DNA from: Micromonospora cathayae
GTDB lineage: Bacteria; Actinomycetota; Actinomycetes; Mycobacteriales; Micromonosporaceae
Assembly (NCBI RefSeq): GCF_028993575.1
Contig: NZ_CP118615.1
Coordinates: 5,857,001 to 5,921,000, forward strand
Length of the DNA stretch: 64,000 bases
Direction: 5' to 3'
In this document: in pieces, positions 1-64,000 of the stretch
Layout of the letters: each line of letters starts with the position of its first letter
Numbering within the stretch: position 1 is the first letter of the stretch
Translations under genes and position numbers: made by a program
The notes under the pieces: model-generated
Database searches by the model: none
What the model saw: only the letters and a program-made list of their open reading frames with translations
Told to the model about the DNA's origin: nothing

Positions 1-571
1 GGTCCCCGCACCCCCGTGACCCGTGCGACCCGTGACCGGGTGGTCCCCGCACCCCCCCTGGCCGGGTCCCCGCGACCCGATCCCCTGACCCCTGACCCCT
101 GATCCGCATCGGTCCTGGATTACGGCCGGGCACATCCGCCGGCCGGTTCCGCCCCACCAGGACGTCAGCACCGGTGGAGCCCCGGAACACCGAACTGGCC
201 TATTCACCACCAACCACTACGGACAGTCCCGACCACCGCCAGTACGCCAGAACCGTTCTTTCTGCCATTCCTCCGCCAGGTCGTCGCGCTGACCGAACGT
301 GCTCAACGGTGGCGGTCGACGACAACCGTCAGTTACGGCATGGAGGGCCGGTCGTACGGTAACCACAGCCCAAGCGGACGCCGGCCCGCCGGTTCCCCTT
401 CGGACGACGACTCCCCGATGTCCGGACGTCAGCAGCCGACCGGGCCGGGGATCCGTTATCAGCCTTTGTCGGATCTCCCGGTGGGCCGTCACTATATATC
501 CGAGATGAGCTGTTTAAGTAGGTGATCTGATTACCTCCGACCGGCAGGGATTCCCTTTTTCCTTTCGCTCC
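1..571. other. Non-coding, C-rich low-complexity region
   Basis: No convincing gene is seen. The first 110 bases are C-rich with short direct repeats: GGTCCCCGCACCCCC occurs at 1-15 and again at 42-56, and CCCTGAC is repeated near 82-104. Open frames here lack ribosome sites and coding character. The 3' part is relatively AT-rich (ACTATATATC at 491-500, TGTTTAAGTA at 511-520) and holds an imperfect palindrome, GGTGATC-T-GATTACC, at 521-535. That makes it the likely upstream control region of the repeat-protein gene at 649. Confidence 0.5.
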
Positions 572-600
572 TTGACATGCTGAAACGATCCCGCCACCCT
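572..600 (+). promoter_or_regulatory. Candidate promoter of the repeat-protein gene
   Basis: A perfect -35 hexamer TTGACA lies at 572-577, with CACCCT 17 nt downstream at 595-600 as a poor -10. Transcription from here would give a leader of about 45 nt. A more AT-rich stretch (TAATTGATAC, about 620-629) could be an alternative -10. Assigned by eye only. Confidence 0.3.
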
Positions 601-648
601 CATGGTCATCGCATTCGCGTAATTGATACGAGTGAGAGGAGAACCTTC

Positions 649-948
649 ATGGCCACCCTGACCCTGGAACGGACGAACGAGGTCGTCGCCGGCGGTGCCG
701 AAGAGGTCGTCGCCCGGTTCGGCGGTGCCGAGGAAGTCGTGGCCTTCGGCGGTGCCGAGGAAGTCATCGCCCGGTTCGGCGGCGCCGAGGAAGTTGTGGC
801 CTTCGGCGGTGCCGAGGAAGTCATCGCCCGGCTCGGCGGCGCCGGAGAGGTTGTGGCCTTCGGCGGTGCCGAAGAAGTCGTGGCCTTCGGCGGTGCCGAG
901 GAGGTCGTCGCCCGGCTCGGCGGTGTCGAGGACGTCGTCGCCGGCTGA
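649..948 (+). CDS. Small protein of nine tandem GGAEEVVA-type repeats, unknown function
   Basis: A 99-residue protein I do not recognise. After a 14-residue head (MATLTLERTNEVVA) the whole chain is nine copies of a 9-10 residue unit, GGAEEV(V/I)A followed by F, RF or RL. The GG pairs fall at residues 15, 25, 34, 44, 53, 63, 72, 81 and 91, so spacings alternate mostly 10/9. The repeats contain no Cys, Ser, Thr, Tyr or Trp, are rich in Glu, Val and Ala, and the net charge is strongly negative. The ATG start is chosen because GAGAGGAGAA sits 7 nt upstream, whereas an in-frame ATG at 577 has no such site and overlaps the candidate promoter. The gene is monocistronic, ending in a strong hairpin shared with the convergent Nramp-like gene. 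The underlying DNA is repetitive, so several frames stay open; the ribosome site and head sequence decide the frame. It could be a self-assembling repeat protein or a multi-core peptide precursor. There is no signal peptide. Confidence 0.7.
   Translation: MATLTLERTNEVVAGGAEEVVARFGGAEEVVAFGGAEEVIARFGGAEEVVAFGGAEEVIARLGGAGEVVAFGGAEEVVAFGGAEEVVARLGGVEDVVAG
691..942 (+). repeat. Coding tandem repeat, 27/30-bp units
   Basis: Nine contiguous 27- or 30-bp units with core GGTGCCGAGGAAGTCGTGGC alternate between ending in TTC and in CGGTTC or CGGCTC. Pairs form a higher-order unit of about 57 bp. There are no spacers, so this is not a CRISPR array. Near-identity at the DNA level suggests recent expansion by slippage or unequal recombination. 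Confidence 0.85.
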
Positions 949-1040
949 AACCCCACGGCCGGGCCGCTGGCCGCCGTCGGGCGGTACGTCGAATCCGACG
1001 TCACCTGACCGGTTCGGGCCCGGCCCGGTGCTTCGCAGTT

Positions 1041-1076
1041 CCGAGCGCCAGCCCGTCGACACGGGCTGGCGCTCGG
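1041..1076. terminator. Bidirectional hairpin terminator
   Basis: A perfect 16-bp stem (CCGAGCGCCAGCCCGT / ACGGGCTGGCGCTCGG) with a CGAC loop lies between the convergent repeat-protein and Nramp-like genes. There is no T-tract, as is common in actinomycetes. Confidence 0.75.
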
Positions 1077-1107
1077 CCTGCCACCGCCCACCGGGGAGCG
1101 GGACGGC

Positions 1108-2535
1108 TCAGCTCAACCAGTCGAGCAGCTTCCCGCCCTGCTGCCAGATGGTGAGGGCGGAGAACACTCCGAACAGCACCACCGCCCACACCAGGGCCGC
1201 CACCCGGTAACCGCGCGGGCGGATCTGCTCCGGCAGCACCCGACGGTTGACCACCAGCAGCAGGATGGCGTAGATGAACATCATCAGTCCGCCGACGCAG
1301 GCCGAGATGACCAGCAGCACCAGCGGTTGGGCGAAGCCGGCCAACAGGATCGCGCAGCCCAGCCCGACCAGGCCCCAGACCAGAGCGAAGTAGATCCGGC
1401 TCTCCGAGACCCGGCGCAGGTACGAGGTGGCGAGCACATCGGCGGCGAGTCGGCTGGTGTAGTCCACGATGCCCATCGCGGCGGCGAACAGCGAGAACGC
1501 CCCGATCATCCAGAACAGGACGCCGAACCAGCCGCCGACCAGCTCCTTGAGCCGTTCCCCCTCCACCGCCAGGAAGTCCACGCTGTTGGCCAGTCCCGGC
1601 TGTCCGTACACGGTGGAGTAGGCCAGCATCGACATCAGCGTGATGGTGACGAAGGAGATCAGCACGAAGGTGACCAGTTGCTCCCGGTTGGCCAGCCGCC
1701 ACCACCCGCGCCACCGACGCAGGTTCTCCTCGGTCGGCTCGAACACGAAGCCCGCCGCGTCCGGTGCCGCCTCCTTGCGGCCGGTGACCGGGCTGACCAG
1801 GCGGGGGACGTACGCGCCCATGCCGAAGCCCTTGTCCCGGATCCAGTTGCTCTGCACCAGGTTCTGGCCGCCGCCGGCTCCGGCGAAGACCAGCGCGGAG
1901 AGCATCAGCGCGAATCCCAACTCGACCGGGAAGTCCGGTGCGGTGACGGTACGGGGCAGTTCCCCCCAGGCGTCGGCGGAGATCGCGAAGAACACCGCCA
2001 CCACCACGAAGAACACCACCAGGCCGACCTTCAGGAACTCCACCCGCTCCAGCGCGGTGTAGACCACCGGGGCCAGGGTCAGCGTCAGCCCGATGGCGAG
2101 CAGCATGCCGACGGCGATCCAGGTGACGTTCCCGCCGCCGAGCAGGTACGTGACCATGGTGGCCGAGCTGGACACCCAGCCGGGCCAGAGGTTGGCGAAG
2201 TACGTCATGACCGCGAAGACCAGCCCCCAGTGCCGCCAGAACCGGGAGAACCCGGTCAGCGCGGTCTCACCGGTCGCCAACGTGTACCGCTCGATCTCCA
2301 TGTTCAGGAACCACTGGGTGATCAGCCCCACCGCGGCGGCCCAGAGGAAGACCAACCCCACCTGCGAGGCGATGTACGGGTAGAGGATGAACTCCCCCGA
2401 CGCCAGGCCGACCCCGGCGGCGATCACCCCCGGGCCGATGACCTTCCAAGTCGACCGGGGCGGTGGGGGCAGGTCCCGGACGGTGACGCCGGGAAGGTGT
2501 CGGGTCGGGAAGCGGTCGGCAGGGGTCTGCGTCAT
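1108..2535 (-). CDS. Nramp-family divalent metal transporter (divergent)
   Basis: An integral membrane protein of 475 residues with about 11 hydrophobic segments, matching the Nramp/NRMT superfamily of proton-coupled divalent cation importers. It begins with a soluble leader of about 30 residues, then KVIGPGVIAAGVGLASGEF as the first helix. The Asp-Pro-Gly-Asn metal-binding signature of classical Nramp helix 1 is absent here, and the region corresponding to helix 6 reads GAGGGQNLVQSNW rather than the usual Met-Pro-His. Mn/Fe transport should therefore not be assumed, and another cation or substrate is possible. An extended loop of about 60 residues near residues 235-290 is rich in charged residues. 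The gene stands alone, convergent with the repeat-protein gene. Confidence 0.75.
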   Translation of the reverse strand: MTQTPADRFPTRHLPGVTVRDLPPPPRSTWKVIGPGVIAAGVGLASGEFILYPYIASQVGLVFLWAAAVGLITQWFLNMEIERYTLATGETALTGFSRFWRHWGLVFAVMTYFANLWPGWVSSSATMVTYLLGGGNVTWIAVGMLLAIGLTLTLAPVVYTALERVEFLKVGLVVFFVVVAVFFAISADAWGELPRTVTAPDFPVELGFALMLSALVFAGAGGGQNLVQSNWIRDKGFGMGAYVPRLVSPVTGRKEAAPDAAGFVFEPTEENLRRWRGWWRLANREQLVTFVLISFVTITLMSMLAYSTVYGQPGLANSVDFLAVEGERLKELVGGWFGVLFWMIGAFSLFAAAMGIVDYTSRLAADVLATSYLRRVSESRIYFALVWGLVGLGCAILLAGFAQPLVLLVISACVGGLMMFIYAILLLVVNRRVLPEQIRPRGYRVAALVWAVVLFGVFSALTIWQQGGKLLDWLS

Positions 2536-2736
2536 CGGAGCCTCCAGGGTGGTGTGGCCCCGGTACCCACGCCGCCGCCGCGCCGAAACGCGCCGATTCG
2601 GGCGGCTCGCGGTCGATGCAGCCCGGCTCCCCCCACCGGTACGGCCGAGGTGCTCCGGCCGCCGCCGCCGGGCAGGCCATCCGCCGCCGGCATTGGCGGG
2701 TGCGCGTCGACGCAGGGTTGCCGGGTCAGGTTCCCG

Positions 2737-3093
2737 TCACACCGGCTGGTCGGCGAAGTAGGTGTACCGCCGCCAGATCTTGTCGTTCCGGAACCTGTGG
2801 AAGTCCGCCCACCTGACGGTCACCAGCTCACCGCTCTTGAGCCGGCCGTCGAGGACCCCGCGGGCGGCTACCCAGTCGTCGTCCGCGAGGATCGACTCCA
2901 CCGAGTGCCGCCCTGCGGCGATTCGCCGATCCGTCAGGTAGAAGCGGATGAGTCCGTCCAGTCCGACAATGGTTTCGGTGCCACCGCGCTCGTACACCAC
3001 GTCGTCGCAGAACATCCGAAAGATCGCGTCGTAGTCGGCGGCGTCGACGAGTTCGTAGTACCGCTGCACCGTGTCGGCGTGGTTCTGCCCCAT
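2737..3093 (-). CDS. SnoaL/NTF2-like family protein
   Basis: A 118-residue cone-shaped alpha+beta fold protein of the SnoaL-like (NTF2) superfamily. It opens MGQNHADTVQRYYELVDAADYD and ends VTVRWADFHRFRNDKIWRRYTYF, the usual helix-then-sheet pattern with a hydrophobic pocket. Members include polyketide cyclases, isomerases and small-ligand binding proteins, and the substrate cannot be read from sequence. The start was chosen at the ATG of MGQNH because the family N-terminus begins there; upstream residues in the same frame are not family-like. It is divergent from the methyltransferase gene, with a long upstream region holding a Crp-type palindrome. Confidence 0.75.
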   Translation of the reverse strand: MGQNHADTVQRYYELVDAADYDAIFRMFCDDVVYERGGTETIVGLDGLIRFYLTDRRIAAGRHSVESILADDDWVAARGVLDGRLKSGELVTVRWADFHRFRNDKIWRRYTYFADQPV

Positions 3094-3676
3094 ACACACC
3101 CCGTTTCGTGGCCGATGTTCGTGTCCGGACGGGTCGTTCATCGCTTCGACCAGCGACGTCGGCCGCAGGTCGGTCCGGTGCTCGTTGCTGGAACCGCAGG
3201 CACTCCGCGCGGCTCGCCTCGCGATGCGCCTTCGTGCGACCGGCCATGGGTGTCGACAATGGCGGGCCAGCGGGGGTACCGGCGCTGGCCGTCGACGGAT
3301 GCCGGTCTGGTGCCGTCCTCCGGGCCGGGGAGGTCGCGGCACCGTCACCGCACCTCCGAATCCGACGAGGGGATTCGTTCGCAGGGGTGCCACATTAGCC
3401 GGCAGAGACGAAGCAAATCCATGGTCATCCATGGGTGTGATGACGATCACACACGCCATCCGGGCGCAGCATCTGCACCGCCGAATCGCCTTACCCGAAT
3501 AGAGCCACAACCACCTGGCATTGCCCGGAATGGATGCCATTCCACCCGACGGACGTCGCCGGCAACCACGCGGCAGGTTGTGATACGCCTGCGGCACACC
3601 ACATCCCACACTCCGCGAGCGGTATCCTGCCCGTGGCATGCTCGCCGTCTGACCGTGAGGATGTGGACGTGAGCCG
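3094..3676. other. Long intergenic region between divergent genes
   Basis: About 580 bp separate the NTF2-like gene (minus) and the methyltransferase gene (plus). No supported gene is seen. It contains a perfect Crp/FNR-type palindrome at 3435-3452 and presumably both promoters. Confidence 0.5.
3435..3452. promoter_or_regulatory. Crp-type operator, GTGTGA-N6-TCACAC
   Basis: GTGTGATGACGATCACAC is a perfect dyad matching the consensus TGTGA-N6-TCACA of the Crp/FNR family, with one extra base pair on each side. It lies 342 nt upstream of the NTF2-like start and 225 nt upstream of the methyltransferase start, so either promoter could be the target. Actinobacterial Crp proteins recognise similar GTGA-N6-TCAC sites. 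Confidence 0.55.
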
Positions 3677-4423
3677 ATGGATGTCTTCGGGCCGGTAGCC
3701 GACCTGTACGACAGCGTCCGGCCGGGATACCCGCCGGAGATCACCGACGCGGTCCTCGCCTACCACGGAGGTACACCGACGTCCGTGGTCGAGGTCGGCG
3801 CCGGCACGGGCAAGGGCACCGACGTCCTCGCCCGCCTCGGCGCGCCCCTGACCTGCATCGAGCCCGATCCCCGGATGGCGGCGGCACTCACCCGGCGATT
3901 CCCGGACGCCCGCGTGCACGCCACCACGTTCGAGCGGTGGTCACCGCCGGCCGGCGGGGCGGACGTCCTGGCCTGCGCCATGGCCTGGCACTGGCTGGAC
4001 CCGGCCACCCGCAACACGCGGGCCCGCAGCGCGCTCGCACCCGGCGGGACAATGGCGGTCTTCGGACATCGCTACGACTACGCCGACGCCGCCCAACGGG
4101 CGGCGGTCCGGTCCGCGCTGCACGCCGTCGACCCGACCGCGCAGGAACGCCCCACGGACTGGTTCTACCAGGACATCGTCGACCGGGGGCAGTTCGACGA
4201 CGTACGCCGGCAGGTCTTCGCACGCCAGCTGCGGTTGGACAAGGAGCGGTACCTCGGGCTGATCCGCACGTTCGGGCCGTACCTCGCCCGGCCGCCGGCC
4301 CAGCAGCAGCGCGCGATCGCCTCCCTCGGCCGGGTCGTCGACGACTTCGGCGGCACCGTCGTCCTGGATCTGCGCACCACGCTGGTGCTGGGCCGGGCGG
4401 GGAGGCCGGCGGATGCTCGGTGA
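3677..4423 (+). CDS. Class I SAM-dependent methyltransferase
   Basis: A 248-residue Rossmann-fold methyltransferase. Motif I, VVEVGAGTGKGTDVL, lies at about residues 38-51, followed by an acidic residue after strand beta-2 (CIEPD) and the motif ADVLACAMAWHWLDP. This is the Methyltransf_11/25 type common in actinomycetes, where AWHW is typical of small-molecule or unassigned methyltransferases. The SRPBCC gene starts 3 nt after the stop, and an alternative frame for it overlaps by 11 nt, so the two are probably cotranscribed. The acceptor is unknown. Confidence 0.85.
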   Translation: MDVFGPVADLYDSVRPGYPPEITDAVLAYHGGTPTSVVEVGAGTGKGTDVLARLGAPLTCIEPDPRMAAALTRRFPDARVHATTFERWSPPAGGADVLACAMAWHWLDPATRNTRARSALAPGGTMAVFGHRYDYADAAQRAAVRSALHAVDPTAQERPTDWFYQDIVDRGQFDDVRRQVFARQLRLDKERYLGLIRTFGPYLARPPAQQQRAIASLGRVVDDFGGTVVLDLRTTLVLGRAGRPADAR

Positions 4424-4426
4424 CCG

Positions 4427-4912
4427 GTGGGGCGTCACCGACGAGGACACAGACGTTCCTACCCGTGTGACGACTTCGTCGCCGCGCCCACCCTGCGGGC
4501 GTGGCGCGGGGTACGCGTCGACGCGCCCACGGCGGCGGTGTGGCCGTGGGTCGCCCAGGTGCGGCTCGCGCCGTACTCGTACGACTGGATCGACAACCTC
4601 GGCCGCCGGTCACCCCGACGACTGGCCGGCCTGCCCGAGCCGACGGTGGGAGAGCCCTTCACCGCCGTCGGCGGACGCCCACAGGGCCGGATCCTCTCCG
4701 TCGACCCGGGGCAGCAGCTGACCGGCGGGATCATGGGCGCCGTCATGTCCTACGTCCTCGTCCCCGTGGCGGACGACACCACCCGCCTGCTGCTCAAGGT
4801 CGTCATGCGGGCGAACCGGGCGGTCGCGTTCGGGGCCTGCGTCGGGGACCTGGTGATGGCCCGCCGGCAGTTGCTGAACCTCAAGCAGCTCGCCGAGCAC
4901 AGCACCGCGTGA
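4427..4912 (+). CDS. SRPBCC-family protein, possible 5' frameshift
   Basis: The reading frame encodes 161 residues with a START/Bet-v1-like (SRPBCC) ligand-binding fold; YPCDDFVAAPTLRAWRGV and APYSYDWIDNLGRRSPR are highly characteristic of this actinobacterial family. The GTG start gives a basic, un-family-like N-terminus (MGRHRRGHRRS). One frame over, an ATG at 4413 begins MLGDRWGVTDEDTD, which fits the lead-in normally seen before YPCDD. A single-base indel near 4445-4460 would join the two, so this is either a real frameshift, a sequencing error, or an alternative-start gene. The remainder of the domain is intact. The ligand is unknown. Confidence 0.7.
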   Translation: MGRHRRGHRRSYPCDDFVAAPTLRAWRGVRVDAPTAAVWPWVAQVRLAPYSYDWIDNLGRRSPRRLAGLPEPTVGEPFTAVGGRPQGRILSVDPGQQLTGGIMGAVMSYVLVPVADDTTRLLLKVVMRANRAVAFGACVGDLVMARRQLLNLKQLAEHSTA

Positions 4913-4918
4913 CACCAC

Positions 4919-5143
4919 TCAGGACCGGCTCGCCCGGATCATCCGCCGGACGCCCTGGTGGACCAGCACGCCGACGGCGGTGTTGACCACGGCGAGCCCG
5001 GACCCGGCGAGCAGCGCCGGCCCGGAACTCGTCGCGTCGCCGACGGCGAGAAGCAGGAGTGGCCAGCCCACGGCGGCGGCGACGAGCGCCGTCCGCCACC
5101 AGCGGCCGAGCAGAAGACCGAACAGGATCAGCGTCGGGATCAC
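4919..5143 (-). CDS. Small two-helix membrane protein, hypothetical
   Basis: A 74-residue protein with two hydrophobic segments, TLILFGLLLGRWWRTALVAA and a Leu/Ala/Val-rich second stretch, ending in a basic tail (GVRRMIRASRS). GGAGGGGG lies about 13-20 nt upstream of the ATG, farther than usual. It is convergent with the SRPBCC gene, with only 6 nt between stops. No family recognised. Confidence 0.55.
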   Translation of the reverse strand: MIPTLILFGLLLGRWWRTALVAAAVGWPLLLLAVGDATSSGPALLAGSGLAVVNTAVGVLVHQGVRRMIRASRS

Positions 5144-5350
5144 GGCGACACACCCCCTCCGACCGTCGTCAGCCTACCCACGCCACCTGACAGCGGGGAC
5201 GCCTTCGGGGCGAGGGGACCTGCTCGCCGTGGCCCGCCTGGCGGCGCAGCCGGTGGTCGGCCTTCCACCCGGTCGACCCGCGCCTCGGGGCCGCCGCCCA
5301 CCACGAGGGGAGCCGATAGCCGACACCAGGGGGCGTCGGCGCCGCCCCGG

Positions 5351-5387
5351 CGGTCCTGGACGGGCGACCTGCGCCCGTCCAGGACCG
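5351..5387. terminator. Terminator of the xylanase gene
   Basis: A 16-bp perfect stem (CGGTCCTGGACGGGCG / CGCCCGTCCAGGACCG) with a 5-nt loop begins 8 bp beyond the xylanase stop codon. Confidence 0.75.
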
Positions 5388-5394
5388 GTGTCGC

Positions 5395-6900
5395 TCAGGA
5401 GGCGGTACACACCGGGGTCAGGCCGGTGGCGGTCCCGGTGCCCTGGAAACCGAACTCGGTGGACTGGCCGGCGCTCACCGCGCCGTTGTAGTTGACGTTG
5501 CTGAACTGCACGGTGCCGCTGGTGCCGCTGGCGTTGGCGCTCCAGGTGTTGGTCACCGTGGTCCCGGACGGCAGGGTGAGCCGGACGGTCCACCCACTGA
5601 TCGGTGCGGTCCCGGCGGTGACCCGTACGGTGGCGACGAAACCACCGGTCCACGAGTTCAGCGAGACCGTGGCCGAGCAGCCGGTGGTCGGCGGCGTGGT
5701 GGGCGGGGCGGTCGTCGGCGGCGGCGTGGTCGGGTCGACCGGCGGGGTGGTCGGTGGGGCGGTGGTGACCGGCGGGGTGGTCGGCGTGACGGAGCCACGG
5801 CCCTTGTTCAGCTCGTCGAGGACCGCGTGGTAGGCGGCCTTCTTCTGATAGCTTCCGTTGCCGCCGGTGAACAGCAGGCCCCGCTCGGAGGAGCGCCACG
5901 ACTCGCTGTCGGAGATGCCCCAGACGGTGATGCCGGTGCACTTCGCGACGTTCAGGCAGGCCCGGACGACCTTACGGTAGTTCTCCGCCTGGCCCGCGCC
6001 GATGTCGTTGTTGCTCAGGTCGTCGTCGATGTCCACCTCGGAGAGGTGCACCTCTACCCCGAGGTCCGCGAAGCGCTGGATGTTGGCCTGCAAATCGTCG
6101 GTGATGATGCTGTTCGGGTTGTCGTTGAAGTGCGCCTGGAACCCGACGCAGTCGATGTACTGCCGGTAGTTGCGGACGATGTCGTACAACGCGTTGGCCT
6201 TGCGGTTCGGCGTGCCGCCCTGGACCGTCAGACCCTCGACGTCGTAGTCGTTGATGCAGAGCTTCGTGGTGTACCCGCCGGCCTGCACGACCTGCTTGGC
6301 CCGGATGAACGAGTCCCGGATGACGTCGGTGTCCCCGGCGTCGAAGAAGTCACCGTCGCCGTTCGCGTCCCGGTTCATCGTGTGCGGCCACTGGTTCCGG
6401 CGTCGGCCGGTGTTGTTGTCCTCCAGCGCCTCGTTGACGACGTCCCAGTAGGCGATCCGGCTGCCCCACCGGTTGATGGCGTTGCCGATGAAGGTGTTCA
6501 AGGTCGCCTGGCTGGCGCCCTGCAACGCGCCGGCCTGCGAGTGCCACACCAACGTGTGCCCCCGGACCAGCATGTTGTTGCTCTGGGCGTGGTTGACCAG
6601 GGTGTCCGCGCCGCCGGTGTTCTGCAGCCCGCCGCTCGACGTGGCGATCCGGTCCGGCTTCATGTCGTTCTCAGGGGTCAGTTGGCCGAACTCCTGACCG
6701 ACGATCGGGTAGAGCCGGTTGGGTGAGGCGGCCACCCCGAAGAACAGCCCGGCCTTGGCGGCGGCGGCCCGCAGGGTGGTCTCGGCCGCGGCGGCCGGAC
6801 CGACGGACTGGACCGCCACCGCGCTGCTCACCAGCATCAACACCGCCGCGGGCAGGGCTGTACCGATGATCTTCCTGCGTTGTCTCGGGCTGCTGTTCAC
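5395..6900 (-). CDS. Secreted GH10 endo-1,4-beta-xylanase with C-terminal CBM2
   Basis: A 501-residue secreted enzyme hydrolysing internal beta-1,4-xylosidic bonds. It has a Sec signal peptide (about residues 1-39, ending PAAAA), a GH10 TIM barrel (about 45-367), a Thr/Pro linker (about 370-405) and a CBM2 cellulose-binding domain (about 407-501, starting CSATVSLNSWTGGF). The acid/base is E157 in WDVVNEAL and the nucleophile is E288 in HLSEVDI; other GH10 marks are TPENDMKPD and GHTLVWHSQ. The GTG start has AGGAGAG just upstream. Length and order are standard for actinomycete xylanases. It lies downstream of another CBM2 protein gene on the same strand, and the 420-bp gap carries palindromes that may mediate xylan or cellulose induction. 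Confidence 0.95.
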   Translation of the reverse strand: MNSSPRQRRKIIGTALPAAVLMLVSSAVAVQSVGPAAAAETTLRAAAAKAGLFFGVAASPNRLYPIVGQEFGQLTPENDMKPDRIATSSGGLQNTGGADTLVNHAQSNNMLVRGHTLVWHSQAGALQGASQATLNTFIGNAINRWGSRIAYWDVVNEALEDNNTGRRRNQWPHTMNRDANGDGDFFDAGDTDVIRDSFIRAKQVVQAGGYTTKLCINDYDVEGLTVQGGTPNRKANALYDIVRNYRQYIDCVGFQAHFNDNPNSIITDDLQANIQRFADLGVEVHLSEVDIDDDLSNNDIGAGQAENYRKVVRACLNVAKCTGITVWGISDSESWRSSERGLLFTGGNGSYQKKAAYHAVLDELNKGRGSVTPTTPPVTTAPPTTPPVDPTTPPPTTAPPTTPPTTGCSATVSLNSWTGGFVATVRVTAGTAPISGWTVRLTLPSGTTVTNTWSANASGTSGTVQFSNVNYNGAVSAGQSTEFGFQGTGTATGLTPVCTAS

Positions 6901-6998
6901 GGGCGCTCTCCTCGATGCGTGATCACAAATGATCGAAACTCATTTATGCCTTTCGCGAGGCCAGTATCGATACCTGCTCAGCACAGTGTCAACGAATT

Positions 6999-7013
6999 CC
7001 GGAAACATTTCGG
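6999..7013. promoter_or_regulatory. Imperfect palindrome around GAAA-CA-TTTC
   Basis: CCGGAAACATTTCGG contains the dyad GAAA-N2-TTTC about 100 bp upstream of the xylanase start. It resembles the CGAAA/TTTCG palindromes reported upstream of Streptomyces xylanase genes and shares its sequence with the second site at 7141. Confidence 0.4.
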
Positions 7014-7140
7014 AAACCTCGCAGCGGTCACGGAACCGGCGGTCGCACCCTTACCGCAGGTAGCGGAGCAGCACCTCCCGCCCGGCGGTCACGGACAGGA
7101 GACCGCCGCGCCATCGCCATCACCGGCGACGCCACAGTTA

Positions 7141-7153
7141 CCGAAACATTCGG
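7141..7153. promoter_or_regulatory. Palindrome CCGAA-ACA-TTCGG
   Basis: A perfect 5-bp dyad with a 3-nt centre, a near copy of the 6999-7013 element, about 240 bp upstream of the xylanase start and beyond the end of the CBM2-FN3 gene. Two copies suggest a regulator-binding pair. Confidence 0.35.
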
Positions 7154-7319
7154 AGCCCTGCTTCCGGGAACGCCCGGGAAGGCCGCGACCAGGTGTCCGG
7201 GCTGTCGGCGGCCCAGCCGCACGCGCGCCGGAGCCGACCCCGGCCCGACCGGCACGCCACCTCGAACGCGCTCCGATGCGCCGCGCGCCCGAGGTGGCCG
7301 GCGTCCGCCCGGTCCGCTC

Positions 7320-8525
7320 TCAGCCCACGGCGCAGGCGGCACCGTTCAACATGAAGCTGGTCGGCGACGCGTTGCTGGCGCTCCACCGTCCCTGGATACC
7401 GAAGGTCGCGGAGCCGTCCGCCCCGAGCACCCGGTTCCAGTCGACGTTGCGGGCCGTCACGGTGGTACCGCTCTGGCTGACCGTGCCGTTCCAGGCGGAG
7501 GTGACCTGCTGGTCGCCCGGGAAACTGAACGACACGGTCCAACCGTCGACCGGCGTCGTCCCCGTGTTCCGGACCGTCACGGCGGCGACGAACCCACCCG
7601 GCCACTCGGACTGCAGCTGGTAGGTCACCCGGCAGGTGGCCGGCGGCGGGGGCGTCGGCGTGGGCGTGGGCCCGGCGGGCGCGGTGACCGTGTTCGACGC
7701 GATCGACACGTTGCCCACCGCGTCCCGGGCCCGCACGTAGTACAGGAGACGCTGCGTCGGCGGCAGCGGCACCAGCGGCACCGTGTACGTGGTCGCCGGC
7801 ACGGTGGCGACCAGCCTCGAGGTGTACCAGCCGTCGAACCGGTAGACGTCGTACCCGACCACGCCGACGTTGTCCGTCGACGGCGACCAGGAGAGTACGG
7901 CGGTCGAGTCGGTCACGTCGCCGATGGTCAGGTTCTGCGGGGCGACCGGCGGGATGGTGTCCGGGCCGGTGTCCGTCACCGGGGTGACCACGGTCAGCGG
8001 GTTCGAGTAGTGGGAGCGGTGACCGAGGCCGTCGCGGGCGGAGACCCGGAAGGTGTACTGCTGACCCGCCGTGACGTAGTTGGTGATCGTGGTGGTGGTG
8101 ACAGGCCCGACGCTGGCGCTGAAGATGACGTCGCTGAACTCCTGGTAGTACATGATGTCGTACCCGGCGACCGGGCAGCAGCCGGGCGTGGGGGCCGTCC
8201 AGGTGAGGGTGACCGCCCCGGTCCGGACCTGGGTGGCGGTCACGTTCGTGGGCACGCTCGGCGGGAACGGCGAGGTACCCGGCGTGCTGGGCGTCGTGGT
8301 CGGCGTCGGCGGCGGCTCGGTTCCGGCCGTCCCCGGGGAACTGCCCGGCGCCGGGGCGACCCCCGGGTACGCGAGGGCCGCCGGCCCGGCGGGCGTCGCG
8401 GTGCCGGCATCGGCCGCGGGTACGGCGATCAGACCGGCACCGAGCAGCGCGACGGACAGGACGACGAGAGCCGGCACGCCGGGCCGCAGGCGGCGGAGCA
8501 CCGAGGACGAGGGGACGCCTACCAT
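7320..8525 (-). CDS. Secreted two-FN3, CBM2 cellulose-binding protein without catalytic domain
   Basis: A 401-residue exported protein: signal peptide (about residues 1-40, ending PAADA), a Pro/Thr linker, two fibronectin type III domains (about 89-183 and 190-285), a second Pro/Thr linker and a C-terminal CBM2 (about 297-401, starting CRVTYQLQSEWPGGF). No catalytic domain is present, so it probably acts as a cellulose-targeting or cell-attachment module. The ATG chosen gives a clean signal peptide. A GTG at 8564 would add 13 residues, and neither has a strong ribosome site. It lies upstream of the xylanase gene on the same strand but 420 bp away, so it is probably a separate transcript of the same regulon. 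Confidence 0.85.
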   Translation of the reverse strand: MVGVPSSSVLRRLRPGVPALVVLSVALLGAGLIAVPAADAGTATPAGPAALAYPGVAPAPGSSPGTAGTEPPPTPTTTPSTPGTSPFPPSVPTNVTATQVRTGAVTLTWTAPTPGCCPVAGYDIMYYQEFSDVIFSASVGPVTTTTITNYVTAGQQYTFRVSARDGLGHRSHYSNPLTVVTPVTDTGPDTIPPVAPQNLTIGDVTDSTAVLSWSPSTDNVGVVGYDVYRFDGWYTSRLVATVPATTYTVPLVPLPPTQRLLYYVRARDAVGNVSIASNTVTAPAGPTPTPTPPPPATCRVTYQLQSEWPGGFVAAVTVRNTGTTPVDGWTVSFSFPGDQQVTSAWNGTVSQSGTTVTARNVDWNRVLGADGSATFGIQGRWSASNASPTSFMLNGAACAVG

Positions 8526-8702
8526 GTGTCCACAGTGCCGCAAGATATCGACGTTCACCAACACGTCTCATCTCTCGGACGGCGGACCGGGGCGCTGCCC
8601 GACCTGGCGACCCGGCCCATTCCGACCACCGGGCCACGGTCGGCGGCCTTCCGGGAGATATCCCCGGTGCACGGCTGCGCCTCACCGGGTATGGACAGCG
8701 GC

Positions 8703-9080
8703 ATGACCGGACAACGCCCCCGCCTGACCCTGGCCGCCACCGTGCTGGACTCGCCCGACGCCCGGGAACTCGCCAGCTTCTACGAACGCCTGCTCGGCTG
8801 GTTCCGGGAGGACGACGAGCCGGACTGGGTCACCCTGCGGGCCCCGGGCGGTGGTGCCGGCCTGGCCTTCCAGACCGAACCGGACCACGTACCACCGGTC
8901 TGGCCGGCGGGCCCCGGGGACCAGCGGATGATGACCCACCTCGACATCCAGGTGGACGACCTCGATGCGGCCTCGGCACACGCGGTCGCGGTGGGCGCCA
9001 CGCTGGCGGACTTCCAGCCCCAGGACGACGTCCGGGTCCACCTCGACCCGGCCGGCCATCCGTTCTGCCTGTTCCTCTAG
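8703..9080 (+). CDS. VOC-family (glyoxalase-like) protein
   Basis: A 125-residue single-chain vicinal oxygen chelate protein. It contains paired beta-alpha-beta-beta-beta modules: ATVLDSPDARELASFYERLLGW at the N-terminus, and THLDIQVDDLDAASAHAVAVGA followed by DPAGHPFCLFL. The last segment is the usual C-terminal signature of the actinobacterial glyoxalase/bleomycin-resistance-like group. These proteins bind a metal or small ligand; the substrate is not predictable. An ATG at 8691, 12 bases upstream, is an alternative start. Confidence 0.85.
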   Translation: MTGQRPRLTLAATVLDSPDARELASFYERLLGWFREDDEPDWVTLRAPGGGAGLAFQTEPDHVPPVWPAGPGDQRMMTHLDIQVDDLDAASAHAVAVGATLADFQPQDDVRVHLDPAGHPFCLFL

Positions 9081-9176
9081 GCGCTGCGTCGTCACCTGAT
9101 GCCCGGTCGCCCTGGCGGTGTCGGTGGTGCCTGGTTCAATCCGCACCGGACGACGGACGCGGTGAAACGAGGACCG

Positions 9177-9542
9177 ATGGGCACCTGGGGCAGCGGCAAC
9201 TTCGACGACGACACGGCAGCCGACCACCTGTCGGCGCTGACCGGTCGGTTGATCTCCGAGGTAGCCGAGGCGATGTCCGGCGACCCGGTCGGCATCGAGC
9301 CCGACGAGTACTGGGGTGTGGTGGTGCCCTGCAACCTGGAGCTGCTGCACCTGCTGGCCCGGCAGAAGTACGTGGGCGCCAGCCTGCCCGCCCCGGAGAC
9401 GATCGCCGACTGGAAGAGCAGGTACCTGGCGGTCTGGGACGGGACGATCGACGGCCTGGAGCCCAGCCCGGAGTACCGGGAGCAGCGGCGGACCGTCCTC
9501 GTGCGGACCTTCGACCAACTGCTGGAGCTGGCCAGGGGCTAG
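9177..9542 (+). CDS. DUF4259-domain protein
   Basis: A 121-residue protein starting MGTWGSGNFDDDTAADHL, the hallmark of the DUF4259 family, followed by helices to a Leu-rich C-terminus (DQLLELARG). The start is fixed by AACGAGGA 4-11 nt upstream of the ATG. Function is unknown; family members are small cytosolic proteins often found as single genes, as here. Confidence 0.8.
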   Translation: MGTWGSGNFDDDTAADHLSALTGRLISEVAEAMSGDPVGIEPDEYWGVVVPCNLELLHLLARQKYVGASLPAPETIADWKSRYLAVWDGTIDGLEPSPEYREQRRTVLVRTFDQLLELARG

Positions 9543-9835
9543 GCGACGCGGCGTTCCGCGTACCGGGCGGCGACGTGGCGGCTGGACGACGGCGCCCCTC
9601 GTCAGTGCCACCCGCCCGGCGTCAGCGCAAGCGGTCTGTCGTCGGTGCCGGTGCCGAGGGCCGGACTGCGTGCGCCCGGCTCGGCGCACATCCCCTAAGG
9701 CGTCCTAGGAGGATGGATTGCTGGCCGGGCGACACGCTGCGCGGTGGCCACCCGGCGTTGCCCGTACTCTGGCGACCGTCACCGGTGACCAACTCCAGTG
9801 AGCCGACGCATCCACCGGTGACGAGGGGGCACCCA

Positions 9836-11128
9836 ATGACGGCGGTACCAGACCAACGATCCACCGCTGCGAGTCCGGCTGTCGTCGGGCAGGCGGCGGA
9901 CGAGGACCTGCGCGCCCTGTTCGGGCAGTCCATCGCCGTGTTCGCGGCGCTCGCCGGGCCGACGCACGTGGTCGAGGCGGCGAACCCGGCGTTCTTCGCC
10001 ACCATCGGTGAGGAACGGGCGCGTACCGGAGTCGCCATCGCCGAGTTGCTGCCCGAACTGGCCGACCAGGGCTTCATCGCCCTGCTGGACGGGGTCTACC
10101 GCACGGGTGAGCCGTACACCGGCCGGGACGCCCGGGTCGTGCTGGGCACCGGACCGCAGGTACGGGAGGCGTTCTTCGACTTCACCTACGAGCCGCGCCG
10201 GGACCCCGCCGGCAAGGTGACCGGGATCCGGGTGATCGGGGTGGAGACCACCCAGGTCAAGCAGGCCCAGCGGCTGATGGCCGAACACCGCGCCCTGGTG
10301 GAGCAGATCGCCCGTCAGGCGCCCCTGTCCGAGGTGCTCGAAGGGATGGCCCGCTCCATCGAGGATCTCGCACCGCGGGAGGTGTTCGTCTCCGTGCTGC
10401 TCGCCGATCCCGACGGCCGGCACCTGCGCCACGGTGCCGCGCCGAGCCTGCCCGACTTCTACAACCAGGCCATCGACGGGATCGCCACCGGTGAGGGCGT
10501 CGGCTCGTGCGGCACCGCCGCGCACCGGCGGGAGGCGGTCATCGTCACCGACATCGCCACCGACCCGTTCTGGGACGACTTCCGGGAACTCGCCGGGCGG
10601 GCCGGGGTGGCCGCCTGCTGGTCCACGCCGATCCTGGCCCGCGACGGCAGCCTGCTGGGCACCTTCGCCATGTACCACCGCACCCCGCGCGTCCCGCAGG
10701 ACACCGACCTCGCCCTCGCCCGGATCTTCACCGGCACCGCCGCCCTGGCCATCGAACGGCACCGGATCGAACAGGCGAAGGCCGCCGCCGACGCGCGCGC
10801 CAGAGCAGCCCACGACGAGCTGTCCAGGGCGGTACGTGCGGAGCGGGGACTGCGTGCCGAGGCCGAGCAGCGGGCCGCCGCCGCCGCGGAACTCACCGCC
10901 CGGATGCGCGCCGCCGCCGCCGCGCAGGCCGCCACCCCCCGCCCCGGGCAGTGTCAGCTCGGGGGCTCCCCCGGGTGCACCGAGCCGGCCGAGATCAAGA
11001 TCGCCGATTCGTGGGGCGACTCGGCGTGGGGGTGCCCCAGCCACGTCGAGGAGGCCATCCTCAACGTCCGGTCGGTGTTCATCGCCAACGAGGAGCTCGG
11101 TGGCCTGGCGGCCTACCTGCACCGCTGA
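9836..11128 (+). CDS. PAS- and GAF-domain sensory protein with Cys-containing tail
   Basis: A 430-residue cytosolic protein. An N-terminal PAS-like domain (about residues 25-145; PTHVVEAANPAFFATIG resembles PAS domains of actinobacterial sensor kinases and phosphatases) is followed by a GAF domain (about 165-315; VGSCGTAAHRREAVIVTDIA and TPILARDGSLLGTFAMYHR are typical). A coiled-coil-like Ala/Arg/Glu helix (about 315-370) leads to a C-terminal segment with CQLGGSPGC and GCPSHVEEA. No kinase, GGDEF or SpoIIE output domain is present, so the Cys/His tail may be the output or a metal site. GAGGGGG precedes the ATG. Confidence 0.75.
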   Translation: MTAVPDQRSTAASPAVVGQAADEDLRALFGQSIAVFAALAGPTHVVEAANPAFFATIGEERARTGVAIAELLPELADQGFIALLDGVYRTGEPYTGRDARVVLGTGPQVREAFFDFTYEPRRDPAGKVTGIRVIGVETTQVKQAQRLMAEHRALVEQIARQAPLSEVLEGMARSIEDLAPREVFVSVLLADPDGRHLRHGAAPSLPDFYNQAIDGIATGEGVGSCGTAAHRREAVIVTDIATDPFWDDFRELAGRAGVAACWSTPILARDGSLLGTFAMYHRTPRVPQDTDLALARIFTGTAALAIERHRIEQAKAAADARARAAHDELSRAVRAERGLRAEAEQRAAAAAELTARMRAAAAAQAATPRPGQCQLGGSPGCTEPAEIKIADSWGDSAWGCPSHVEEAILNVRSVFIANEELGGLAAYLHR

Positions 11129-11148
11129 CCGCTGTTCGGTCGCCGGTC

Positions 11149-11215
11149 GATCGCGTTGCCCGGCGGAGCCGCGAGACGGACCGATCGCGTCCCGGCGGAG
11201 CCGCGAGACGGACCG
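11149..11215. repeat. Two tandem copies of a 32-34 bp sequence
   Basis: GATCGCGT followed by CCCGGCGGAGCCGCGAGAC and GGACCG occurs twice in a row between the PAS/GAF gene and the MmcQ/YjbR gene. The first copy has two extra bases (TG). Non-coding, and no function evident. Confidence 0.7.
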
Positions 11216-11316
11216 GTGCGCGGCGTCCGGGGCGCTCTGTGCGGCCGGCGGATCCGGTGTCGGACCCGGCGGTTAGCCTGTCGGCATGCCGCAGGCGACG
11301 CCCCTGAGAGGTTCCG

Positions 11317-11697
11317 ATGGCTGACGCCGACGACGTACGTCGACTGGCCCTGGCCCTGCCACACGTCACGGAGATCGACAGCGACGGTTTCGACTTCCGG
11401 GTGGCCGACAAGGGGTTCGTCTGGTCCTACCCGGAGCGTCGGCCCGGAAAGCCGCGCGTGATCCGCACCGACATCGCGGTGCTGTACGTCGGCGACGAGG
11501 CGGAGAAGCAGGCGTTGCTCCTCGGCGAGCCCGAGGTCTTCTTCACCACCCCCGGCTACGACGGACTGCCCCTGGTCATGCTGCGACTCGAGCAGGTGGA
11601 CGTCGACCGACTCGACGAACTCGTCACCGACGCCTGGCGGATGCGCGCCCCGGAACCGCTCGCCGGCGACCTCGGTACGACCGGGCGGGTCGGCTGA
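11317..11697 (+). CDS. MmcQ/YjbR family protein
   Basis: A 126-residue protein of the MmcQ/YjbR (CyaY-like fold) family. It shows the usual order: ADDVRRLALALPHVTE, then GFDFRVADKGFVWSYP, then FFTTPGYDGLPLVMLRLEQVD and a C-terminal helix with DELVTDAWRMRAP. Family members are small putative DNA-binding proteins of unknown role. GAGAGG precedes the ATG. It lies upstream of the rph control region in the same direction, separated by a palindrome that may terminate it. Confidence 0.85.
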   Translation: MADADDVRRLALALPHVTEIDSDGFDFRVADKGFVWSYPERRPGKPRVIRTDIAVLYVGDEAEKQALLLGEPEVFFTTPGYDGLPLVMLRLEQVDVDRLDELVTDAWRMRAPEPLAGDLGTTGRVG

Positions 11698-11765
11698 CCG
11701 CACGCCCCGCTCCGTTCGTGAGGAACGGTCGGGTTTACGAAACGACAGGGGCCGGAAACGCCAAA

Positions 11766-11785
11766 GGCAGGGAGATCTCCCTGCC
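11766..11785. terminator. Perfect 20-bp palindrome, terminator or operator
   Basis: GGCAGGGAGATCTCCCTGCC lies 69 bp after the MmcQ/YjbR stop and 24 bp before the rifamycin-associated element. It may terminate the upstream gene. A role as a regulator site in the rph promoter is also possible. Confidence 0.5.
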
Positions 11786-11808
11786 ACTCTTAACGTATAG
11801 CGCACCGG

Positions 11809-11827
11809 GGGGCTTGTGGCAAGACCC
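11809..11827. promoter_or_regulatory. Rifamycin-associated element (RAE)
   Basis: GGGGCTTGTGGCAAGACCC matches the 19-bp palindromic rifamycin-associated element (GGGGCTTGCGGCAAGGCCC as I recall it) at 17 of 19 positions. In actinomycetes this element lies upstream of rifamycin-inactivating genes and mediates rifamycin-inducible expression. It precedes the rph start by about 170 nt, with AT-richer TAACGTATAG just upstream at 11791-11800 as a possible -10. Confidence 0.85.
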
Positions 11828-11999
11828 GGGTGGTGGCGCAGAATCCTCGCCCTGAGCCACGAACTGGGAAACGGGGGTACGACGTGCGGGTGTCGGTGTC
11901 GACGTACGGAGAGCACGGAGCGGCGGTGCAGCCGCGGGCGGCGGGGGTGCGGTCGTGGACGACCGGGCGGGTGGGCACGGCGACGCCGGGGGTGTCGTG

Positions 12000-14597
12000 G
12001 TGATCGGGCGGTACGTGGTGGAGCTTCCCGAGATCGGGGAGACGCAGGTCGCGCTCGTCGGCGGCAAGGGCGCGCAGCTGGGCGGGCTGTCCCGGATCGA
12101 CGGCATCGACGTGCCGACCGGCTTCTGCGTGACGACGGACGCCTTCCGGCGAGCCACGGCGGCGGTGCCGTCGATCGACGACCGGCTGGACCGGCTGTCG
12201 CGGCTGGACACCGGGGACGCGGAGGCGGTCCGCACGCTCAGCGCGGAACTCCGCCGGATCATCGAAGGGATCAGCGTCCCGGACGAGGTCGCGGCGGCGG
12301 TCACCGGCATGCTCGCCCGGTCCGGTGAGCGGGCCGGCTACGCCGTCCGGTCCAGCGCCACGGCCGAGGACCTGCCCACCGCCTCGTTCGCCGGCCAGCA
12401 TGACACGTACCTGAACGTCGTGGGCCCGGCGGCGGTCCTCCGGCACGTCGTCCGGTGCTGGGCGTCGCTGTTCACCGAGCGGGCCGTGACCTACCGCCAG
12501 CGCAACGGCATCGACCACCGGACCGTCCGGATGGCGGTGGTCGTGCAGCGGATGGTGGTTGCCGACGCGGCCGGTGTGCTGTTCACGGCCGACCCGGTCA
12601 CCGGCAACCGGACGGTGTCCACCGTGGAGGCCGGCTTCGGCCTCGGTGAGGCCCTGGTCTCCGGCCTGGTGACGCCGGACGTCTTCACGGTCCGCGACGA
12701 CGGGACCGTCACCAGGGCGGTCGCCGTCAAGCGGCGTGCCGTGCGGGCCCAGCCGGCCGGTGGGACCCGGGAGGTGGCGGTCGACCCGCAGCGGCAGGAA
12801 CAACCGGCGCTGACGGACGCGCAGGTCGTCCGGCTGGTGCGGCTCGGTCGACGGATCGAGGCGCACTTCGGCCGCCCGCAGGACATCGAGTGGTGCCTGG
12901 TCGACGGGGACTTCCGGATCGTGCAGAGCCGGCCGGTCACCACGCTGTTCCCCGTCCCCGAGCGCGGCGACACGGAGAACCACGTCTACGTCTCGGTCGG
13001 CCACCAGCAGATGATGACCGACCCCATGAAACCCCTCGGGCTCTCCATGTGGCGGCTGACCGCCATGGTGCCGATGTACGAGGCCGGTGGCCGGCTGTTC
13101 GTCGACGTCACCCGGCACCTGGCCGCGCCCGCCAGCCGAGCCGGTCTGCTGAACGTTGCGGGAAAGTCGGATCCACTGGTCCGGGACGCGCTGGAGACCG
13201 TCCTCGACCGTGGTGACTTCGTCCCGTCGCTGCCGGACGCGGGCCCCGCCGGGCCGCTGTTCGACGGGGTACCCACGTCGATCGAGACCGATCCGGCCAT
13301 CGTCACCGGGCTGGTCGAACGGAGTCGGGCATCCATCGCCGCGCTGCGCCGTGACCTCGCGACGAAGACCGGACCGGCCCTGTTCGAGTTCCTGCTGGAG
13401 ACCTTCGAGGAGCACCGTCGGCACCTCGGCGATCCGCTCAACATGCAGGTGATCATGGCGGGGATGGATGCCACCTGGTGGCTCAACGACCGGCTGCGGG
13501 AATGGCTGGGTGAGCAGAACCCGGCCGACACGCTCACCCTGTCGGCCCCCCACAACATCACCTCGGAGATGGGCCTGGAGCTGCTCGACGTCGCCGACGT
13601 GATCCGCCCGTATCCGCAGGTGGTGGCGTTCCTGCGGGACGTCCGGGACGACAGCTTCCTGGACCGGCTGCCGACGCTCCCCGGCGGGACCGAGGCCCGC
13701 GACGCCATCGAGGCGTACCTGGACCGGTACGGCATGCGCTGCGTCGGCGAGATCGACATCAGCCGGCCGCGGTGGCGGGAACGCCCCCGTACCCTCGTCC
13801 CCCTGATCCTGGACAACGTCCGGGCCTTCGAGCCCGGTGAGGCCGGGCGGCGGTTCGCGCGGGGCCGGCAGGAGGCGCAGCGGAAGGAACAGGACGTGCT
13901 CGCACGCCTGCGGACCCTGCCGGACGGCGAACGGAAGGCCGCCGAGACGCAACGGATGATCGACCGGCTGCGTACCTTCATCGGCTACCGGGAGTACCCG
14001 AAGTACGACATCGTCAGCCGCTACTTCCTCTACAAGCAGGCGTTGCTGGGCGAGGCCGGACGCCTGGTCCGGGCCGGCGTGGTCGCCAGAACGGAGGACG
14101 CCTTCTACCTGACGTTCCAGGAACTGCACGAGGTGGTGCTGTCGAACAGCGCGGACCGGCGGCTCATCCAGCGGCGCAGGGCGGAGTTCCGGTCGTACCA
14201 CGCGCTCACCCCGCCCCGGGTGCTCACCTCCGACGGCGAGGCCCTCACCGGGGCGTACCGGCGCGACGACCTGCCGGCCGGCGCGCTGCTGGGCCTCCCG
14301 GTCTCCGCCGGCACGGTCGAGGGGCGGGCCCGCGTGGTACGGGACCTGGCGGAGGCCGAGATCGAGGCGGGCGACATCCTGGTCACCACCTACACCGATC
14401 CGAGCTGGTCGCCCCTGTTCGTCGCCGTCGCGGGCCTGGTGACGGAGGTGGGCGGCCTGATGACGCACGGCGCGGTGATCGCCCGGGAGTACGGCCTGCC
14501 GGCCGTCGTCAACGTCGTGGACGCCACCCGGCTCATCCGGGACGGGCAACGGATCCGGGTGCACGGGGGCGACGGGTACGTCGAGATCCTGTCCTGA
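12000..14597 (+). CDS. rph: Rifamycin-inactivating phosphotransferase
   Basis: An 865-residue dikinase-type enzyme that inactivates rifamycins, transferring the beta-phosphate of ATP to the C21 hydroxyl through a phosphohistidine. It opens with an ATP-grasp domain (VGGKGAQLGGLSRIDGIDVPTGF; YAVRSSATAEDLPTASFAGQ; GILFTADPVTGNR-like VLFTADPVTGNRT), followed by the large rifampin-binding helical domain with SVGHQQMMTDPMKPLGLS. It ends with the swivelling PEP-utiliser-type His domain carrying LMTHGAVIAREYGLPAV, where the catalytic His is residue 823. Length matches the roughly 865-residue family. Tandem GTG codons at 11997 and 12000 with CCGGGGG upstream give the best start; an in-frame GTG at 11955 would add 15 unlike residues. 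The element upstream supports the assignment. Confidence 0.93.
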   Translation: MIGRYVVELPEIGETQVALVGGKGAQLGGLSRIDGIDVPTGFCVTTDAFRRATAAVPSIDDRLDRLSRLDTGDAEAVRTLSAELRRIIEGISVPDEVAAAVTGMLARSGERAGYAVRSSATAEDLPTASFAGQHDTYLNVVGPAAVLRHVVRCWASLFTERAVTYRQRNGIDHRTVRMAVVVQRMVVADAAGVLFTADPVTGNRTVSTVEAGFGLGEALVSGLVTPDVFTVRDDGTVTRAVAVKRRAVRAQPAGGTREVAVDPQRQEQPALTDAQVVRLVRLGRRIEAHFGRPQDIEWCLVDGDFRIVQSRPVTTLFPVPERGDTENHVYVSVGHQQMMTDPMKPLGLSMWRLTAMVPMYEAGGRLFVDVTRHLAAPASRAGLLNVAGKSDPLVRDALETVLDRGDFVPSLPDAGPAGPLFDGVPTSIETDPAIVTGLVERSRASIAALRRDLATKTGPALFEFLLETFEEHRRHLGDPLNMQVIMAGMDATWWLNDRLREWLGEQNPADTLTLSAPHNITSEMGLELLDVADVIRPYPQVVAFLRDVRDDSFLDRLPTLPGGTEARDAIEAYLDRYGMRCVGEIDISRPRWRERPRTLVPLILDNVRAFEPGEAGRRFARGRQEAQRKEQDVLARLRTLPDGERKAAETQRMIDRLRTFIGYREYPKYDIVSRYFLYKQALLGEAGRLVRAGVVARTEDAFYLTFQELHEVVLSNSADRRLIQRRRAEFRSYHALTPPRVLTSDGEALTGAYRRDDLPAGALLGLPVSAGTVEGRARVVRDLAEAEIEAGDILVTTYTDPSWSPLFVAVAGLVTEVGGLMTHGAVIAREYGLPAVVNVVDATRLIRDGQRIRVHGGDGYVEILS

Positions 14598-14640
14598 CGT
14601 GCCCGCCGCCACCGCCGACCGTGGCCGTGGCTACCGCTGA

Positions 14641-14670
14641 GCCGGCCGCCCCGGGGCCGGGGCGGCCGGC
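14641..14670. terminator. Bidirectional hairpin terminator
   Basis: A perfect 14-bp stem (GCCGGCCGCCCCGG / CCGGGGCGGCCGGC) with a 2-nt loop, flanked by a further outer pair CGCTGAGCC...GGCTCAGCG, lies between convergent rph and the IclR gene. Confidence 0.75.
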
Positions 14671-14681
14671 CTCCGGGAGGC

Positions 14682-15458
14682 TCAGCGGCTGGCGGCGGCC
14701 GCCGCGCGTCGCAGCGCCGCCTGCACCTTCGCCACGTACTGCTCGTCGGACCGGGTCATCGGGACGACCACGGCGAGGACGCCGAGCAGGAGGTCGCCCC
14801 GGAAGACGGGGGCGGCCACCGCCCACGACTCCTCGGTCGACTCGCGGCCGCTGTAGCCCATGCCCTCCTCGCGGATGCGGGCGCACTCGGCCCGCAGGTC
14901 GGCCAGGGTGCGCACGGCCCCGGACTCGGTGGTGAACTGTTCGGTGCCAGGCGGCAAACCGAGGTAGCCGTGCTCGGCGTCGTTGAAGGCGATCAGGGCC
15001 TTGCCGGCGGCGCCCAGGTACACCGGGCCACGTTCGCCGGGGTGGCAGACCCGCCGGACGAGCCGGGCGGACTCCGCCGACTCGATGCAGACCCGGTCGT
15101 TGCCGGCACGGACGAAGAACGCCACCGTCTCGTCGAGTTCGTCGCGGAGGCCGGTGGCGGCCTCCCGGGCGAGCTTGCGGACACCCGACCACTGGTCGCT
15201 GGCGTACAGCAGGGCGGTCAGTTCGGGTCCGGGGACGAACTGGCCGTCCTCGTCCTGGTCCAGGAAGTCCGCCATTCTCAGGGTGGCCAGCAGCCGGGAG
15301 GCGGTGCTCAGGCTGACTCCGGCCGCGCCGGCGAGTTCGGTGAGGGTCCGGCTGCCGCGCGCGGTCGCGGAGAGCAGGTTCAGGGCGCGGATCACCGACC
15401 TGACGCCACGCTGCTCCGTGGTCTCGTTTTCCAGCTCGGTCACCGGGGCCTCCTTCAT
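14682..15458 (-). CDS. IclR-family transcriptional regulator
   Basis: A 258-residue regulator with an N-terminal winged helix-turn-helix (about residues 17-80; TLTELAGAAGVSLSTASRLLATL) and a C-terminal IclR effector-binding GAF-like domain (ESARLVRRVCHPGERGPVYLGAAGKALIAF; REEGMGYSGRESTEESWAVAAPVF). Its start overlaps the ATPase stop by 4 bp, so it is the last gene of the ABC-importer operon. It probably controls that operon and the divergent genes at 19.5-26.4 kb through the two IclR-box-like palindromes at 19448-19476 and 20716-20730. The ligand is probably the imported compound or a breakdown product. Confidence 0.9.
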   Translation of the reverse strand: MKEAPVTELENETTEQRGVRSVIRALNLLSATARGSRTLTELAGAAGVSLSTASRLLATLRMADFLDQDEDGQFVPGPELTALLYASDQWSGVRKLAREAATGLRDELDETVAFFVRAGNDRVCIESAESARLVRRVCHPGERGPVYLGAAGKALIAFNDAEHGYLGLPPGTEQFTTESGAVRTLADLRAECARIREEGMGYSGRESTEESWAVAAPVFRGDLLLGVLAVVVPMTRSDEQYVAKVQAALRRAAAAASR

Positions 15459-16543
15459 CGTTCGGCCGGAGGGCCGAAGACGTTCACGTCGCGTGTCCGC
15501 CAGATCATGCCGACCGTCTCGCCGGTGCGGTAGGGATGCTCGCCGTCATCGTGCTGCATCTGCACCCGCACCGGGCCGAGTGTCTCAGAGTGGACGGTGT
15601 ACATCGTGTGCGAGCCGAGGTACAGCCGGTGGGTGACCTTTCCGGTGCAGTGGCTGAACCCGGCGGGTGGGGCGGCGGCGACGTCGGTCAACGCGATCCG
15701 CTCCGGACGTACGGCGGCCACGGACGCGTCGGCGGGCACCGGCCGGTCGTCGAGGGAGAGCAGTCCGCCCATGGTGACGCTGAGCCGTCCCGGCGCCTCG
15801 GGACGGACGGTGAGCATGTTGTTGGTGCCGAGGAAGTCCGCGACGAACGCGGACCGGGGGTGCTCGTAGAGTTCCCGGGGCGTGCCCATCTGCTCGATCC
15901 GGCCATGGTTCATCAGGGCGACCCGGTCGGACATCGACATCGCCTCCTCCTGGTCGTGGGTGACGTAGACCATGGTCACCTTCAGCGCCTGCTGGAGTTG
16001 GCGGAGTTCGACCTGGAGGCGTTGCCGCAGCTTGCGGTCGAGAGCGCCGAGCGGCTCGTCCATGAGCAGGAACGCCGGGTCGAAGACGACGGCGCGGGCC
16101 ACCGCGATGCGCTGCTTCTGCCCTCCGGAGAGCTGGTCGGGCAGCCGGTCGGCGGCGGCGGCCAGGTCGACGAGGTCGAGCGCCCGCTGCACCCGTTCGG
16201 CGATGACGTCCTTCGGTTCCCGCCGCATCTCCAGTGGGAACGCGAGGTTGTCGCGGACCGACATGTGCGGGAAGAGCGCGTAGTCCTGGAAGACGACGCC
16301 GATGTTGCGCTTGTCGCTCGGTACGTGCGCGATGTCGGTGCCGTCGACGCGGATGGTTCCCGAGGTCGGGTCGGTGAACCCGGCCAGCATCATCAGGGTG
16401 GTGGTCTTCCCCGACCCGGACGGTCCGAGCACGGTGAAGAACTCACCGGGCTCGATGGTGAGGGTGAGATCGTCGACGGCGACGTGGTCACCGTACTCCT
16501 TGCGGACGGTGTCGAACTCGATCCGGCCCTGGCGGAGGGTCAT
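15455..16543 (-). CDS. ABC importer ATP-binding protein (PotA type)
   Basis: A 362-residue ATPase of the spermidine/putrescine- and iron-type importers. It has Walker A GPSGSGKTT, Q-loop GVVFQDYALFPHM, signature LSGGQKQR, Walker B AFLLMDEPLGALD and switch His in VTHDQEEAM, followed by a TOBE-type C-terminal regulatory domain (about residues 280-355). The ATG overlaps the permease stop codon (ATGA), and its stop overlaps the IclR start. It energises uptake with the fused permease and the lipoprotein encoded upstream. Confidence 0.93.
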   Translation of the reverse strand: MTLRQGRIEFDTVRKEYGDHVAVDDLTLTIEPGEFFTVLGPSGSGKTTTLMMLAGFTDPTSGTIRVDGTDIAHVPSDKRNIGVVFQDYALFPHMSVRDNLAFPLEMRREPKDVIAERVQRALDLVDLAAAADRLPDQLSGGQKQRIAVARAVVFDPAFLLMDEPLGALDRKLRQRLQVELRQLQQALKVTMVYVTHDQEEAMSMSDRVALMNHGRIEQMGTPRELYEHPRSAFVADFLGTNNMLTVRPEAPGRLSVTMGGLLSLDDRPVPADASVAAVRPERIALTDVAAAPPAGFSHCTGKVTHRLYLGSHTMYTVHSETLGPVRVQMQHDDGEHPYRTGETVGMIWRTRDVNVFGPPAER

Positions 16544-18324
16544 CGGTGGCTCCTCGGGGTCTGGGTGAGACGGCGGACCAGCGCATAGCCGAGCCAGACG
16601 ACGGCGGCGCAGCCCATGACGAAGACGGAGATCACCGCCACGGTCGGGTTGGTCTCCAGGGAGAGCGCTTCGAAGATCCGCTTGGGGAGGGTCTTGACCT
16701 CGACACCGGAGAGGAAGATCGCGACCGTCGACTCGTCGAACGAGGTGAGGAACGCGAAGAGGCCGGCGGTCGCGATGGACGGGGCGATCAGCGGCAGCAC
16801 GATCCGGCGCAGCTGGACGGTCCGGCTCGCGCCCAGGCTGGCGGCGGCCCGCTCGTAGACCGGGCTGAGCGAGCGGAGCCCGGCGCTGACCACGCTGAAC
16901 ACGAACGGCAGGGCCAGCGTCACGTGGGCCAGGACGATACCCAGTTCGGTGTCGACGAGTCCGATCCGCTCGAACTCGACGTAGAAGCCGGCGGCGGCGA
17001 CCACCGTCGGGAAGAGCAGCGGCAGCATCATCAGCGTCGAGGTCAGGGTCCCCCACCGGTGGACCGTGCCCCGGACGACGGCCATCGCGGCGAGCGTGCC
17101 GAGCACCCCGGCGACGATGGTCACGAAGAACGCGATCCGGACGCTGACCGTGAGGGGGTCCAGCCAGCTCGCGGTGAAGAACTCCGCGTACCACTGGGTG
17201 GAGTAGCCGACCGGCGGGAAGACCAGCGCCTTGGTGGCGGCGAACGAGATGGGGACGACGATGAACTGCGGGGCCAGCACCAGGGCACCGAGGACGGCGG
17301 CCAGGATCTTCGGCAGGCGACGGCTTCGGGTGAGGCCGAGGCGGTCGAGCCCGCCGGCCGCGCGTCCGGCGAACTTGAGCAGGCGTCGCCCCCCGCGCCC
17401 GGTGCGGGCGGCGCGGATGGTCGCGGTGCCGGACCGCCCGGCGAGTTCGGTGGTCGACATGCCGGTCAGCCGTTGGAAGCCGACGACGATGGCCAGGACC
17501 AGGGCGCCGAGCACGAGCGCGGCGGCCGAGGCGAGGCCGTAGTCGCCGCTCTGCTTGATCGCGCTGTGGATCAGCGAGCCGAGCATGCTGCCCTCGGAGC
17601 CGCCGAGCAGCGCGGGGATCACGAACGCGCCGATGCCGTAGACGAAGCAGAGGACCGCGCCGGCCTGGATACCGGGTTTGGTCAGCGGCAGGTAGACCCG
17701 GACGAACGCCTGGGCCGGGCCGGCACCGAGGCTGGTCGCGGCGCGGGTCCGCGAGTCGCCGAGCGAGCGCATGGTGGCGGCCAGCGGCAGGATCATCAGC
17801 GGCAGCAGGTAGTGGGAGAGGCTGACCACGACCGCGATCGGGGTGAAGACCATGCCGACCGGCTCCAGCCCGACCTGTTCGAGCAGTTTGTTGACCGGGC
17901 CCTGGCGGCCGAGGATCACCAGCCAGGAGAACGACCGCAGCAGGATCGAGGTGAGGTACGGGGCCATGATCGCCACGGTCAGAAAGGTGCGCAGCCACCT
18001 GCCGCCGTGCACCATCTGGTAGGCGATCGGGTAGCCGAACAGCAGCGCCAGGAAGGTCGCGGCGGCGGAGATGAGGATGGTCCGGACGATGTTGTCGCGG
18101 TAGCCGGCGTGCCCGAGCAGTCGGGTGAAGTTCTCCAGGCCGAAGGTCGGTTCGGTGACGCTGCGCAGGCAGAGGATCGCCACCGGCAGGACGAAGACCA
18201 CCGCCACGACCACGGCCGCCGGAATCCCGCTGAGGTCCCAGCCGCGTGGGCGACGCCGGCCCCCCGTGGTGCGGGAGGCCGGCTCCGCCCGGTCGGTCTC
18301 CGGGGCTGTCGGGGTGGTGGTCAC
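16540..18324 (-). CDS. Fused ABC importer permease (PotB-PotC-like in one chain)
   Basis: A 594-residue protein containing two complete binding-protein-dependent permease domains. The first lies at about residues 30-310, with an EAA-like loop around SLGAGPAQAFVRVYLPLTKPG. The second lies at about 355-590, with its loop around SLGASRTVQLRRIVLPLIAPS. They are joined by a linker of about 45 basic residues. In most polyamine-type systems the two are separate proteins; the fusion implies a single polypeptide forms the channel. The GTG start overlaps the stop of the binding-protein gene and the stop overlaps the ATPase start, so the operon is translationally coupled. Confidence 0.88.
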   Translation of the reverse strand: MTTTPTAPETDRAEPASRTTGGRRRPRGWDLSGIPAAVVVAVVFVLPVAILCLRSVTEPTFGLENFTRLLGHAGYRDNIVRTILISAAATFLALLFGYPIAYQMVHGGRWLRTFLTVAIMAPYLTSILLRSFSWLVILGRQGPVNKLLEQVGLEPVGMVFTPIAVVVSLSHYLLPLMILPLAATMRSLGDSRTRAATSLGAGPAQAFVRVYLPLTKPGIQAGAVLCFVYGIGAFVIPALLGGSEGSMLGSLIHSAIKQSGDYGLASAAALVLGALVLAIVVGFQRLTGMSTTELAGRSGTATIRAARTGRGGRRLLKFAGRAAGGLDRLGLTRSRRLPKILAAVLGALVLAPQFIVVPISFAATKALVFPPVGYSTQWYAEFFTASWLDPLTVSVRIAFFVTIVAGVLGTLAAMAVVRGTVHRWGTLTSTLMMLPLLFPTVVAAAGFYVEFERIGLVDTELGIVLAHVTLALPFVFSVVSAGLRSLSPVYERAAASLGASRTVQLRRIVLPLIAPSIATAGLFAFLTSFDESTVAIFLSGVEVKTLPKRIFEALSLETNPTVAVISVFVMGCAAVVWLGYALVRRLTQTPRSHR

Positions 18325-19388
18325 GCGTTCTGCCAGTCCTGCCAGCGCTTGAGCACGTCGGCCCCGTTCTTGGCCCACCAGTCGACGTCGATCCGGAAGG
18401 TCTCGGCGCTGGCGGTCTCGGCGGTGCCGGGCAGGTCGGCGCGGGTCTGGGCGTCGAGGCCGTCGAGCACCGACTGCTGCGACGGGGTGTAGCCGAGCTT
18501 GTCCATGATCGCCTTCTGGACCTCGGGCTTCATCGAGTACCTGATCGCCTCGACGGCGTGCGCCTGGTCCGGTGCGCCCTTGGGGACGACGAGCTGCTGG
18601 ACGGAGAGGACGGCGCCCTTCCAGGTGTACTCCAGGGGCACCGCGCCGCTGGTGGCGATGCTCTTGATGCGGGCCAGGTTGCCGTAGCCGAGCACGATCT
18701 CGCCCTGCGAGATGGCGTTCTGGAGGTCGCCGTTGGACGGGAAGAAGACGGTGTCCTTGCGGATGGTCTCGAGTTTGGCGAAGGCGCGGTTCAGGTCGAG
18801 CGGGTAGAGCTGGTCGACCGGTACGCCGTCGGCGATCAGGGCGCCCTCGAGGATGCCCCAGGGCAGGGCCACCAGCCCGCGCTTGCCGGGGATGCGCTGG
18901 GTGTCGAACAGGTCGGCCCAGGAGTCGAGGCCGCCGGGCACCTCGTCCTTGTTCCAGAACAGGTTCCGCGAGAACGTGTACCACGGCACCGAGTACTCGG
19001 TGACCGCGCTCGGGTCGGCGAAGCCGGTCAGGCTCTTGGTGTCGATCGGCTGGAGGATGTCGGCGGCCATGAACTGGGCGAGCGAGGAGTCCTCGGCGTC
19101 GATCAGGTCGAGGGTCATCGAGCCGGACCGGGACATCTGGACCAGCTTGGCGACGTCGGAGCCGCTGCTGTCGTAGCGGACCGTGACGTCGGCTTCGGTC
19201 GAGTACGGGTCGAAGAGGGCCGCCCTGACGGCCTCCTCGTAGGTGCCGCCGAAGCCGGCGTAGGTGATCGACGCCTGCTCGCTGCCGGCCTCGGAGCAGG
19301 CCGTGAGGCTGCCCAGGGCCACGACGACCGTCGCCAGCGCGGCACCGACGAGACGCCGGCCCCTGGTCACGTCGGGATATGTTCGCAT
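18321..19388 (-). CDS. ABC importer substrate-binding lipoprotein (PotD-like)
   Basis: A 355-residue extracellular binding protein. A basic N-terminus and hydrophobic stretch lead to lipobox LTAC with the lipidated Cys at residue 31. The mature part starts ITYAGFGGTYEEAVRAALFDPYS, typical of the PotD/AfuA-like cluster D family. Strong AAGGAAC precedes the ATG. It is the first gene of the importer operon, with an IclR-type palindrome 68 bp upstream. The substrate is unknown: the fold binds polyamines, other cations or small organic acids. Confidence 0.9.
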   Translation of the reverse strand: MRTYPDVTRGRRLVGAALATVVVALGSLTACSEAGSEQASITYAGFGGTYEEAVRAALFDPYSTEADVTVRYDSSGSDVAKLVQMSRSGSMTLDLIDAEDSSLAQFMAADILQPIDTKSLTGFADPSAVTEYSVPWYTFSRNLFWNKDEVPGGLDSWADLFDTQRIPGKRGLVALPWGILEGALIADGVPVDQLYPLDLNRAFAKLETIRKDTVFFPSNGDLQNAISQGEIVLGYGNLARIKSIATSGAVPLEYTWKGAVLSVQQLVVPKGAPDQAHAVEAIRYSMKPEVQKAIMDKLGYTPSQQSVLDGLDAQTRADLPGTAETASAETFRIDVDWWAKNGADVLKRWQDWQNA

Positions 19389-19447
19389 AACGGTTCCTTC
19401 TTGGTCATCGCGGCCGGGTTGAGAGACTGAACCACCTCGAAGTAGGC

Positions 19448-19476
19448 TTCCACTCAATGGAAGTGCGACTTCCATT
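19448..19476. promoter_or_regulatory. IclR-type operator upstream of the ABC operon
   Basis: A perfect dyad AATGGAAGT-GCG-ACTTCCATT (19456-19476) is overlapped by a second one, TTCCA-CTCAA-TGGAA (19448-19462). The sequence resembles the classical IclR box (TGGAAAT-N-ATTTCCA). A copy lies at 20716-20730. Confidence 0.75.
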
Positions 19477-19507
19477 ACGGAATGCTGGTGGCCCGGCGGC
19501 CCGGCTG

Positions 19508-20623
19508 TCAAGAGCCCTGAGCCGGCTTTTCGGCGAACCCGGCGAGCGAGCCCGAGCGCTCGTAGCCGTCGAGCACCGCCAGGTACGGCGTCACGTCGAT
19601 GCCCTGGTCGGCCCGCCAGCCGGCGTCGTAGTACGTGGTGGCGTACCGCTCGCCGCCGTCGCAGATCAGGCTGACCACGCTCCCCCGCCGCCCCTCGCAC
19701 TCCAGGCCGGCGACCAGCCGGAGGGTCGCCCACATGCTGGTGCCGGTCGACGGTCCGACCCGGCGGCCCAGCCGGCGCGAGGTCCACAGCATCGCCGCGA
19801 CCGACGCCGCGTCCGGCACCCGGACCATCTCGTCGATCACCTCGGGCACGAAGGACGGCTCCACCCGGGGCCGACCGATCCCCTCGATCCGGGAACCCCT
19901 CGGCGACCGCAGCCCACGGTCACCGAGCCGCCAGGCGTCCAGGAAGACCGAGTGCTCCGGATCCGACACCAGCAGCCGGGTGGGGTGCCGCCGGTAGCGC
20001 AGGTAGCGCCCGATGGTGGCCGCGGTACCGCCGGTCCCGGCGCTGGCGACGATCCAGGCCGGCACCGGATGCGCCTCGCCGGACATCTGCTCGAAGATCG
20101 ACTCGGCGATGTTGTTGTTGCCGCGCCAGTCGGTGGCCCGCTCGGCGTAGGTGAACTGGTCGAGGTAGTGGCCGCCCAGTTCGGCGGCGAGCCGCCGCGC
20201 CTCGTCGTACACCTGCCCCGCGTGGTCCACCACCTGGCAGCGCCCGCCGTGCCACTCGATCAGCGCGACCTTGGCCGGGCTGGTCCCGGCCGGGACCACG
20301 GCGACGAACGGCAGGCCCAGCAGCCGGGCGAAGTACGCCTCGGAGACCGCGGTGGAGCCGCTGGACGCCTCCACCACGGTCGTGGTCGGGCCGATCCAGC
20401 CGTTGCAGAGCGCGTACAGGAAGAGCGAGCGGGCAAGCCGGTGCTTCAGGCTGCCGGTCGGGTGCGAGGACTCGTCCTTGAGGTACAGGTCGACACCGTG
20501 CCGGCCGGGCAGCTCGAACGGCAGGAGGTGGGTGTCGGAACTGCGGTTGGCGTCGGCCTCGACGCGGCGGATCGCCTCGTCGACCCAGGTCCGGTCCGCC
20601 CGGGCCGGTACGCGCATGGTCAT
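19508..20623 (-). CDS. PLP-dependent cysteine synthase-family enzyme
   Basis: A 371-residue fold-type II PLP enzyme. The Schiff-base Lys is K60 in [12 protein letters not shown], the substrate loop is [12 protein letters not shown], and the phosphate-binding Gly loop is [14 protein letters not shown]. It is closest to the actinobacterial branch annotated as cysteine synthase or cysteine desulfhydrase rather than classical CysK, since the usual SSGNTG is SSGSTA. It may catalyse beta-replacement or beta-elimination on the imported compound. GAAGGAGA lies upstream of the ATG. It is divergent from the gene at 20758 with a shared palindrome between them. Confidence 0.85.
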
Positions 20624-20715
20624 TCGGGGTCTCCTTCGGGGTGGGTCTCCGGCCGCTCCCGCGGACGCCCTGGTGGCGCTTGACCGCGTCCGGATTCGAG
20701 GGCATCCTATGGTAC

Positions 20716-20730
20716 GGAAGTCAGACTTCC
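20716..20730. promoter_or_regulatory. Second IclR-type operator, divergent promoter
   Basis: GGAAGT-CAG-ACTTCC is a perfect 6-bp dyad with a 3-nt centre, matching the core of the site at 19456-19476. It lies in the 134-bp gap between the divergent cysteine-synthase-like gene and the NTF2-like gene, so one site could control both. Confidence 0.7.
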
Positions 20731-20757
20731 ACTGTGCGGAACTCATGAAGGAGTCCA

Positions 20758-21144
20758 GTGACCGATCAGCCCGTCACCCCCGCCGACACCCGAGCGATCG
20801 AGGACCTCCTCAACCGGGTCGCCTACCTCCTCGACAGCCACGAGTACGACCGGCTCGGCGAGGTCTTCGCGCCCGGGATCACCTTCGACAATCCGGGTCG
20901 GCTCACCGCCAACGGGCTCGACGAGGTGATCGCCGCGTTCACCGCGATCACCACGCCCGCGATCAGCCACCACATCACCAACGTGGTGGTGGACCCCGTC
21001 GACGGCGACACCGCCGAGTGCGTCAGCAAGGCGCTCGCCCTGCGGGCCGGCGGCGTCGTCACCGCCGCGGTCTACCGCGACACCGTCACCCGCACCGACA
21101 CCGGCTGGCGCATCGCGGCCCGGCGTATCACCGCGCTGGGCTGA
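20758..21144 (+). CDS. SnoaL-like nuclear transport factor 2 family protein
   Basis: A 128-residue NTF2-fold protein. It shows the N-terminal helix pattern [29 protein letters not shown] and the strand [25 protein letters not shown] typical of SnoaL_4-like proteins associated with dioxygenase small subunits or ring-modifying enzymes. GTG start with GAAGGAG 4 nt upstream. It is the first gene of a plus-strand operon with the FAD oxidoreductase, cupin and aldehyde dehydrogenase, and may act as an isomerase, hydratase or accessory in that pathway. Confidence 0.82.
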
Positions 21145-21178
21145 CCGGCGACCGCGACGCGAGGAGGGGGAGAACGGA

Positions 21179-22810
21179 ATGGAGCAGGCGTACGACGTCA
21201 TCGTCGTCGGGACCGGACACAGCGGCCTGGTCGCCACCGGCTACCTGGCCCGGGCGGGTCTGCGGGTACTCGCCGTGGAACGCCGCGACATCGTGGGCGG
21301 CACCTGCGTCACCGAGGAGATCTTCCCGGGCTACCGGGGCAGCAGCGTGGCCAACGCCAGCCACAGTCTCGATCCCCGCATCGTCCGGGAACTCGAACTG
21401 GAGCGGTACGGCCTGCGCTTCGCCCACCCGCCGCTGGGCTCGCTGACCCTCTTCGAGGACGGCCGGGCCCTGCCGGCCTGGCCCGACCGGGCCCAGCGCC
21501 GGGCGACCATGGCGCAGTTCGCGCACGGGGAGGCCGACCTCGACGGCTACGCCTCGGTCATCGCCCTGTACGCCTCGGTAGCCCGGCAGATGAGGGTCTC
21601 CTTCTACGACCCGCCGCCGTCGTTCGCCGAGGTGGCCGCCCGGTTCACCACCCCGCGCCAGCGCCGCGACTTCGAGTCGATCATGTTCGGTCCGGTCGCC
21701 GACATCCTCGAGGAGCGGCTGTCGTCGCCCCAGCTCCAGGCGTTCTTCGCCGGCACCGCGGTCGCCACCAACTTCGTCGGCCCGCGCACCCCGGGCAGCG
21801 GCTACCTGCTGCTCCAGCGACCGCTGTGGGAGGAGTCGCTGCGCGGCGTCGGCAGCCACGACGACAACGAGCTGATGATGCGCAACGCCGCGCCGCTGGG
21901 CGGCATCGGCGCGGTGACCGCCGCGATGGCCGCCTCCGCCCGCGCCCACGGCGCCACCATCCTCACCGGCGCGCCGGTCGACCGGATCATCTGCGCGAAC
22001 CAGCGGGTCGTCGGGGTCGCGCTGCGCGACGGCCGCGAGTTCCGCGCCCCCCGGGTCGTCTCCAACGCCAACCCGAAACTGACCCTGACCGAACTGGTCG
22101 GGCCCGAGGACATCGGGGCGGACCTGTACGACATGGCCAGGTCGGTCAGCATGAAGGGCACCTCCGCCAAGGTCCACCTCGCGCTGGACGGCACCCCCCG
22201 GTTCGCCGCCGCCCGGGACGAGGCAGAGAACCGCCTCTTCCTCGGCACCAACTTCCGGATCGCGGCCAGCATCGACGTGCTCCAGAACGCCTACAACGAG
22301 GCGGTGCTCGGCCGCTGGAGCCGGCGGCCCACGATCACCGCGATGATCGACTCGGCGCACGACCCCTCGCTGACCCCACCCGGCTGCCACTTCGTGAGCA
22401 TCAGCGTCCGGGGCGTCCCCTACCACCTCGCCGAGGGCACCTGGGACGAGCAGCGCGACGACCTGGGCAAGGCCGTGGTCGACACGTTGGCACAGCACAT
22501 CCCCAACCTGTCCGGGATCCTGGCCGGCGTGCACGTCTACTCGCCGCTGGACCTCGAACGCGAGTTCGCCCTCGTCGAGGGCAACGGCGCGCACGGCGAC
22601 ATCGTGCCCGGACACATCTTCGACTCCCGCCCGATCCCGGGCTGCGCCGACTACCGGACCCCGGTCGAGGGGCTCTACCTGACCGGCGTCGGCAACTGGC
22701 CGGGCAACTTCATGAGCGGCGTCACCGGCTACAACGCCAGCAACCGCGTCCTGGCCGACCTGCGCCACGGCACCGAGCGACCGCACCCACGCACCGGAGG
22801 AGCACGATGA
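21179..22810 (+). CDS. Phytoene desaturase-like FAD-dependent oxidoreductase
   Basis: A 543-residue flavoenzyme of the CrtI/amine-oxidase type. The dinucleotide site is VIVVGTGHSGLVATGYLARAG near the N-terminus, with the acidic end of strand 2 in VLAVERRDIVGG, and a C-terminal FAD signature region at GLYLTGVGNWPGNFMSGVTGYNAS. The middle shows the RetSat/CrtI-like substrate domain. There is no carotenoid context here, so the substrate is more likely the imported compound's derivative. GAGGAGGGGG precedes the start, and the stop overlaps the cupin start. Confidence 0.87.
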   Translation: MEQAYDVIVVGTGHSGLVATGYLARAGLRVLAVERRDIVGGTCVTEEIFPGYRGSSVANASHSLDPRIVRELELERYGLRFAHPPLGSLTLFEDGRALPAWPDRAQRRATMAQFAHGEADLDGYASVIALYASVARQMRVSFYDPPPSFAEVAARFTTPRQRRDFESIMFGPVADILEERLSSPQLQAFFAGTAVATNFVGPRTPGSGYLLLQRPLWEESLRGVGSHDDNELMMRNAAPLGGIGAVTAAMAASARAHGATILTGAPVDRIICANQRVVGVALRDGREFRAPRVVSNANPKLTLTELVGPEDIGADLYDMARSVSMKGTSAKVHLALDGTPRFAAARDEAENRLFLGTNFRIAASIDVLQNAYNEAVLGRWSRRPTITAMIDSAHDPSLTPPGCHFVSISVRGVPYHLAEGTWDEQRDDLGKAVVDTLAQHIPNLSGILAGVHVYSPLDLEREFALVEGNGAHGDIVPGHIFDSRPIPGCADYRTPVEGLYLTGVGNWPGNFMSGVTGYNASNRVLADLRHGTERPHPRTGGAR

Positions 22811-23202
22811 TCATCGGACGAGGCATTCCCGCCGACCGGGTGTCGGCCATGCGGCCGGCGACCACGACCGGACAGGTCTGGTCGGACATCGTCCTGGCCG
22901 ACGGCGGCACCCGTGCCCTCAACATGTTCTTCGCGCCCGGCTCCCGCACCCACTGGCACCGGCACCCGGGCGGCCAGATGCTCTACACCGTCTCCGGTGA
23001 GGGCTGGATCCAGGAACGCGGCGGCGAGGTGGTGGTGATGCGCCCCGGCGACGTGGTCTGGACCGAACCCGGGGTCGAACACTGGCACGGTGCCACCGCC
23101 TCCGCCCAACTGGTCCAGTTGGTGCTGCACTTCGGTGACGTCGAGTGGACCGGGGCGGTCGACGAGGCCGCGTACGCCGCCTGCGCCGGGGACACCGCGT
23201 GA
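22807..23202 (+). CDS. Cupin-domain protein
   Basis: A 131-residue single-domain cupin. Cupin motif 1 is THWHRHPGGQMLYTVSGEGW and motif 2 is MRPGDVVWTEPGVEHWHGA, together giving a 3-His plus Glu/Gln metal site. It resembles the small manganese- or iron-dependent cupins annotated as carboxymuconolactone decarboxylase partners or hydroxynitrile-lyase-like proteins. Coupled by ATGA and GTGA overlaps to the genes on each side, so it belongs to the same pathway. Reaction unknown. Confidence 0.87.
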   Translation: MIIGRGIPADRVSAMRPATTTGQVWSDIVLADGGTRALNMFFAPGSRTHWHRHPGGQMLYTVSGEGWIQERGGEVVVMRPGDVVWTEPGVEHWHGATASAQLVQLVLHFGDVEWTGAVDEAAYAACAGDTA

Positions 23203-24677
23203 GCAGCCGGCCGGCAGACCTGGTCGCCCGGCTCGTCGGGGACCGTCCGGGCTCGTGGATCGACGGCTCGTGGGTAGGCTCCCCGGACACCTTCGACGTC
23301 CACGACCCGGCCACCGGTGCCACCATCTGCGCGGTCGCCGACGCCGACGCCGCAGTTGCCACCACGGCGGTCGCCGCCGCCGCGGCGGCCCTCGACGGCT
23401 GGGCGTCGGCGACCGGCTGGCAGCGATTCGAGATCCTGCGCCGCGCCACCGACCTGCTCGCCGAGCGGGTCGAGGCGATCGGTGAACTGATCAGCGCGGA
23501 GACCGGCAAGCCGCTGGCCGAGGCGGTCGGCGAAGCCCGCAACACGGTCCGCTTCTTCGAGTGGTTCAGCCACGAGACGCTACGGCTACCCGGCGAGGCC
23601 TGGACCGACGTCGCCCCCGGACGGGACGCCCTCGTGCTGCACGAACCGGTCGGGGTGGTCCTGGCGATCACCCCGTGGAACTTCCCGGCGTTCATGGTGG
23701 CCTGCAAGGTCGGCGCGGCGCTCGCCGCCGGCTGCCCGGTCGTCCTGAAACCCGCCCCGCAGACGCCACTGACCGCGCTGGCCATCGCCCGCTGTTTCGC
23801 CGAGGCGGGTCTGCCCCCGGGGGTGCTGAACGTCGTCGTGGCCGGCGACCCGCAACGGGTCAGCGACGCCCTGCTGGACGCCCCCGAGGTCGCCTGCGTC
23901 AGCCTCACCGAGTCCCGCCGGGTCGGCGAACTCGTCATGCGCAAGGCCGCCTCGTCGATCAAACGGGTACTGCTCGAACTCGGCGGCAACGCCGCCGCCG
24001 TGGTGCTGCCCGACGCGGACGTCACTGAGACCGCCCGGGACCTGGTCCGGGCCCGGTTCCTCAACGCCGGGCAGGCCTGCGTGGCCGTCAACCGGGTGTA
24101 CGTCGTCGAGTCGCACGCCGGTGACCTCGTCGCCGAACTCACCGCGGCCGTCGAACGGATCGTCCCCGGCGACCCGCGCGACCCGGCGACCACCATGGGT
24201 CCACTCATCGACCACGCCGCCGTGGGCCGGATCGAGGCACAGCTCGCCGAGGCGGTCGCCGACGGCGCGACCGTCGTCACCGGCGGCACCCGGACGGCCG
24301 GGAACGCCGCGAGCGCGTTCCTCGCGCCGACGCTGCTGACCGTCGACGGCAGGACCCAACCCGCCGTGCTCGGCGAGGAGTTCTTCGGCCCGGTGCTCAG
24401 CGTGGTCCGCTGCGCCGACGTCGACGAGGCCGTCCGGTTGGCGAACGCCACCGAGTACGGCCTGGCGGCGTACGTGTTCGGCGGCGACGTACGGGCCGCG
24501 ACCGCGGTCGCCCGCCGGCTCCGGGCCGGCTCGGTCGGCGTCAACACCGCGCTGGTCAGCGAGCCGGCCCTGCCGTTCGGCGGGATGCGCAGCAGCGGCC
24601 TCGGACGGGAACGCGGCCGGCTCGGCGTCGAGGAGTACCTGGAGACCAAGACCGTGCAGTTGCCCGCCGCCCGCTGA
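23199..24677 (+). CDS. NAD(P)-dependent aldehyde dehydrogenase
   Basis: A 492-residue aldehyde dehydrogenase-superfamily enzyme, full length. It carries the coenzyme motif ITPWNFPAFMVACKVGAAL, general base E260 in LLELGGNAAA, nucleophile C294 in LNAGQACVAVNRVY, and the C-terminal EEFFGPVLSVV and PFGGMRSSGLGRE motifs. The usual FTGS coenzyme stretch is changed to SLTESRRVG. Subfamily resembles succinate-semialdehyde dehydrogenases. It starts with a GTG overlapping the cupin stop. It probably oxidises an aldehyde made by the oxidoreductase or aminotransfer-type step in this operon. Confidence 0.92.
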   Translation: MSSRPADLVARLVGDRPGSWIDGSWVGSPDTFDVHDPATGATICAVADADAAVATTAVAAAAAALDGWASATGWQRFEILRRATDLLAERVEAIGELISAETGKPLAEAVGEARNTVRFFEWFSHETLRLPGEAWTDVAPGRDALVLHEPVGVVLAITPWNFPAFMVACKVGAALAAGCPVVLKPAPQTPLTALAIARCFAEAGLPPGVLNVVVAGDPQRVSDALLDAPEVACVSLTESRRVGELVMRKAASSIKRVLLELGGNAAAVVLPDADVTETARDLVRARFLNAGQACVAVNRVYVVESHAGDLVAELTAAVERIVPGDPRDPATTMGPLIDHAAVGRIEAQLAEAVADGATVVTGGTRTAGNAASAFLAPTLLTVDGRTQPAVLGEEFFGPVLSVVRCADVDEAVRLANATEYGLAAYVFGGDVRAATAVARRLRAGSVGVNTALVSEPALPFGGMRSSGLGRERGRLGVEEYLETKTVQLPAAR

Positions 24678-24754
24678 CGCACCTCCCCACCCGCCACCGT
24701 CGGCCCTCCCCCACGACGGCGGCCTCACCACCATGCCCAGAAAGAGGTAGAGCA

Positions 24755-26377
24755 GTGCCAACAGAGACCGTGTGCTTCGTCGGTGGCCGGATCCGCACCA
24801 TGGACGGCGCCGGAACCGTCGCGGAGGCGTTCCGCGCCGAGGACGGCCGGATCACGGCGATCGGGACCACCGGTGAGATCCTCGCGGCCGCCGGGGACGC
24901 ACGGGTCGTCGACCTGGCCGGTGCGGTGGTGCTCCCCGGACTGGTGGACTGCCACTCCCACCTGGAGCTGCTCGCCTACTCCTGGGAACTCGCCGCCGAC
25001 TGCCGCTCGTCCCGGGTGTCGAGCGTCGAGGGGATCGTCGCCGTACTCGCGGACCGCGCCGCCGCCACGCCGGCCGGCGAGTGGGTACTCGGCCAGGGTG
25101 AGCACTACCAGAACCTCAAGCTCGCCGAGGGACGCTACCCCGACCGGCACGACCTGGACCGGGTCAGCACCGTCCACCCGGTGATGTACCGGGCCAGCTA
25201 CCACATCAACGTCTTCAACTCGCTCGGCCTGGACCTGCTGGGCGTCGACGACGACACCCCGGACGCGCCCGGCGGCCGGATCGAGCGGGACCCGGACACC
25301 GGCGTCGCCACCGGCCGCACCTACGACATGTTCGAACCGCTCGGCGGCCCGCAGCCGTCGGTCGGGGACCTCGCGGCGGCGATCCGACGCGTACAGGACC
25401 GGTACCTCGCCGTCGGGGTCACCACCGTCGGCGACATCCCCCTGCACCGCGCCGGGCTGGAGGCGATCGCCGCTCTCGCCGCCGACGGCGGCCTGGTGCT
25501 GCGTGCCGCCGTGTACCCGAAGCTGGAGGCGGTGGTGTCGGCCGAGGACGTCCGCACCGGCCGCACCCGGCAGCACATCGACGCCCTCGACCCGGACCAC
25601 CTCAGGATGGCCGGCTTCAAGGTGTTCCTGGACGGCGGGCTCACCGCCGGGGCGGCCGCCCTGCACGCCGACTACCCCGGCCAGCCCGGCTACCGCGGCG
25701 AACTCGCCTTCACCGACCGGGAGGTCGCCGACCTGATCGCCACCGCCGACGACGCCGGACTTCAGATCGCCATGCACGCGATCGGTGACCGTGCCCTCGA
25801 CCAGGCGCTCGACGGCGCGTTGGCGCTGCCGACCGGGCGGCACGGGGTCGCCCGGCACCGCATCGAGCACGCCGGCAACATGTTCATGACCGACGAGCGG
25901 ATCAAGCGGCTGGCCGCCTCCGGCGTGGTACCCGTACCGCAGCCGGCCTTCATCATGACCACCGCCGCCGGGTACGTGGCGCATCTGGGCACCGACCGGA
26001 TCGGCACGGTGATGCCGTTCCGGACCCTGATCGACCACGGGTTGCCCATCCCGGGCAACTCCGACGCGATCGGCATCACCGAGGACCAGCACGACCCGTT
26101 CCCGGCGATGCGGGCCGCCGTCACCCGGCGCACCAACGACGGTGACGTGCTGGCCGCCGGGGAGGCGGTCAGCGTCGAGGAGGCGCTGCGGATGTACACC
26201 GAGTGGGCGGCCTTCTCGATCGGCTGGGAGGACCGGCTCGGCTCGCTCGAGGTGGGCAAGTTCGCCGACTTCGTCGTCCTCTCCGCCGACCCGTTGGAGA
26301 CCGGACCGGAGGGGCTCGCCGCGCTGACCGTCGGGCAGACCTGGATCGGCGCGACGCTGGTCTACGAGCGGAGCTGA
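24755..26377 (+). CDS. YtcJ-like metal-dependent amidohydrolase
   Basis: A 540-residue amidohydrolase-superfamily (amidohydrolase_3) enzyme. Metal ligands are visible in DCHSHLE, the carboxylated-Lys region GFKVFLDGGLTAG, MHAIGDRALDQ and HRIEHAG. The composite beta-sandwich is formed by the N-terminus (VGGRIRTMDGAGTV) and the C-terminus (GKFADFVVLSADPL). Family members hydrolyse N-acyl or amide bonds of small molecules. GTG start with AGAGGT upstream, 77 bp after the aldehyde dehydrogenase, so it is probably the last gene of this operon. Confidence 0.88.
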   Translation: MPTETVCFVGGRIRTMDGAGTVAEAFRAEDGRITAIGTTGEILAAAGDARVVDLAGAVVLPGLVDCHSHLELLAYSWELAADCRSSRVSSVEGIVAVLADRAAATPAGEWVLGQGEHYQNLKLAEGRYPDRHDLDRVSTVHPVMYRASYHINVFNSLGLDLLGVDDDTPDAPGGRIERDPDTGVATGRTYDMFEPLGGPQPSVGDLAAAIRRVQDRYLAVGVTTVGDIPLHRAGLEAIAALAADGGLVLRAAVYPKLEAVVSAEDVRTGRTRQHIDALDPDHLRMAGFKVFLDGGLTAGAAALHADYPGQPGYRGELAFTDREVADLIATADDAGLQIAMHAIGDRALDQALDGALALPTGRHGVARHRIEHAGNMFMTDERIKRLAASGVVPVPQPAFIMTTAAGYVAHLGTDRIGTVMPFRTLIDHGLPIPGNSDAIGITEDQHDPFPAMRAAVTRRTNDGDVLAAGEAVSVEEALRMYTEWAAFSIGWEDRLGSLEVGKFADFVVLSADPLETGPEGLAALTVGQTWIGATLVYERS

Positions 26378-26439
26378 GCGGGGACGGGCACCGTTTCCGA
26401 CACCCCGGCCACGGGAAGAGGTGCCGCCCGGCCGGTCGA

Positions 26440-27264
26440 TCAGACGGTGCCGCGGTAGGGGGGCATGAACCGCAGTCGCGGCATCTGGTCGGCGAGCACT
26501 CCCCCGTCGACGACCAGGTGGGTGCCGTTGAGGTAGCGGCCGGCGTCGGAGGCCAGCAACAGCAACGCGCCGACGCAGTCCTCCGGCACGCCGTAGCCGC
26601 CGCGCAGCGGGATCCGCTCCGCCCAGGCGGCCTCGAACGCCTGCCGGTCCAGGGGGAACTCGCCGTCGATGGGGGTGGCGATCATCCCGGGCGCGATGGT
26701 GTTGGCGGTGATCCCGTGCGGCCCCAACTCGGCGGCGAGCGACCGGGTGAGCAGCTCGACCGCGCCCTTCGAGGCGTTGTAGTGGGCCAGTCCCGCCTCG
26801 GCGACCAGGCCGTTCTTCGAGGAGATGTTGACGATGCGTCCCGGCACGCCGTCGGCGATCATGTGCTCGGCGAGGCGTTGGGCGAGGAAGAAGACCGCGT
26901 CCACGTTCACTCGCATCACCTCACGCCAGGCGTCGACGGTGATCTCGTTGAAGTGCTCCAGGCGGGCCACGCCGGCGTTGTTCACCAGGATGTGTACCGG
27001 ACCCAGGTCGCGGCGTACCCGGTCGACCCACGGGGTGATCGCCGTGGTGTCGGCCAGGTCCAGCGGGTACGGATGGCAGGCGCGACCGTGCCCGGTCACC
27101 GCGGCCACGACCGGGCCGAGGTCGACGCCGGGCCGGTCCACCACCACCAGGTCGGCGCCGGCCGAGGCGAGGCCGACCGAGAACGCGGTGCCGAGACCGC
27201 CGGCGGCGCCGGTCACGACGGCCAGCCGACCGGACAGGTCGAAGGAGGGCGGGACGGTCGTCAT
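26440..27264 (-). CDS. Short-chain dehydrogenase/reductase (SDR)
   Basis: A 274-residue classical SDR. It shows the cofactor motif TGAAGGLGTAF, NNAG at 95-98, catalytic S149, and Y162-x3-K166 in YNASKGA. An Asp after strand 2 (VVVDRPG) favours NAD(H). Its ATG overlaps the stop of the amidohydrolase gene, placing it as the last gene of a four-gene minus-strand operon with an enolase-superfamily dehydratase. A sugar-acid or keto-acid dehydrogenase role is likely from context. Confidence 0.9.
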   Translation of the reverse strand: MTTVPPSFDLSGRLAVVTGAAGGLGTAFSVGLASAGADLVVVDRPGVDLGPVVAAVTGHGRACHPYPLDLADTTAITPWVDRVRRDLGPVHILVNNAGVARLEHFNEITVDAWREVMRVNVDAVFFLAQRLAEHMIADGVPGRIVNISSKNGLVAEAGLAHYNASKGAVELLTRSLAAELGPHGITANTIAPGMIATPIDGEFPLDRQAFEAAWAERIPLRGGYGVPEDCVGALLLLASDAGRYLNGTHLVVDGGVLADQMPRLRFMPPYRGTV

Positions 27265-28103
27265 GCCAACCCCAACAGGTCGAGCGACGGGCGGTGGATC
27301 AGCGCCTCGATCTGCTCGGTGTCGAGCGGGTCGAGCCCGGGGATGCCCGGGACCCGGCCCACCGCCCGCAGCCCCTCGATGGAGGCGTCGACGGTGGTGA
27401 ACGGGTAGTCGCTGCCGAACAGCAGTTTGTGCCAGACGCCGTAGTCCTGGACCAGCCGGAGGCTGTGCCAGAGTTGGAACGGGCGGTAGTGCAGCGCGGA
27501 GACGTCGGCGTAGACGTGCCGGTGCTTGCGGACGACCGCGATGCACTCCCCCTCGTACGGGTGGCCGAGGTGGGCCAGCACCATCCGCAGCTCCGGGTGG
27601 CGGATCGCCACCTCGTCGAGGTGTACCGGAAGGGCGAAGCGCAGCGGCGCGGTGGACACGAAGGTGGTGCCGGTGTGCACCAGCAGCGGTAGGCCGTGCC
27701 GCGTGGCGTAGGCGTACAGGTCGTCGTAGGCGGGGTCGGCGGGGTCGAACCCGGCGTACATCGGCATCAGCTTGATGCCCCGCAGGCCGAGGTCGCGATG
27801 GCCGTGTTCCAGCTCGTCGCGCCAGCCGGGCTGGGTGGGGTCCAGGGCGAGGTAGCCGACCAGCCGGTCGGGGTGGGCCGCGACGTACGCCGCCACCGCC
27901 CGGTCGTCGACCCAGAGGCCGCAGCGGCGGGCCTTGCCGCCCACCACGATGGTCCTGGTGCCCGCCGGTGCGGTGGCCGCGTACTCCGACCACCGCACCG
28001 TCAGGTCGACGTCACCGCCGTGCGCCCGGGACGCCTCGGCGGCGAACGGGTCGCCGACGTGGTCCGGGCAGTCGAACAGGTGCGAGTGCACATCGACGAT
28101 CAT
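27261..28103 (-). CDS. Amidohydrolase-2 family (ACMSD-like) TIM-barrel hydrolase
   Basis: A 280-residue protein of the amidohydrolase_2 group. It starts MIVDVHSHLFDCP (HxH metal ligands), then LLVHTGTTF, VLAHLGHPYEGE and LLFGSDYPF (Asp ligand). The family includes decarboxylases and lactonases such as ACMSD and 2-pyrone-4,6-dicarboxylate lactonase. Within this operon a lactonase or hydrolase acting on a sugar-acid lactone is a reasonable inference. It overlaps both neighbours by 4 bp (ATGA), indicating tight translational coupling. Confidence 0.87.
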   Translation of the reverse strand: MIVDVHSHLFDCPDHVGDPFAAEASRAHGGDVDLTVRWSEYAATAPAGTRTIVVGGKARRCGLWVDDRAVAAYVAAHPDRLVGYLALDPTQPGWRDELEHGHRDLGLRGIKLMPMYAGFDPADPAYDDLYAYATRHGLPLLVHTGTTFVSTAPLRFALPVHLDEVAIRHPELRMVLAHLGHPYEGECIAVVRKHRHVYADVSALHYRPFQLWHSLRLVQDYGVWHKLLFGSDYPFTTVDASIEGLRAVGRVPGIPGLDPLDTEQIEALIHRPSLDLLGLA

Positions 28104-29287
28104 CGGCGGTCCCGCTTCTCCCACCCCTCGGCGAACATGTTCCAGAAGCCGTGGCTCGGCGGGTGCTCGGCGAACACCTCGTCGACCAGGTCGATGCCGA
28201 GACCGGGGGCGGTGGGCAGCGCGATGTGCCCGTCGACCACCGGCAGGGCACCGCGTACGGCGTCGAAGACGTAGTCCTCCAGCAGGCCGTCGAACGTCTC
28301 CAGGATCTTGAAGTTGGGCATCCCGAGGACGGCGTGCACCGAGGCGGTGGTGCACAGCGGGGAGTTGGAGTTGTGCGGGGCGACCACCATGGCGTGCTGG
28401 TCGGCGATGGCGGCGAGCTTGCGCACCTCGGTGAAGCCGCCGGCCATGGACAGGTCGGGCTGGATGATGTCGACCGCGTTGGTGGCGAACAGCCGGGCGT
28501 ACTCGTAGCGGTTGTGGAAGTGCTCGCCGCCGGAGATCGGCATGGTGGCGCGGGCGCGCAGCTCGGCGTACCGCTCGATGTGCGTCCACGGCAGCGGCTC
28601 CTCGAACCAGCCGAGGTCGAACGGCTCCAGCTCGCGGACCAACCGGGCGGCGGTGTGCATGGCGAAGCGGGCGTGCCCCTCGACGAACAGCTCGATGCCG
28701 GGTCCGACGGCGGCGCGGACGGCGGCGACGATGTCGACCGAGCGGCGCAGTTCGGTGCGGGACAGCTCCCCGAGCCCCGCGCCGAACGGGTCGAACTTCA
28801 GCGCGGTGTAGCCCTTGGCGACGGTGGCGACGGCCCGTTCGGCGAACGTCTCGGGCTCCCGCTCCCCGGTGTACCAGCCGTTGGCGTACACCCGGACGCG
28901 GTCGCGGCAGGCTCCGCCGGTGAGGCGGTACGCGGGCACCCCGAGGGCCTTGCCCATGAGGTCGTAGAGGGCCTGGTCGACGCCGGAGACGACGATCCCG
29001 CCGATGTCACCGCCGCGCAGGTAGTCCCCCTGGTACATGCGCAGCCAGATCTCCTCGACGTCGAACGGGTCGGCGCCGACCAGGTGCCGTCCGGCCATCG
29101 CCTCGGCGAGCTGGCAGGTCTCCCGTGCGCGGTAGGGATGGGTGATCTCGCCGACGCCGGTGAGCCCGGCGTCGGTGTGTACCCGCACGTACGAGAAGTC
29201 GCGCCAGGCGGTGCCCAGGGTGAGCGTCTCCACCCGGCTGATCCGGCCGGCGGGGCCGACCGGTCGCGTCTTGTCGATGGTCAGCAT
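28100..29287 (-). CDS. Mandelate racemase/muconate lactonizing enzyme-family dehydratase
   Basis: A 395-residue enolase-superfamily enzyme. Probable metal ligands are E203, E229 (WFEEPLPW) and E255 (ISGGEHFHNR). H205 in VEGHARF and H305 in APHNSNSP are probable acid/base residues, and D278 (IIQPDLS) pairs with H305. The pattern resembles galactonate/mannonate-type acid-sugar dehydratases, except that the usual DxHGR-type motif reads EGHAR. It probably dehydrates an aldonic or uronic acid to a 2-keto-3-deoxy acid. It overlaps the aminotransferase gene by 1 bp and the hydrolase gene by 4 bp. Confidence 0.9.
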   Translation of the reverse strand: MLTIDKTRPVGPAGRISRVETLTLGTAWRDFSYVRVHTDAGLTGVGEITHPYRARETCQLAEAMAGRHLVGADPFDVEEIWLRMYQGDYLRGGDIGGIVVSGVDQALYDLMGKALGVPAYRLTGGACRDRVRVYANGWYTGEREPETFAERAVATVAKGYTALKFDPFGAGLGELSRTELRRSVDIVAAVRAAVGPGIELFVEGHARFAMHTAARLVRELEPFDLGWFEEPLPWTHIERYAELRARATMPISGGEHFHNRYEYARLFATNAVDIIQPDLSMAGGFTEVRKLAAIADQHAMVVAPHNSNSPLCTTASVHAVLGMPNFKILETFDGLLEDYVFDAVRGALPVVDGHIALPTAPGLGIDLVDEVFAEHPPSHGFWNMFAEGWEKRDRR

Positions 29288-30669
29288 CAGTTGCGTCCTT
29301 CCCCGCCGGTGGTCGCGCCCCCCATGGTGGCGGTGCCGGCCAGCTCGGTGACGCCACCGGCGGCGAGGGTGTCGCGGACGGCCACTCCGGTCGCCTCGAC
29401 CAGGTGGTCGATGTCGGCGTCGGTGTGGGCGTACGAGACGTGGTTGCGCTTGAGGTTCAGCGGCAGCTCGAAGATGCCGTGCTCGCGCATCCGGCGGCGG
29501 TACCCGATGAACATGCCGGCATCGTTGCGCAGCAGGTCGTCGTAGGTGCGCGGTACCGGGCCGGGCATGAAGTAGGTCACGAAGACGGAGCCGTGGCCGG
29601 TGACCACGGCGGGTACGCCGAGGTCGGCGAGAACGTCGGTGATGCCCTGGCGGGCCCGTTCGCCGAGCCGGTAGACGTGCTCGTGCACCGGCTCGGTACG
29701 CAGCTTGTCGAGGGTGGCGAGGGCGGCGGCGACCACGGCGGGGTGCCCGTTGTAGGTGCCGGCGAAGAAGGCGGGGGCGCCGGGGCGGGTGCTGAACAGG
29801 TCCATCAGGTCGGCCCGACCGCCGAGGGCGCCGATCGGGTAGCCGTTGGCGATGGCCTTGCCGAGGGTGGTGAGGTCGGGGACGACGCCGCTGATCTTCT
29901 GCCAGCCGCCGAGGTCGTGCCGGAAGCCGGTGATGACCTCGTCGAAGACCAGGACGCTGCCGGCCCGGGTGCACTCGTCCCGCAGCGCGACGAGGAACTC
30001 CTGGTCGGGCAGGAGGCAGCCGACGTTGTGCGGCACCGGCTCGACGATGACGGCGGCGATGTCGTCGCCGTGGGCGGCGAAGGCGGCCCGGACGGCGGCC
30101 ACGTCGTTGAAGCGCAGCACGAGGGTGGCGTCGAGGACCTCGGGCAGGATCCCGGTGGAGATCGGGTCGGGCCGGCCCACCCGGTCCGGTGCGGAGATGA
30201 CGTTGAGGCTGACCGCGTCGTGCCAGCCGTGGTAGCAGCCCTGGAACTTGACCACCAGGCGACGGCCGGTGGCGGCGCGGGCGACCCGCAGGGCGTGGAA
30301 GGTGGCCTCGCTCCCGGTGCTGGTCAGCAGCACCTTCTCGATGCTCGGGACCAGGTCGACGAGGGTCTCGGCGAGGTGGACCTCGCCGTCGGTCACCGCC
30401 ACGCCGCACAGGTCCAGCCGGGTGCCGGCCTCGGCGACGGCGGCGTTGACGTCGGCGTCGTTGTGGCCGAGCAGGGGCGGCCCGAACGCCGCGTGGTAGT
30501 CGGTGTACCGGCGTCCGTCGGCGTCCCAGAAGTGTGCGCCGGAGGCGCGGGCGATCACCAGCTCGGTGAGGCCCGGGATGCTGCGCTGCCCGCTGTTGAC
30601 GCCGCCGGGGATGACCCGGCGGGCGCGCTCGGCGAGGGTGGCCCCCGTGGGGGCCGGTCGTGAAGTCAC
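29287..30669 (-). CDS. Glutamate-1-semialdehyde aminomutase-like class III aminotransferase
   Basis: A 460-residue fold-type I PLP enzyme. It carries the PLP Lys K271 in TTLGKAIANGYPIGALGG, Asp ligand D243 in VFDEVITGFR, TSTGSEATFHALRVARA and CYHGWHD. It groups with the GSA-aminomutase-like class III family, but the sugar-acid operon context argues against a role in tetrapyrrole synthesis. It may transaminate or isomerise an amino sugar or an amino acid linked to the substrate. First gene of the minus-strand operon; GTG start with GAGGAGAAGG upstream, divergent from the IclR gene. Confidence 0.87.
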   Translation of the reverse strand: MTSRPAPTGATLAERARRVIPGGVNSGQRSIPGLTELVIARASGAHFWDADGRRYTDYHAAFGPPLLGHNDADVNAAVAEAGTRLDLCGVAVTDGEVHLAETLVDLVPSIEKVLLTSTGSEATFHALRVARAATGRRLVVKFQGCYHGWHDAVSLNVISAPDRVGRPDPISTGILPEVLDATLVLRFNDVAAVRAAFAAHGDDIAAVIVEPVPHNVGCLLPDQEFLVALRDECTRAGSVLVFDEVITGFRHDLGGWQKISGVVPDLTTLGKAIANGYPIGALGGRADLMDLFSTRPGAPAFFAGTYNGHPAVVAAALATLDKLRTEPVHEHVYRLGERARQGITDVLADLGVPAVVTGHGSVFVTYFMPGPVPRTYDDLLRNDAGMFIGYRRRMREHGIFELPLNLKRNHVSYAHTDADIDHLVEATGVAVRDTLAAGGVTELAGTATMGGATTGGEGRN

Positions 30670-30763
30670 ACCTTCTCCTCATCGGTGCGGCGTCGCGACC
30701 CAGCCCGGTCGGGACGCCGCGGTTGTTCCGCCGCGGGAGGTACCTGTCGATTCTCGAAACAGT

Positions 30764-30865
30764 GTTCGGCATTACCGAACGATGTTCGGCATACTATGCA
30801 CGCCTGATCGCGAAGGTCAACACGACCACCGACCATTTCCCGAACAGGTTTGTTACTCTGTTCGG
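30764..30865. promoter_or_regulatory. Cluster of GTTCGG/CCGAAC inverted repeats, candidate IclR operators
   Basis: Three related elements lie in the 239-bp divergent gap. They are GTTCGG-CATTA-CCGAAC at 30764-30780, a further half-site GTTCGGCATA at 30784-30793, and CCGAACAG-N10-CTGTTCGG at 30840-30865. The arms are all versions of GTTCGG. The last dyad sits 43 bp before the regulator start, suiting autoregulation plus control of the aminotransferase operon. Confidence 0.7.
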
Positions 30866-30908
30866 CCATGGCGAACACGCCCGGCCCGCCCTGACCGAAA
30901 GAAGGACC

Positions 30909-31724
30909 ATGACCACCACCGAAGACGGGGACGCCTCCCGCTACCTGGTGCGCAGCGTCAGCCGCGCGGCCATGGTGCTGGAGGTGCTGGCGGCCGCCGC
31001 CCCCGGCGAAGGGCTGAGCGTCACCGACGTCGCCGCCACCTGCGGGCTGTCCAAGAGCGCCGCGTTCGCCACCCTGCACACCCTGTGCCACCACGGCCTG
31101 GCCGCCGACGACGGCGAGGGGATGAACCGTCGCTACCGCCTCGGGATGGCGCTCGCGCGCCTCGGCGTCCGCGCCCAACAGCAACTCTCGCTGCGGGACA
31201 TCGCCCGCCCGATGCTGGCCGCGCTGACCCGCGAGACCGGGCTCAGCTCCCGGCTGGCCGTCCCCGAGGGCGCCCACGCCGTCGTCATCGACCAGGTCAG
31301 CAACGGCGAGCGCATCCAGATCGAGCTGCGGATGGGCACCCGCGAACTGCCGCACTGCACCGGACTGGGCAAGGCCCTGCTGGCCGAGATGTCCACACCG
31401 CAGGTCACCGAACTGATCGGTCGCGTCGGGCTGCCCCGGCGCACCGACCACACCATCACCGACCTGGACTCGCTCCTGGCCCACCTCGACGACGTCCGCA
31501 AGGCCGGGTACGCCCTCGACGACGAGGAGGACGCCGAGGGGGTGTTCTGCATCGGCAGCGCCCTGCGCGACCACACCGGGCGGTGCTGCGGCGCGATCAG
31601 CGTGACCGGGCTGAAGCTGGGTCTGCCCAGTTGGCGCTACCAGGAACTGGGACGTCAGGTGCGGCAGACCGCCGAGGCCGTCTCCGCCCGACTCGGCCAC
31701 ATCCCGGCCGACGCCACCCCTTGA
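30909..31724 (+). CDS. IclR-family transcriptional regulator
   Basis: A 271-residue regulator. The N-terminal winged helix (about residues 12-75; LSVTDVAATCGLSKSAAFATLHTL) is followed by the IclR effector domain (NGERIQIELRMGTRELPHCTGLGKALLAEM; RKAGYALDDEEDAEGVFCIGSAL). The start at ATG 30909 is set by GAAAGAAGGA. It sits between the two arms of the 26.4-46.5 kb island and is divergent from the aminotransferase operon. It probably binds the GTTCGG/CCGAAC cluster and responds to a sugar-acid intermediate. Confidence 0.92.
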   Translation: MTTTEDGDASRYLVRSVSRAAMVLEVLAAAAPGEGLSVTDVAATCGLSKSAAFATLHTLCHHGLAADDGEGMNRRYRLGMALARLGVRAQQQLSLRDIARPMLAALTRETGLSSRLAVPEGAHAVVIDQVSNGERIQIELRMGTRELPHCTGLGKALLAEMSTPQVTELIGRVGLPRRTDHTITDLDSLLAHLDDVRKAGYALDDEEDAEGVFCIGSALRDHTGRCCGAISVTGLKLGLPSWRYQELGRQVRQTAEAVSARLGHIPADATP

Positions 31725-31749
31725 CAGCCGCTTCACCAGCTGTTTAACG
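31721..31749 (+). promoter_or_regulatory. Candidate promoter for the beta-helix/importer operon
   Basis: A consensus -35 TTGACA at 31721-31726, overlapping the IclR stop, is followed 16-17 nt later by TTTAAC/TTAACG (31743-31749). It would leave a leader of about 245 nt before the first beta-helix gene. Confidence 0.5.
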
Positions 31750-32000
31750 TTCCCGCCAACGCCGCGACCCAGGTCACGGCGGGTCGCGGCCCCCGGCCGC
31801 GACCACCTCGGGCGAACAGCTGACTCCCGACGCGCCGCAGCCCCGGCGCCGGGCGTTCCGGTCAGCAGCTCCGCCGCCTGCGCGCCTCGCGCGTTTGCCC
31901 GACCTTCCCCCGCACCGCGGCGTCCCGTGACGCCCGCGGACCCCCAGCACCGCCGTCCGACGCCACTCGGACGGCTGGCCCGCGAAGGTTGAGGCTCGAC

Positions 32001-34091
32001 ATGGGTCTACTCGGCACGTCCACACTCACTCCCCGGGACCAGGTCCCGTGCGTCGACACCGTCACCGGCCTGTCCACCGTCGCTCCCGCCACGCTGACGG
32101 CCCGCGGCCTGGTACGGGTCGTCGGCTACCACACCCCCGGCGACGGCGGCGGCGGACTGCTGCGCTGGGACCCCACCAGCACCGCCCCCGCCAACGGCGG
32201 CACCGTGCACGACCCGTACCGGAGACCGCGCGGCCGGTGGCTGGCCCTGCACGACGGGATCGGTGACTTCCGACGGTTCGGGATCTTCGGCCGGGACACC
32301 CCCGCCGACGCCGCGCTGGCCGCGATGGTCGCCGATCCGGCGATCCGGCGGATCGAGGCCCACACCGACCTGCGCTTCGTCAAGCGGCACACGTTCGGCC
32401 GCAGTGACGTCGAGCTGGACTTCGGCGGGCACACCGTGCACACCGACGGCATCGAACGCAACACCCACGACAACCCGTTCGGCGCGGTGCTCTTCTTCCG
32501 CGGCACCGTCACCGACACGGTGATCACGCACACCCTCACCGAGACCGTGCCCGAACTGACCGACGTGTTCCCGGTGCCCGACTCCCGCCGGTTCACCGTC
32601 GGGCAGTGGTGGACGGCCACCAGCGACTCCCTCACCGGCGCCGACGAGCGGGAGCTGCAGAAGATGGTCCAGGTCACCCAGATCGTCGACGGCACCCACA
32701 TCCGGGTGGGCTACCTCAACGGATGGCCTCTGGAGCCCGGCCGCACCATCACCTGGCGCCGGGTCGAGCCGGTCCAACGCGCCCACGTCCGGAACATGGT
32801 CTTCCGGGGCCACGTGGCCTTCACCGGCGAATACCCCGGCTCCGGCCCGGACGACCGCGAGTACAGCGGCTCCCACCCGGTCGCCTACGAGTACGCGGTG
32901 CGCTGCGACGTCTCCGGTATCGACGCCACCGGCACCTGGTGGCCGGTGATCATGCGCCGCTGGTGTACCCACTTCACCACCGCCGGCTGCGTCCTGACCA
33001 ACCCCCCGACCGTGATGTACGGCGGCGCCGGCTACCTCACCCAGCAGATCTACTGCCTGTACGGGCACGTCGTGGACTGCCGCACCTCCAATGTCCGGCA
33101 CCTCAACGACTGGACCGCCTCGGCGTACTGCACGGTGGAGAACTGCCACGGCGACGGCGACGACGCCGGGGGCAACCCGTTCACCACCCACGGCCAGTAC
33201 GAGCACGACCTGGTCTTCACCGGCAACTCCGGTCTGATGGACATCGCCAACAGCGGTGGCCAGTGGGGCATCAGCGCCAAGCGGATCACCGTCCGCCGGC
33301 ACGTCTGCTCCTGGTTCGTCGCCGGCACCAAGATCACCGACCTGACGCTGGAGGACGTGCGGGTGATCGCCCGCTCCACCTTCGACCCGGCCGGCACGCT
33401 CCAGATCAACGCCGACGGCGCGCAGCTACGCGGCTGCTCGGCACGGACGTTGAGCATCGCCCAACGCTCCACCCGCTCCCGCCGACCCACCGTCGTCGCC
33501 GACTGCGACTTCGATCAGCCCGCCGGCACGGTCGTCGTGCAGACCCCGGTCAGCAACCCGGTGCACTTCGTGCGTACCACCTTCCGGGGCCTGGACGGGG
33601 CGATCCTGCGCGGCTCCGGTCCGGTGCACCTCACCGACTGCACGCTCACCGGGTCACCCGGGGCCGCCCCGCTGCTGGTCGGCGCGGCGCAGGTGGTGAT
33701 CCACGGCGGCACCCTGACCGACACCGGCATCGAGCTGTCCGCCGTCCGCGACCAGCGCCTCGCCGTCGGCGGCGGCGCGGTGTTCGCCGGCACCAACGCC
33801 CGGCGGGCGCTGCTGACCCGGGCCGCCGGCCCCGGGGCGGTCCGCGTGGAGCTGGGCGACTACACCAGCACCGCAGCCGACCCGGGCACCGCCCACGTAC
33901 GGCTGGACACCGGCGTCAACCGGTACCGGGCCGTCGGCTCGCGGTTCACCGGCGGCCGGCTGACGCTCACCGACGCCGCCTTCGGCGCCACCTCCACGCT
34001 GCTGCACACCGGCTGTGTCGAGGAGGGCGTCGCCCGGGAGCTGCCCGCCGACTCCGACCGCGTCGCCACCGCCGACAACCTCACCCTGTGA
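32001..34091 (+). CDS. Right-handed beta-helix protein without signal peptide (paralog 1)
   Basis: A 696-residue protein of the pectin-lyase-like beta-helix type. The N-terminal region has LVRVVGYHTPGDGGGGLLRW, a motif at the start of many pectate-lyase-3 and tail-spike-like proteins. Then come regularly spaced strands, GGAGYLTQQIYCLYGHVVDC, and C-terminal repeats such as LTDTGIELSAVRDQRLAVGGGAVFAG. It is strongly similar along its length to the next gene, but the region upstream of the ATG encodes no signal peptide. It may be cytosolic or non-classically exported. Probable carbohydrate-active enzyme (lyase, epimerase or hydrolase); catalytic residues cannot be assigned by eye. A TTG four codons upstream is an alternative start. 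First gene of a long plus-strand operon. Confidence 0.72.
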   Translation: MGLLGTSTLTPRDQVPCVDTVTGLSTVAPATLTARGLVRVVGYHTPGDGGGGLLRWDPTSTAPANGGTVHDPYRRPRGRWLALHDGIGDFRRFGIFGRDTPADAALAAMVADPAIRRIEAHTDLRFVKRHTFGRSDVELDFGGHTVHTDGIERNTHDNPFGAVLFFRGTVTDTVITHTLTETVPELTDVFPVPDSRRFTVGQWWTATSDSLTGADERELQKMVQVTQIVDGTHIRVGYLNGWPLEPGRTITWRRVEPVQRAHVRNMVFRGHVAFTGEYPGSGPDDREYSGSHPVAYEYAVRCDVSGIDATGTWWPVIMRRWCTHFTTAGCVLTNPPTVMYGGAGYLTQQIYCLYGHVVDCRTSNVRHLNDWTASAYCTVENCHGDGDDAGGNPFTTHGQYEHDLVFTGNSGLMDIANSGGQWGISAKRITVRRHVCSWFVAGTKITDLTLEDVRVIARSTFDPAGTLQINADGAQLRGCSARTLSIAQRSTRSRRPTVVADCDFDQPAGTVVVQTPVSNPVHFVRTTFRGLDGAILRGSGPVHLTDCTLTGSPGAAPLLVGAAQVVIHGGTLTDTGIELSAVRDQRLAVGGGAVFAGTNARRALLTRAAGPGAVRVELGDYTSTAADPGTAHVRLDTGVNRYRAVGSRFTGGRLTLTDAAFGATSTLLHTGCVEEGVARELPADSDRVATADNLTL

Positions 34092-34123
34092 ACGCCCCGG
34101 CCCCTGGAAGAGGAGACACCCCC

Positions 34124-36331
34124 ATGGACCGCTCCGAACCGACCTCCCGCCGAACCCTGCTGCGCGCCTCCGGCCTCGGCGGACTCGCCGTCGCCGGTAC
34201 CGCCCTCGCGCTCTCCCCCGCCACCGCCGCGTCCGCCGCACCGGAGCCGGGCGCCGCCGCGGCCCCGCCGGCCCCGGGTCGCGACGCGATCCTGCACGTC
34301 GGCACCGTCGCCGCGCTGCTCGACCTGCCGACCCGGGCGCTGCGCGACGGGCAGGTCGTGCACGTCGACGGGTACTTCGCCGCCGGCGACGGCGGTGCCC
34401 GCCTGGTCCGCTGGGACGCGACGAGCACCGCCGTGGACAACGGCGGCACGGTCCTCGCGCCCGACAGCGCCGGACCGCGCCGCGGGGACGGCCGGCGGGA
34501 CCGGCCCGGCCGCTGGCTCCAGGTGCACCACGGGGTCGTCGAGTTCCGGCACTTCGGCATCTTCGACGCGAGGACCCCCGCCGACGCCGCCCTGGACGCC
34601 ATGGTCGGCGATCCCACCGTGCACCGCATCGAGGCCCACTCCGACCTGCGCTTCGTTCAGCGGCACCGGTTCACCCGCAGCGACCTGGTGCTCGACTTCG
34701 GTGGGCACACCATGTCCACCACCGGCATCGCCGACGCCGGCCGCGACGACCCGTTCGCCGCGGTGCTGTTCTTCCGTGGGAAGGTCACCGACGAGGTACG
34801 CACCCACACCCTCACCGAGACCGTCCGCGAGGGTTGGGACTCCTTCCAGGTCGCCGACTCCGCCGCCTTCGCGGTCGGCCAGTGGTACGCCGTCGAGGTC
34901 AACCGCCTCGCCGGCACCTGGGAACGCGAGCTGCAGAAGCTGGTCCAGGTCACCCAGATCGTCGACGGCACCCACATCCGGGTCAACTACAAGAACGGCT
35001 GGGAGCTGGCCGCCGGCCGGACCCTCACCTGGACCCGGGTCGAGCCGGTCAGCCGGGTGCACGTACGCAACCTCGTCTTCACCGGTGCCGGGGCCGACCA
35101 GTACACCGGCTCCCACCCGATCGCCTACGAGTACGCGGTGCACTGCGACGTCACCGACGTCGACGCCACCGGCACGTTCTGGCCCGTGATCATGCGACGG
35201 TGGTGCACCTACTTCCACACCGCCCGCTGCACGCTGACGAACCCCACCTCGGTCACCTGGGGCGGCGCCGGCTACCTGACCCAGCAGATCTACTGCCTGT
35301 ACGGGCACGTCGAGGACTGCCGCACCTCCAACGCCCGGCACCTCAACGACTGGACCGCCTCGGCGTACGGGTACGTCACGAACTGCCACGGCGACGGCGA
35401 CGACCAGGGCCCGTTCGTCACGCACGGCCAGTACGAACACGACCTGGTCTACACCGGCAACTCCGGGCTGATGACGTTCGCCAACTCCGGGGCGGCCTGG
35501 GGCTCGGCGGCCAAGCGGATCACCGTGCGCAAGCACGTCTGCTCCTGGTTCGTGGCCCGGGTGAAGGTGACCGACCTGACCCTGGAGGACGTCCAGGTCA
35601 TCCGTAAGGCCGGGCTGGCCGGCTCCGGCATGATGTGGGTCAACGCCGACGGCGTCCAGCTCCGTGGCTGCTCCGCCGACGACACGCTGATCATCTCCCA
35701 GCAGTCCACCCGGTCGCAGCGGCCCAACGTCATCGAGGGCTGCTCCTTCACCCTGGCCACCGCCGGCACCGACGTGGTGCAGGCCAACGTCACCACGCCG
35801 GTGCATTTGGTCCGCACCACCATCCGTGGCGTCGACGGGCACACCTTCGGCGGCCCCGGGCGACTGCACCTGACCGACGTGACCCTCGTCGGCGCGCCGG
35901 ACGCCGCGCCGGCCACCGTGAAGTCCGCCGACCTGCGCGTGACCGGCGGCACCTTCACCGACACCGGCATCCGCCTGGCCGGCGCCACCGACCAGCGGAT
36001 CAGCGTCGGCGGCGGGGCGGTGATCAGCGGCACCAACGCCGCGAAGGCGCTGCTGTCCCGGGCCGCCGCCACCGGTGCGGTGCGGTGGGAGCTGGGCGGC
36101 TACCTGAGCACCACCAGCGACGCCGGCACCGCGCACGTGAGCGTCGACGGCGGCGTCAACCGGTACTCCGCCGTCGGGTCGCAGTTCACCGGCGGGCGGC
36201 TGCGGCTGGCCGCTGCCGGCTTCGGCGAGGGGTCCCATCTGCACCACACCGGGTGTGTGGAGGAGGGCGTGTCCCGGGAGCTGCCCGCCGTCGGGCCGCG
36301 CGTGCGCGACGCCGGGAACCTGACGGTCTGA
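34124..36331 (+). CDS. Tat-exported right-handed beta-helix protein (paralog 2)
   Basis: A 735-residue paralog of the preceding protein with an added Tat signal: TSRRTLLRASGLGG, then a hydrophobic Ala/Leu stretch and an ATAASAAPEP cleavage region at about residues 35-42. The mature part keeps VDGYFAAGDGGARLVRWD, the shared FRHFGIFDARTPADAALDAM-like stretch, GGAGYLTQQIYCLYGHVEDC and the C-terminal GGAVISGTNAAKALLSRA. Tat export implies folding before secretion. Together the pair may act on the same glycan outside and inside the cell. AAGAGGAGA precedes the ATG, 33 bp after the first paralog. Polysaccharide lyase or epimerase activity is inference. Confidence 0.78.
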   Translation: MDRSEPTSRRTLLRASGLGGLAVAGTALALSPATAASAAPEPGAAAAPPAPGRDAILHVGTVAALLDLPTRALRDGQVVHVDGYFAAGDGGARLVRWDATSTAVDNGGTVLAPDSAGPRRGDGRRDRPGRWLQVHHGVVEFRHFGIFDARTPADAALDAMVGDPTVHRIEAHSDLRFVQRHRFTRSDLVLDFGGHTMSTTGIADAGRDDPFAAVLFFRGKVTDEVRTHTLTETVREGWDSFQVADSAAFAVGQWYAVEVNRLAGTWERELQKLVQVTQIVDGTHIRVNYKNGWELAAGRTLTWTRVEPVSRVHVRNLVFTGAGADQYTGSHPIAYEYAVHCDVTDVDATGTFWPVIMRRWCTYFHTARCTLTNPTSVTWGGAGYLTQQIYCLYGHVEDCRTSNARHLNDWTASAYGYVTNCHGDGDDQGPFVTHGQYEHDLVYTGNSGLMTFANSGAAWGSAAKRITVRKHVCSWFVARVKVTDLTLEDVQVIRKAGLAGSGMMWVNADGVQLRGCSADDTLIISQQSTRSQRPNVIEGCSFTLATAGTDVVQANVTTPVHLVRTTIRGVDGHTFGGPGRLHLTDVTLVGAPDAAPATVKSADLRVTGGTFTDTGIRLAGATDQRISVGGGAVISGTNAAKALLSRAAATGAVRWELGGYLSTTSDAGTAHVSVDGGVNRYSAVGSQFTGGRLRLAAAGFGEGSHLHHTGCVEEGVSRELPAVGPRVRDAGNLTV

Positions 36332-36363
36332 CCACACCGCGACGAGAGAAGGCGAGGAGCCAG

Positions 36364-37626
36364 GTGCGACAGCAGGACCGGCCGGTACGGGTGGCGCTGG
36401 TGGGCGCGGGCAACCGGGGCCAGACGTACGCCCGGTGGGTGGCCGCCCATCCGGGACGGGCGCGGCTGGTGGCGGTGGCCGACCCGCGCCCCCACCAGCG
36501 GGGGATGATCACCGCCGCCCACCCGGGCGCGGCGGACTTCGCCGACTGGCGGGACCTGCTCGCGGCGGACCCACCGGTGGACGCCGTCATCGTGGCCACC
36601 CAGGACCGGATGCACGTGGAGCCGGCCGTCGCGTTCGCCAGGGCCGGCCGGCACCTGCTGGTGGAGAAGCCGCTCGCGCCGACCGCCGACCAGTGCCGCG
36701 AGATCGTCGACGCGGTACGCGCCACCGGCGTGCTGTTCGCCGTCTGCCACGTGCTGCGGTACACCCCCTACACCGACCTGGTGAAGCGGGTGGTGGACAG
36801 CGGGCTGCTGGGCGAGATCGTCTCCGTCCAGCACCTCGAACCGGTCGGCTGGTGGCACTACGCCCATTCCTACGTCCGTGGTCCGTGGCGCCGGGAGGAC
36901 CTGGCCACCCCGATGTTGTTGGCCAAGTCCAGCCACGACCTGGACTGGATCGGGTACGTCACCGGCCGGCGCATCGAGCGGGTCGCCAGCTTCGGCGGGC
37001 TGCGTCACTTCCGACCCGACCAGGCGCCGGCCGGGGCGACCGCCCGGTGCCTGGACTGCCCGGTCGAGCCGGCGTGTCCGTACTCGGCGCCGAAGCTGTA
37101 CCTGCCGGTGCTGCGCGAGCACGGGCCGATCTGGCCGGTCAGCGTGGTCACCGACGGCACTGACGAGGCCGCGCTGGTCAAGGCGCTGCGCACCGGCCCG
37201 TACGGGCGGTGCGTGTACTCCGGCGACAACGACGTCGTCGACCACCAGGTCGTGGCGATGGAACTGACCGGCGGCGTCACCGCCACCTTCACCATGGCCG
37301 CCTTCACCGAACAGACCCACCGGCAGACCCAGCTGTTCGGCACCCACGGATCGCTGTCCGGTGACGGTGAGCGGGTCCGGGTGCACGACTTCCGCGCCGA
37401 CCGGATCGAGGTCCTCGACGGCGGCACGGTCGGCGGGTCCACCGCCGCCGACGACCACGGCGGCGGCGACACCGGGCTGATGGACGCCTTCGTCCGTGCC
37501 GTGGCCACCGGCAACCGCCACCACATCCGGTCCGGGCTGGACGAGACCCTCGCCAGCCACCTCGCGGTCTTCGCCGCCGAGACGGCCCGGCTCACCGGCA
37601 CGGTCGTGACCGTGCCCGCGCAGTGA
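36364..37626 (+). CDS. Gfo/Idh/MocA-family oxidoreductase
   Basis: A 420-residue NAD(P)-dependent sugar or inositol-type dehydrogenase. The N-terminal Rossmann domain has VALVGAGNRGQTYARW and the EKP motif in LLVEKPLAPT. The C-terminal domain contains a Cys-rich insert, CLDCPVEPACPY, seen in a subgroup of this family, and catalytic-region LLAKSSHDLDWIGY. GTG start with GGAG upstream. It sits between the beta-helix genes and the sugar importer, so it probably oxidises the imported sugar or sugar acid. Confidence 0.9.
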   Translation: MRQQDRPVRVALVGAGNRGQTYARWVAAHPGRARLVAVADPRPHQRGMITAAHPGAADFADWRDLLAADPPVDAVIVATQDRMHVEPAVAFARAGRHLLVEKPLAPTADQCREIVDAVRATGVLFAVCHVLRYTPYTDLVKRVVDSGLLGEIVSVQHLEPVGWWHYAHSYVRGPWRREDLATPMLLAKSSHDLDWIGYVTGRRIERVASFGGLRHFRPDQAPAGATARCLDCPVEPACPYSAPKLYLPVLREHGPIWPVSVVTDGTDEAALVKALRTGPYGRCVYSGDNDVVDHQVVAMELTGGVTATFTMAAFTEQTHRQTQLFGTHGSLSGDGERVRVHDFRADRIEVLDGGTVGGSTAADDHGGGDTGLMDAFVRAVATGNRHHIRSGLDETLASHLAVFAAETARLTGTVVTVPAQ

Positions 37627-37649
37627 ACCACTTCGAGAGGAACGCACAG

Positions 37650-38885
37650 ATGAGACTTCGCAGGTTCGCACCGGTCGCGGCCGTCGTGCTGGCGGCCGGG
37701 CTGCTCACCGCCTGCGGCGGCGGCTCCGAGGCCGGCGGCGACAAGCAGAGCGTCACCATGTGGATCTACCCGGTGGTCCCCGACGAGGCCGCCCACAGGG
37801 GCTTCTGGGACAAGCAGGTCACCGCGTTCGAGGCCGACCATCCGGACGTCGACGTCAAGGTCGAGATCTTCCCGTGGGCCAAGCGGGAGGAGTCGCTGAC
37901 GGCGGCGATCGCCGGCGGCAAGGGCCCGGACGTCGTCTACCTGATCCCCGACCAGCTCGGCAAGTTCCACAAGATGATCGAGCCGGTGGACGACTACCTG
38001 CCCGCCGACGCGAAGGCCGACTACCGGGAGAACGTCCGGGCCGCCGTCACCCTCGACGGCAAGATGCTCGGCGCGCCGATCCTGACCAGCAGCAACCCGC
38101 TGATGTGCAACGCGAAGGTGTTCGCCGCCGCCGGGCTCACCGAGTACCCGAAGACCTGGGCCGAGCTGCTGGCCCTCGCGCCGAAGCTGAAGGCGAAGGG
38201 CTTCGACGCCACCAACTACTACGCCGACCCGAGCGCCACGCTCAACCAGTCCTTCTACCCGCTGCTCTGGCAGGCCGGGGGTGACGTGTTCACCGCCGAC
38301 GGCACGTCCGTGGCCTTCGCCGGGCCCGAGGGCGTCAAGGCGCTCACCTTCCTCAAGCAGCTCGTCGACGGCGGCTACGTCGAGAAGGACCTGATCACCA
38401 GCATCCCGGCGTTCGAGCAGACCAACGTGGCGAAGAACAAGGTCGCCTGCACCTGGCAGCACGTCCCCGCCGACGTGGAGAAGTTCTGGGGCAAGGAGAA
38501 CATCAAGATCTTCCCGCCGCTGAGCGACGTCAAGAGCGTCGGCTACGGCACCGTGGGCAGCCTCTCGATCCTCAAGGGCAGCAAGGCCAAGAAGGCCGCG
38601 GGCGAGTGGATCACCTTCGTCACCGCGCCGGCGGTCGCCTCCGCGTACGACGTCGCCGGCGGCTACTTCTCCGCCAAGACGTCCGCCGGGTCGCTGTACC
38701 CGCAGGACCCGGTGAACACCGAGATGGAGAAGACCCTGGGCACCACCACGGTCGGCCCGCTCAACGAGAAGAGCCGCGAGGTGATGGGGGTGCTCGCCCC
38801 CGAGATCCAGGCCGCGCTGATCGGCAAGAAGACCCCCGAGCAGGCGCTCGCCGACGCGGCCAAGGCCGCCGACGCGCTGCTCTGA
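37650..38885 (+). CDS. Sugar ABC importer substrate-binding lipoprotein
   Basis: A 411-residue extracellular binding protein of the SBP_bac_1 (maltose/oligosaccharide) type. The lipobox LLTAC has its lipidated Cys at residue 22. The mature sequence begins QSVTMWIYPVVPDEAAHRGFWDKQ and contains TAAIAGGKGPDVVYLIPDQL, characteristic of cluster D-I oligosaccharide binders. GAGAGG precedes the ATG. It is followed by a hairpin and then two permeases; no ATPase is in the window, so a shared MsiK-like ATPase elsewhere is likely. Confidence 0.92.
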   Translation: MRLRRFAPVAAVVLAAGLLTACGGGSEAGGDKQSVTMWIYPVVPDEAAHRGFWDKQVTAFEADHPDVDVKVEIFPWAKREESLTAAIAGGKGPDVVYLIPDQLGKFHKMIEPVDDYLPADAKADYRENVRAAVTLDGKMLGAPILTSSNPLMCNAKVFAAAGLTEYPKTWAELLALAPKLKAKGFDATNYYADPSATLNQSFYPLLWQAGGDVFTADGTSVAFAGPEGVKALTFLKQLVDGGYVEKDLITSIPAFEQTNVAKNKVACTWQHVPADVEKFWGKENIKIFPPLSDVKSVGYGTVGSLSILKGSKAKKAAGEWITFVTAPAVASAYDVAGGYFSAKTSAGSLYPQDPVNTEMEKTLGTTTVGPLNEKSREVMGVLAPEIQAALIGKKTPEQALADAAKAADALL

Positions 38886-38890
38886 CCCCA

Positions 38891-38923
38891 CCGGCCCGTC
38901 GCCGCGGGGTGGCGGCGGGCCGG
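38891..38923 (+). terminator. Intra-operon hairpin after the binding-protein gene
   Basis: CCGGCCCG...CGGGCCGG (38891-38898 / 38916-38923) with further inner pairing lies between the lipoprotein and permease genes. Such hairpins typically stabilise or attenuate mRNA so that binding protein exceeds permease. Confidence 0.5.
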
Positions 38924-38976
38924 GCACCGCCCACCGGCCGACTCGGCCGGTCCGACCTGCGAAGAAGGATGGCGAG

Positions 38977-39879
38977 ATGGCCGTACCAGCTCAGTTGCCG
39001 GCCCGGCGGGCCCGGCGGGTGATCGCCCGGCGCGAGGCACGATGGGGTCTGCTCTTCGTCCTTCCCGCGTTCCTGCTGTTCCTGGCGTTCCGCTTCGGCC
39101 CGGCCATCGCCGGGCTGGTGCTCGGGTTCATGGAGTACACGATCGGCGGCGACGCCGAGTGGACCGGTCTGGAGAACGCCCGGCGGCTCGCCGACGACCC
39201 GGTCTTCTGGCAGTCGCTGCGGGTCACGGTCGGCTACACCCTGCTGTACGTGCCGTTGACCGTGGCCACGTCGGTCGGGCTGGCGTTGCTGGTGCGGCGG
39301 GGTTTCCGGGGCGTCGGCTTCTTCCGGTCGGTGTTCTTCCTGCCGGTGGTCACCAGCCTGGTGCTGGTCGCCACGGTGTTCTCCTGGGTGTTCTCCTCCG
39401 CCGGCCCGTGGTCGCGCATCCTGGGCTGGCTCGGCCTGCCCGACGACTCGTGGCTGGCCTCCAGCACCCTGGTGCTGCCGGCGCTGGCGATGGTCGGCGT
39501 CTGGTCGCACTTCGGGTACGGCATGCTGATCGTGCTGGCCCGCCTGCAGGACCTGCCCCGCGAACAGGAGGAGGCGGCGCTCACCGACGGCGCCGGACCG
39601 TGGCAGCGGTTCCGCTGGATCGTGCTGCCCCAGCTCAAGCCGGTGCTGTTCTTCCTGCTGGTGATCGAGACGACCGCCTCGTTCCAGGTCTTCGACCTGG
39701 TGTACGCGATGACCGGCGGCGGTCCGGCCCGCGCCAGCTACACCCTCGTCATGGCCCTGTACGAGCAGGGTTTCAAGTACTTCGACCTCGGCTACGCCAG
39801 CGCGATCGGCGTCGCCCTGTTCGCGATGACCCTGGTCGTCGCCCTGATCCAGCGGCTGACCTTCGGGAGGAACACGTGA
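38977..39879 (+). CDS. Sugar ABC importer permease (MalF/UgpA type)
   Basis: A 300-residue membrane protein with six predicted helices. The EAA loop EEAALTDGAGPWQRFRWIVLPQLKP contacts the ATPase, and the C-terminal TGGGPARASYTLVMALYEQGFKYFDLGYASAIG is characteristic of the UgpA/MalF family. GAAGAAGGA precedes the ATG. Its stop overlaps the next permease start (GTGA). Confidence 0.92.
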   Translation: MAVPAQLPARRARRVIARREARWGLLFVLPAFLLFLAFRFGPAIAGLVLGFMEYTIGGDAEWTGLENARRLADDPVFWQSLRVTVGYTLLYVPLTVATSVGLALLVRRGFRGVGFFRSVFFLPVVTSLVLVATVFSWVFSSAGPWSRILGWLGLPDDSWLASSTLVLPALAMVGVWSHFGYGMLIVLARLQDLPREQEEAALTDGAGPWQRFRWIVLPQLKPVLFFLLVIETTASFQVFDLVYAMTGGGPARASYTLVMALYEQGFKYFDLGYASAIGVALFAMTLVVALIQRLTFGRNT

Positions 39880-40775
39880 CCGCCACGAGCACCGCCCCCA
39901 CCCGCACACCCACCGCGCCCGGCCCGCCGGCCCGGCGACGCCGCTCCTACCGGGCGCTGCAACCGGGACCGGCCGGCACCGTGCTGCGGTTCGTGCTGCT
40001 CACCGTGGCCAGCGTGGTCACCCTCTTTCCGTTCTACGCGATGGTCGTGTTGAGCTTGAAGCCCGCCGCCGCCGTCGAGTTCCCGGGCAGCCTGCTGCCG
40101 TGGCCGCTCGGCGTCGACGCGTACGCGACGGTGCTCGACTCCCGGAGCATCCTGCGCTGGCTGCTGAACACCACCATCTACTCGGTGGTCAGCGTCGTCG
40201 CGGTGCTGCTGCTGGCCGCGATGGCCGGGTACGCGTTCGCGAAGAAACGGTTCCCCGGCCGGGAGACGATGTTCTGGTCGTTCCTGGCGATGGTGATGGT
40301 GCCCTACCACGTCACCCTGATCCCGACTTTCATCCTGATCGCGAAGGTCGGCGGGGTGGACACCTACTGGGGGCTGATCCTGCCCACCCTGGCCAACGCG
40401 CAGGCGGTGTTCCTGATGCGGCAGTTCATCCAGGGGCTACCCGACGAGCTGTTCGAGGCGGCGAAGATCGACGGCGCGTCGGAGTGGCGGATGTTCGTGC
40501 GGATCGTGCTGCCACTGTGCAAGCCGATCCTGGCCACCCTCGGCGTCTTCGTCTTCCTGTGGCACTGGAACGACCTGCTCTGGCCGCTGATCATCGGGCA
40601 GAGCGGGGACATGCGCACCCTCACCGTCGGCATCGCTTCCCTCCAGCAGGAGCAGGTGCCGCTCAACGTCATGCTCGCCGGCTCGGTCGTCGCGTTCGTG
40701 CCGATCTTCGCCGCCTACCTCGTGGGCCAGCGGTACTTCACCGAGGGCGTCACGATGTCCGGAATCAAGGGATGA
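39876..40775 (+). CDS. Sugar ABC importer permease (MalG/UgpE type)
   Basis: A 299-residue membrane protein with six helices. EAA loop FEAAKIDGASEWRMFVRIVLPLCKP and C-terminal QRYFTEGVTMSGIKG are typical of the MalG/UgpE family. It pairs with the preceding permease and starts by GTG overlapping its stop. The next gene starts within its stop codon (ATGA). Confidence 0.92.
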   Translation: MTATSTAPTRTPTAPGPPARRRRSYRALQPGPAGTVLRFVLLTVASVVTLFPFYAMVVLSLKPAAAVEFPGSLLPWPLGVDAYATVLDSRSILRWLLNTTIYSVVSVVAVLLLAAMAGYAFAKKRFPGRETMFWSFLAMVMVPYHVTLIPTFILIAKVGGVDTYWGLILPTLANAQAVFLMRQFIQGLPDELFEAAKIDGASEWRMFVRIVLPLCKPILATLGVFVFLWHWNDLLWPLIIGQSGDMRTLTVGIASLQQEQVPLNVMLAGSVVAFVPIFAAYLVGQRYFTEGVTMSGIKG

Positions 40776-41803
40776 GTGCAGTGTTCAGAAGTGAGTCCGA
40801 GGTGGAGGACCGGCTGGCCCGGCCGTCCGCGGCGCTCGTCGCCGACCTGGCCGGCGACACCGGCGACCTGGTGGTGCTCGGCGCCGGCGGCAAGATGGGC
40901 CCGTCGCTGTGCCGGCTGGCGCGCCGGGGGCTCGACGCCGCCGGCCGCACCGGCGACCGGGTGTACGCGGTGTCGCGCTGGTCGGACCGGGCGGCAGCCG
41001 ACGCGCTGGCGGCCGACGGGGTGGAACCGGTGACGTTCGACCTGCTGGGCGACGTCGACCTGGCCGGTCTGCCGGACGCCGCCGACGTGGTCTTCATGGT
41101 CGGCGCGAAGTTCGGCACCGCCGCCGCCCCGCACCTGGCCTGGATGGTCAACACGGTGCTGCCCGCCGCGGTGGCCCGCCGTTACCCGACCGCCCGGATC
41201 GCCGCCTTCTCCACCGGCAACGTCTACCCGATGGTGCCGGTCACCAGCGGGGGCTCGGTGGAGAGCGACCCGCCCGGCCCGATCGGCGACTACGCGATGA
41301 GCTGCCTCGGCCGGGAGCAGGTCTTCGCGCACGCCGCCGCGACCCGGGGCACCCCGGTCGCGGTGCTGCGCCTCAACTACGCGGTCGACCTGCGGTACGG
41401 GGTGCTCGCCGACATCGGTCAGGCGGTGCTGGCCGGTGAGCCGGTGGACGTCACCACCGGCCACGTCAACGTGGTCTGGCAGGGGTACGCCAACGAGGTG
41501 GCGCTGCGGTCCCTGCGGCACGCCTCACCCGACGTGTTCGTCCTGAACCTGACCGGCCCGGAAACCGCCTCGGTGCGTCGGATCGCCGCCCGGATGGGTG
41601 AACGCCTCGGCCGGCCGGTCTCGTACGTCGGTACCGAGGCGTCGACCGCGCTGCTCAACGACGCGACCCGCTGCCACGCGCTGTTCGGCTACCCGGACGT
41701 GCCGTTGGGCACGCTGATCGACTGGCAGGCCGACAGCCTGGCCGCCGGCCTGCCGACCTCCGGCAAGCCCACCAGGTTCACCGTCCGCGACGGCAGGTTC
41801 TGA
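40772..41803 (+). CDS. NAD-dependent epimerase/dehydratase family protein
   Basis: A 343-residue extended SDR. The cofactor site is LVVLGAGGKMGPSLCRLA, with GAKFGTAAAPHLAWMVNT and a catalytic-region FSTGNVYPMVP. The usual Tyr-x3-Lys is not obvious and reads GDYAMSCLGREQ, so the active site is atypical: the Lys position appears to be Gly or Arg. This subgroup occurs in sugar catabolic operons beside DHDPS-like aldolases. Starts by ATGA overlap with the permease gene. Confidence 0.82.
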   Translation: MSAVFRSESEVEDRLARPSAALVADLAGDTGDLVVLGAGGKMGPSLCRLARRGLDAAGRTGDRVYAVSRWSDRAAADALAADGVEPVTFDLLGDVDLAGLPDAADVVFMVGAKFGTAAAPHLAWMVNTVLPAAVARRYPTARIAAFSTGNVYPMVPVTSGGSVESDPPGPIGDYAMSCLGREQVFAHAAATRGTPVAVLRLNYAVDLRYGVLADIGQAVLAGEPVDVTTGHVNVVWQGYANEVALRSLRHASPDVFVLNLTGPETASVRRIAARMGERLGRPVSYVGTEASTALLNDATRCHALFGYPDVPLGTLIDWQADSLAAGLPTSGKPTRFTVRDGRF

Positions 41804-41804
41804 C

Positions 41805-42812
41805 ATGTCCCTGGATCTGCTGCGCGGCGGGACCGTCATTCCCGCGCACCCGCTCGCGCTGACCGCCGACCGTCACCTCGACGAGCGTCGGCAGCGGGCG
41901 CTGACCCGCTACTACCTGGCCGCCGGAGCCGGCGGACTCGCCGTGGGCGTGCACACCACCCAGTTCGGCATCCGCGAGGCCGGGCTGCTGCGACCGGTGC
42001 TCGCCCTGGCCGGCGAGACGGTCGACGCCGAGGCCGGCCGGCCGGTGGTGAAGATCGCCGGGGCCTGCGGCGACACCGCCCAGGCCGTCGCCGAGGCGGA
42101 ACTGGCCGCCGGTCTCGGCTACCACGCGGTGCTGCTGTCCCCGGTCGTGCCCGGCGTCGACGAGGCGCACCTGCTGGACCGGGCCCGGGCGGTCGGCGAG
42201 GTGCTGCCGGTGATCGGCTTCTACCTCCAGCCGGCCATCGGCGGGCCGCTCCTGTCGACGTCGTTCTGGCGGGCCTTCGCCGACCTGCCGTCGGTGGTCG
42301 CGGTGAAACTCGCCCCGTTCGACCGCTACCGGACCCTGGAGGCGGTACGCGGGATCGCCACCGCCGACCGGGGCGCCGAGGTGGCGCTCTACACCGGCAA
42401 CGACGACCACATCCTCGGCGACCTCCTCGGCGACTTCGCCGGCCGGCGCTTCGTCGGTGGGCTGCTCGGCCAGTGGGCGGTGTGGACGCGCGCGGCGGTG
42501 GCCATGGTCGACCGGGTACGGGCGGCCCGGGCGGGCGACGCGGCGGCGCTGGCGGAGCTGACCGCCCGCGCGGCGGCGGTCACGGACGCCAACGCGGCGG
42601 TCTTCGACGCCGCGAACGGGTTCCACGGCTGCATCGCCGGGGTGCACGAGGTGCTGCGCCGGCAGGGCCTGCTCGACGGGGTCTGGTGCCTGGACCCGGC
42701 CGAGGGGTTGTCACCTGGCCAAGGCGCGGAGCTGACCCGGGTGGCCGCCGCCTACCCGTGGCTGACCGATGACGACTTCGTCGTGGAGCACCGCGATGAC
42801 TGGCTCCGGTGA
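41805..42812 (+). CDS. Dihydrodipicolinate synthase-family aldolase
   Basis: A 335-residue class I aldolase-like TIM-barrel protein of the DapA/NanA/KDG-aldolase family. It has a Schiff-base Lys K168 in VVAVKLAPFDRYRT, Y140 in GFYLQPAIGG, and GLAVGVHTTQFGIRE near the N-terminus. In sugar-acid pathways such enzymes cleave or dehydrate 2-keto-3-deoxy acids. It begins 1 bp after the epimerase stop, and the hydroxyacid dehydrogenase gene overlaps it by 17 bp. Confidence 0.87.
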   Translation: MSLDLLRGGTVIPAHPLALTADRHLDERRQRALTRYYLAAGAGGLAVGVHTTQFGIREAGLLRPVLALAGETVDAEAGRPVVKIAGACGDTAQAVAEAELAAGLGYHAVLLSPVVPGVDEAHLLDRARAVGEVLPVIGFYLQPAIGGPLLSTSFWRAFADLPSVVAVKLAPFDRYRTLEAVRGIATADRGAEVALYTGNDDHILGDLLGDFAGRRFVGGLLGQWAVWTRAAVAMVDRVRAARAGDAAALAELTARAAAVTDANAAVFDAANGFHGCIAGVHEVLRRQGLLDGVWCLDPAEGLSPGQGAELTRVAAAYPWLTDDDFVVEHRDDWLR

Positions 42813-43863
42813 CCGGCCGCCGGCGGGCGGTGGACCGGTGACCCCGCCCGGCCGTGGCCGCCGTCCGGTGACGGTGGTGTCGGTGTCCGCGCCGCTGCGC
42901 GCCCAGTTCTTCCCGGACCGGATCGGCGACCGGCTGACCACGATCACCGACGCCACACCGGTCGACGACCACGCGGCGCTCACCGGCGTCGACCTGGCAC
43001 CGCTGCTGGCCCGGGCGGAGGTGCTGGTCACCTCCTGGGGTGTCCCCCGGCTCGACGCGGCCCTGCTGGACCGGGCCCCGGCGCTGCGGCTGGTCGCGCA
43101 CACCGGCGCCTCGGTCAAGCCGTTCGTGACCCCCGAACTGTTCGCCCGGGGTGTCGCGGTCACCCAGGCCGGGCAGGGCATGGCCCGGTCGGTGGCCGAG
43201 GTCGCCCTCGCCTTCACGCTGGCCCTGCTGCACCGCACGCACCGGTTCGACCACGCGTTGCGCGCCGGCACGAGCTGGGACCGGGCGGAGCAGGCGCCGC
43301 CCCGGCACGAGATCCTCGGCTGCCCGGTCGGCGTCGTCGGCGCGTCCCGCACCGGTCGGGCGTACCTGGAACTGGTGCGCGCGCTGGGCGCGGAGGTCAG
43401 CGTGTACGACCCGACCCTCAGCGTGGCGGACGCCGCCCGGCTCGGCGTCCGGCTGGTCGGTCTGGACGACCTGCTCGCCGGCAGTCGGGTGGTGGCGTTG
43501 CACGCGCCGACCCTGCCGGAGACCCGGCACCTGCTCGGTGCCCGTGAGCTGGCGCTGATGCCCGACGGCGCCGGGCTGGTCAACACCGCCCGGTCGTGGC
43601 TGGTCGACGAGGCAGCCCTCGTCGCGGAGTTGTCCGGCGGCCGGCTCGACGCCGCGTTGGACGTCTTCGACGACGAGCCGCTGCCCACCGGCCACCCGCT
43701 GCGGGCGCTGCCCAACGTGTTGCTCACCCCGCATCAGGCCGCCGGCACCGTGCAGGGCCGCCGGCGGCAGGGCGAGATCGTCGTCGACGAGATCGTCCGC
43801 TACCTGGCCGGCCGGCCCCTCGTCCACGCGGTGACACCGGACCTGCTCGCCCGCACGGGCTGA
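42796..43863 (+). CDS. D-isomer-specific 2-hydroxyacid dehydrogenase
   Basis: A 355-residue NAD-dependent dehydrogenase. Dinucleotide-binding GCPVGVVGASRTGRAYLEL, the VALHAPTLPETRHLLG motif, NTARSWLVDE and DVFDDEPLP, and the catalytic His in LTPHQAAGT define the family. The usual GxGxxG is GASRTG, a mild variant. It would reduce or oxidise a 2-keto or 2-hydroxy acid from the aldolase or dehydratase steps. ATG chosen within the upstream stop region. The N-terminal 25 residues are basic and low-complexity, so the true start may be later. Confidence 0.87.
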   Translation: MTGSGDRPPAGGGPVTPPGRGRRPVTVVSVSAPLRAQFFPDRIGDRLTTITDATPVDDHAALTGVDLAPLLARAEVLVTSWGVPRLDAALLDRAPALRLVAHTGASVKPFVTPELFARGVAVTQAGQGMARSVAEVALAFTLALLHRTHRFDHALRAGTSWDRAEQAPPRHEILGCPVGVVGASRTGRAYLELVRALGAEVSVYDPTLSVADAARLGVRLVGLDDLLAGSRVVALHAPTLPETRHLLGARELALMPDGAGLVNTARSWLVDEAALVAELSGGRLDAALDVFDDEPLPTGHPLRALPNVLLTPHQAAGTVQGRRRQGEIVVDEIVRYLAGRPLVHAVTPDLLARTG

Positions 43864-43910
43864 CGCCACCCATGTCGCAATCCCCGCCCAGCCCTCCTGG
43901 AGAGGACACC

Positions 43911-44750
43911 ATGAGATTCATGCGGATCGGCCCGGTCGGCGCCGAACGGCCGGTGCTCTTCGACGGCGACCGTCACTTCGACCTCAGCGGCGTCACCACC
44001 GACATCGACGCGGCGTTCCTCGCCGCGGACCCGACCGGACGGGTCCGGGCGGCCGGGCCACTGCCGCAGGTCGACGTGACCGGGCAGCGGATCGGTGCCC
44101 CGATCGCCCGGCCCGGCGCGGTGCTCTGCATCGGGCAGAACTACGCCGCGCACGCCGCCGAGTCCGGTGCGGCCCCTCCGGACCGGCCGATCCTGTTCCA
44201 CAAGTCACCGAACACGGTGGTCGGCCCGTACGACCCGGTGCTGATCCCGCGCGGGTCGACGAAGACCGACTGGGAGGTCGAGCTGGCCGTGGTGATCGGG
44301 ACGCGGGCCCGCTACCTCGACTCCCCGGCGCAGGCCCTCGCCCACGTGGCCGGGTACGCCGTCACCAACGACGTGTCCGAACGGGACTACCAGTTCGCCG
44401 ACCCCGGCGGACAGTGGTCCACCGGCAAGTCGTGTGAGACGTTCAACCCGCTCGGCCCGTGGCTGGTCACGCCGGACGAGGCCGGTGACCCGCAGGCGCT
44501 GCGGCTGCGCTCGTGGGTCAACGGCGAGCCCCGACAGGACTCCCGCACCGCCGACATGATCTTCGACGTGGCCTACCTGATCTGGCACCTGTCCCAGTTC
44601 ACCGTGCTGGAGCCGGGTGACGTCCTGAACACCGGCACCCCGCAGGGGGTGGCGCTGTCCGGCCGGTTCCCGTACCTGGTGGCCGGCGACGTGCTGGAGA
44701 CGGAGATCGAGGGGCTCGGCCGGCAGCGCAACCCGCTCGCGTCGGCGTGA
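43911..44750 (+). CDS. Fumarylacetoacetate hydrolase-family protein
   Basis: A 279-residue FAH-superfamily enzyme. Metal-binding and catalytic regions are visible in AVLCIGQNYAAHAAE, FHKSPNTVVGPYDPVLIPRGSTKTDWEVELAVVIG, SERDYQF and GTPQGVAL. These enzymes hydrolyse C-C bonds or lactonise/dehydrate keto acids; the 2,4-diketo-3-deoxy-fuconate hydrolase branch (L-fuconate pathway) is a good precedent in sugar-acid operons. GGAGAGGA precedes the ATG. Confidence 0.9.
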   Translation: MRFMRIGPVGAERPVLFDGDRHFDLSGVTTDIDAAFLAADPTGRVRAAGPLPQVDVTGQRIGAPIARPGAVLCIGQNYAAHAAESGAAPPDRPILFHKSPNTVVGPYDPVLIPRGSTKTDWEVELAVVIGTRARYLDSPAQALAHVAGYAVTNDVSERDYQFADPGGQWSTGKSCETFNPLGPWLVTPDEAGDPQALRLRSWVNGEPRQDSRTADMIFDVAYLIWHLSQFTVLEPGDVLNTGTPQGVALSGRFPYLVAGDVLETEIEGLGRQRNPLASA

Positions 44751-45688
44751 GCGCCCCGGTCGAGTTCCGCCCGGCCACCGCGGCGGACGTACCGTCGCTG
44801 CACGCGCTGTGGGACGAGGCGTTCACCGACGCGCACGTCACCGAGTTGCACGGCCGCGACCCCGGCAGCCTCCCCCGTACCCTGCTGGCGGTGCAGGCCG
44901 CGACGGTCGTCGCCGCCGTCCACTACCTGCCCCGTCGGATCCGCAACGCCGCCGGCGGCATCGACCTGGTCGGGGGCGTCGCCAACGTGGCCAGCCGCGC
45001 CGAGTCGCGGGGCCGGGGCCACGTCCGTCGCCTCCTGGAGCTGGCCGGCGCGGTGATGGCGGCGGACGGCTGCGCCTGGTCGTTGCTGTTCACCGGCACG
45101 CCCGGCGTCTACCTGTCCAGCGGCTACCGGCCGTTCACCCTGCGCTACCCGAGCGGCCGGCCGGCGGCGGTACCCGCCCCGGTCCCGTCGGGCTGGACGG
45201 TGCACGCGCCCGCCGCCGTGGACTGGGCGGAGCTCGCCGGGATGCACGCGGCGTTCAACGCGCACCGGCCGCTCAGCACGGTGCGCGACGCGGCCGACTG
45301 GGAGCTACGGGTGCCGGTGTGGTACGCCCCGCCCACCCGGACGCTGGTCGCCCGGTTCCGCGGGCAGCCAGCGGGCTACCTGGTCTCGCGCTGGACACCC
45401 GGGCACGTCCAGGTGGTGGAGGTCGCCGTCCGACCGGACCGGCCGGACGCCCTGTCCGTCCTGTTCGGCGCGGTCGCCCGCGCCGCCGCCGACCACCACG
45501 TACGACGCTGCACAGCGCGGCTACCGGCCGACCCGGCGGTCGTGGCGGCGCTGCCCGCCCTGTTGACCGAACCGGTGACGGAGACCGACGACACCGGCAT
45601 GGTCCGGCCGGTCCACGCCACACCCGGGCACGTCCGGGCGATCGTCGAGGCGCCCGGTGCCTTCCACTGGCCGGCGGACTACCTGTGA
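44747..45688 (+). CDS. Eis-like GNAT-family acetyltransferase
   Basis: A 313-residue protein with an N-terminal GNAT fold (ATAADVPSLHALWDEAF; GVANVASRAESRGRGHVRRLLELA for the acetyl-CoA pyrophosphate loop; GYRPFTLRYP) and a second GNAT-like half with degenerate motifs, as in Eis-type aminoglycoside or lysine acetyltransferases. It starts by GTGA overlap with the FAH gene and its stop overlaps the SMP-30 gene start, so it belongs to the catabolic operon. Acetylation of an amino sugar intermediate is possible; no evidence fixes the substrate. Confidence 0.8.
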   Translation: MSAPVEFRPATAADVPSLHALWDEAFTDAHVTELHGRDPGSLPRTLLAVQAATVVAAVHYLPRRIRNAAGGIDLVGGVANVASRAESRGRGHVRRLLELAGAVMAADGCAWSLLFTGTPGVYLSSGYRPFTLRYPSGRPAAVPAPVPSGWTVHAPAAVDWAELAGMHAAFNAHRPLSTVRDAADWELRVPVWYAPPTRTLVARFRGQPAGYLVSRWTPGHVQVVEVAVRPDRPDALSVLFGAVARAAADHHVRRCTARLPADPAVVAALPALLTEPVTETDDTGMVRPVHATPGHVRAIVEAPGAFHWPADYL

Positions 45689-46545
45689 ACGCCGGCCCGC
45701 TGGAACAGGTCACCGCGCCGGTAGCCGAGCACGGGGAAGGGCCGGTGTGGTGTCCCGCCGACCGGCGGCTGCGCTGGGTCGACATGCTGGCCGGCGACAT
45801 CCTGACCCTGGACCCGACCAACGGGGCGGTCAGCCGCCGACACGTCGCCCCGGTGGTCGCCGCCGTCCGGCCACGAGCCGGCGGTGGACTGGTCGCCGCG
45901 GTCGAGCGGGGCTTCGCGCTGCTGCGCGACGACGCGGTGGAACTGCTGCCGGAGATCTGGTCTGACCCGTCGGTCCGGATGAACGACGGCGGGTGTGACC
46001 CGTGGGGACGGTTCTACTGCGGTTCCATGGCCTACGACGCGGCACCGGGTCGGGCGGCCCTGTACCGGCTCAGCCCCGGCGGTGCGGTCGAGACGGTGCT
46101 CACCGGGCTGACCGTCTCCAACGGCCTCGCCTGGACCCGGGACGGCACGACCGCCTGGTACGTCGACTCGGCGACCCGGCGGGTCGACACCTTCGCGGTC
46201 GCCCCGGCCACCGGCGAGTTGCGGGACCGCCGGCCGGTGGTGGTGGTACCGCCCGACGTGGGCACGCCGGACGGTCTGTGCGTCGACGTCGAGGGTGGCG
46301 TCTGGGTCGCCCTCTGGGACGGGGGCGCGGTCCACCGGTACGCCCCGGACGGCCGGCTCACCGCCGTCGTGTCGCTGCCGGTCCGGCGGCCCACCGCCTG
46401 CACGTTCGGCGGCCCGGACCTCGCCGACCTGTACGTCACGACCTCCCGGCAGGGGCTGCCGGCCGGCGACCGGTCCCCGGCGGGGGCGCTGTTCCGGATC
46501 CGGCCACGGGTACCCGGCTTCCCCGACCACACGTTCGCCGGCTGA
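45685..46545 (+). CDS. SMP-30/gluconolactonase-family protein
   Basis: A 286-residue six-bladed beta-propeller lactonase. Metal-binding signatures are [17 protein letters not shown] (Glu), [20 protein letters not shown] (Asn), [13 protein letters not shown] (Asn) and [23 protein letters not shown] (Asp). It hydrolyses a sugar lactone to the acid, fitting the dehydrogenase, lactonase, dehydratase, aldolase order suggested by the island. It is the last gene of the operon; a 266-bp gap separates it from the two-component system. Confidence 0.92.
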
Positions 46546-46811
46546 CCGGGAGCACCCCGCCACGAACGGTCTCCGCAGCGTCGACGCGGCACTTCTCGGC
46601 GGGCTGGTGGTGCTGGTCGATGCCGTCCCGCCCACACCTCGCCCGGTTGCCAGTGCGGGGACGGCTCCGGCAGATCGACGTGACCGTTGGGGAAGCGGAG
46701 CAGCTACCGGGTGACGCTTCATCGCCACCCGCACCATTCGCTCCCCACCGACCGCCAACGTCATTGCGGAGGCCCGCCATTCGGGAGGACCCTCCGATCC
46801 CTTCCGATCCG

Positions 46812-48227
46812 ATGGGTGATGTGCCATCTTCGATGGATGCGGGTCGGTGGCCGCGCTGGCAGACGAGGTGGCGCCCGCGCACGCAGGCACGGGGCGGCGC
46901 GGTGCCGCTGACCGTTCGGGTGCGGCCGGCCACCCGCGCCCGGCCCCGCACCGGGCTGGCCGTCGGCCTGCTGGTCGTCACGCTGCTGGCCCTGGTCGGG
47001 GGCCTCGCCTACGCCGCCCTGCTGCACGTCCAGCAGGCGAAGATCCGCCACGAGCTGAGCTGGGCGATGGAGCACGGCCGACCCGCCGACCCGACCGGCT
47101 GTACCTGGATCTTCGGGGGTGCCAGCGACACCGGACACGGCGGCGCGCTCCCGCCCGGCTTCCCGCAGCACGCGGCCATCCGTGCCGTTGCCCGCACCGG
47201 CCGACCCCAGGTCGACCAGGTGGCCCGTAACGGCACGGTCTACTACGTGCGCACCCAGCAGCGCGGCGACGAGGTCGTCCAGGTGATCTTCGACGCCCGT
47301 TTCCAGCTCGCCGAACGGCGGCACCTGCTCTGGGGGGTGTCGGCCGCCGCGGTGGCGGTCCTGGTCGCGGCGACCGCGACCGACCTGCGGCTGCGTCGCC
47401 GGTCGGTGCTGCCGCTGACCGAGGCGCTCGACCGGCAACGCCGCTTCGTCGCCGACGCCAGCCACGAGCTGCGTGCCCCGATCACCCGGGTGCACACCGC
47501 GGCCCAGTTGCTGGCGCAGCGGACGGCCGACGCCGAGCACGACGCGGATCGGCAGGACCTGGACCGGCTGCTGCGCACCACCCGACGGCTGGGCGAGATC
47601 GTCGACGAGTTGCTGCTGTCGGCCCGACTGGCCGACCCGGCGGCGGTGACCCGGCCGCCGGCCACGGTCGACCTCGCCGCGCTCGTCGTCGAGGCGGTCG
47701 AGGCCGACGCGCCGCGCGCCGCCGAACACGGCGTGACGCTCACCGTGGCCGGTGCGGGCGCGCCGGTGCCGGTCTGCGGCGTCGGGCCCGCGCTGGTCCG
47801 GGTGGTGGCGGAACTGCTGGCGAACGCCCTGCACCACACCCCGGCCGGTGGTCGCGTCGAGGTGCGGTTACGCCCGACGGGCGTGGGCCAGGTCGAGCTG
47901 GCGGTGAGCGACTCCGGCCGGGGGTTCGACCCTCGGCACACCGACCGGATCTTCGACCGGTTCCATCGTGGTCCCGGTGCCGGGGACCGCCGGGCCGGCC
48001 TCGGGCTGGCACTGGTCCGCGAGGTGGTCACCGCACACGGCGGCACGATCAACGCCACCGGCCGACCGGGGGCGGGCGCCACCTTCACCGTACGGCTGCC
48101 GGTGCGTGGTGCCGGGCAGGCCGGCCCGCCGCCGACGGACGGCGACCCCGCCGGCTCACGGTGGCCCTTCTGCTGGCGGACGAACCGGGACCGGGCGGAC
48201 GAGCAGCACGACATGAGCCGGTTGTGA
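46812..48227 (+). CDS. Two-component sensor histidine kinase
   Basis: A 471-residue membrane kinase. A first transmembrane helix (about 48-70), an extracytoplasmic segment of about 100 residues containing two Cys-free basic stretches, and a second helix (about 172-190) lead to HisKA with phospho-acceptor H218 in [15 protein letters not shown]. The HATPase domain (about 320-432) has [17 protein letters not shown] and [16 protein letters not shown]. The linker between TM2 and HisKA is only about 20 residues, so no typical HAMP domain is visible. A downstream ATG at 46833 is an alternative start, and neither has a clear ribosome site. It is followed 55 bp later by its response regulator gene. 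Confidence 0.88.
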
Positions 48228-48282
48228 CCGGCGAGAAATTCCACCGGTCAACCTTCGCCCGTTTCGATGCGACCATGAACAG

Positions 48283-48963
48283 ATGACCGACCCGCCGATC
48301 CCGGCACACAGCCCGTTGCTCCTCGTCGAGGACGACGCGGAACTCGCCGACATGCTGGTCGAACTGTTCCGCCGGGCGGGGTACCGGATCGATCTGGCCC
48401 GGGACGGCCAGCGGGGCCTGCACCTGGCGCTGCGCGGCCCGTACCAGGTGATCATGCTGGATCGACGGCTACCGGCGATCGACGGCGTCGACCTGCTCAT
48501 CCGGCTGCGGCGGTGCGCGATCGCCGCCCGGGTGCTCATGCTCAGCGCCCTGGCCGACCCCGACGAGCGCATCCGGGGCCTGGACGCGGGTGCCGACGAC
48601 TACCTGCCGAAGCCGTTCGAGGTGACCGAGCTGATGGCCCGGGTCCGGGCGCTGACCCGCCGCCGCTTCGACGGTGCCGAGCTGATCCCCATCGGCGCCG
48701 GGCAGCTCGACCTGGCCCAGCGCGGGGTACGGCTGCCCGACGGCCGGGAGGTGACGCTCAGCGGGCGGGAGTTCGAGCTGATCCGGCTGCTCGCCACCCA
48801 ACCCCGGATGGTGCACAGCCGCAGCCAGCTGCGCGGCCGGGTGTTCGGCGCCGACCGGACCGAGGCGGTGGTCGACACGTACGTGCACTACCTGCGGCGC
48901 AAGCTCGGCGACCAGGTGGTCCGCACCGTGCACGGCCTCGGCTACCAGATCGGCGCGCTCTGA
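48283..48963 (+). CDS. OmpR/PhoB-family response regulator
   Basis: A 226-residue regulator. The receiver domain has acidic pair LVEDDAE, phospho-acceptor D60 in VIMLDRRLP, and K110 in DYLPKPFE. The C-terminal winged helix (about residues 130-226) has LSGREFELIRLLATQPRMVHSRSQL and VVDTYVHYLRRKLG. It is the partner of the sensor kinase just upstream. Targets are unknown; the adjacent minus-strand cassette at 49-52.8 kb is a candidate. Confidence 0.93.
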   Translation: MTDPPIPAHSPLLLVEDDAELADMLVELFRRAGYRIDLARDGQRGLHLALRGPYQVIMLDRRLPAIDGVDLLIRLRRCAIAARVLMLSALADPDERIRGLDAGADDYLPKPFEVTELMARVRALTRRRFDGAELIPIGAGQLDLAQRGVRLPDGREVTLSGREFELIRLLATQPRMVHSRSQLRGRVFGADRTEAVVDTYVHYLRRKLGDQVVRTVHGLGYQIGAL

Positions 48964-48964
48964 G

Positions 48965-48998
48965 CCGGCGGCCCGGGACCGGCGTCCCGGGCCGCCGG
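48965..48998. terminator. Bidirectional hairpin terminator
   Basis: A perfect 15-bp stem (CCGGCGGCCCGGGAC / GTCCCGGGCCGCCGG) with a 4-nt loop lies between convergent response regulator and enoyl-CoA hydratase genes. Confidence 0.8.
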
Positions 48999-49004
48999 GT
49001 GGGC

Positions 49005-49769
49005 TCAGCGACCCGTGAACCGGGCCGGTCGCTTCTCCAGGAAGGCGGCCATGCCCTCCCGCTGGTCCTCGGTGGCGAACAGGGTGTGGAAGGCCCGCCG
49101 CTCGAACAGCACCCCGGCCCGCACGCCGACCTCGTCGGCCTGCCGGACCGCCTCCCGGGCCAGCAGCGTCGCCAGCTTGGGATGCCCGGCCACCACCGCC
49201 GCCGCGGCCTGGGCCTCCGCCAGCAGCCGCCGCGTCGGCACCACCCGCGACACCAGACCGCACCGGTGCGCCTCCGTCGCGTCGAGCTGCCGTCCGGTGA
49301 GGACCAGGTCCATCGCCCGGGCCGCGCCGATCAGCCGGGTCAGTCGCTGGGTGCCGCCGATGCCGGGCATCACCCCCAGTCGCAGCTCCGGCTGCCCGAA
49401 CCGGGCGTTCTCCGCCGCGAAGATCAGGTCGCACATCATCGCCAGCTCGCAGCCGCCGCCGAGGGCGTACCCGGCCACCGCCGCGATCTTCGGGGTACGC
49501 AACGCGGCGAACGCGTCCCAGCCGGCGAAGTGGTCCTCCAGCGCCACGTCCAGGAACGACTTGCCCGCCATCTCCCGGATGTCGGCGCCGGCGGCGAACA
49601 CCTGCTCCGATCCGGTGAGCACGAAGCAGCCGACGCCCGGATCGCGGTCCAGCGGTCGCAGCGTCTCCACCAGTTCCGTCAGCAGCGCCGTGTCCAGCGC
49701 GTTGCGCGCCTCGGGCCGGCACAACCGCACCGTGACCACCCGGTCGTCCTTCTCCACGGTGATCCTCAT
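49005..49769 (-). CDS. Enoyl-CoA hydratase/isomerase (crotonase) family protein
   Basis: A 254-residue crotonase-fold enzyme. It shows NALDTALL, oxyanion-hole GADIREM and GYALGGGCELAMMCD, and FGQPELRLGVMPGIGG; both catalytic Glu positions of true hydratases (CEL and QPEL) are present. The ATG at 49769 is preferred because GGAGG lies 5 nt upstream, inside an in-frame ATG at 49781 that would add four residues. It is the last gene of a three-gene minus-strand cassette with the membrane oxidoreductase and adenylation enzyme. A CoA-thioester substrate made from the activated acid is plausible. Confidence 0.9.
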   Translation of the reverse strand: MRITVEKDDRVVTVRLCRPEARNALDTALLTELVETLRPLDRDPGVGCFVLTGSEQVFAAGADIREMAGKSFLDVALEDHFAGWDAFAALRTPKIAAVAGYALGGGCELAMMCDLIFAAENARFGQPELRLGVMPGIGGTQRLTRLIGAARAMDLVLTGRQLDATEAHRCGLVSRVVPTRRLLAEAQAAAAVVAGHPKLATLLAREAVRQADEVGVRAGVLFERRAFHTLFATEDQREGMAAFLEKRPARFTGR

Positions 49770-49785
49770 CGTCGCCTCCATGTCG

Positions 49786-51138
49786 TCAGGAATCCCAGAT
49801 GGCGCCGTACGCGGGCACCCCGCGTTCCTCCATGCCCCGCACCACCTGCCAGGTCAGCGGGCGGTTCGAGATGCAGATGACCGCCTCGGCGTCGAACCGG
49901 CGGTACGCCTGCCAGGCCAGTCGCAGCATGTCGGGTTTGCCGTCGCGGGCGGTGTCCCACAGCAGCGCGTCGGGCTGGTGGACGAGGATCTCGTCGACCA
50001 GGTCGTCGCCGAAGGTCTCCCGGTGCCGGCGGGCCACCCAGACCAGTCGGGCCGGCACCTGCCCGGCCAGCAGGTGCGGCAGCACCGGGCCGATCCCGCT
50101 GCCGGTGGCCACGTACACCACCCGCCGGAACAGGGTCTCGATGTTCGCCACCCCGGCCGTGCTGATCCCCTTCACCCAGACCCGGTCCGGTGGGTCGTCG
50201 ATGAACCGCCCGGTCCAGTCGCCGGCCCGGGAGACGGTCAGCCGGAACCCGCGGCGGCCGGGCGTCGGCACGTTGGCGAAGGAGTGCCACTCCCACAGCG
50301 GGCTGCGGCTGACCGCGGTGGACGAGCCGGGGAACGGGGTCACCCCGTGGTCGAAGTGGGCCAGCGCCACGTGCGACGAGGGACGGTCGACCACGACGGG
50401 CACCCGGCGCAGCCGCAGCCAGGGCAGGGCGACGCTGACGGTCAGCACGGCCAGCACCCCGCCCTGCGGGGAGGCCGCCAGCGCGACCGGCCCACCGGCC
50501 AGGAAACCGGCCTGTACCCAGAGCAGCAGCAGGACCGCCCAGCCGCCGAGCCGGTGGGTGCGTTCGAACAGGTCGTGCCGGCGGGACCGCACCGGCGGCA
50601 GCGCGGTGCCGACGACCGCCAGCAGCAGGCCGGCGACGGCGTACCCGGTGACCAGTGCCCCCGCCCCGCCGGGTCCGTCGCCGACGGTCAGCGCGCCGAG
50701 CTGCGCCAGGAACCAGGCGGTCCCGGCCAGCGCCGCGCCGACGTGCAGCCCGCCGAAGTGGTAGACCTTGCCCAACGTCGCGCGGACCGGCAGGGGCCAG
50801 TGGGTGGGTGCCCGGGTGGCCAGCCAGAACAGCAGGTTGATCACGTACTGCTGGCGTACCAGCACCGCCAGCGCGACGTTCGCCAGCGCGGCGGCACCCA
50901 GGGCGTCGGGCGCGCCGGGGCCGTGCCACCAGCCGGCGGCCAGCCCGTACGCCAGCAGCGCGGTGTTGGTCGCGCCGACCGCCGCGACGAGCCGGTGGTG
51001 GTGCATGAACCGGGGGTGGGCGAGGATCCGGCGCAGCGTCGAGACCGGTGGCGGCGGCGCGTCACCGGGCGCGCTCGCCGGGTCGGTACCCGGGTGCGTC
51101 GCCGGGTTCGGCGCGGGCCGGAGATCGGTGGTGGTCAC
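49786..51138 (-). CDS. Membrane oxidoreductase with ferredoxin-reductase-like NAD-binding domain
   Basis: A 450-residue protein. After a Pro-rich cytosolic lead (about 1-35) there are about six hydrophobic helices (about 45-245), containing histidines in ILAHPRFMHHHRLVAAVG, KVYHFGGLHVG and FERTHRLGGWAVLLL that could bind heme. The C-terminal half ends in an FNR-like nucleotide-binding motif YVATGSGIGPVLPHLLAG and RLAWQAYRRF...ICISNRPLTWQVVRGMEERG. The layout resembles ferric-reductase-like transmembrane enzymes, but no classical ferric-reductase motif can be confirmed. GTG start overlaps the adenylation gene's stop. I infer a redox step on, or linked to, the activated acid. Confidence 0.65.
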   Translation of the reverse strand: MTTTDLRPAPNPATHPGTDPASAPGDAPPPPVSTLRRILAHPRFMHHHRLVAAVGATNTALLAYGLAAGWWHGPGAPDALGAAALANVALAVLVRQQYVINLLFWLATRAPTHWPLPVRATLGKVYHFGGLHVGAALAGTAWFLAQLGALTVGDGPGGAGALVTGYAVAGLLLAVVGTALPPVRSRRHDLFERTHRLGGWAVLLLLWVQAGFLAGGPVALAASPQGGVLAVLTVSVALPWLRLRRVPVVVDRPSSHVALAHFDHGVTPFPGSSTAVSRSPLWEWHSFANVPTPGRRGFRLTVSRAGDWTGRFIDDPPDRVWVKGISTAGVANIETLFRRVVYVATGSGIGPVLPHLLAGQVPARLVWVARRHRETFGDDLVDEILVHQPDALLWDTARDGKPDMLRLAWQAYRRFDAEAVICISNRPLTWQVVRGMEERGVPAYGAIWDS

Positions 51139-52787
51139 GCCGCCGCCTCCTCGATGTGGGCCCACTGCCACCGCAGGTCGAGGGCGAGCCGGCGCAGCGC
51201 GTCCCGGTCGACCTTGCCCCGTCCGGTCATCGGTAGCTCCGGCAGCGGGTGCACCGCCGTCGGCACGCAGTAGTAGGGCAGCGCGGCGGCCACCGTGTCC
51301 CGGCACCGCTGCGGGTCCAGCTCCGCCGGGGCGACGAAGGAGACCAGGTCCCGCTCGGTCAGCTTGAGGGTGACCGCCCGCCGGCAGCCGGGCACCGTCT
51401 CCAGCACGGCGGAGACGGCGTCCAGCTCGACCCGGAAGCCCCGGACCTTCACCTGGTCGTCGGTGCGGCCCAGGTGCTCCAGTTCCCCGTCGGCGCGCCA
51501 GCGGCCCCGGTCGCGGGTGCGGAACATCAGTCGGCCGCCGCCCAGGAACGGGTCCGGGGCGTACCGCTCGGCGTTGAGCGGGTCGTTGTCCAGGTAGCCG
51601 GCGGAGACGCAACCGCCGCCGGCCCACATCTCACCGACCTCGCCGATGCGGCAGGGTCGCCCGTCGGCGTCGAGGACGTAGACGGTGTTGTTCGGCGTCG
51701 GCCGGCCGATGGTGAGCGCCGCGCCGGGCCGGTGGCGGTGCATGGTGTTGACGATGGTGGTCTCGGTCGGGCCGCAGCAGTTGTAGAAGACCCGGCCGGC
51801 GGCCCACCGGTCGGCCAGCGGGCGGGGGCACGGCTCCCCCGCCACGGCGACCACCCGCACCTGGTCGCACCGGTCCAGGTCGATCCGGCCGAGCACCGAG
51901 GGGGTGGCGATCACCACCTCGGCGCGGGCGGCGGTGGCGGTGAGGTCGCGGTCGCGGACGAGCAGGGTGCCACCGTTGGCGAGGCAGCCGAGGATCTCCC
52001 AGGCCGCCATGTCGAAGGCGACGTTGAGCAGTTGGGCGACCCGCCGGCCCGGTCGGATGCCCAGGTTGCCCGGGGCGGTGAGCAGGATGTTGGCGACGTT
52101 GCCGTGGGTGACGGTGACGCCGTTCGGGGTGCCCGTGGTGCCGGAGGTGAACAGGACGTAGCAGCCGTCGTCGGCGCGCACCGGACGGTCCGGGGCCGCG
52201 GCGGTCAGGTACCGGCCCGGTGGCAGCGGCTCGGCCATCACCTCGTCGACCGCGAGCCGGGCCACGCCGGGCAGCGTCGGCACGGCGTCCAGGGTCGCCG
52301 ACGTGGTCAGCAGCACCCGGCACCGGGCGGTCGAGGCGACCTGCCGCAACTGTGCGGCGGGGGCGATCCGGACGTCCTGCGGGACGTAGGCCGCCCCGGC
52401 CTTCAGCGTCGCCAGGATCCCCACCAGCATCGGGATGGACCGGCTGGCGAAGACGCCCACGGTGTCCCCGGTGCGTACGCCGAGGGCCGTGAGCCGGGCG
52501 GCGAGCCGGTTGGCCTGGCGGTCCAGTTCGCGGTAGCCGATGCGCACCCCGAGGTGTTCGGCGGCGACGGCGTCCGGGGTGGCGGCGGCCCAGCGGGCGA
52601 ACGCCTGGTGGATGCGCAGGTCGGGCACGGGCACCAGCGGTCCCCGGCCGAACCGGTGGAAGAGCCGGCGCTCGCGCGGTGGGAGCTGGTCCAGCAGGGG
52701 TCCTTGCCAGCCGTCCGGTTCGGCGGGGAGGGTGCCGACCGGGCGGGTGGTGGGGTCGTCGATCGTGTCGAACTGTCGTACGGACAT
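51135..52787 (-). CDS. Stand-alone NRPS-type adenylation (AMP-binding) enzyme
   Basis: A 550-residue acid-activating enzyme. Core motifs are A3 LFTSGTTGTPNGV (the usual Lys is Asn222), A5 YNCCGPTETT, A7 RTRDRGR, A8 GRTDDQVKVRGFRVELD and A10 Lys525 in PMTGRGKVDRD. D259 in the FDMAAW region suggests an alpha-amino-acid-like substrate. By-eye alignment to PheA gives a tentative pocket code D-M-W-S-A-A-C-I-V with no confident prediction. The chain ends about 20 residues after A10, so there is no carrier, condensation or reductase domain. AGGAGC precedes the ATG. First gene of the three-gene cassette; GTGA overlaps couple all three. Confidence 0.88.
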   Translation of the reverse strand: MSVRQFDTIDDPTTRPVGTLPAEPDGWQGPLLDQLPPRERRLFHRFGRGPLVPVPDLRIHQAFARWAAATPDAVAAEHLGVRIGYRELDRQANRLAARLTALGVRTGDTVGVFASRSIPMLVGILATLKAGAAYVPQDVRIAPAAQLRQVASTARCRVLLTTSATLDAVPTLPGVARLAVDEVMAEPLPPGRYLTAAAPDRPVRADDGCYVLFTSGTTGTPNGVTVTHGNVANILLTAPGNLGIRPGRRVAQLLNVAFDMAAWEILGCLANGGTLLVRDRDLTATAARAEVVIATPSVLGRIDLDRCDQVRVVAVAGEPCPRPLADRWAAGRVFYNCCGPTETTIVNTMHRHRPGAALTIGRPTPNNTVYVLDADGRPCRIGEVGEMWAGGGCVSAGYLDNDPLNAERYAPDPFLGGGRLMFRTRDRGRWRADGELEHLGRTDDQVKVRGFRVELDAVSAVLETVPGCRRAVTLKLTERDLVSFVAPAELDPQRCRDTVAAALPYYCVPTAVHPLPELPMTGRGKVDRDALRRLALDLRWQWAHIEEAAA

Positions 52788-53169
52788 CGGCTGCTCCTGT
52801 TCCGACAGCCGCCCTACGCGGCCATCAGAATCGATGCTCGCCAATGCAAATGGGAAATCTCTTAGATCCGGGGCCCGGCAGCCGACCGGGGCGGCGGCAC
52901 CGCGATCGCGCCGGACGACCGCGCGGCGCCGGCGGCGACGGCGACCGGCCGTCGTCCTGCTGCTCATCGCCGGCGCGATTCCGCCGGCCCGCCTGCCGCC
53001 GGTCCGCCTGCCGCCGGTCCGGCTGACGGCGGACCGGCGACGCCGGCACGTCGAGCCTGGCAGGGCGTCGGAGGGAGCCGGCCGTGGTCGACGGCCGGCT
53101 CCGGCCACCGCCCGGACCGTGCCGGCCCGGTGCCGCAGATCCCGGGCCGTGGTCACCGACGCGGGCCGG
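52788..53169. other. Intergenic region upstream of the adenylation gene
   Basis: About 380 bp without a supported gene. An AT-richer patch at 52828-52864 probably holds the minus-strand promoter of the cassette. A short direct repeat, GCCTGCCGCCGGTCC, occurs twice near 52990-53020. Confidence 0.45.
53074..53102 (-). terminator. Hairpin terminator downstream of the TIM-barrel-like gene
   Basis: A 12-bp stem (GGAGCCGGCCGT / ACGGCCGGCTCC) with a 5-nt loop lies about 70 bp past the stop of the minus-strand gene at 53170-54195. Confidence 0.6.
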
Positions 53170-54195
53170 TCACCTCCGGTACCGCTGCGCCACGGCCGCG
53201 AAGGCGGCCTTGGGTTCCCATTCCAGGTCGGGGTAGGTCCGTCCCCGGTGTCCTTCGAGGAGCTTGACGATGCCCGGGCTGGCCCGGTCCAGGTCGTCCC
53301 GGGGGTCGCCGTCGGGGCGGTGCGGGTAGCCGGTCAGGGCGAACAGGAACACGAACGCGCTGTCCACGCCCTCGGTCTCGAAGATCTCCAGCAGTTCGTC
53401 CAGATAGGTGGCCTGACCGGCCTCGTCCCGCTCGTAGTCGCCGTTCAGCCGTACCGGGGCCTTGGTCTCCGGGTCGTACTCGACCACCTCCAGCACCCGC
53501 CCGCCGCGGTCTCCCGCGCCCCGGTAGGCGGCGGTGCCGAAGCCGGTGATGGCGAGCGGCTTCGGACCCTGGGCCAGGGTGCGCACCGCGTCCCGGAACC
53601 GGTCGGCCACCTCGGCGGAGCGGATCAGCTCGAACGTCACGATGTCGAAGGGTTCCCAGTCGACCTGCTCGAACTGGATGGCCGAGTAGGTCAGCCGGCC
53701 CTGGAAGCGCTCGCGTACCGTGGCCACGGCGTCGCTGAGGAACGCGTTCATGCGCACGCCGAGTTCGCGCATCGCGTCAGCCCGCCGCTCGGGCTGGCCC
53801 AGCAGCTGCTCGACCCGCTCCTCGGGACTGTCCCCGGGCAGGAACCCACGGTTCATCACGCTCAGTTCGACCCCGGCGACGAACACGACGGTGGCCCCCT
53901 GTCGCCGGAGCCGTTCCGCGCGCTCGGCGCAGTCACCGAAGAGGGTGAGGATCTGCGCCGGGTCCAGCTCCAGCGGGTAGGGCGAGAACCAGACCTCCAG
54001 GCCGAGTTCGGCGGCGGCAGCGGCGGCCGACTCCAGTCGGTCCGGGTCGCCGCCGATGATCTGGACCGCGTTGCAGTGCAGGTCGTCGCGGATGATGGCG
54101 AGTTCGCGCCGGACCACCGCCGGGTCGAAGTGCTCCCGGGATGTCTGGCCGTGTACGACGAATCCGGTGTCGTAGGTCATTCCTCGTGCCCGCAT
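53170..54195 (-). CDS. TIM-barrel-like hypothetical protein (glycoside hydrolase-like fold)
   Basis: A 341-residue cytosolic protein of an actinobacterial family sometimes annotated, without experimental basis, as abortive-infection protein. It begins MRARGMTYDTGFVVHGQTSREHFDP; alternating segments (VVRRELAIIRDDLHCNAVQIIGG, VWFSPYPLEL, ATVVFVAGVELSVMNRG, RLTYSAIQFEQVDWEPFDIVTFE, SAFVFLFALTGYP) fit a beta/alpha barrel with several acidic residues at strand ends. The start at ATG 54195 gives the family N-terminus; an in-frame start at 54255 would add 20 residues. It is divergent from a TetR gene and probably its target. Function unknown. Confidence 0.75.
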   Translation of the reverse strand: MRARGMTYDTGFVVHGQTSREHFDPAVVRRELAIIRDDLHCNAVQIIGGDPDRLESAAAAAAELGLEVWFSPYPLELDPAQILTLFGDCAERAERLRRQGATVVFVAGVELSVMNRGFLPGDSPEERVEQLLGQPERRADAMRELGVRMNAFLSDAVATVRERFQGRLTYSAIQFEQVDWEPFDIVTFELIRSAEVADRFRDAVRTLAQGPKPLAITGFGTAAYRGAGDRGGRVLEVVEYDPETKAPVRLNGDYERDEAGQATYLDELLEIFETEGVDSAFVFLFALTGYPHRPDGDPRDDLDRASPGIVKLLEGHRGRTYPDLEWEPKAAFAAVAQRYRR

Positions 54196-54245
54196 GGCGA
54201 CGCCCTCTCGGTCGGTTTTCTGCGGGGTCGACACTGACAGACAAG

Positions 54246-54259
54246 TTGCGCGCACGCAA
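54246..54259. promoter_or_regulatory. Inverted repeat TTGCG-N4-CGCAA
   Basis: TTGCG-CGCA-CGCAA lies about 50 bp upstream of the TIM-barrel-like gene in the divergent gap. GCGCAG is also repeated nearby at about 54270-54291. Possible additional regulator site. Confidence 0.35.
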
Positions 54260-54288
54260 GTTTACGTGTGCGCAGATTTTCGTCCGCG

Positions 54289-54307
54289 CAGTGTTTGTGG
54301 AACACTG
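54289..54307. promoter_or_regulatory. Palindrome CAGTGTT-N5-AACACTG, candidate TetR operator
   Basis: A perfect 7-bp dyad with a 5-nt centre ends 5 bp before the TetR GTG start. The 19-bp length and position fit a TetR autoregulatory operator that would also repress the divergent gene. Confidence 0.6.
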
Positions 54308-54312
54308 TCGTC

Positions 54313-54990
54313 GTGACGACACCGCCACCGAGCCTGCGGGAGCGGAAGAAGCAGGCCACCCGCGAGGCGCTCCGCGAGGCGGCCCTACGCCTGGCGGTGG
54401 AGCGCGGACCGGACCAGGTGCGGGTCGAGGACATCGCCGAGGCCGCCGGGGTCTCGCCGCGCACGTACAACAACTACTTCGCCAGTCGCGAGCAGGCGAT
54501 CGTCTCCGCCGTCACCGCCGACCGGGAGGCGCGGGTCGCCGCGGCGGTCGCCGCCCGGCCCGTGGCGGTACGGCTGGCCGACGCCGTCACCGAGGCGGTG
54601 GTCGAGCAGTACACGAACACCGGCGAACGCGAACGCGAGGCACTGCTGCTGATCACCGCCCGGACCGCGCTACGTGACGCCTTCCTCGACAGCACCGCCG
54701 ACATCGAGGCCCCGCTCACGGCGGTGATCGCCGAACGACTGGGTGACTCCGCGGCACCCACGGCCCACGTCCTCGCGGCGAGCGTGGCCGCCGCCGTCCG
54801 CATCGCGTTGGAAGGCTGGCTCCGGCCGACCGGAGACACCACGGGTGCCGGCGGGCTGGTGGTGCCCTCCGGCTCGATGCCCGACCGGCTCCGCGCCGCG
54901 CTGGCCCCGCTCGCGCCCGCCTTCGACGCCGCCGAGCGACACGCCCACCGGGACGTCGACCCGACCGGGACGTCCGCCCGACATCGATAA
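54313..54990 (+). CDS. TetR-family transcriptional regulator
   Basis: A 225-residue regulator. The N-terminal HTH (about residues 12-58) has TREALREAALRLAVERGPDQVRVEDIAEAAGVSPRTYNNYFASRE, followed by an all-helical ligand domain. It is divergent from the TIM-barrel-like gene with palindromes between, and 55 bp upstream of lanM in the same direction. It may serve either. GTG start has no strong ribosome site and lies next to the operator. Confidence 0.9.
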   Translation: MTTPPPSLRERKKQATREALREAALRLAVERGPDQVRVEDIAEAAGVSPRTYNNYFASREQAIVSAVTADREARVAAAVAARPVAVRLADAVTEAVVEQYTNTGEREREALLLITARTALRDAFLDSTADIEAPLTAVIAERLGDSAAPTAHVLAASVAAAVRIALEGWLRPTGDTTGAGGLVVPSGSMPDRLRAALAPLAPAFDAAERHAHRDVDPTGTSARHR

Positions 54991-55045
54991 AAGTGCGTGT
55001 CCGACACGCATGAACCATGGGTACCCGGACCGGCACCGTTGGCGC

Positions 55046-58000
55046 ATGAACACCGCACCGGCCCTGCCGGCCGCTGACGCCCCCGCGGCCCCGGGCCACG
55101 ACGACTGCTGGTGGGCTCCCGCGCTGGCGTTGCACGAGCGGACCCACGGGGTCGACCAGCTCAGCGGGCCGGTGGACGGGGCGGCCCGGGCCCGGCTCCA
55201 CCGGTGGCGGGACCGTTACGGACCGCACGGCGAGCCGATGTTCCGGCAGCGGCTGGCGGACCTCGGGCTCGACGAGGCGGGCCTGCTGCGGCTGCTCGCC
55301 GAACCGCCTGCGGTGCTGGCCGCCCGGACCGGTCGGCCCGGCTGGGCGCGGATCGTGGAGGAGGCGCTCGGGGCCACGGTGCCCCCGGCCGCGGGGACCC
55401 CGGTGCCGGCGGGATGGCAGAACGCGTTCGCCTGGCCGGTGCAGCCGTTCGTGGCGGCGGCGGTGCGACAGCTCGCCGACCGGCTCACGCCGTACCGGTC
55501 GGTGGCGTGGTTGGACGTGTCCGCGGTGCTCGCCGGATTCGGCAGCGACCTGCGCCGTCGGCTGGTGACACTGGCCGCCCCCACCCTCGTCGCCGAGCTG
55601 CACGCCTGGCGGGACGCCGGTCGGCTCAGTGGTGCCGACGGCCGGCAACGGTTCGTCGACTTCGTCCGGCGGGTGAGCGAGCCGGCCGGGTTGTGGCAGC
55701 TGGTGACGGACTATCCGGTGCTGGCCCGGCTGCTGGCCGAGACCGGCCAGGGCGAGGTCGAGGCGTTGGCCCGGCTGGTGAGCCGGTTCGCGGCGGACCG
55801 GGACGGGATCGTCCGCGTCGTCCTCGGCGGCGTCGACCCGGGGACGCTCTACGCCGCCAGCGCCGGCCTGGGCGATCCGCACCAGCGGGGGGACAGCGTC
55901 CGGGTCGTCCGGTTCACCGGCGGCGCCCAGATCGTCTACAAGCCACGCGGCATCCAGGCCCAACTCCACTTCGACGAGCTGGTCGACTGGCTGACCACCG
56001 CCGTCCCCGGGCTCGGCCTGCGCAGCCCGGCGGTGCTCGCCGTGGCCGGGCACGGCTGGCAGGAGTTCGTCGCGCCCCGGTCGGCGGCCGACACCGACGC
56101 GGTGTCGGCCTACTACCGCCGGCTCGGCGCGCTGCTCGTCCTGATGCACGTCACGCACACCACCGACATGCACTGCGAGAACCTGCTGGCCGCCGGCGAC
56201 CAGCCCCTGGTGGTCGACGCGGAAACCCTGTTCCATCCGCATCTGCCGGCCATCCACCACGACGACCCCGCCATCCGGACCCTGGCCGGCTCGGTGGCCC
56301 GTACCGGGCTGCTGCCCTCCGCCGAGTTCGGTGGTTCCGGCGGCCCGGACACCTCGGCGTTGGCCGGGTCCACCGGGTCCGCCGTCGCCTGCTGGGAGGC
56401 GGTCGACACCGACCAGATGGCCCCGGCCGGACGGGTCACGCACCGGGAGGTCGGCCCCAGCCGCCCCCGCCTGGCCGGACAGCCGACGGATCCCGGCGGC
56501 TACCTGCCGGACCTGCTGCGTGGGTTCCGGTCGGCCTACGACGCGGTGCACCGGGACCGGGACCGGCTGGCCGCCATGGTGGGTCGTTGCGCCGACCTCG
56601 ACGTACGGCTGGTGCCCCGCCCGACCCGCCGTTACCGGGCGATGCTGGAGGAGGCGAACCGTCCCGAGGCGCTGCGTGACGGAATCGACCGGGACCAGGC
56701 GTTCGATCCGCTGTGGATCGAGGCGCACGGCCCGCTGCTGCGCGCGATCGCGGCGCACGAGGCGGCCGACCTGTGGGCCGGCGACATCCCGCTGTTCCAG
56801 GCCCGGCCGGGCGGTCGTGACGTGTGGACGTCGCACCGGAGCCGGCTACCGGGGCTGCTGGACCGGCCGGTGGGCGAGCGGATCGGGGAGACGCTCGACC
56901 GGCTCGGCGACGTGGACCGCCGGGACCAGGAATGGATCGTCAAGGCGGCCCTGGCCACCCGGGTGGCCGTCCCGGCCCACCGCTCCGCCGGCCGCGCGCT
57001 CACCAGGGTGGACTCGGTCGCGGCCCCGCCGCAGCGCCTGCTCGCCGCCGCCTGCGAGATCGCCGACCGGCTCGTCGCGTCCGGCATCTCCGACGGCGAC
57101 CGGGTCAACTGGTTGGGGCTGGAACCGGTGGACGAGCAGCGCTGGCTGCTCCTGCCGGCCGGAGCCGGCCTCACCCACGGCAGCCTCGGTATCGCCCTCT
57201 TCCTGGCCCAGACGGCCCGGCTGAGCGGGGTGCCGAGGTACGCCGAGGTCGCCCGGCGGGCGATCCGTGGCTACCCCCGGCTGAGCCGGCTGCTGACCGA
57301 CCACCCGGAACTGGCGTCCGCGATCGGTTGCGGCGGCCTGTCCGGGCTGGGCGGCATGGCGTACGCGCTGGCCCGGTTGGCGGGGCTGCTGCGGGACGCG
57401 GAGCTCGCCGCGCTCGCCGAGGACGCCGTCGGGCTGGCCGCCAGCGCGGCGGAGCAGGCCCCGCCGGACTGGCGGGACGGCCTCGCCGGTTGCCTGGTCG
57501 CGATGCTCGCCGTACACCACGAACTCGGGCTGGCCTCCGCGTGGCGGCTCGCCCGGCGCTGCGTCGACCTGCTGGCCCCCGTCGTGTCCGGGGCTGAACC
57601 GGACGACCTGCCGAACACCTTCGCCACCGGATGGGTCGGCGTCGGCTTCGCCCTGCACCGGATGGCCGGTCCCTTCCCCCGCTACCGGTCCCTCGCCGCG
57701 CGGGCCGTGGCGCTGTCGGCGGCCGCCCCGGCGGCGACCACCGATCCCGGCTGGTGCTCGGGCAACGCGGGACGGCTGCTGAGCGCGGTCGTCGGAGCAG
57801 CTCCCGGCGGCGACGTCGAGCGGGGTATCCAGGCGGTGGCCAGCCAGCCGATCCTGCGGGACCTGAGCCTCTGCCACGGGGAACTCGGCGTGACCGAGGC
57901 GCTGACCGCGCTGGCCGGGACCGGCCGCCACCCCCGGACCGCGCAGATCCGCCACCGTCGGGCGGGCCTGGTCCTCGACGCCATCCGTCGGCACGGCCCG

Positions 58001-58141
58001 ATCTGCGGCACCCCCGACGAGGTCGACACGCCGGGACTGCTCACCGGGCTGGCCGGTATCGGCTACGGGTTGCTGCGCCTCGGCTTCCACAGCCAGGTCC
58101 CCTCGGTCCTGCTGCTCGAACCCTCGGCGGACCGGTGGTGA
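55046..58141 (+). CDS. lanM: Class II lanthipeptide synthetase LanM
   Basis: A 1031-residue bifunctional enzyme that dehydrates Ser/Thr by phosphorylation and elimination, then forms (methyl)lanthionine rings. The N-terminal dehydratase (about 130-600) has the lipid-kinase-like elements K299 in IVYKPRGIQAQLHFDEL, D374/H376/N379 in HTTDMHCENLL and D391/E393 in VVDAETLFHPH. The C-terminal LanC cyclase (about 660-1031) has THGSLGIALFLAQTARL, GGLSGLGGMAYALA and zinc ligands C904 (WCSGNAG), C943 and H944 (LCHGELG). Only one Cys is near each ligand site, as in standard LanM (not the 3-Cys type). An upstream ATG at 55010 would add 12 residues. Followed by a small gene with Cys-Cys, a candidate precursor. 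No LanT or LanP is seen in the window. Confidence 0.95.
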   Translation: MNTAPALPAADAPAAPGHDDCWWAPALALHERTHGVDQLSGPVDGAARARLHRWRDRYGPHGEPMFRQRLADLGLDEAGLLRLLAEPPAVLAARTGRPGWARIVEEALGATVPPAAGTPVPAGWQNAFAWPVQPFVAAAVRQLADRLTPYRSVAWLDVSAVLAGFGSDLRRRLVTLAAPTLVAELHAWRDAGRLSGADGRQRFVDFVRRVSEPAGLWQLVTDYPVLARLLAETGQGEVEALARLVSRFAADRDGIVRVVLGGVDPGTLYAASAGLGDPHQRGDSVRVVRFTGGAQIVYKPRGIQAQLHFDELVDWLTTAVPGLGLRSPAVLAVAGHGWQEFVAPRSAADTDAVSAYYRRLGALLVLMHVTHTTDMHCENLLAAGDQPLVVDAETLFHPHLPAIHHDDPAIRTLAGSVARTGLLPSAEFGGSGGPDTSALAGSTGSAVACWEAVDTDQMAPAGRVTHREVGPSRPRLAGQPTDPGGYLPDLLRGFRSAYDAVHRDRDRLAAMVGRCADLDVRLVPRPTRRYRAMLEEANRPEALRDGIDRDQAFDPLWIEAHGPLLRAIAAHEAADLWAGDIPLFQARPGGRDVWTSHRSRLPGLLDRPVGERIGETLDRLGDVDRRDQEWIVKAALATRVAVPAHRSAGRALTRVDSVAAPPQRLLAAACEIADRLVASGISDGDRVNWLGLEPVDEQRWLLLPAGAGLTHGSLGIALFLAQTARLSGVPRYAEVARRAIRGYPRLSRLLTDHPELASAIGCGGLSGLGGMAYALARLAGLLRDAELAALAEDAVGLAASAAEQAPPDWRDGLAGCLVAMLAVHHELGLASAWRLARRCVDLLAPVVSGAEPDDLPNTFATGWVGVGFALHRMAGPFPRYRSLAARAVALSAAAPAATTDPGWCSGNAGRLLSAVVGAAPGGDVERGIQAVASQPILRDLSLCHGELGVTEALTALAGTGRHPRTAQIRHRRAGLVLDAIRRHGPICGTPDEVDTPGLLTGLAGIGYGLLRLGFHSQVPSVLLLEPSADRW

Positions 58142-58221
58142 ACCGGTCCCTGGCCGGATCCACGGTCGCCGCCCGCCACTGTCCGCCGCTCCACACCGTC
58201 CAGTCCCACCGGGAGGATGAC

Positions 58222-58503
58222 ATGCTCAGCGACCACGACACGGCGACCGGCACCGACCAGAACCCACCCGAGCCGAACTGGCGGCGGGACCCGGCGCGCC
58301 CCGCCGTCTCCCTCGGGGTCCGGGCGGCGATCCTCGCCGGGCTGGTCGTCGCCACCGCCGGCGGCGGCCTCGCCGCGCCGGAACCGCACGACGAGCCGGT
58401 CCGGCTGATCAGCGGCGGCAGCTCGACCTGCTGCCCACCGAACTGGCCGGCGGCCGACCCCGGTGCCGACCCGGAAGCAGCCGAGCCGGCGGTCACGCTG
58501 TAG
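58222..58503 (+). CDS. Candidate class II lanthipeptide precursor (leader GG, core with SSTCC)
   Basis: A 93-residue protein directly after lanM with a clear ribosome site (GGGAGGA, 5 nt from ATG). It has an acidic hydrophilic N-terminus, a Val/Ala/Gly-rich hydrophobic segment (about 29-52), then RLISGG at 61-66 followed by SSTCCPPNWPAADPG and an acidic Ala/Pro tail ending AVTL. The GG resembles a class II double-Gly cleavage site, and the only Cys (70, 71) with adjacent Ser/Ser/Thr would force very small rings. The hydrophobic stretch is atypical of leaders, so it could instead be a membrane accessory. It is the only small gene next to lanM, which supports the precursor role by context. Confidence 0.5.
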   Translation: MLSDHDTATGTDQNPPEPNWRRDPARPAVSLGVRAAILAGLVVATAGGGLAAPEPHDEPVRLISGGSSTCCPPNWPAADPGADPEAAEPAVTL

Positions 58504-58535
58504 ACCACCGCCACGACAGGCGGTAGCGTCCGCCC

Positions 58536-61442
58536 GTGGGGATGCGTTCATCGATCATCGTTGGCCGGGAGGACGAACAACGGAGGATCCGGCAGGGGCT
58601 GTCCGCCGCCCGGGCCGGTCATGGCGGTGCCATCTTCCTCGTCGGCGAGGGCGGGATCGGCAAGTCCCGGCTGGCCGCGGCCGTCGCCGACCTCGCCTAC
58701 GGCTCCGGCATGCGCCTGATGCGCGGGCGCAGCAGCACCACCGGGCCACTGGTGCCGTACCGGTCGTTGACCGAGGCGGTGCTGTCGCTGCTGCGTGCCG
58801 GGGAGCCGATCGACCTCGACGCGCTCGGGCCGTACCGCCCGCTGCTGGGTCGGCTGGTGCCGGATCTGCGTCCGAGCGCCGGCGACTACGGCGACGCCTC
58901 CCTGGTCGTCCTCGCGGAGGCGGTGCTCCGGCTGATGGGAGTCGCCGGGCGGGAGACCGGCTGCCTGTTGACGTTGGAGGACCTGCACGACGCGGACCCG
59001 GAGACCCTCGGGGTGACCGAGTACCTGGTCGACAACCTGACCCAGCAGCCGGTGCTGCTGCTCGGCACCCTGCGCCCCGAGCCCGGCCCGGCGCTGGACC
59101 TGGTGCGCTCGGTCGCCCAGCGGGGCCACGGCCTGCTGCTCGAACTGTCCCGGTTGGACCGTCCCCAGGTGCTGCGGATGGCGGCGTCCTTCCTGGACAC
59201 CGACGAGGCAGCGGTGCCGGAGGCCGTCACCGACCTCGTGTGGGCCGGCAGTACCGGCAACCCGTTCCTGGTGGAGGACCTGCTCACCGGCATGTGCGAG
59301 AGCGAGGTGCTGACCCAGAGCACCACCGGCTGGCGGATCCACGACCATCTCCTGGCCAGTCGGCCGGACACGTTCGTCCGTAGCGTCCGACGCCGGGTCG
59401 GGCAGCTCTCCGACCGGACCCGGGACCTGATCATGGCCGGCGCGTTGCTCGGTTCCCGGTTCCCGCTCGCGGTGGCCCAGGCGGTGACCGGCATGCCCGA
59501 CCGGGAACTCCTCACCCACCTTCAGGGACCGCTGGCCGCCCAACTGGTGGTCGCCGACGACCAAACCCCGGACTGGTACCGCTTCCAGCACCCGATGGTG
59601 CAGGAGGCGCTGTTGACGCTGTCGGAGCCCGCCGAGCTGACCCGGCTGGCCCGGCGTACCGCCGACGCGGTCGCCGCGGTGCACCCCGGTCTGCCCGGCG
59701 AGTGGTGCCAGGTCGCCGCGGCGCTCCGACTGGCCGCCGGCGACCGGGCAGCCGCCGGGCGGCTGTTCGCCGAGGCGGGTCGACGCAGCCTGACCGAGGG
59801 CGCCGCCCTCTCCGCCGTCACCCTCCTGCAACGGGCCTGGGAGTTGCTGGCCGACGACGACGCGACGGTCCGGGCCGAGACGCTCGAACCACTGATCCAC
59901 GCGATGGCCGAGGCGGGCCGGATCGACCAGGCCCTGGCGTTCGTGGGCATCGTCGAGCAGGTTGCCGGCGTGCTCGACGAGCGGCGGTTGGCCCGGTTGC
60001 ACACCAGGCTCGCCTGGGCCGCGATGCTGGCCGGCGAACTGGACGAGGGGCTGGACCGGGTACGGTCGGCCCGCGACCTGCTCGGCCCCGACGCCCGACC
60101 CGCCGACCTCGCCGAGGTCGACGTGGTGGCCGCCCACCTCGAACTCGACCGCCCCGGGCCGGGCCGGTTGGAGCTGGTGGAGGCGATGGCCCGACGCACG
60201 GCGACCATCGCGGAGTCGACGCCCCTGCCGGTGGTCGCCTGCCAGGCATGGCAGTTGCTCGGCGCGCTGGTCCGGCACCGCGATCCGGCCGAGGCCACCG
60301 CCTGCCTGGACCGGAGCCGGGCCATCGCGGTGGCCCACAACCTGCCGATCTGGGAGATCCACGCGCTGGTCCGGCTCGGCAACGACGACGCGCTCCGCGC
60401 GGCCGACCCGGGGCGGCTCGAACAGGCCCGGACGAAGGCCACCCGGATCGGCGCGGTGACCGCCCGGTACCAGGCGGAGGCGAGCCTCGCCCTGCAGGCG
60501 ATCCTGCGGTGCGATTTCGACCAGGCGGGCACCCTGATCGACGAGGTGTGCACCGCCACCGGCCGGCTCCAGCTTCTGGAAACCACCGAGTACGTCATGC
60601 TGCTGCGGATGGTTCTCGCCGCCCATCAGGGCCGTCGCCGGGAGATGGACGAGGCGTTCCGGCACCTGGAGGACGCCCACGGCGACCAGACGCGCAACAG
60701 CCCCCGGGTGCACGGTCTGGCGCGCGCGGTCTGCGCCCTGCTGGAGGAGAACCGTCCCCGGGCAATGGACGAGATGGCCGAGGCGCTCGCGGCGGACGCC
60801 CGCAACCCGAGCACCATCCAGCTGGTCGGACGAGACGGGATGCACCTGCTGCTCGTGGCCCTGCGGGGGCGGGACGAGGAGACCGAGCGGAGGCTCGCCG
60901 GCCCGCTCACGCCGTTCCGCTGGGACCGGCAGTTCGCCCTCTTCGCCCGGGCCGTCGTCGCCGGGCGGGCCGGCGACGGACCGGCCGCAGCCGCCGCCGT
61001 CGCCGAGGCGACCCGGGTCGGGCAGCCGTACCCGATGGGTCGGCACCTCGGGCTCCGGTTGGTCGCCGAGGCGGCCCTGGCCGACGGTTGGGGCACCCCG
61101 GTCGACTGGCTGCGCGCCGCCGAGGCCCACTTCCACGCCGCCGACGTGAGCGCCGTCGCCGGCGCCTGCCGTACCTTGCTGCGCACCGCCGGTGTCCGTG
61201 TCTCGCAGCGGCGCACGGGCTTCCAGCAGATCCCCGGTGCGCTGCGAACCGCCGGGGTCACCGTCCGGGAGTTCGAGGTGCTGCAACTGCTGGTCGAGCG
61301 GCTCAGCAACCGGGAGATCGCCGAACGCCTGTTCCTCTCCACCCGGACGGTGGAACGGCACATCTCCAACCTGATCGTCAAGACCGGGCTACCCAACCGG
61401 ATCGCGTTGAGCGAGTTCGTCGCCCGGGAATACCGGGGCTGA
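58536..61442 (+). CDS. LAL-type LuxR-family transcriptional regulator
   Basis: A 968-residue large ATP-binding LuxR regulator. N-terminal STAND/AAA-type ATPase: Walker A VGEGGIGKS at 36-44, LLTLEDLHDADPETL as Walker B, and a long TPR-like helical middle. The C-terminal LuxR HTH (about 905-968) has TVREFEVLQLLVERLSNREIAERLFLSTRTVERHISNLIVKTGLPNR. It starts by GTG 30 bp after the candidate precursor gene and is transcribed with the lanM locus, so it is probably the pathway activator. Confidence 0.93.
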   Translation: MGMRSSIIVGREDEQRRIRQGLSAARAGHGGAIFLVGEGGIGKSRLAAAVADLAYGSGMRLMRGRSSTTGPLVPYRSLTEAVLSLLRAGEPIDLDALGPYRPLLGRLVPDLRPSAGDYGDASLVVLAEAVLRLMGVAGRETGCLLTLEDLHDADPETLGVTEYLVDNLTQQPVLLLGTLRPEPGPALDLVRSVAQRGHGLLLELSRLDRPQVLRMAASFLDTDEAAVPEAVTDLVWAGSTGNPFLVEDLLTGMCESEVLTQSTTGWRIHDHLLASRPDTFVRSVRRRVGQLSDRTRDLIMAGALLGSRFPLAVAQAVTGMPDRELLTHLQGPLAAQLVVADDQTPDWYRFQHPMVQEALLTLSEPAELTRLARRTADAVAAVHPGLPGEWCQVAAALRLAAGDRAAAGRLFAEAGRRSLTEGAALSAVTLLQRAWELLADDDATVRAETLEPLIHAMAEAGRIDQALAFVGIVEQVAGVLDERRLARLHTRLAWAAMLAGELDEGLDRVRSARDLLGPDARPADLAEVDVVAAHLELDRPGPGRLELVEAMARRTATIAESTPLPVVACQAWQLLGALVRHRDPAEATACLDRSRAIAVAHNLPIWEIHALVRLGNDDALRAADPGRLEQARTKATRIGAVTARYQAEASLALQAILRCDFDQAGTLIDEVCTATGRLQLLETTEYVMLLRMVLAAHQGRRREMDEAFRHLEDAHGDQTRNSPRVHGLARAVCALLEENRPRAMDEMAEALAADARNPSTIQLVGRDGMHLLLVALRGRDEETERRLAGPLTPFRWDRQFALFARAVVAGRAGDGPAAAAAVAEATRVGQPYPMGRHLGLRLVAEAALADGWGTPVDWLRAAEAHFHAADVSAVAGACRTLLRTAGVRVSQRRTGFQQIPGALRTAGVTVREFEVLQLLVERLSNREIAERLFLSTRTVERHISNLIVKTGLPNRIALSEFVAREYRG

Positions 61443-61461
61443 CCGACCCGTCCTCGATTCG

Positions 61462-61523
61462 TTGACAGCGAAACTATCCTGATGGATCGTTGGCATCGAC
61501 AACGATGACTCCGACTCGGAGTC
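61462..61523. promoter_or_regulatory. Promoter and stacked inverted repeats upstream of the secreted protein gene
   Basis: TTGACA at 61462-61467 is a consensus -35. Downstream come two abutting dyads: ATCGTTG-N7-CAACGAT at 61486-61506 and the perfect GACTCCGA-C-TCGGAGTC at 61507-61523. They end 43 bp before the ATG at 61567, suggesting tight control. Confidence 0.5.
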
Positions 61524-61566
61524 GGACCCGCTCCTCTTTCCTGCACACCGCCCAGGAAGGACACCC

Positions 61567-61950
61567 ATGCCCACACCCGTCACCCGGGTCGCCGCAGGCG
61601 TCGCCGCCGCCGTGATCGCCACGCTGACCGTGGCCGTGCCGGGCTCACCGGCCACCGCCGGGGAACCGTTCCAGAGCCCCGACCAGGGCCTGGTCTTCTA
61701 CTCCAGCTACCCGACCGAGGTGGTCGGCCGACAGGCCACACCGGACGACCTCTGCCGGCCGGTCCCGGCCGGGGCGACCTGGGCGCTCGGCTGGAGCGGC
61801 GGCTTCCACGTCGTCGCCGGCTACCGGACCGCCGACTGCAGCGGCCCGGCGGGCAACCTGAACAGCTTCCACAGCTGGCCGGAGGGCTCCTACCTCTCGT
61901 ACCGGGCGCCGGCGAACCTGTTCGAGATCCCGTCCCTCGCGACCCGCTGA
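61567..61950 (+). CDS. Small secreted protein, unknown function
   Basis: A 127-residue exported protein: signal peptide (about 1-32; ATLTVAVPGSPATAG) and a mature domain of about 95 residues with GLVFYSSYPTEVVGRQATPD, GFHVVAGYRTADCSG and LSYRAPANLFEIPSL. Two Cys (positions about 62 and 95) could form a disulfide. I do not recognise the family. GGAAGGA lies upstream of the ATG, and an elaborate set of inverted repeats precedes it, so it may be a regulated surface or toxin-like protein. It ends in a strong palindromic terminator. Confidence 0.65.
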   Translation: MPTPVTRVAAGVAAAVIATLTVAVPGSPATAGEPFQSPDQGLVFYSSYPTEVVGRQATPDDLCRPVPAGATWALGWSGGFHVVAGYRTADCSGPAGNLNSFHSWPEGSYLSYRAPANLFEIPSLATR

Positions 61951-61958
61951 CCAGCGCT

Positions 61959-61988
61959 CCCGGTGGCCGTCCGCGGACGGCCACCGGG
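61959..61988. terminator. Palindromic terminator of the secreted-protein gene
   Basis: A perfect 30-bp palindrome (CCCGGTGGCCGTCCG / CGGACGGCCACCGGG) lies 8 bp past the stop. A second 22-bp palindrome built on GGCCCGGCGC/GCGCCGGGCC follows at 62006-62027. Confidence 0.7.
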
Positions 61989-62029
61989 CGGGTCCGACTG
62001 GATGGCGGCCCGGCGCGCGCCGGGCCGGC

Positions 62030-62773
62030 GTGCCCGACGGTGCCACGGCCACCTTCCGGCCCGCGGGCATTCCCTCGAACGGCAGCACCGGACTCACCAT
62101 CACCACCGGACCGGGAACGGCGGCCGGCAGCTACACCGTCACGGTCATCGGCACCGGGCCGAGCGCCACCCGGTCGGCGACGTTCCAGTTACGCGTCGAC
62201 GACCCGCCCGGCTGCGTCGGCTCGTACGGTGCCGACACGCGGATCGACCCGGACCTGTTGTTCCACACCGGTGGCAGCGGCGACGACATCGACCACACGT
62301 TCAGCTACGACCTGTCGGCCGAGACCGCCAACGGCACCTGGCGGTTGTACGTCAACGATCCCCGCTACCCCAACTCCGGCCCGCTCGACTCGTGGCGGAT
62401 CAACCTGGCCGGCGAGGACCTGCCGGCACCGGCGTGCGGCGGCGTCGCCACCGCTGACGTGACCGTCCCGGACGTCGGGGTGGCCGAGTCGCCGCTGACC
62501 GTGGCCGCCTGCGGCCGGGCGCCGTCGGCCACCAGCTACGTCGAGGTGCAGGTCCGGCACCGCTGGGTCTGGGCCATCAGGGTCACCCTGGTCGCGCCGG
62601 ACGAGCGGACGTTCGTGCTCAAGGACCCCGGTGGGATGGGGCCGACGAACATCTACCAGACCGTCGCCGTGGACCTGTCGGGCACGTCGACGGGCGGCAC
62701 CTGGAAGCTGCGGGTCGAGGACCTCCACGCCGGCGACGAAGGCGTGATCGAAGGCTGGAAGCTGACCCTCTGA
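62030..62773 (+). pseudogene. 5'-truncated remnant of a P-domain (proprotein convertase) secreted protein
   Basis: The readable protein of about 247 residues starts inside a bacterial Ig-like domain (PDGATATFRPAGIPSNGSTG...YTVTVIG), then a shortened first P domain (CVGSYGADTRIDPDLLFHTG, NGTWRLYVND...LDSWRINL) and a full second P domain (VTVPDVG...HRWVWAIRVTLVAPDERTFVLKD...GTWKLRVEDLHAGD...IEGWKLTL). Such modules normally follow a secreted protease. No signal peptide, protease or ribosome site precedes it, and it abuts back-to-back hairpins. I read it as a gene remnant; a stand-alone expressed fragment cannot be excluded. Confidence 0.6.
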
Positions 62774-62830
62774 TCTGGTGGGCCAGGCGGGTCTTCCACC
62801 GGCCACCGGTTCCGGCGGCGGCCACGCCGG

Positions 62831-63928
62831 CTACGGGAAGAGGTGCCGGTGGATGGGGTGGTCGCGGAACGGGCCGCCCCGGTACGGGGAGGTGTGGCTG
62901 CCCGTACGGCTGCCGGCGGACGTGTGCAGCACCGCGTCGAGGTGGTAGTCCGGGTGCACCCCGTCGTCGCCGAGGGTCGACGTGACGGTCAGGTCGAGCG
63001 TGTCGCCCGGCTCGACCGGGTGCTCGGTGTCGAACAGCGGGAAGTAGATGGACGCCCAGTTGCTCGCCTCGCGCAGCGCGTCCAGTGGCTCCCCGTCCGG
63101 CAGGGACCACAGCCGCAGCCAGGTGAGCACCCCGTCCACGACACCCGGCCGGTCGACGGTTAGGCGGACCGTGCGGCGCTGCTCCAGCGGCAGGTGCCCG
63201 TTGAGGTCGAGCACCTCCACCACCCGGCCGGCGCCGAGCAGCGCGTCGCGGGCCGGGTCCGTGACGCGCAGGCGCACGTCGAAGGGGCCACCGTGCCACG
63301 CGAAGATGGTCCGCAGGTAGCCGACCGTGTCCGCGCCGAAGGCCACCGGGCCGCCGCCGAGGAGCCGGCGGAAGGCGACCGGCGCGGCGAGGGTGACGCA
63401 CCGGTGCGGCACCACCACGGCACCGGGGGCGAGGTGCCGGCGTCGGGCGTCGGCGAGCACCGCGGCGACGCCCTCCGCGCCAGCCAGCGACCCGATGATC
63501 TCGGCGACGCAGACGTCCGCCAGCGGGGTGACGTCGAGTTCGGTGGAGAGTCCACGCAGCAGGGTGACGCGTTCCCCGAGGTCCGGTTCGGCCAGCCAGG
63601 TCCCGGCCCGGCGGAAGGACTCCTCCATCGCCTCCACCGCGACGACCCGGCGGGCGCCGTACCGGACGCTCTCCCGGGCCCAGAGCAGGTCCGCGCCGGT
63701 GCCGACGTCGAGCACCACCCGGCCGGGGGCCAGCCGGGCCAGCGCGGCGCGGAACCGCCGGTTGCGCTCCTCGTCGTCGGTCATCCGGGCGTACGAGGCC
63801 GGGTCGTAGCAGGGGTACTCGCCGATGCTGGGGCCGAGGGTGGGGACGCCGGGCGTGGTGCCGCCGGCCGGGTCCACCCGGACCCGCACGGTCGACCCGG
63901 CCACCACCATGTCGACGGAGGTGGTCAT
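62831..63928 (-). CDS. PRMT-like class I SAM-dependent methyltransferase
   Basis: A 365-residue Rossmann methyltransferase resembling protein arginine methyltransferases. Motif I VVLDVGTGADLLWARESVRYGA with VVAVEAME after strand 2, and a double-Glu-type loop ADVCVAEIIGSLAGAEGV. The C-terminal half (about 210-365) is a beta-barrel-like extension rather than a second Rossmann domain. An N-terminal segment has SIGEYPCYDPASYARMTDDEERNRRF. Such PRMT-like enzymes in bacteria modify peptides or small molecules. AGGAGC precedes the ATG. A gene ending GGPENYLD runs into it from the right end, 32 bp upstream. Confidence 0.72.
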   Translation of the reverse strand: MTTSVDMVVAGSTVRVRVDPAGGTTPGVPTLGPSIGEYPCYDPASYARMTDDEERNRRFRAALARLAPGRVVLDVGTGADLLWARESVRYGARRVVAVEAMEESFRRAGTWLAEPDLGERVTLLRGLSTELDVTPLADVCVAEIIGSLAGAEGVAAVLADARRRHLAPGAVVVPHRCVTLAAPVAFRRLLGGGPVAFGADTVGYLRTIFAWHGGPFDVRLRVTDPARDALLGAGRVVEVLDLNGHLPLEQRRTVRLTVDRPGVVDGVLTWLRLWSLPDGEPLDALREASNWASIYFPLFDTEHPVEPGDTLDLTVTSTLGDDGVHPDYHLDAVLHTSAGSRTGSHTSPYRGGPFRDHPIHRHLFP

Positions 63929-63960
63929 CGTGCTCCTCGATCGGGCTGGAAGGGGTCCGC

Positions 63961-64000
63961 TCAGTCCAGGTAGTTCTCCGGTCCGCCACTGCGGACGGTG
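63961..64000 (-). CDS. 3' end of an upstream gene (partial)
   Basis: The last 40 bases, read on the minus strand, end a frame as ...TVRSGGPENYLD and TGA, 32 bp before the methyltransferase start. The gene runs off the window, so its nature is unknown. The short, polar, acidic tail could belong to a peptide precursor or any other protein; it is probably cotranscribed with the methyltransferase. Confidence 0.4.
   Translation of the reverse strand, partial: TVRSGGPENYLD

Follow-up and report, generated by a model that had tools for sequence, protein, structure and literature searches.

A coding array of nine GG-type repeats and its two- and three-unit relatives, a candidate family of small repeat peptides in one genus

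RTX beta-rolls follow the nonapeptide consensus GGxGxDxUx, and the beta-helix repeat of the AIDA-I/TibA type is 19 residues long. The functional amyloids CsgA and FapC, in the part of PMC9268375 drawn on here, carry imperfect repeats that vary in number in FapC and are predicted to form a beta-helix; these repeats conserve Ser, Gln and Asn and are 19 to 23 and about 34 residues long. In the thiovarsolin network, as described in the corresponding part of PMC6511847, the precursor ranges from non-repeating to five repeats over five clusters. Here, we analyze a gene in a window of 64,000 nucleotides (G000:C1:5857001-5921000) from a 7.2-Mb single-contig genome, called G000 below. By sequence comparison, three members of a repeat-peptide family were found in one genus, probably Micromonospora from its G+C and gene content; this gene is among them, and they carry 2, 3 or 9 head-to-tail copies of GG(V/A)E(D/E)V.

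Like the RTX nonapeptide, the unit can span 9 residues, opens with GG and has acidic and hydrophobic positions, but the 99 residues contain no GGxGxDx[hydrophobic] match and give no Pfam RTX match at an E of ≤1, and the spacing is also 8 and 10. The super-period of 19 residues recalls the AIDA-I/TibA beta-helix, and the product weakly matches 4q1q by phmmer (E 2e-4). An unrelated chain outscored 4q1q in the same search, however, and the relatives lack the 19-residue period; the match is probably compositional. Moreover, the 99 residues include no C-terminal translocator domain and match no autotransporter Pfam family at an E of ≤1. Imperfect repeats of variable number are shared with the amyloids, but the latter repeats are longer and contain Ser, Gln and Asn in the cited part of PMC9268375, whereas Gln and Ser are absent from the product. 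As for bactofilin beta-helices, the product gives no bactofilin Pfam match at an E of ≤1, and its structural model is of low confidence. Finally, VarA of Streptomyces is also a small actinobacterial precursor whose core repeat number differs between species, but in the cited part of PMC6511847 it is encoded with YcaO and TfuA and has a predicted leader. Neither protein is among the neighboring open reading frames (ORFs) scanned here, and the repeat unit is unrelated by eye.

Table 1. Positions of the repeat-peptide gene and its flanking features in the window
Feature	Position	Strand	Remarks
Most conserved upstream block, with CAGCNNNTNTCGGAT half-sites at 460-474 (+) and, facing it, 498-512 (complement)	453..516	+	likely operator for a regulator
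-35 box TTGACA	572..577	+	identical in G000, G064 and G032
-10-like hexamer CACCCT	595..600	+	CACTCT / CATTCT in relatives; 17-nt spacer
Ribosome-binding site AGAGGAGAA	635..643	+	identical in G000, G064 and G032
Repeat-peptide gene	649..948	+	99 aa, stop TGA 946-948; G064 and G032 align with it at the start and stop codons
Array of nine GG(A/V)(E/G)(E/D)V(V/I)A units	691..945	+	spacing 10,9,10,9,10,9,9,10,9 residues; 57-bp (19-residue) super-period
Hairpin with 16-bp stem and no T run	1041..1076	+	probably ends the transcript and borders on the convergent Nramp gene

The first-pass annotation had reported the gene from sequence alone, and its coordinates, strand, product length and unit count were all exact on recomputation (Table 1). 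The product is a 14-residue start followed by repeats joined by RF, F or RL. Its units had been called near-perfect copies of GGAEEVVA, which is exact for five of the nine; the rest are GGAEEVIA (two), GGAGEVVA (one) and GGVEDVVA (one). The proposed alternation of F with RF or RL is strict over units 1 to 6 but broken afterwards (RF,F,RF,F,RL,F,F,RL). Cys, Ser, Trp and Tyr are absent as claimed (so are His, Lys, Pro and Gln), but Thr, also listed as missing, occurs at residues 3, 5 and 9. With 19 acidic and 5 basic residues, the product is strongly acidic. Tandem Repeats Finder assigned the array a period of 57 and 4.4 copies, with a score of 325 that topped the 12 rows for the window, and the period suggests that the array probably expanded partly in 19-residue pairs. 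Units 3 and 5 agree at 24/24 bases. Self-similarity at period 57 was 0.82 in the array and at most 0.49 elsewhere in the 64 kb (non-overlapping 253-base stretches), and the commonest 5-mer of the protein occurs 7 times, against a maximum of 3 in 2000 residue shuffles. An alternative in-frame ATG at 577 would give 123 aa, but the start at 649 is favored by the position of the ribosome site and by an in-frame stop just 5' of the ATG in G064.

A DNA search that included the flanks revealed two relatives, at G064:C3 (L016) and G032:C1 (L017). Their products, MAILTLARAKVTAGGVEDVAFGGVEDVAFGGVEDVAAS in G064 and MATYKFIGGVEDVVSYRGGVEDIVAG in G032, are short, at 38 aa with three units and 26 aa with two units. 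Units in the family are spaced by 8, 9 or 10 residues, and the final unit ends at the C-terminus in all three products. The three transcription units have in common an upstream stretch of about 195 bp with the facing half-sites, TTGACA-17-CAYYCT, AGAGGAGAA, the ATG, the stop codon and the 3' hairpin. Because both relatives encode shorter versions, of two and three units, under this conserved control region, the gene looks like part of a new small peptide family. Columns identical in all three genomes number 133/189 in 453-648 and 82/121 in 949-1076 (ungapped). Among the non-coding upstream parts, the half-site block is kept best, with 53, 55 and 56 of 63 bases identical across the three pairs of genomes; the second CAGCNNNTNTCGGAT half-site is degenerate in G064. 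The TTGACA and the clear ribosome site noted earlier are both real and the same in the relatives, but a consensus promoter scan of the window listed no promoter at TTGACA/CACCCT. The hexamer CAYYCT is a weak match to the TANNNT-type -10. Similarly, the proposed strong terminator corresponds to a very stable hairpin (-42.4 kcal/mol for 1030-1085, z -7.8; homologous hairpins, z -5.3 in G032 and z -4.1 in G064), but it lacks a T run, and the scan listed no plus-strand terminator. RNAalifold found 0 compensatory pairs in the upstream region, for which we therefore make no claim of RNA structure, and an Rfam scan of window positions 1-3000 gave no match.

On one side of the G000 element is a minus-strand gene of pectate-lyase-like beta-helix type (its NCBIfam and Pfam matches are below their cut-offs), and on the other a convergent Nramp gene (NCBIfam Nramp_1, 2.9e-165; unreported by Pfam). 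We note that short C-rich direct repeats (GACCCGTG / CCCCGCACCCCC) are visible by eye at window positions 1-110, between the divergent beta-helix gene and the element. In G032 the order is element, M14 zinc carboxypeptidase and Nramp, the Nramp protein being 95% identical to that of the window; the G064 copy has neighbors other than these. The M14 stretch (1.8 kb, G032:C1:4982736-4984560) is missing from G000 (window 1077-1085), with its edge at the 3' hairpin. Since DNA similarity restarts at window position 1085 beside the hairpin, either G000 lost the stretch or G032 acquired it. Among 101 genus genomes drawn, which probably did not include G032 as it is absent from the matches, a close Nramp at an E of ≤1e-100 was found in G000, G087 and G156 (88-89% identical), and beside the Nramp genes of G087 and G156 nothing of window 1-1116 could be aligned.

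By DNA of the rpoB region, G000 groups with G032 (97.2%) and G064 is more distant (about 93-96%), but in the non-coding parts of the element the closest pair is G032 and G064. The last unit shows the reverse, with 29/30 bases alike between G000 and G032 and 25/30 between G032 and G064. Private changes in the non-coding parts number 47 in G000 versus 13 in G032 (outgroup G064, p 1e-5); the corresponding counts are 44 versus 58 in the rpoB region, 32 versus 35 in Nramp (outgroup G087) and 5 versus 12 in the aligned ORF columns. With three sequences compared, the pattern would fit faster change in the G000 flanks as well as movement of copies between lineages.

The repeat-peptide family appears to be new and rare in the collection searched, which covers about half of GTDB species. 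The upstream region alone matched 3/354 genomes of the taxonomic family at an E of ≤1e-5, G000 included, and R1, a sequence-only model of that region built from G000, G064 and G032, found at an E of <1e-50 the same three from which it was built. Six weaker R1 matches in the family (E 0.003-0.046) were all examined, and the unit was absent from each. Over a class sample of 394, R1 scored strongly for its own genome only, with 28 other genomes at an E of 0.003-0.1. Whole-element DNA matched 160/160 genus genomes at an E of ≤0.01, nearly all by short GC-rich stretches; among the matches listed, G064 and G032 were taken as real (E 3e-49 and 3e-36), the next stood at 4e-9, and the others, judged from the listing, were not. 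Protein searches returned 13/160 genus genomes at an E of ≤0.001, its own among them. On alignment, ten of the other 12 were different low-complexity repeats (GGAEPTVSL, RTX-like GGxGDD, GGSGRVARL etc.), and the remaining two gave no alignment better than an E of 0.3. In the taxonomic family, protein query P0001 matched 14/354 genomes at an E of ≤0.1; G000 and G064 are real, and 13 matches in the other 12 were rejected after alignment (three loci also by ORF list). This search missed the known member G032 and so may have passed over further short members; the relatives came to light only by way of the conserved control region, so the family would escape searches made with protein alone.

Larger collections added no further members. 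In a collection of 5.8 billion proteins, the 99-aa query found no relative at an E of ≤0.001 among the 8000 candidates sharing most words, where the window's own protein was likewise unlisted, and a 40-residue G064 reference found none among 38 candidates at an E of ≤10. The genome_contigs protein scan with exact unit words gave 595 stretches with the unit pattern, 0 confirmed, and viral contigs gave 29, 0 confirmed; four matches to a DNA pattern in genome_contigs belong by title to unrelated uncultured bacteria and were taken as chance. No Pfam or NCBIfam family matched the 99-aa protein above cut-off, and weak matches to Pfam HAAS (E 0.0011), NCBIfam carphisopro (0.015) and four PHROGs (0.012-0.065) were rejected. 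The relatives' products matched no NCBIfam family at an E of ≤1, and a literature search returned no paper matching GGVEDV or GGAEEVV. Thus, the earlier statement that the protein fits no known family holds within the protein, Pfam, NCBIfam and PHROGs searches made.

Whether the array is a gene at all can be judged from the units themselves. In the plus frame, pN is 0.067 and pS is 0.321 between the nine units, which indicates a real gene rather than repeat noise, and pairwise differences number 89 at third codon positions versus 14 and 16 at positions 1 and 2. We conclude from these counts that the units are under purifying selection at the codon level. Conservation of the frame in relatives had been proposed as a check on the gene, and the gene passed in both G064 and G032, where start, ribosome site and stop are kept as well. 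While pN exceeds pS in both other sense frames and in two antisense frames, pN/pS is equally low in the remaining antisense frame (0.0625/0.357); this frame shares wobble positions, and so the pN/pS test cannot separate it from the plus frame. The plus frame could then be the shadow of a true gene in the antisense ORF (514-1062, minus, 182 aa), and the corresponding G064 frame is indeed open across its units. The ribosome site, ATG and stop that line up in three genomes favor the plus strand, however, and by eye the matching minus frame of G032 has a stop at the entry side of the units and no common minus-frame start is seen; we consider an antisense gene extremely improbable. Non-coding or selfish DNA, meaning a mobile cassette or an expanding minisatellite with a chance ORF, seems very unlikely. 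Such DNA would fit the patchy distribution (3/354), the different gene context in G064 and the faster change in the flanks of the G000 copy, but not the codon-level selection or the Nramp side common to G000 and G032. Moreover, a search with 440-660 gave no plasmid or phage match, and no terminal inverted repeats were noticed by eye in the three-genome alignment. Insertion sequences and MITEs are present in several copies per genome, whereas each of G000, G064 and G032 has a single occurrence of the 20-mer TTATCAGCCTTTGTCGGATC at up to 3 mismatches.

How the peptide might act is suggested by the unit. We tentatively favor, as a possibility, a cytosolic beta-strand peptide that acts through stacking, as a repeat-driven beta assembly or a multivalent binder, and whose expression is likely conditional. 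By eye no signal peptide is evident, and the product would stay in the cytosol. Each unit may form one short beta strand (EVVA[R]F) flanked by a GG turn, and an AlphaFold model of the product is all-beta at low confidence. In the nine-unit version, units would stack within the chain as a small solenoid, with two strands per 19 residues, and in the two- and three-unit versions they would stack between chains. Stacking of either kind would make the peptide work by assembly or multivalent binding, copy number would set size or avidity, and the conserved operator-like block would likely make expression conditional. We speculate, more doubtfully, that the peptides form a new, lineage-restricted class of repeat micropeptides in bacteria, in which a single strand-turn module, GGxE(D/E)V, acts as the functional unit and the dose evolved by module gain and loss (2, 3, 9) under one conserved promoter. 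If so, they would offer a natural series for repeat-driven assembly, or a peptide precursor with its maturation enzyme encoded elsewhere.

The main rival, which we think rather unlikely, is a multi-core precursor that, as in thiovarsolin-type precursors, would be cleaved into peptides of 8-10 residues, perhaps once an enzyme with its gene elsewhere in the genome has modified the chain. A repeated core unit, as in RiPP precursors, is present in all three genomes, the unit is conserved while number and spacing vary, and the final unit is always at the C-terminus; varying repeat number has a precedent in the thiovarsolin network, as far as described in the cited part of PMC6511847. By contrast, a leader or recognition sequence is not conserved: the starts of G000 and G064 are alike (MATLTLERT / MAILTLARA), and G032 begins MATYKFI. 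Genes for an M14 carboxypeptidase and an MFS protein are found near the G032 copy and one for a Peptidase_S9/esterase-type protein near the G064 copy, but no YcaO, radical SAM, ATP-grasp, lanthionine-synthase or C39 family was found by Pfam at an E of ≤1e-5 among 40 neighbor ORFs (39 of 84 called plus one more; 7/40 without a family). Moreover, the G000 units lack Cys, Ser, Thr, Lys and Trp. The first-pass annotation had suggested that the Arg before every second F/L could be a processing point; Arg is found at 4/8 internal junctions of the G000 array, but G064 has none between its units and G032 has YR instead of RF, and a general role of Arg as a processing point is not supported. Less probable still is an unstructured peptide carrying 2-9 docking motifs, GGxE[D/E]V, for one partner, as a scaffold, decoy or sponge. 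The same modularity and the acidic product agree with it, and it needs no processing enzyme or fixed coil, but no partner has been identified and the low-confidence model has strands rather than disorder. If a precursor, the gene would represent a RiPP-like system that lacks any evident enzyme clustered with it, and the assembling peptide that we favor would be a minimal beta-repeat scaffold. On any of these readings, this is a coding gene without a match in the 5.8-billion-protein collection by word-based candidate searches, and its three natural lengths under one promoter are a ready series for the effect of repeat number on a very small protein.

Other loci came to notice during the analysis. 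L014:563-12154, which lies about 3-14 kb before the first base of the window, has the look of a small biosynthetic cluster, with genes for an AMP-binding ligase, a ketoacyl synthase, a 4HBT thioesterase, a DAO oxidoreductase, ornithine cyclodeaminase-like and AlaDH/PNT-like proteins, a saccharopine dehydrogenase and a WYL regulator. In the same genus, 8- to 9-residue GGAEPTVSL-type repeats occur in longer open frames at L002, L004 and L011 (G115, G119 and G144). Finally, L053:1480-1700 (G255) holds an unrelated 8-residue repeat, five FGPLRDVA copies and then two variants, with the antisense frame open as well; it adjoins the end of an ORF that by eye is acyl-CoA dehydrogenase-like.
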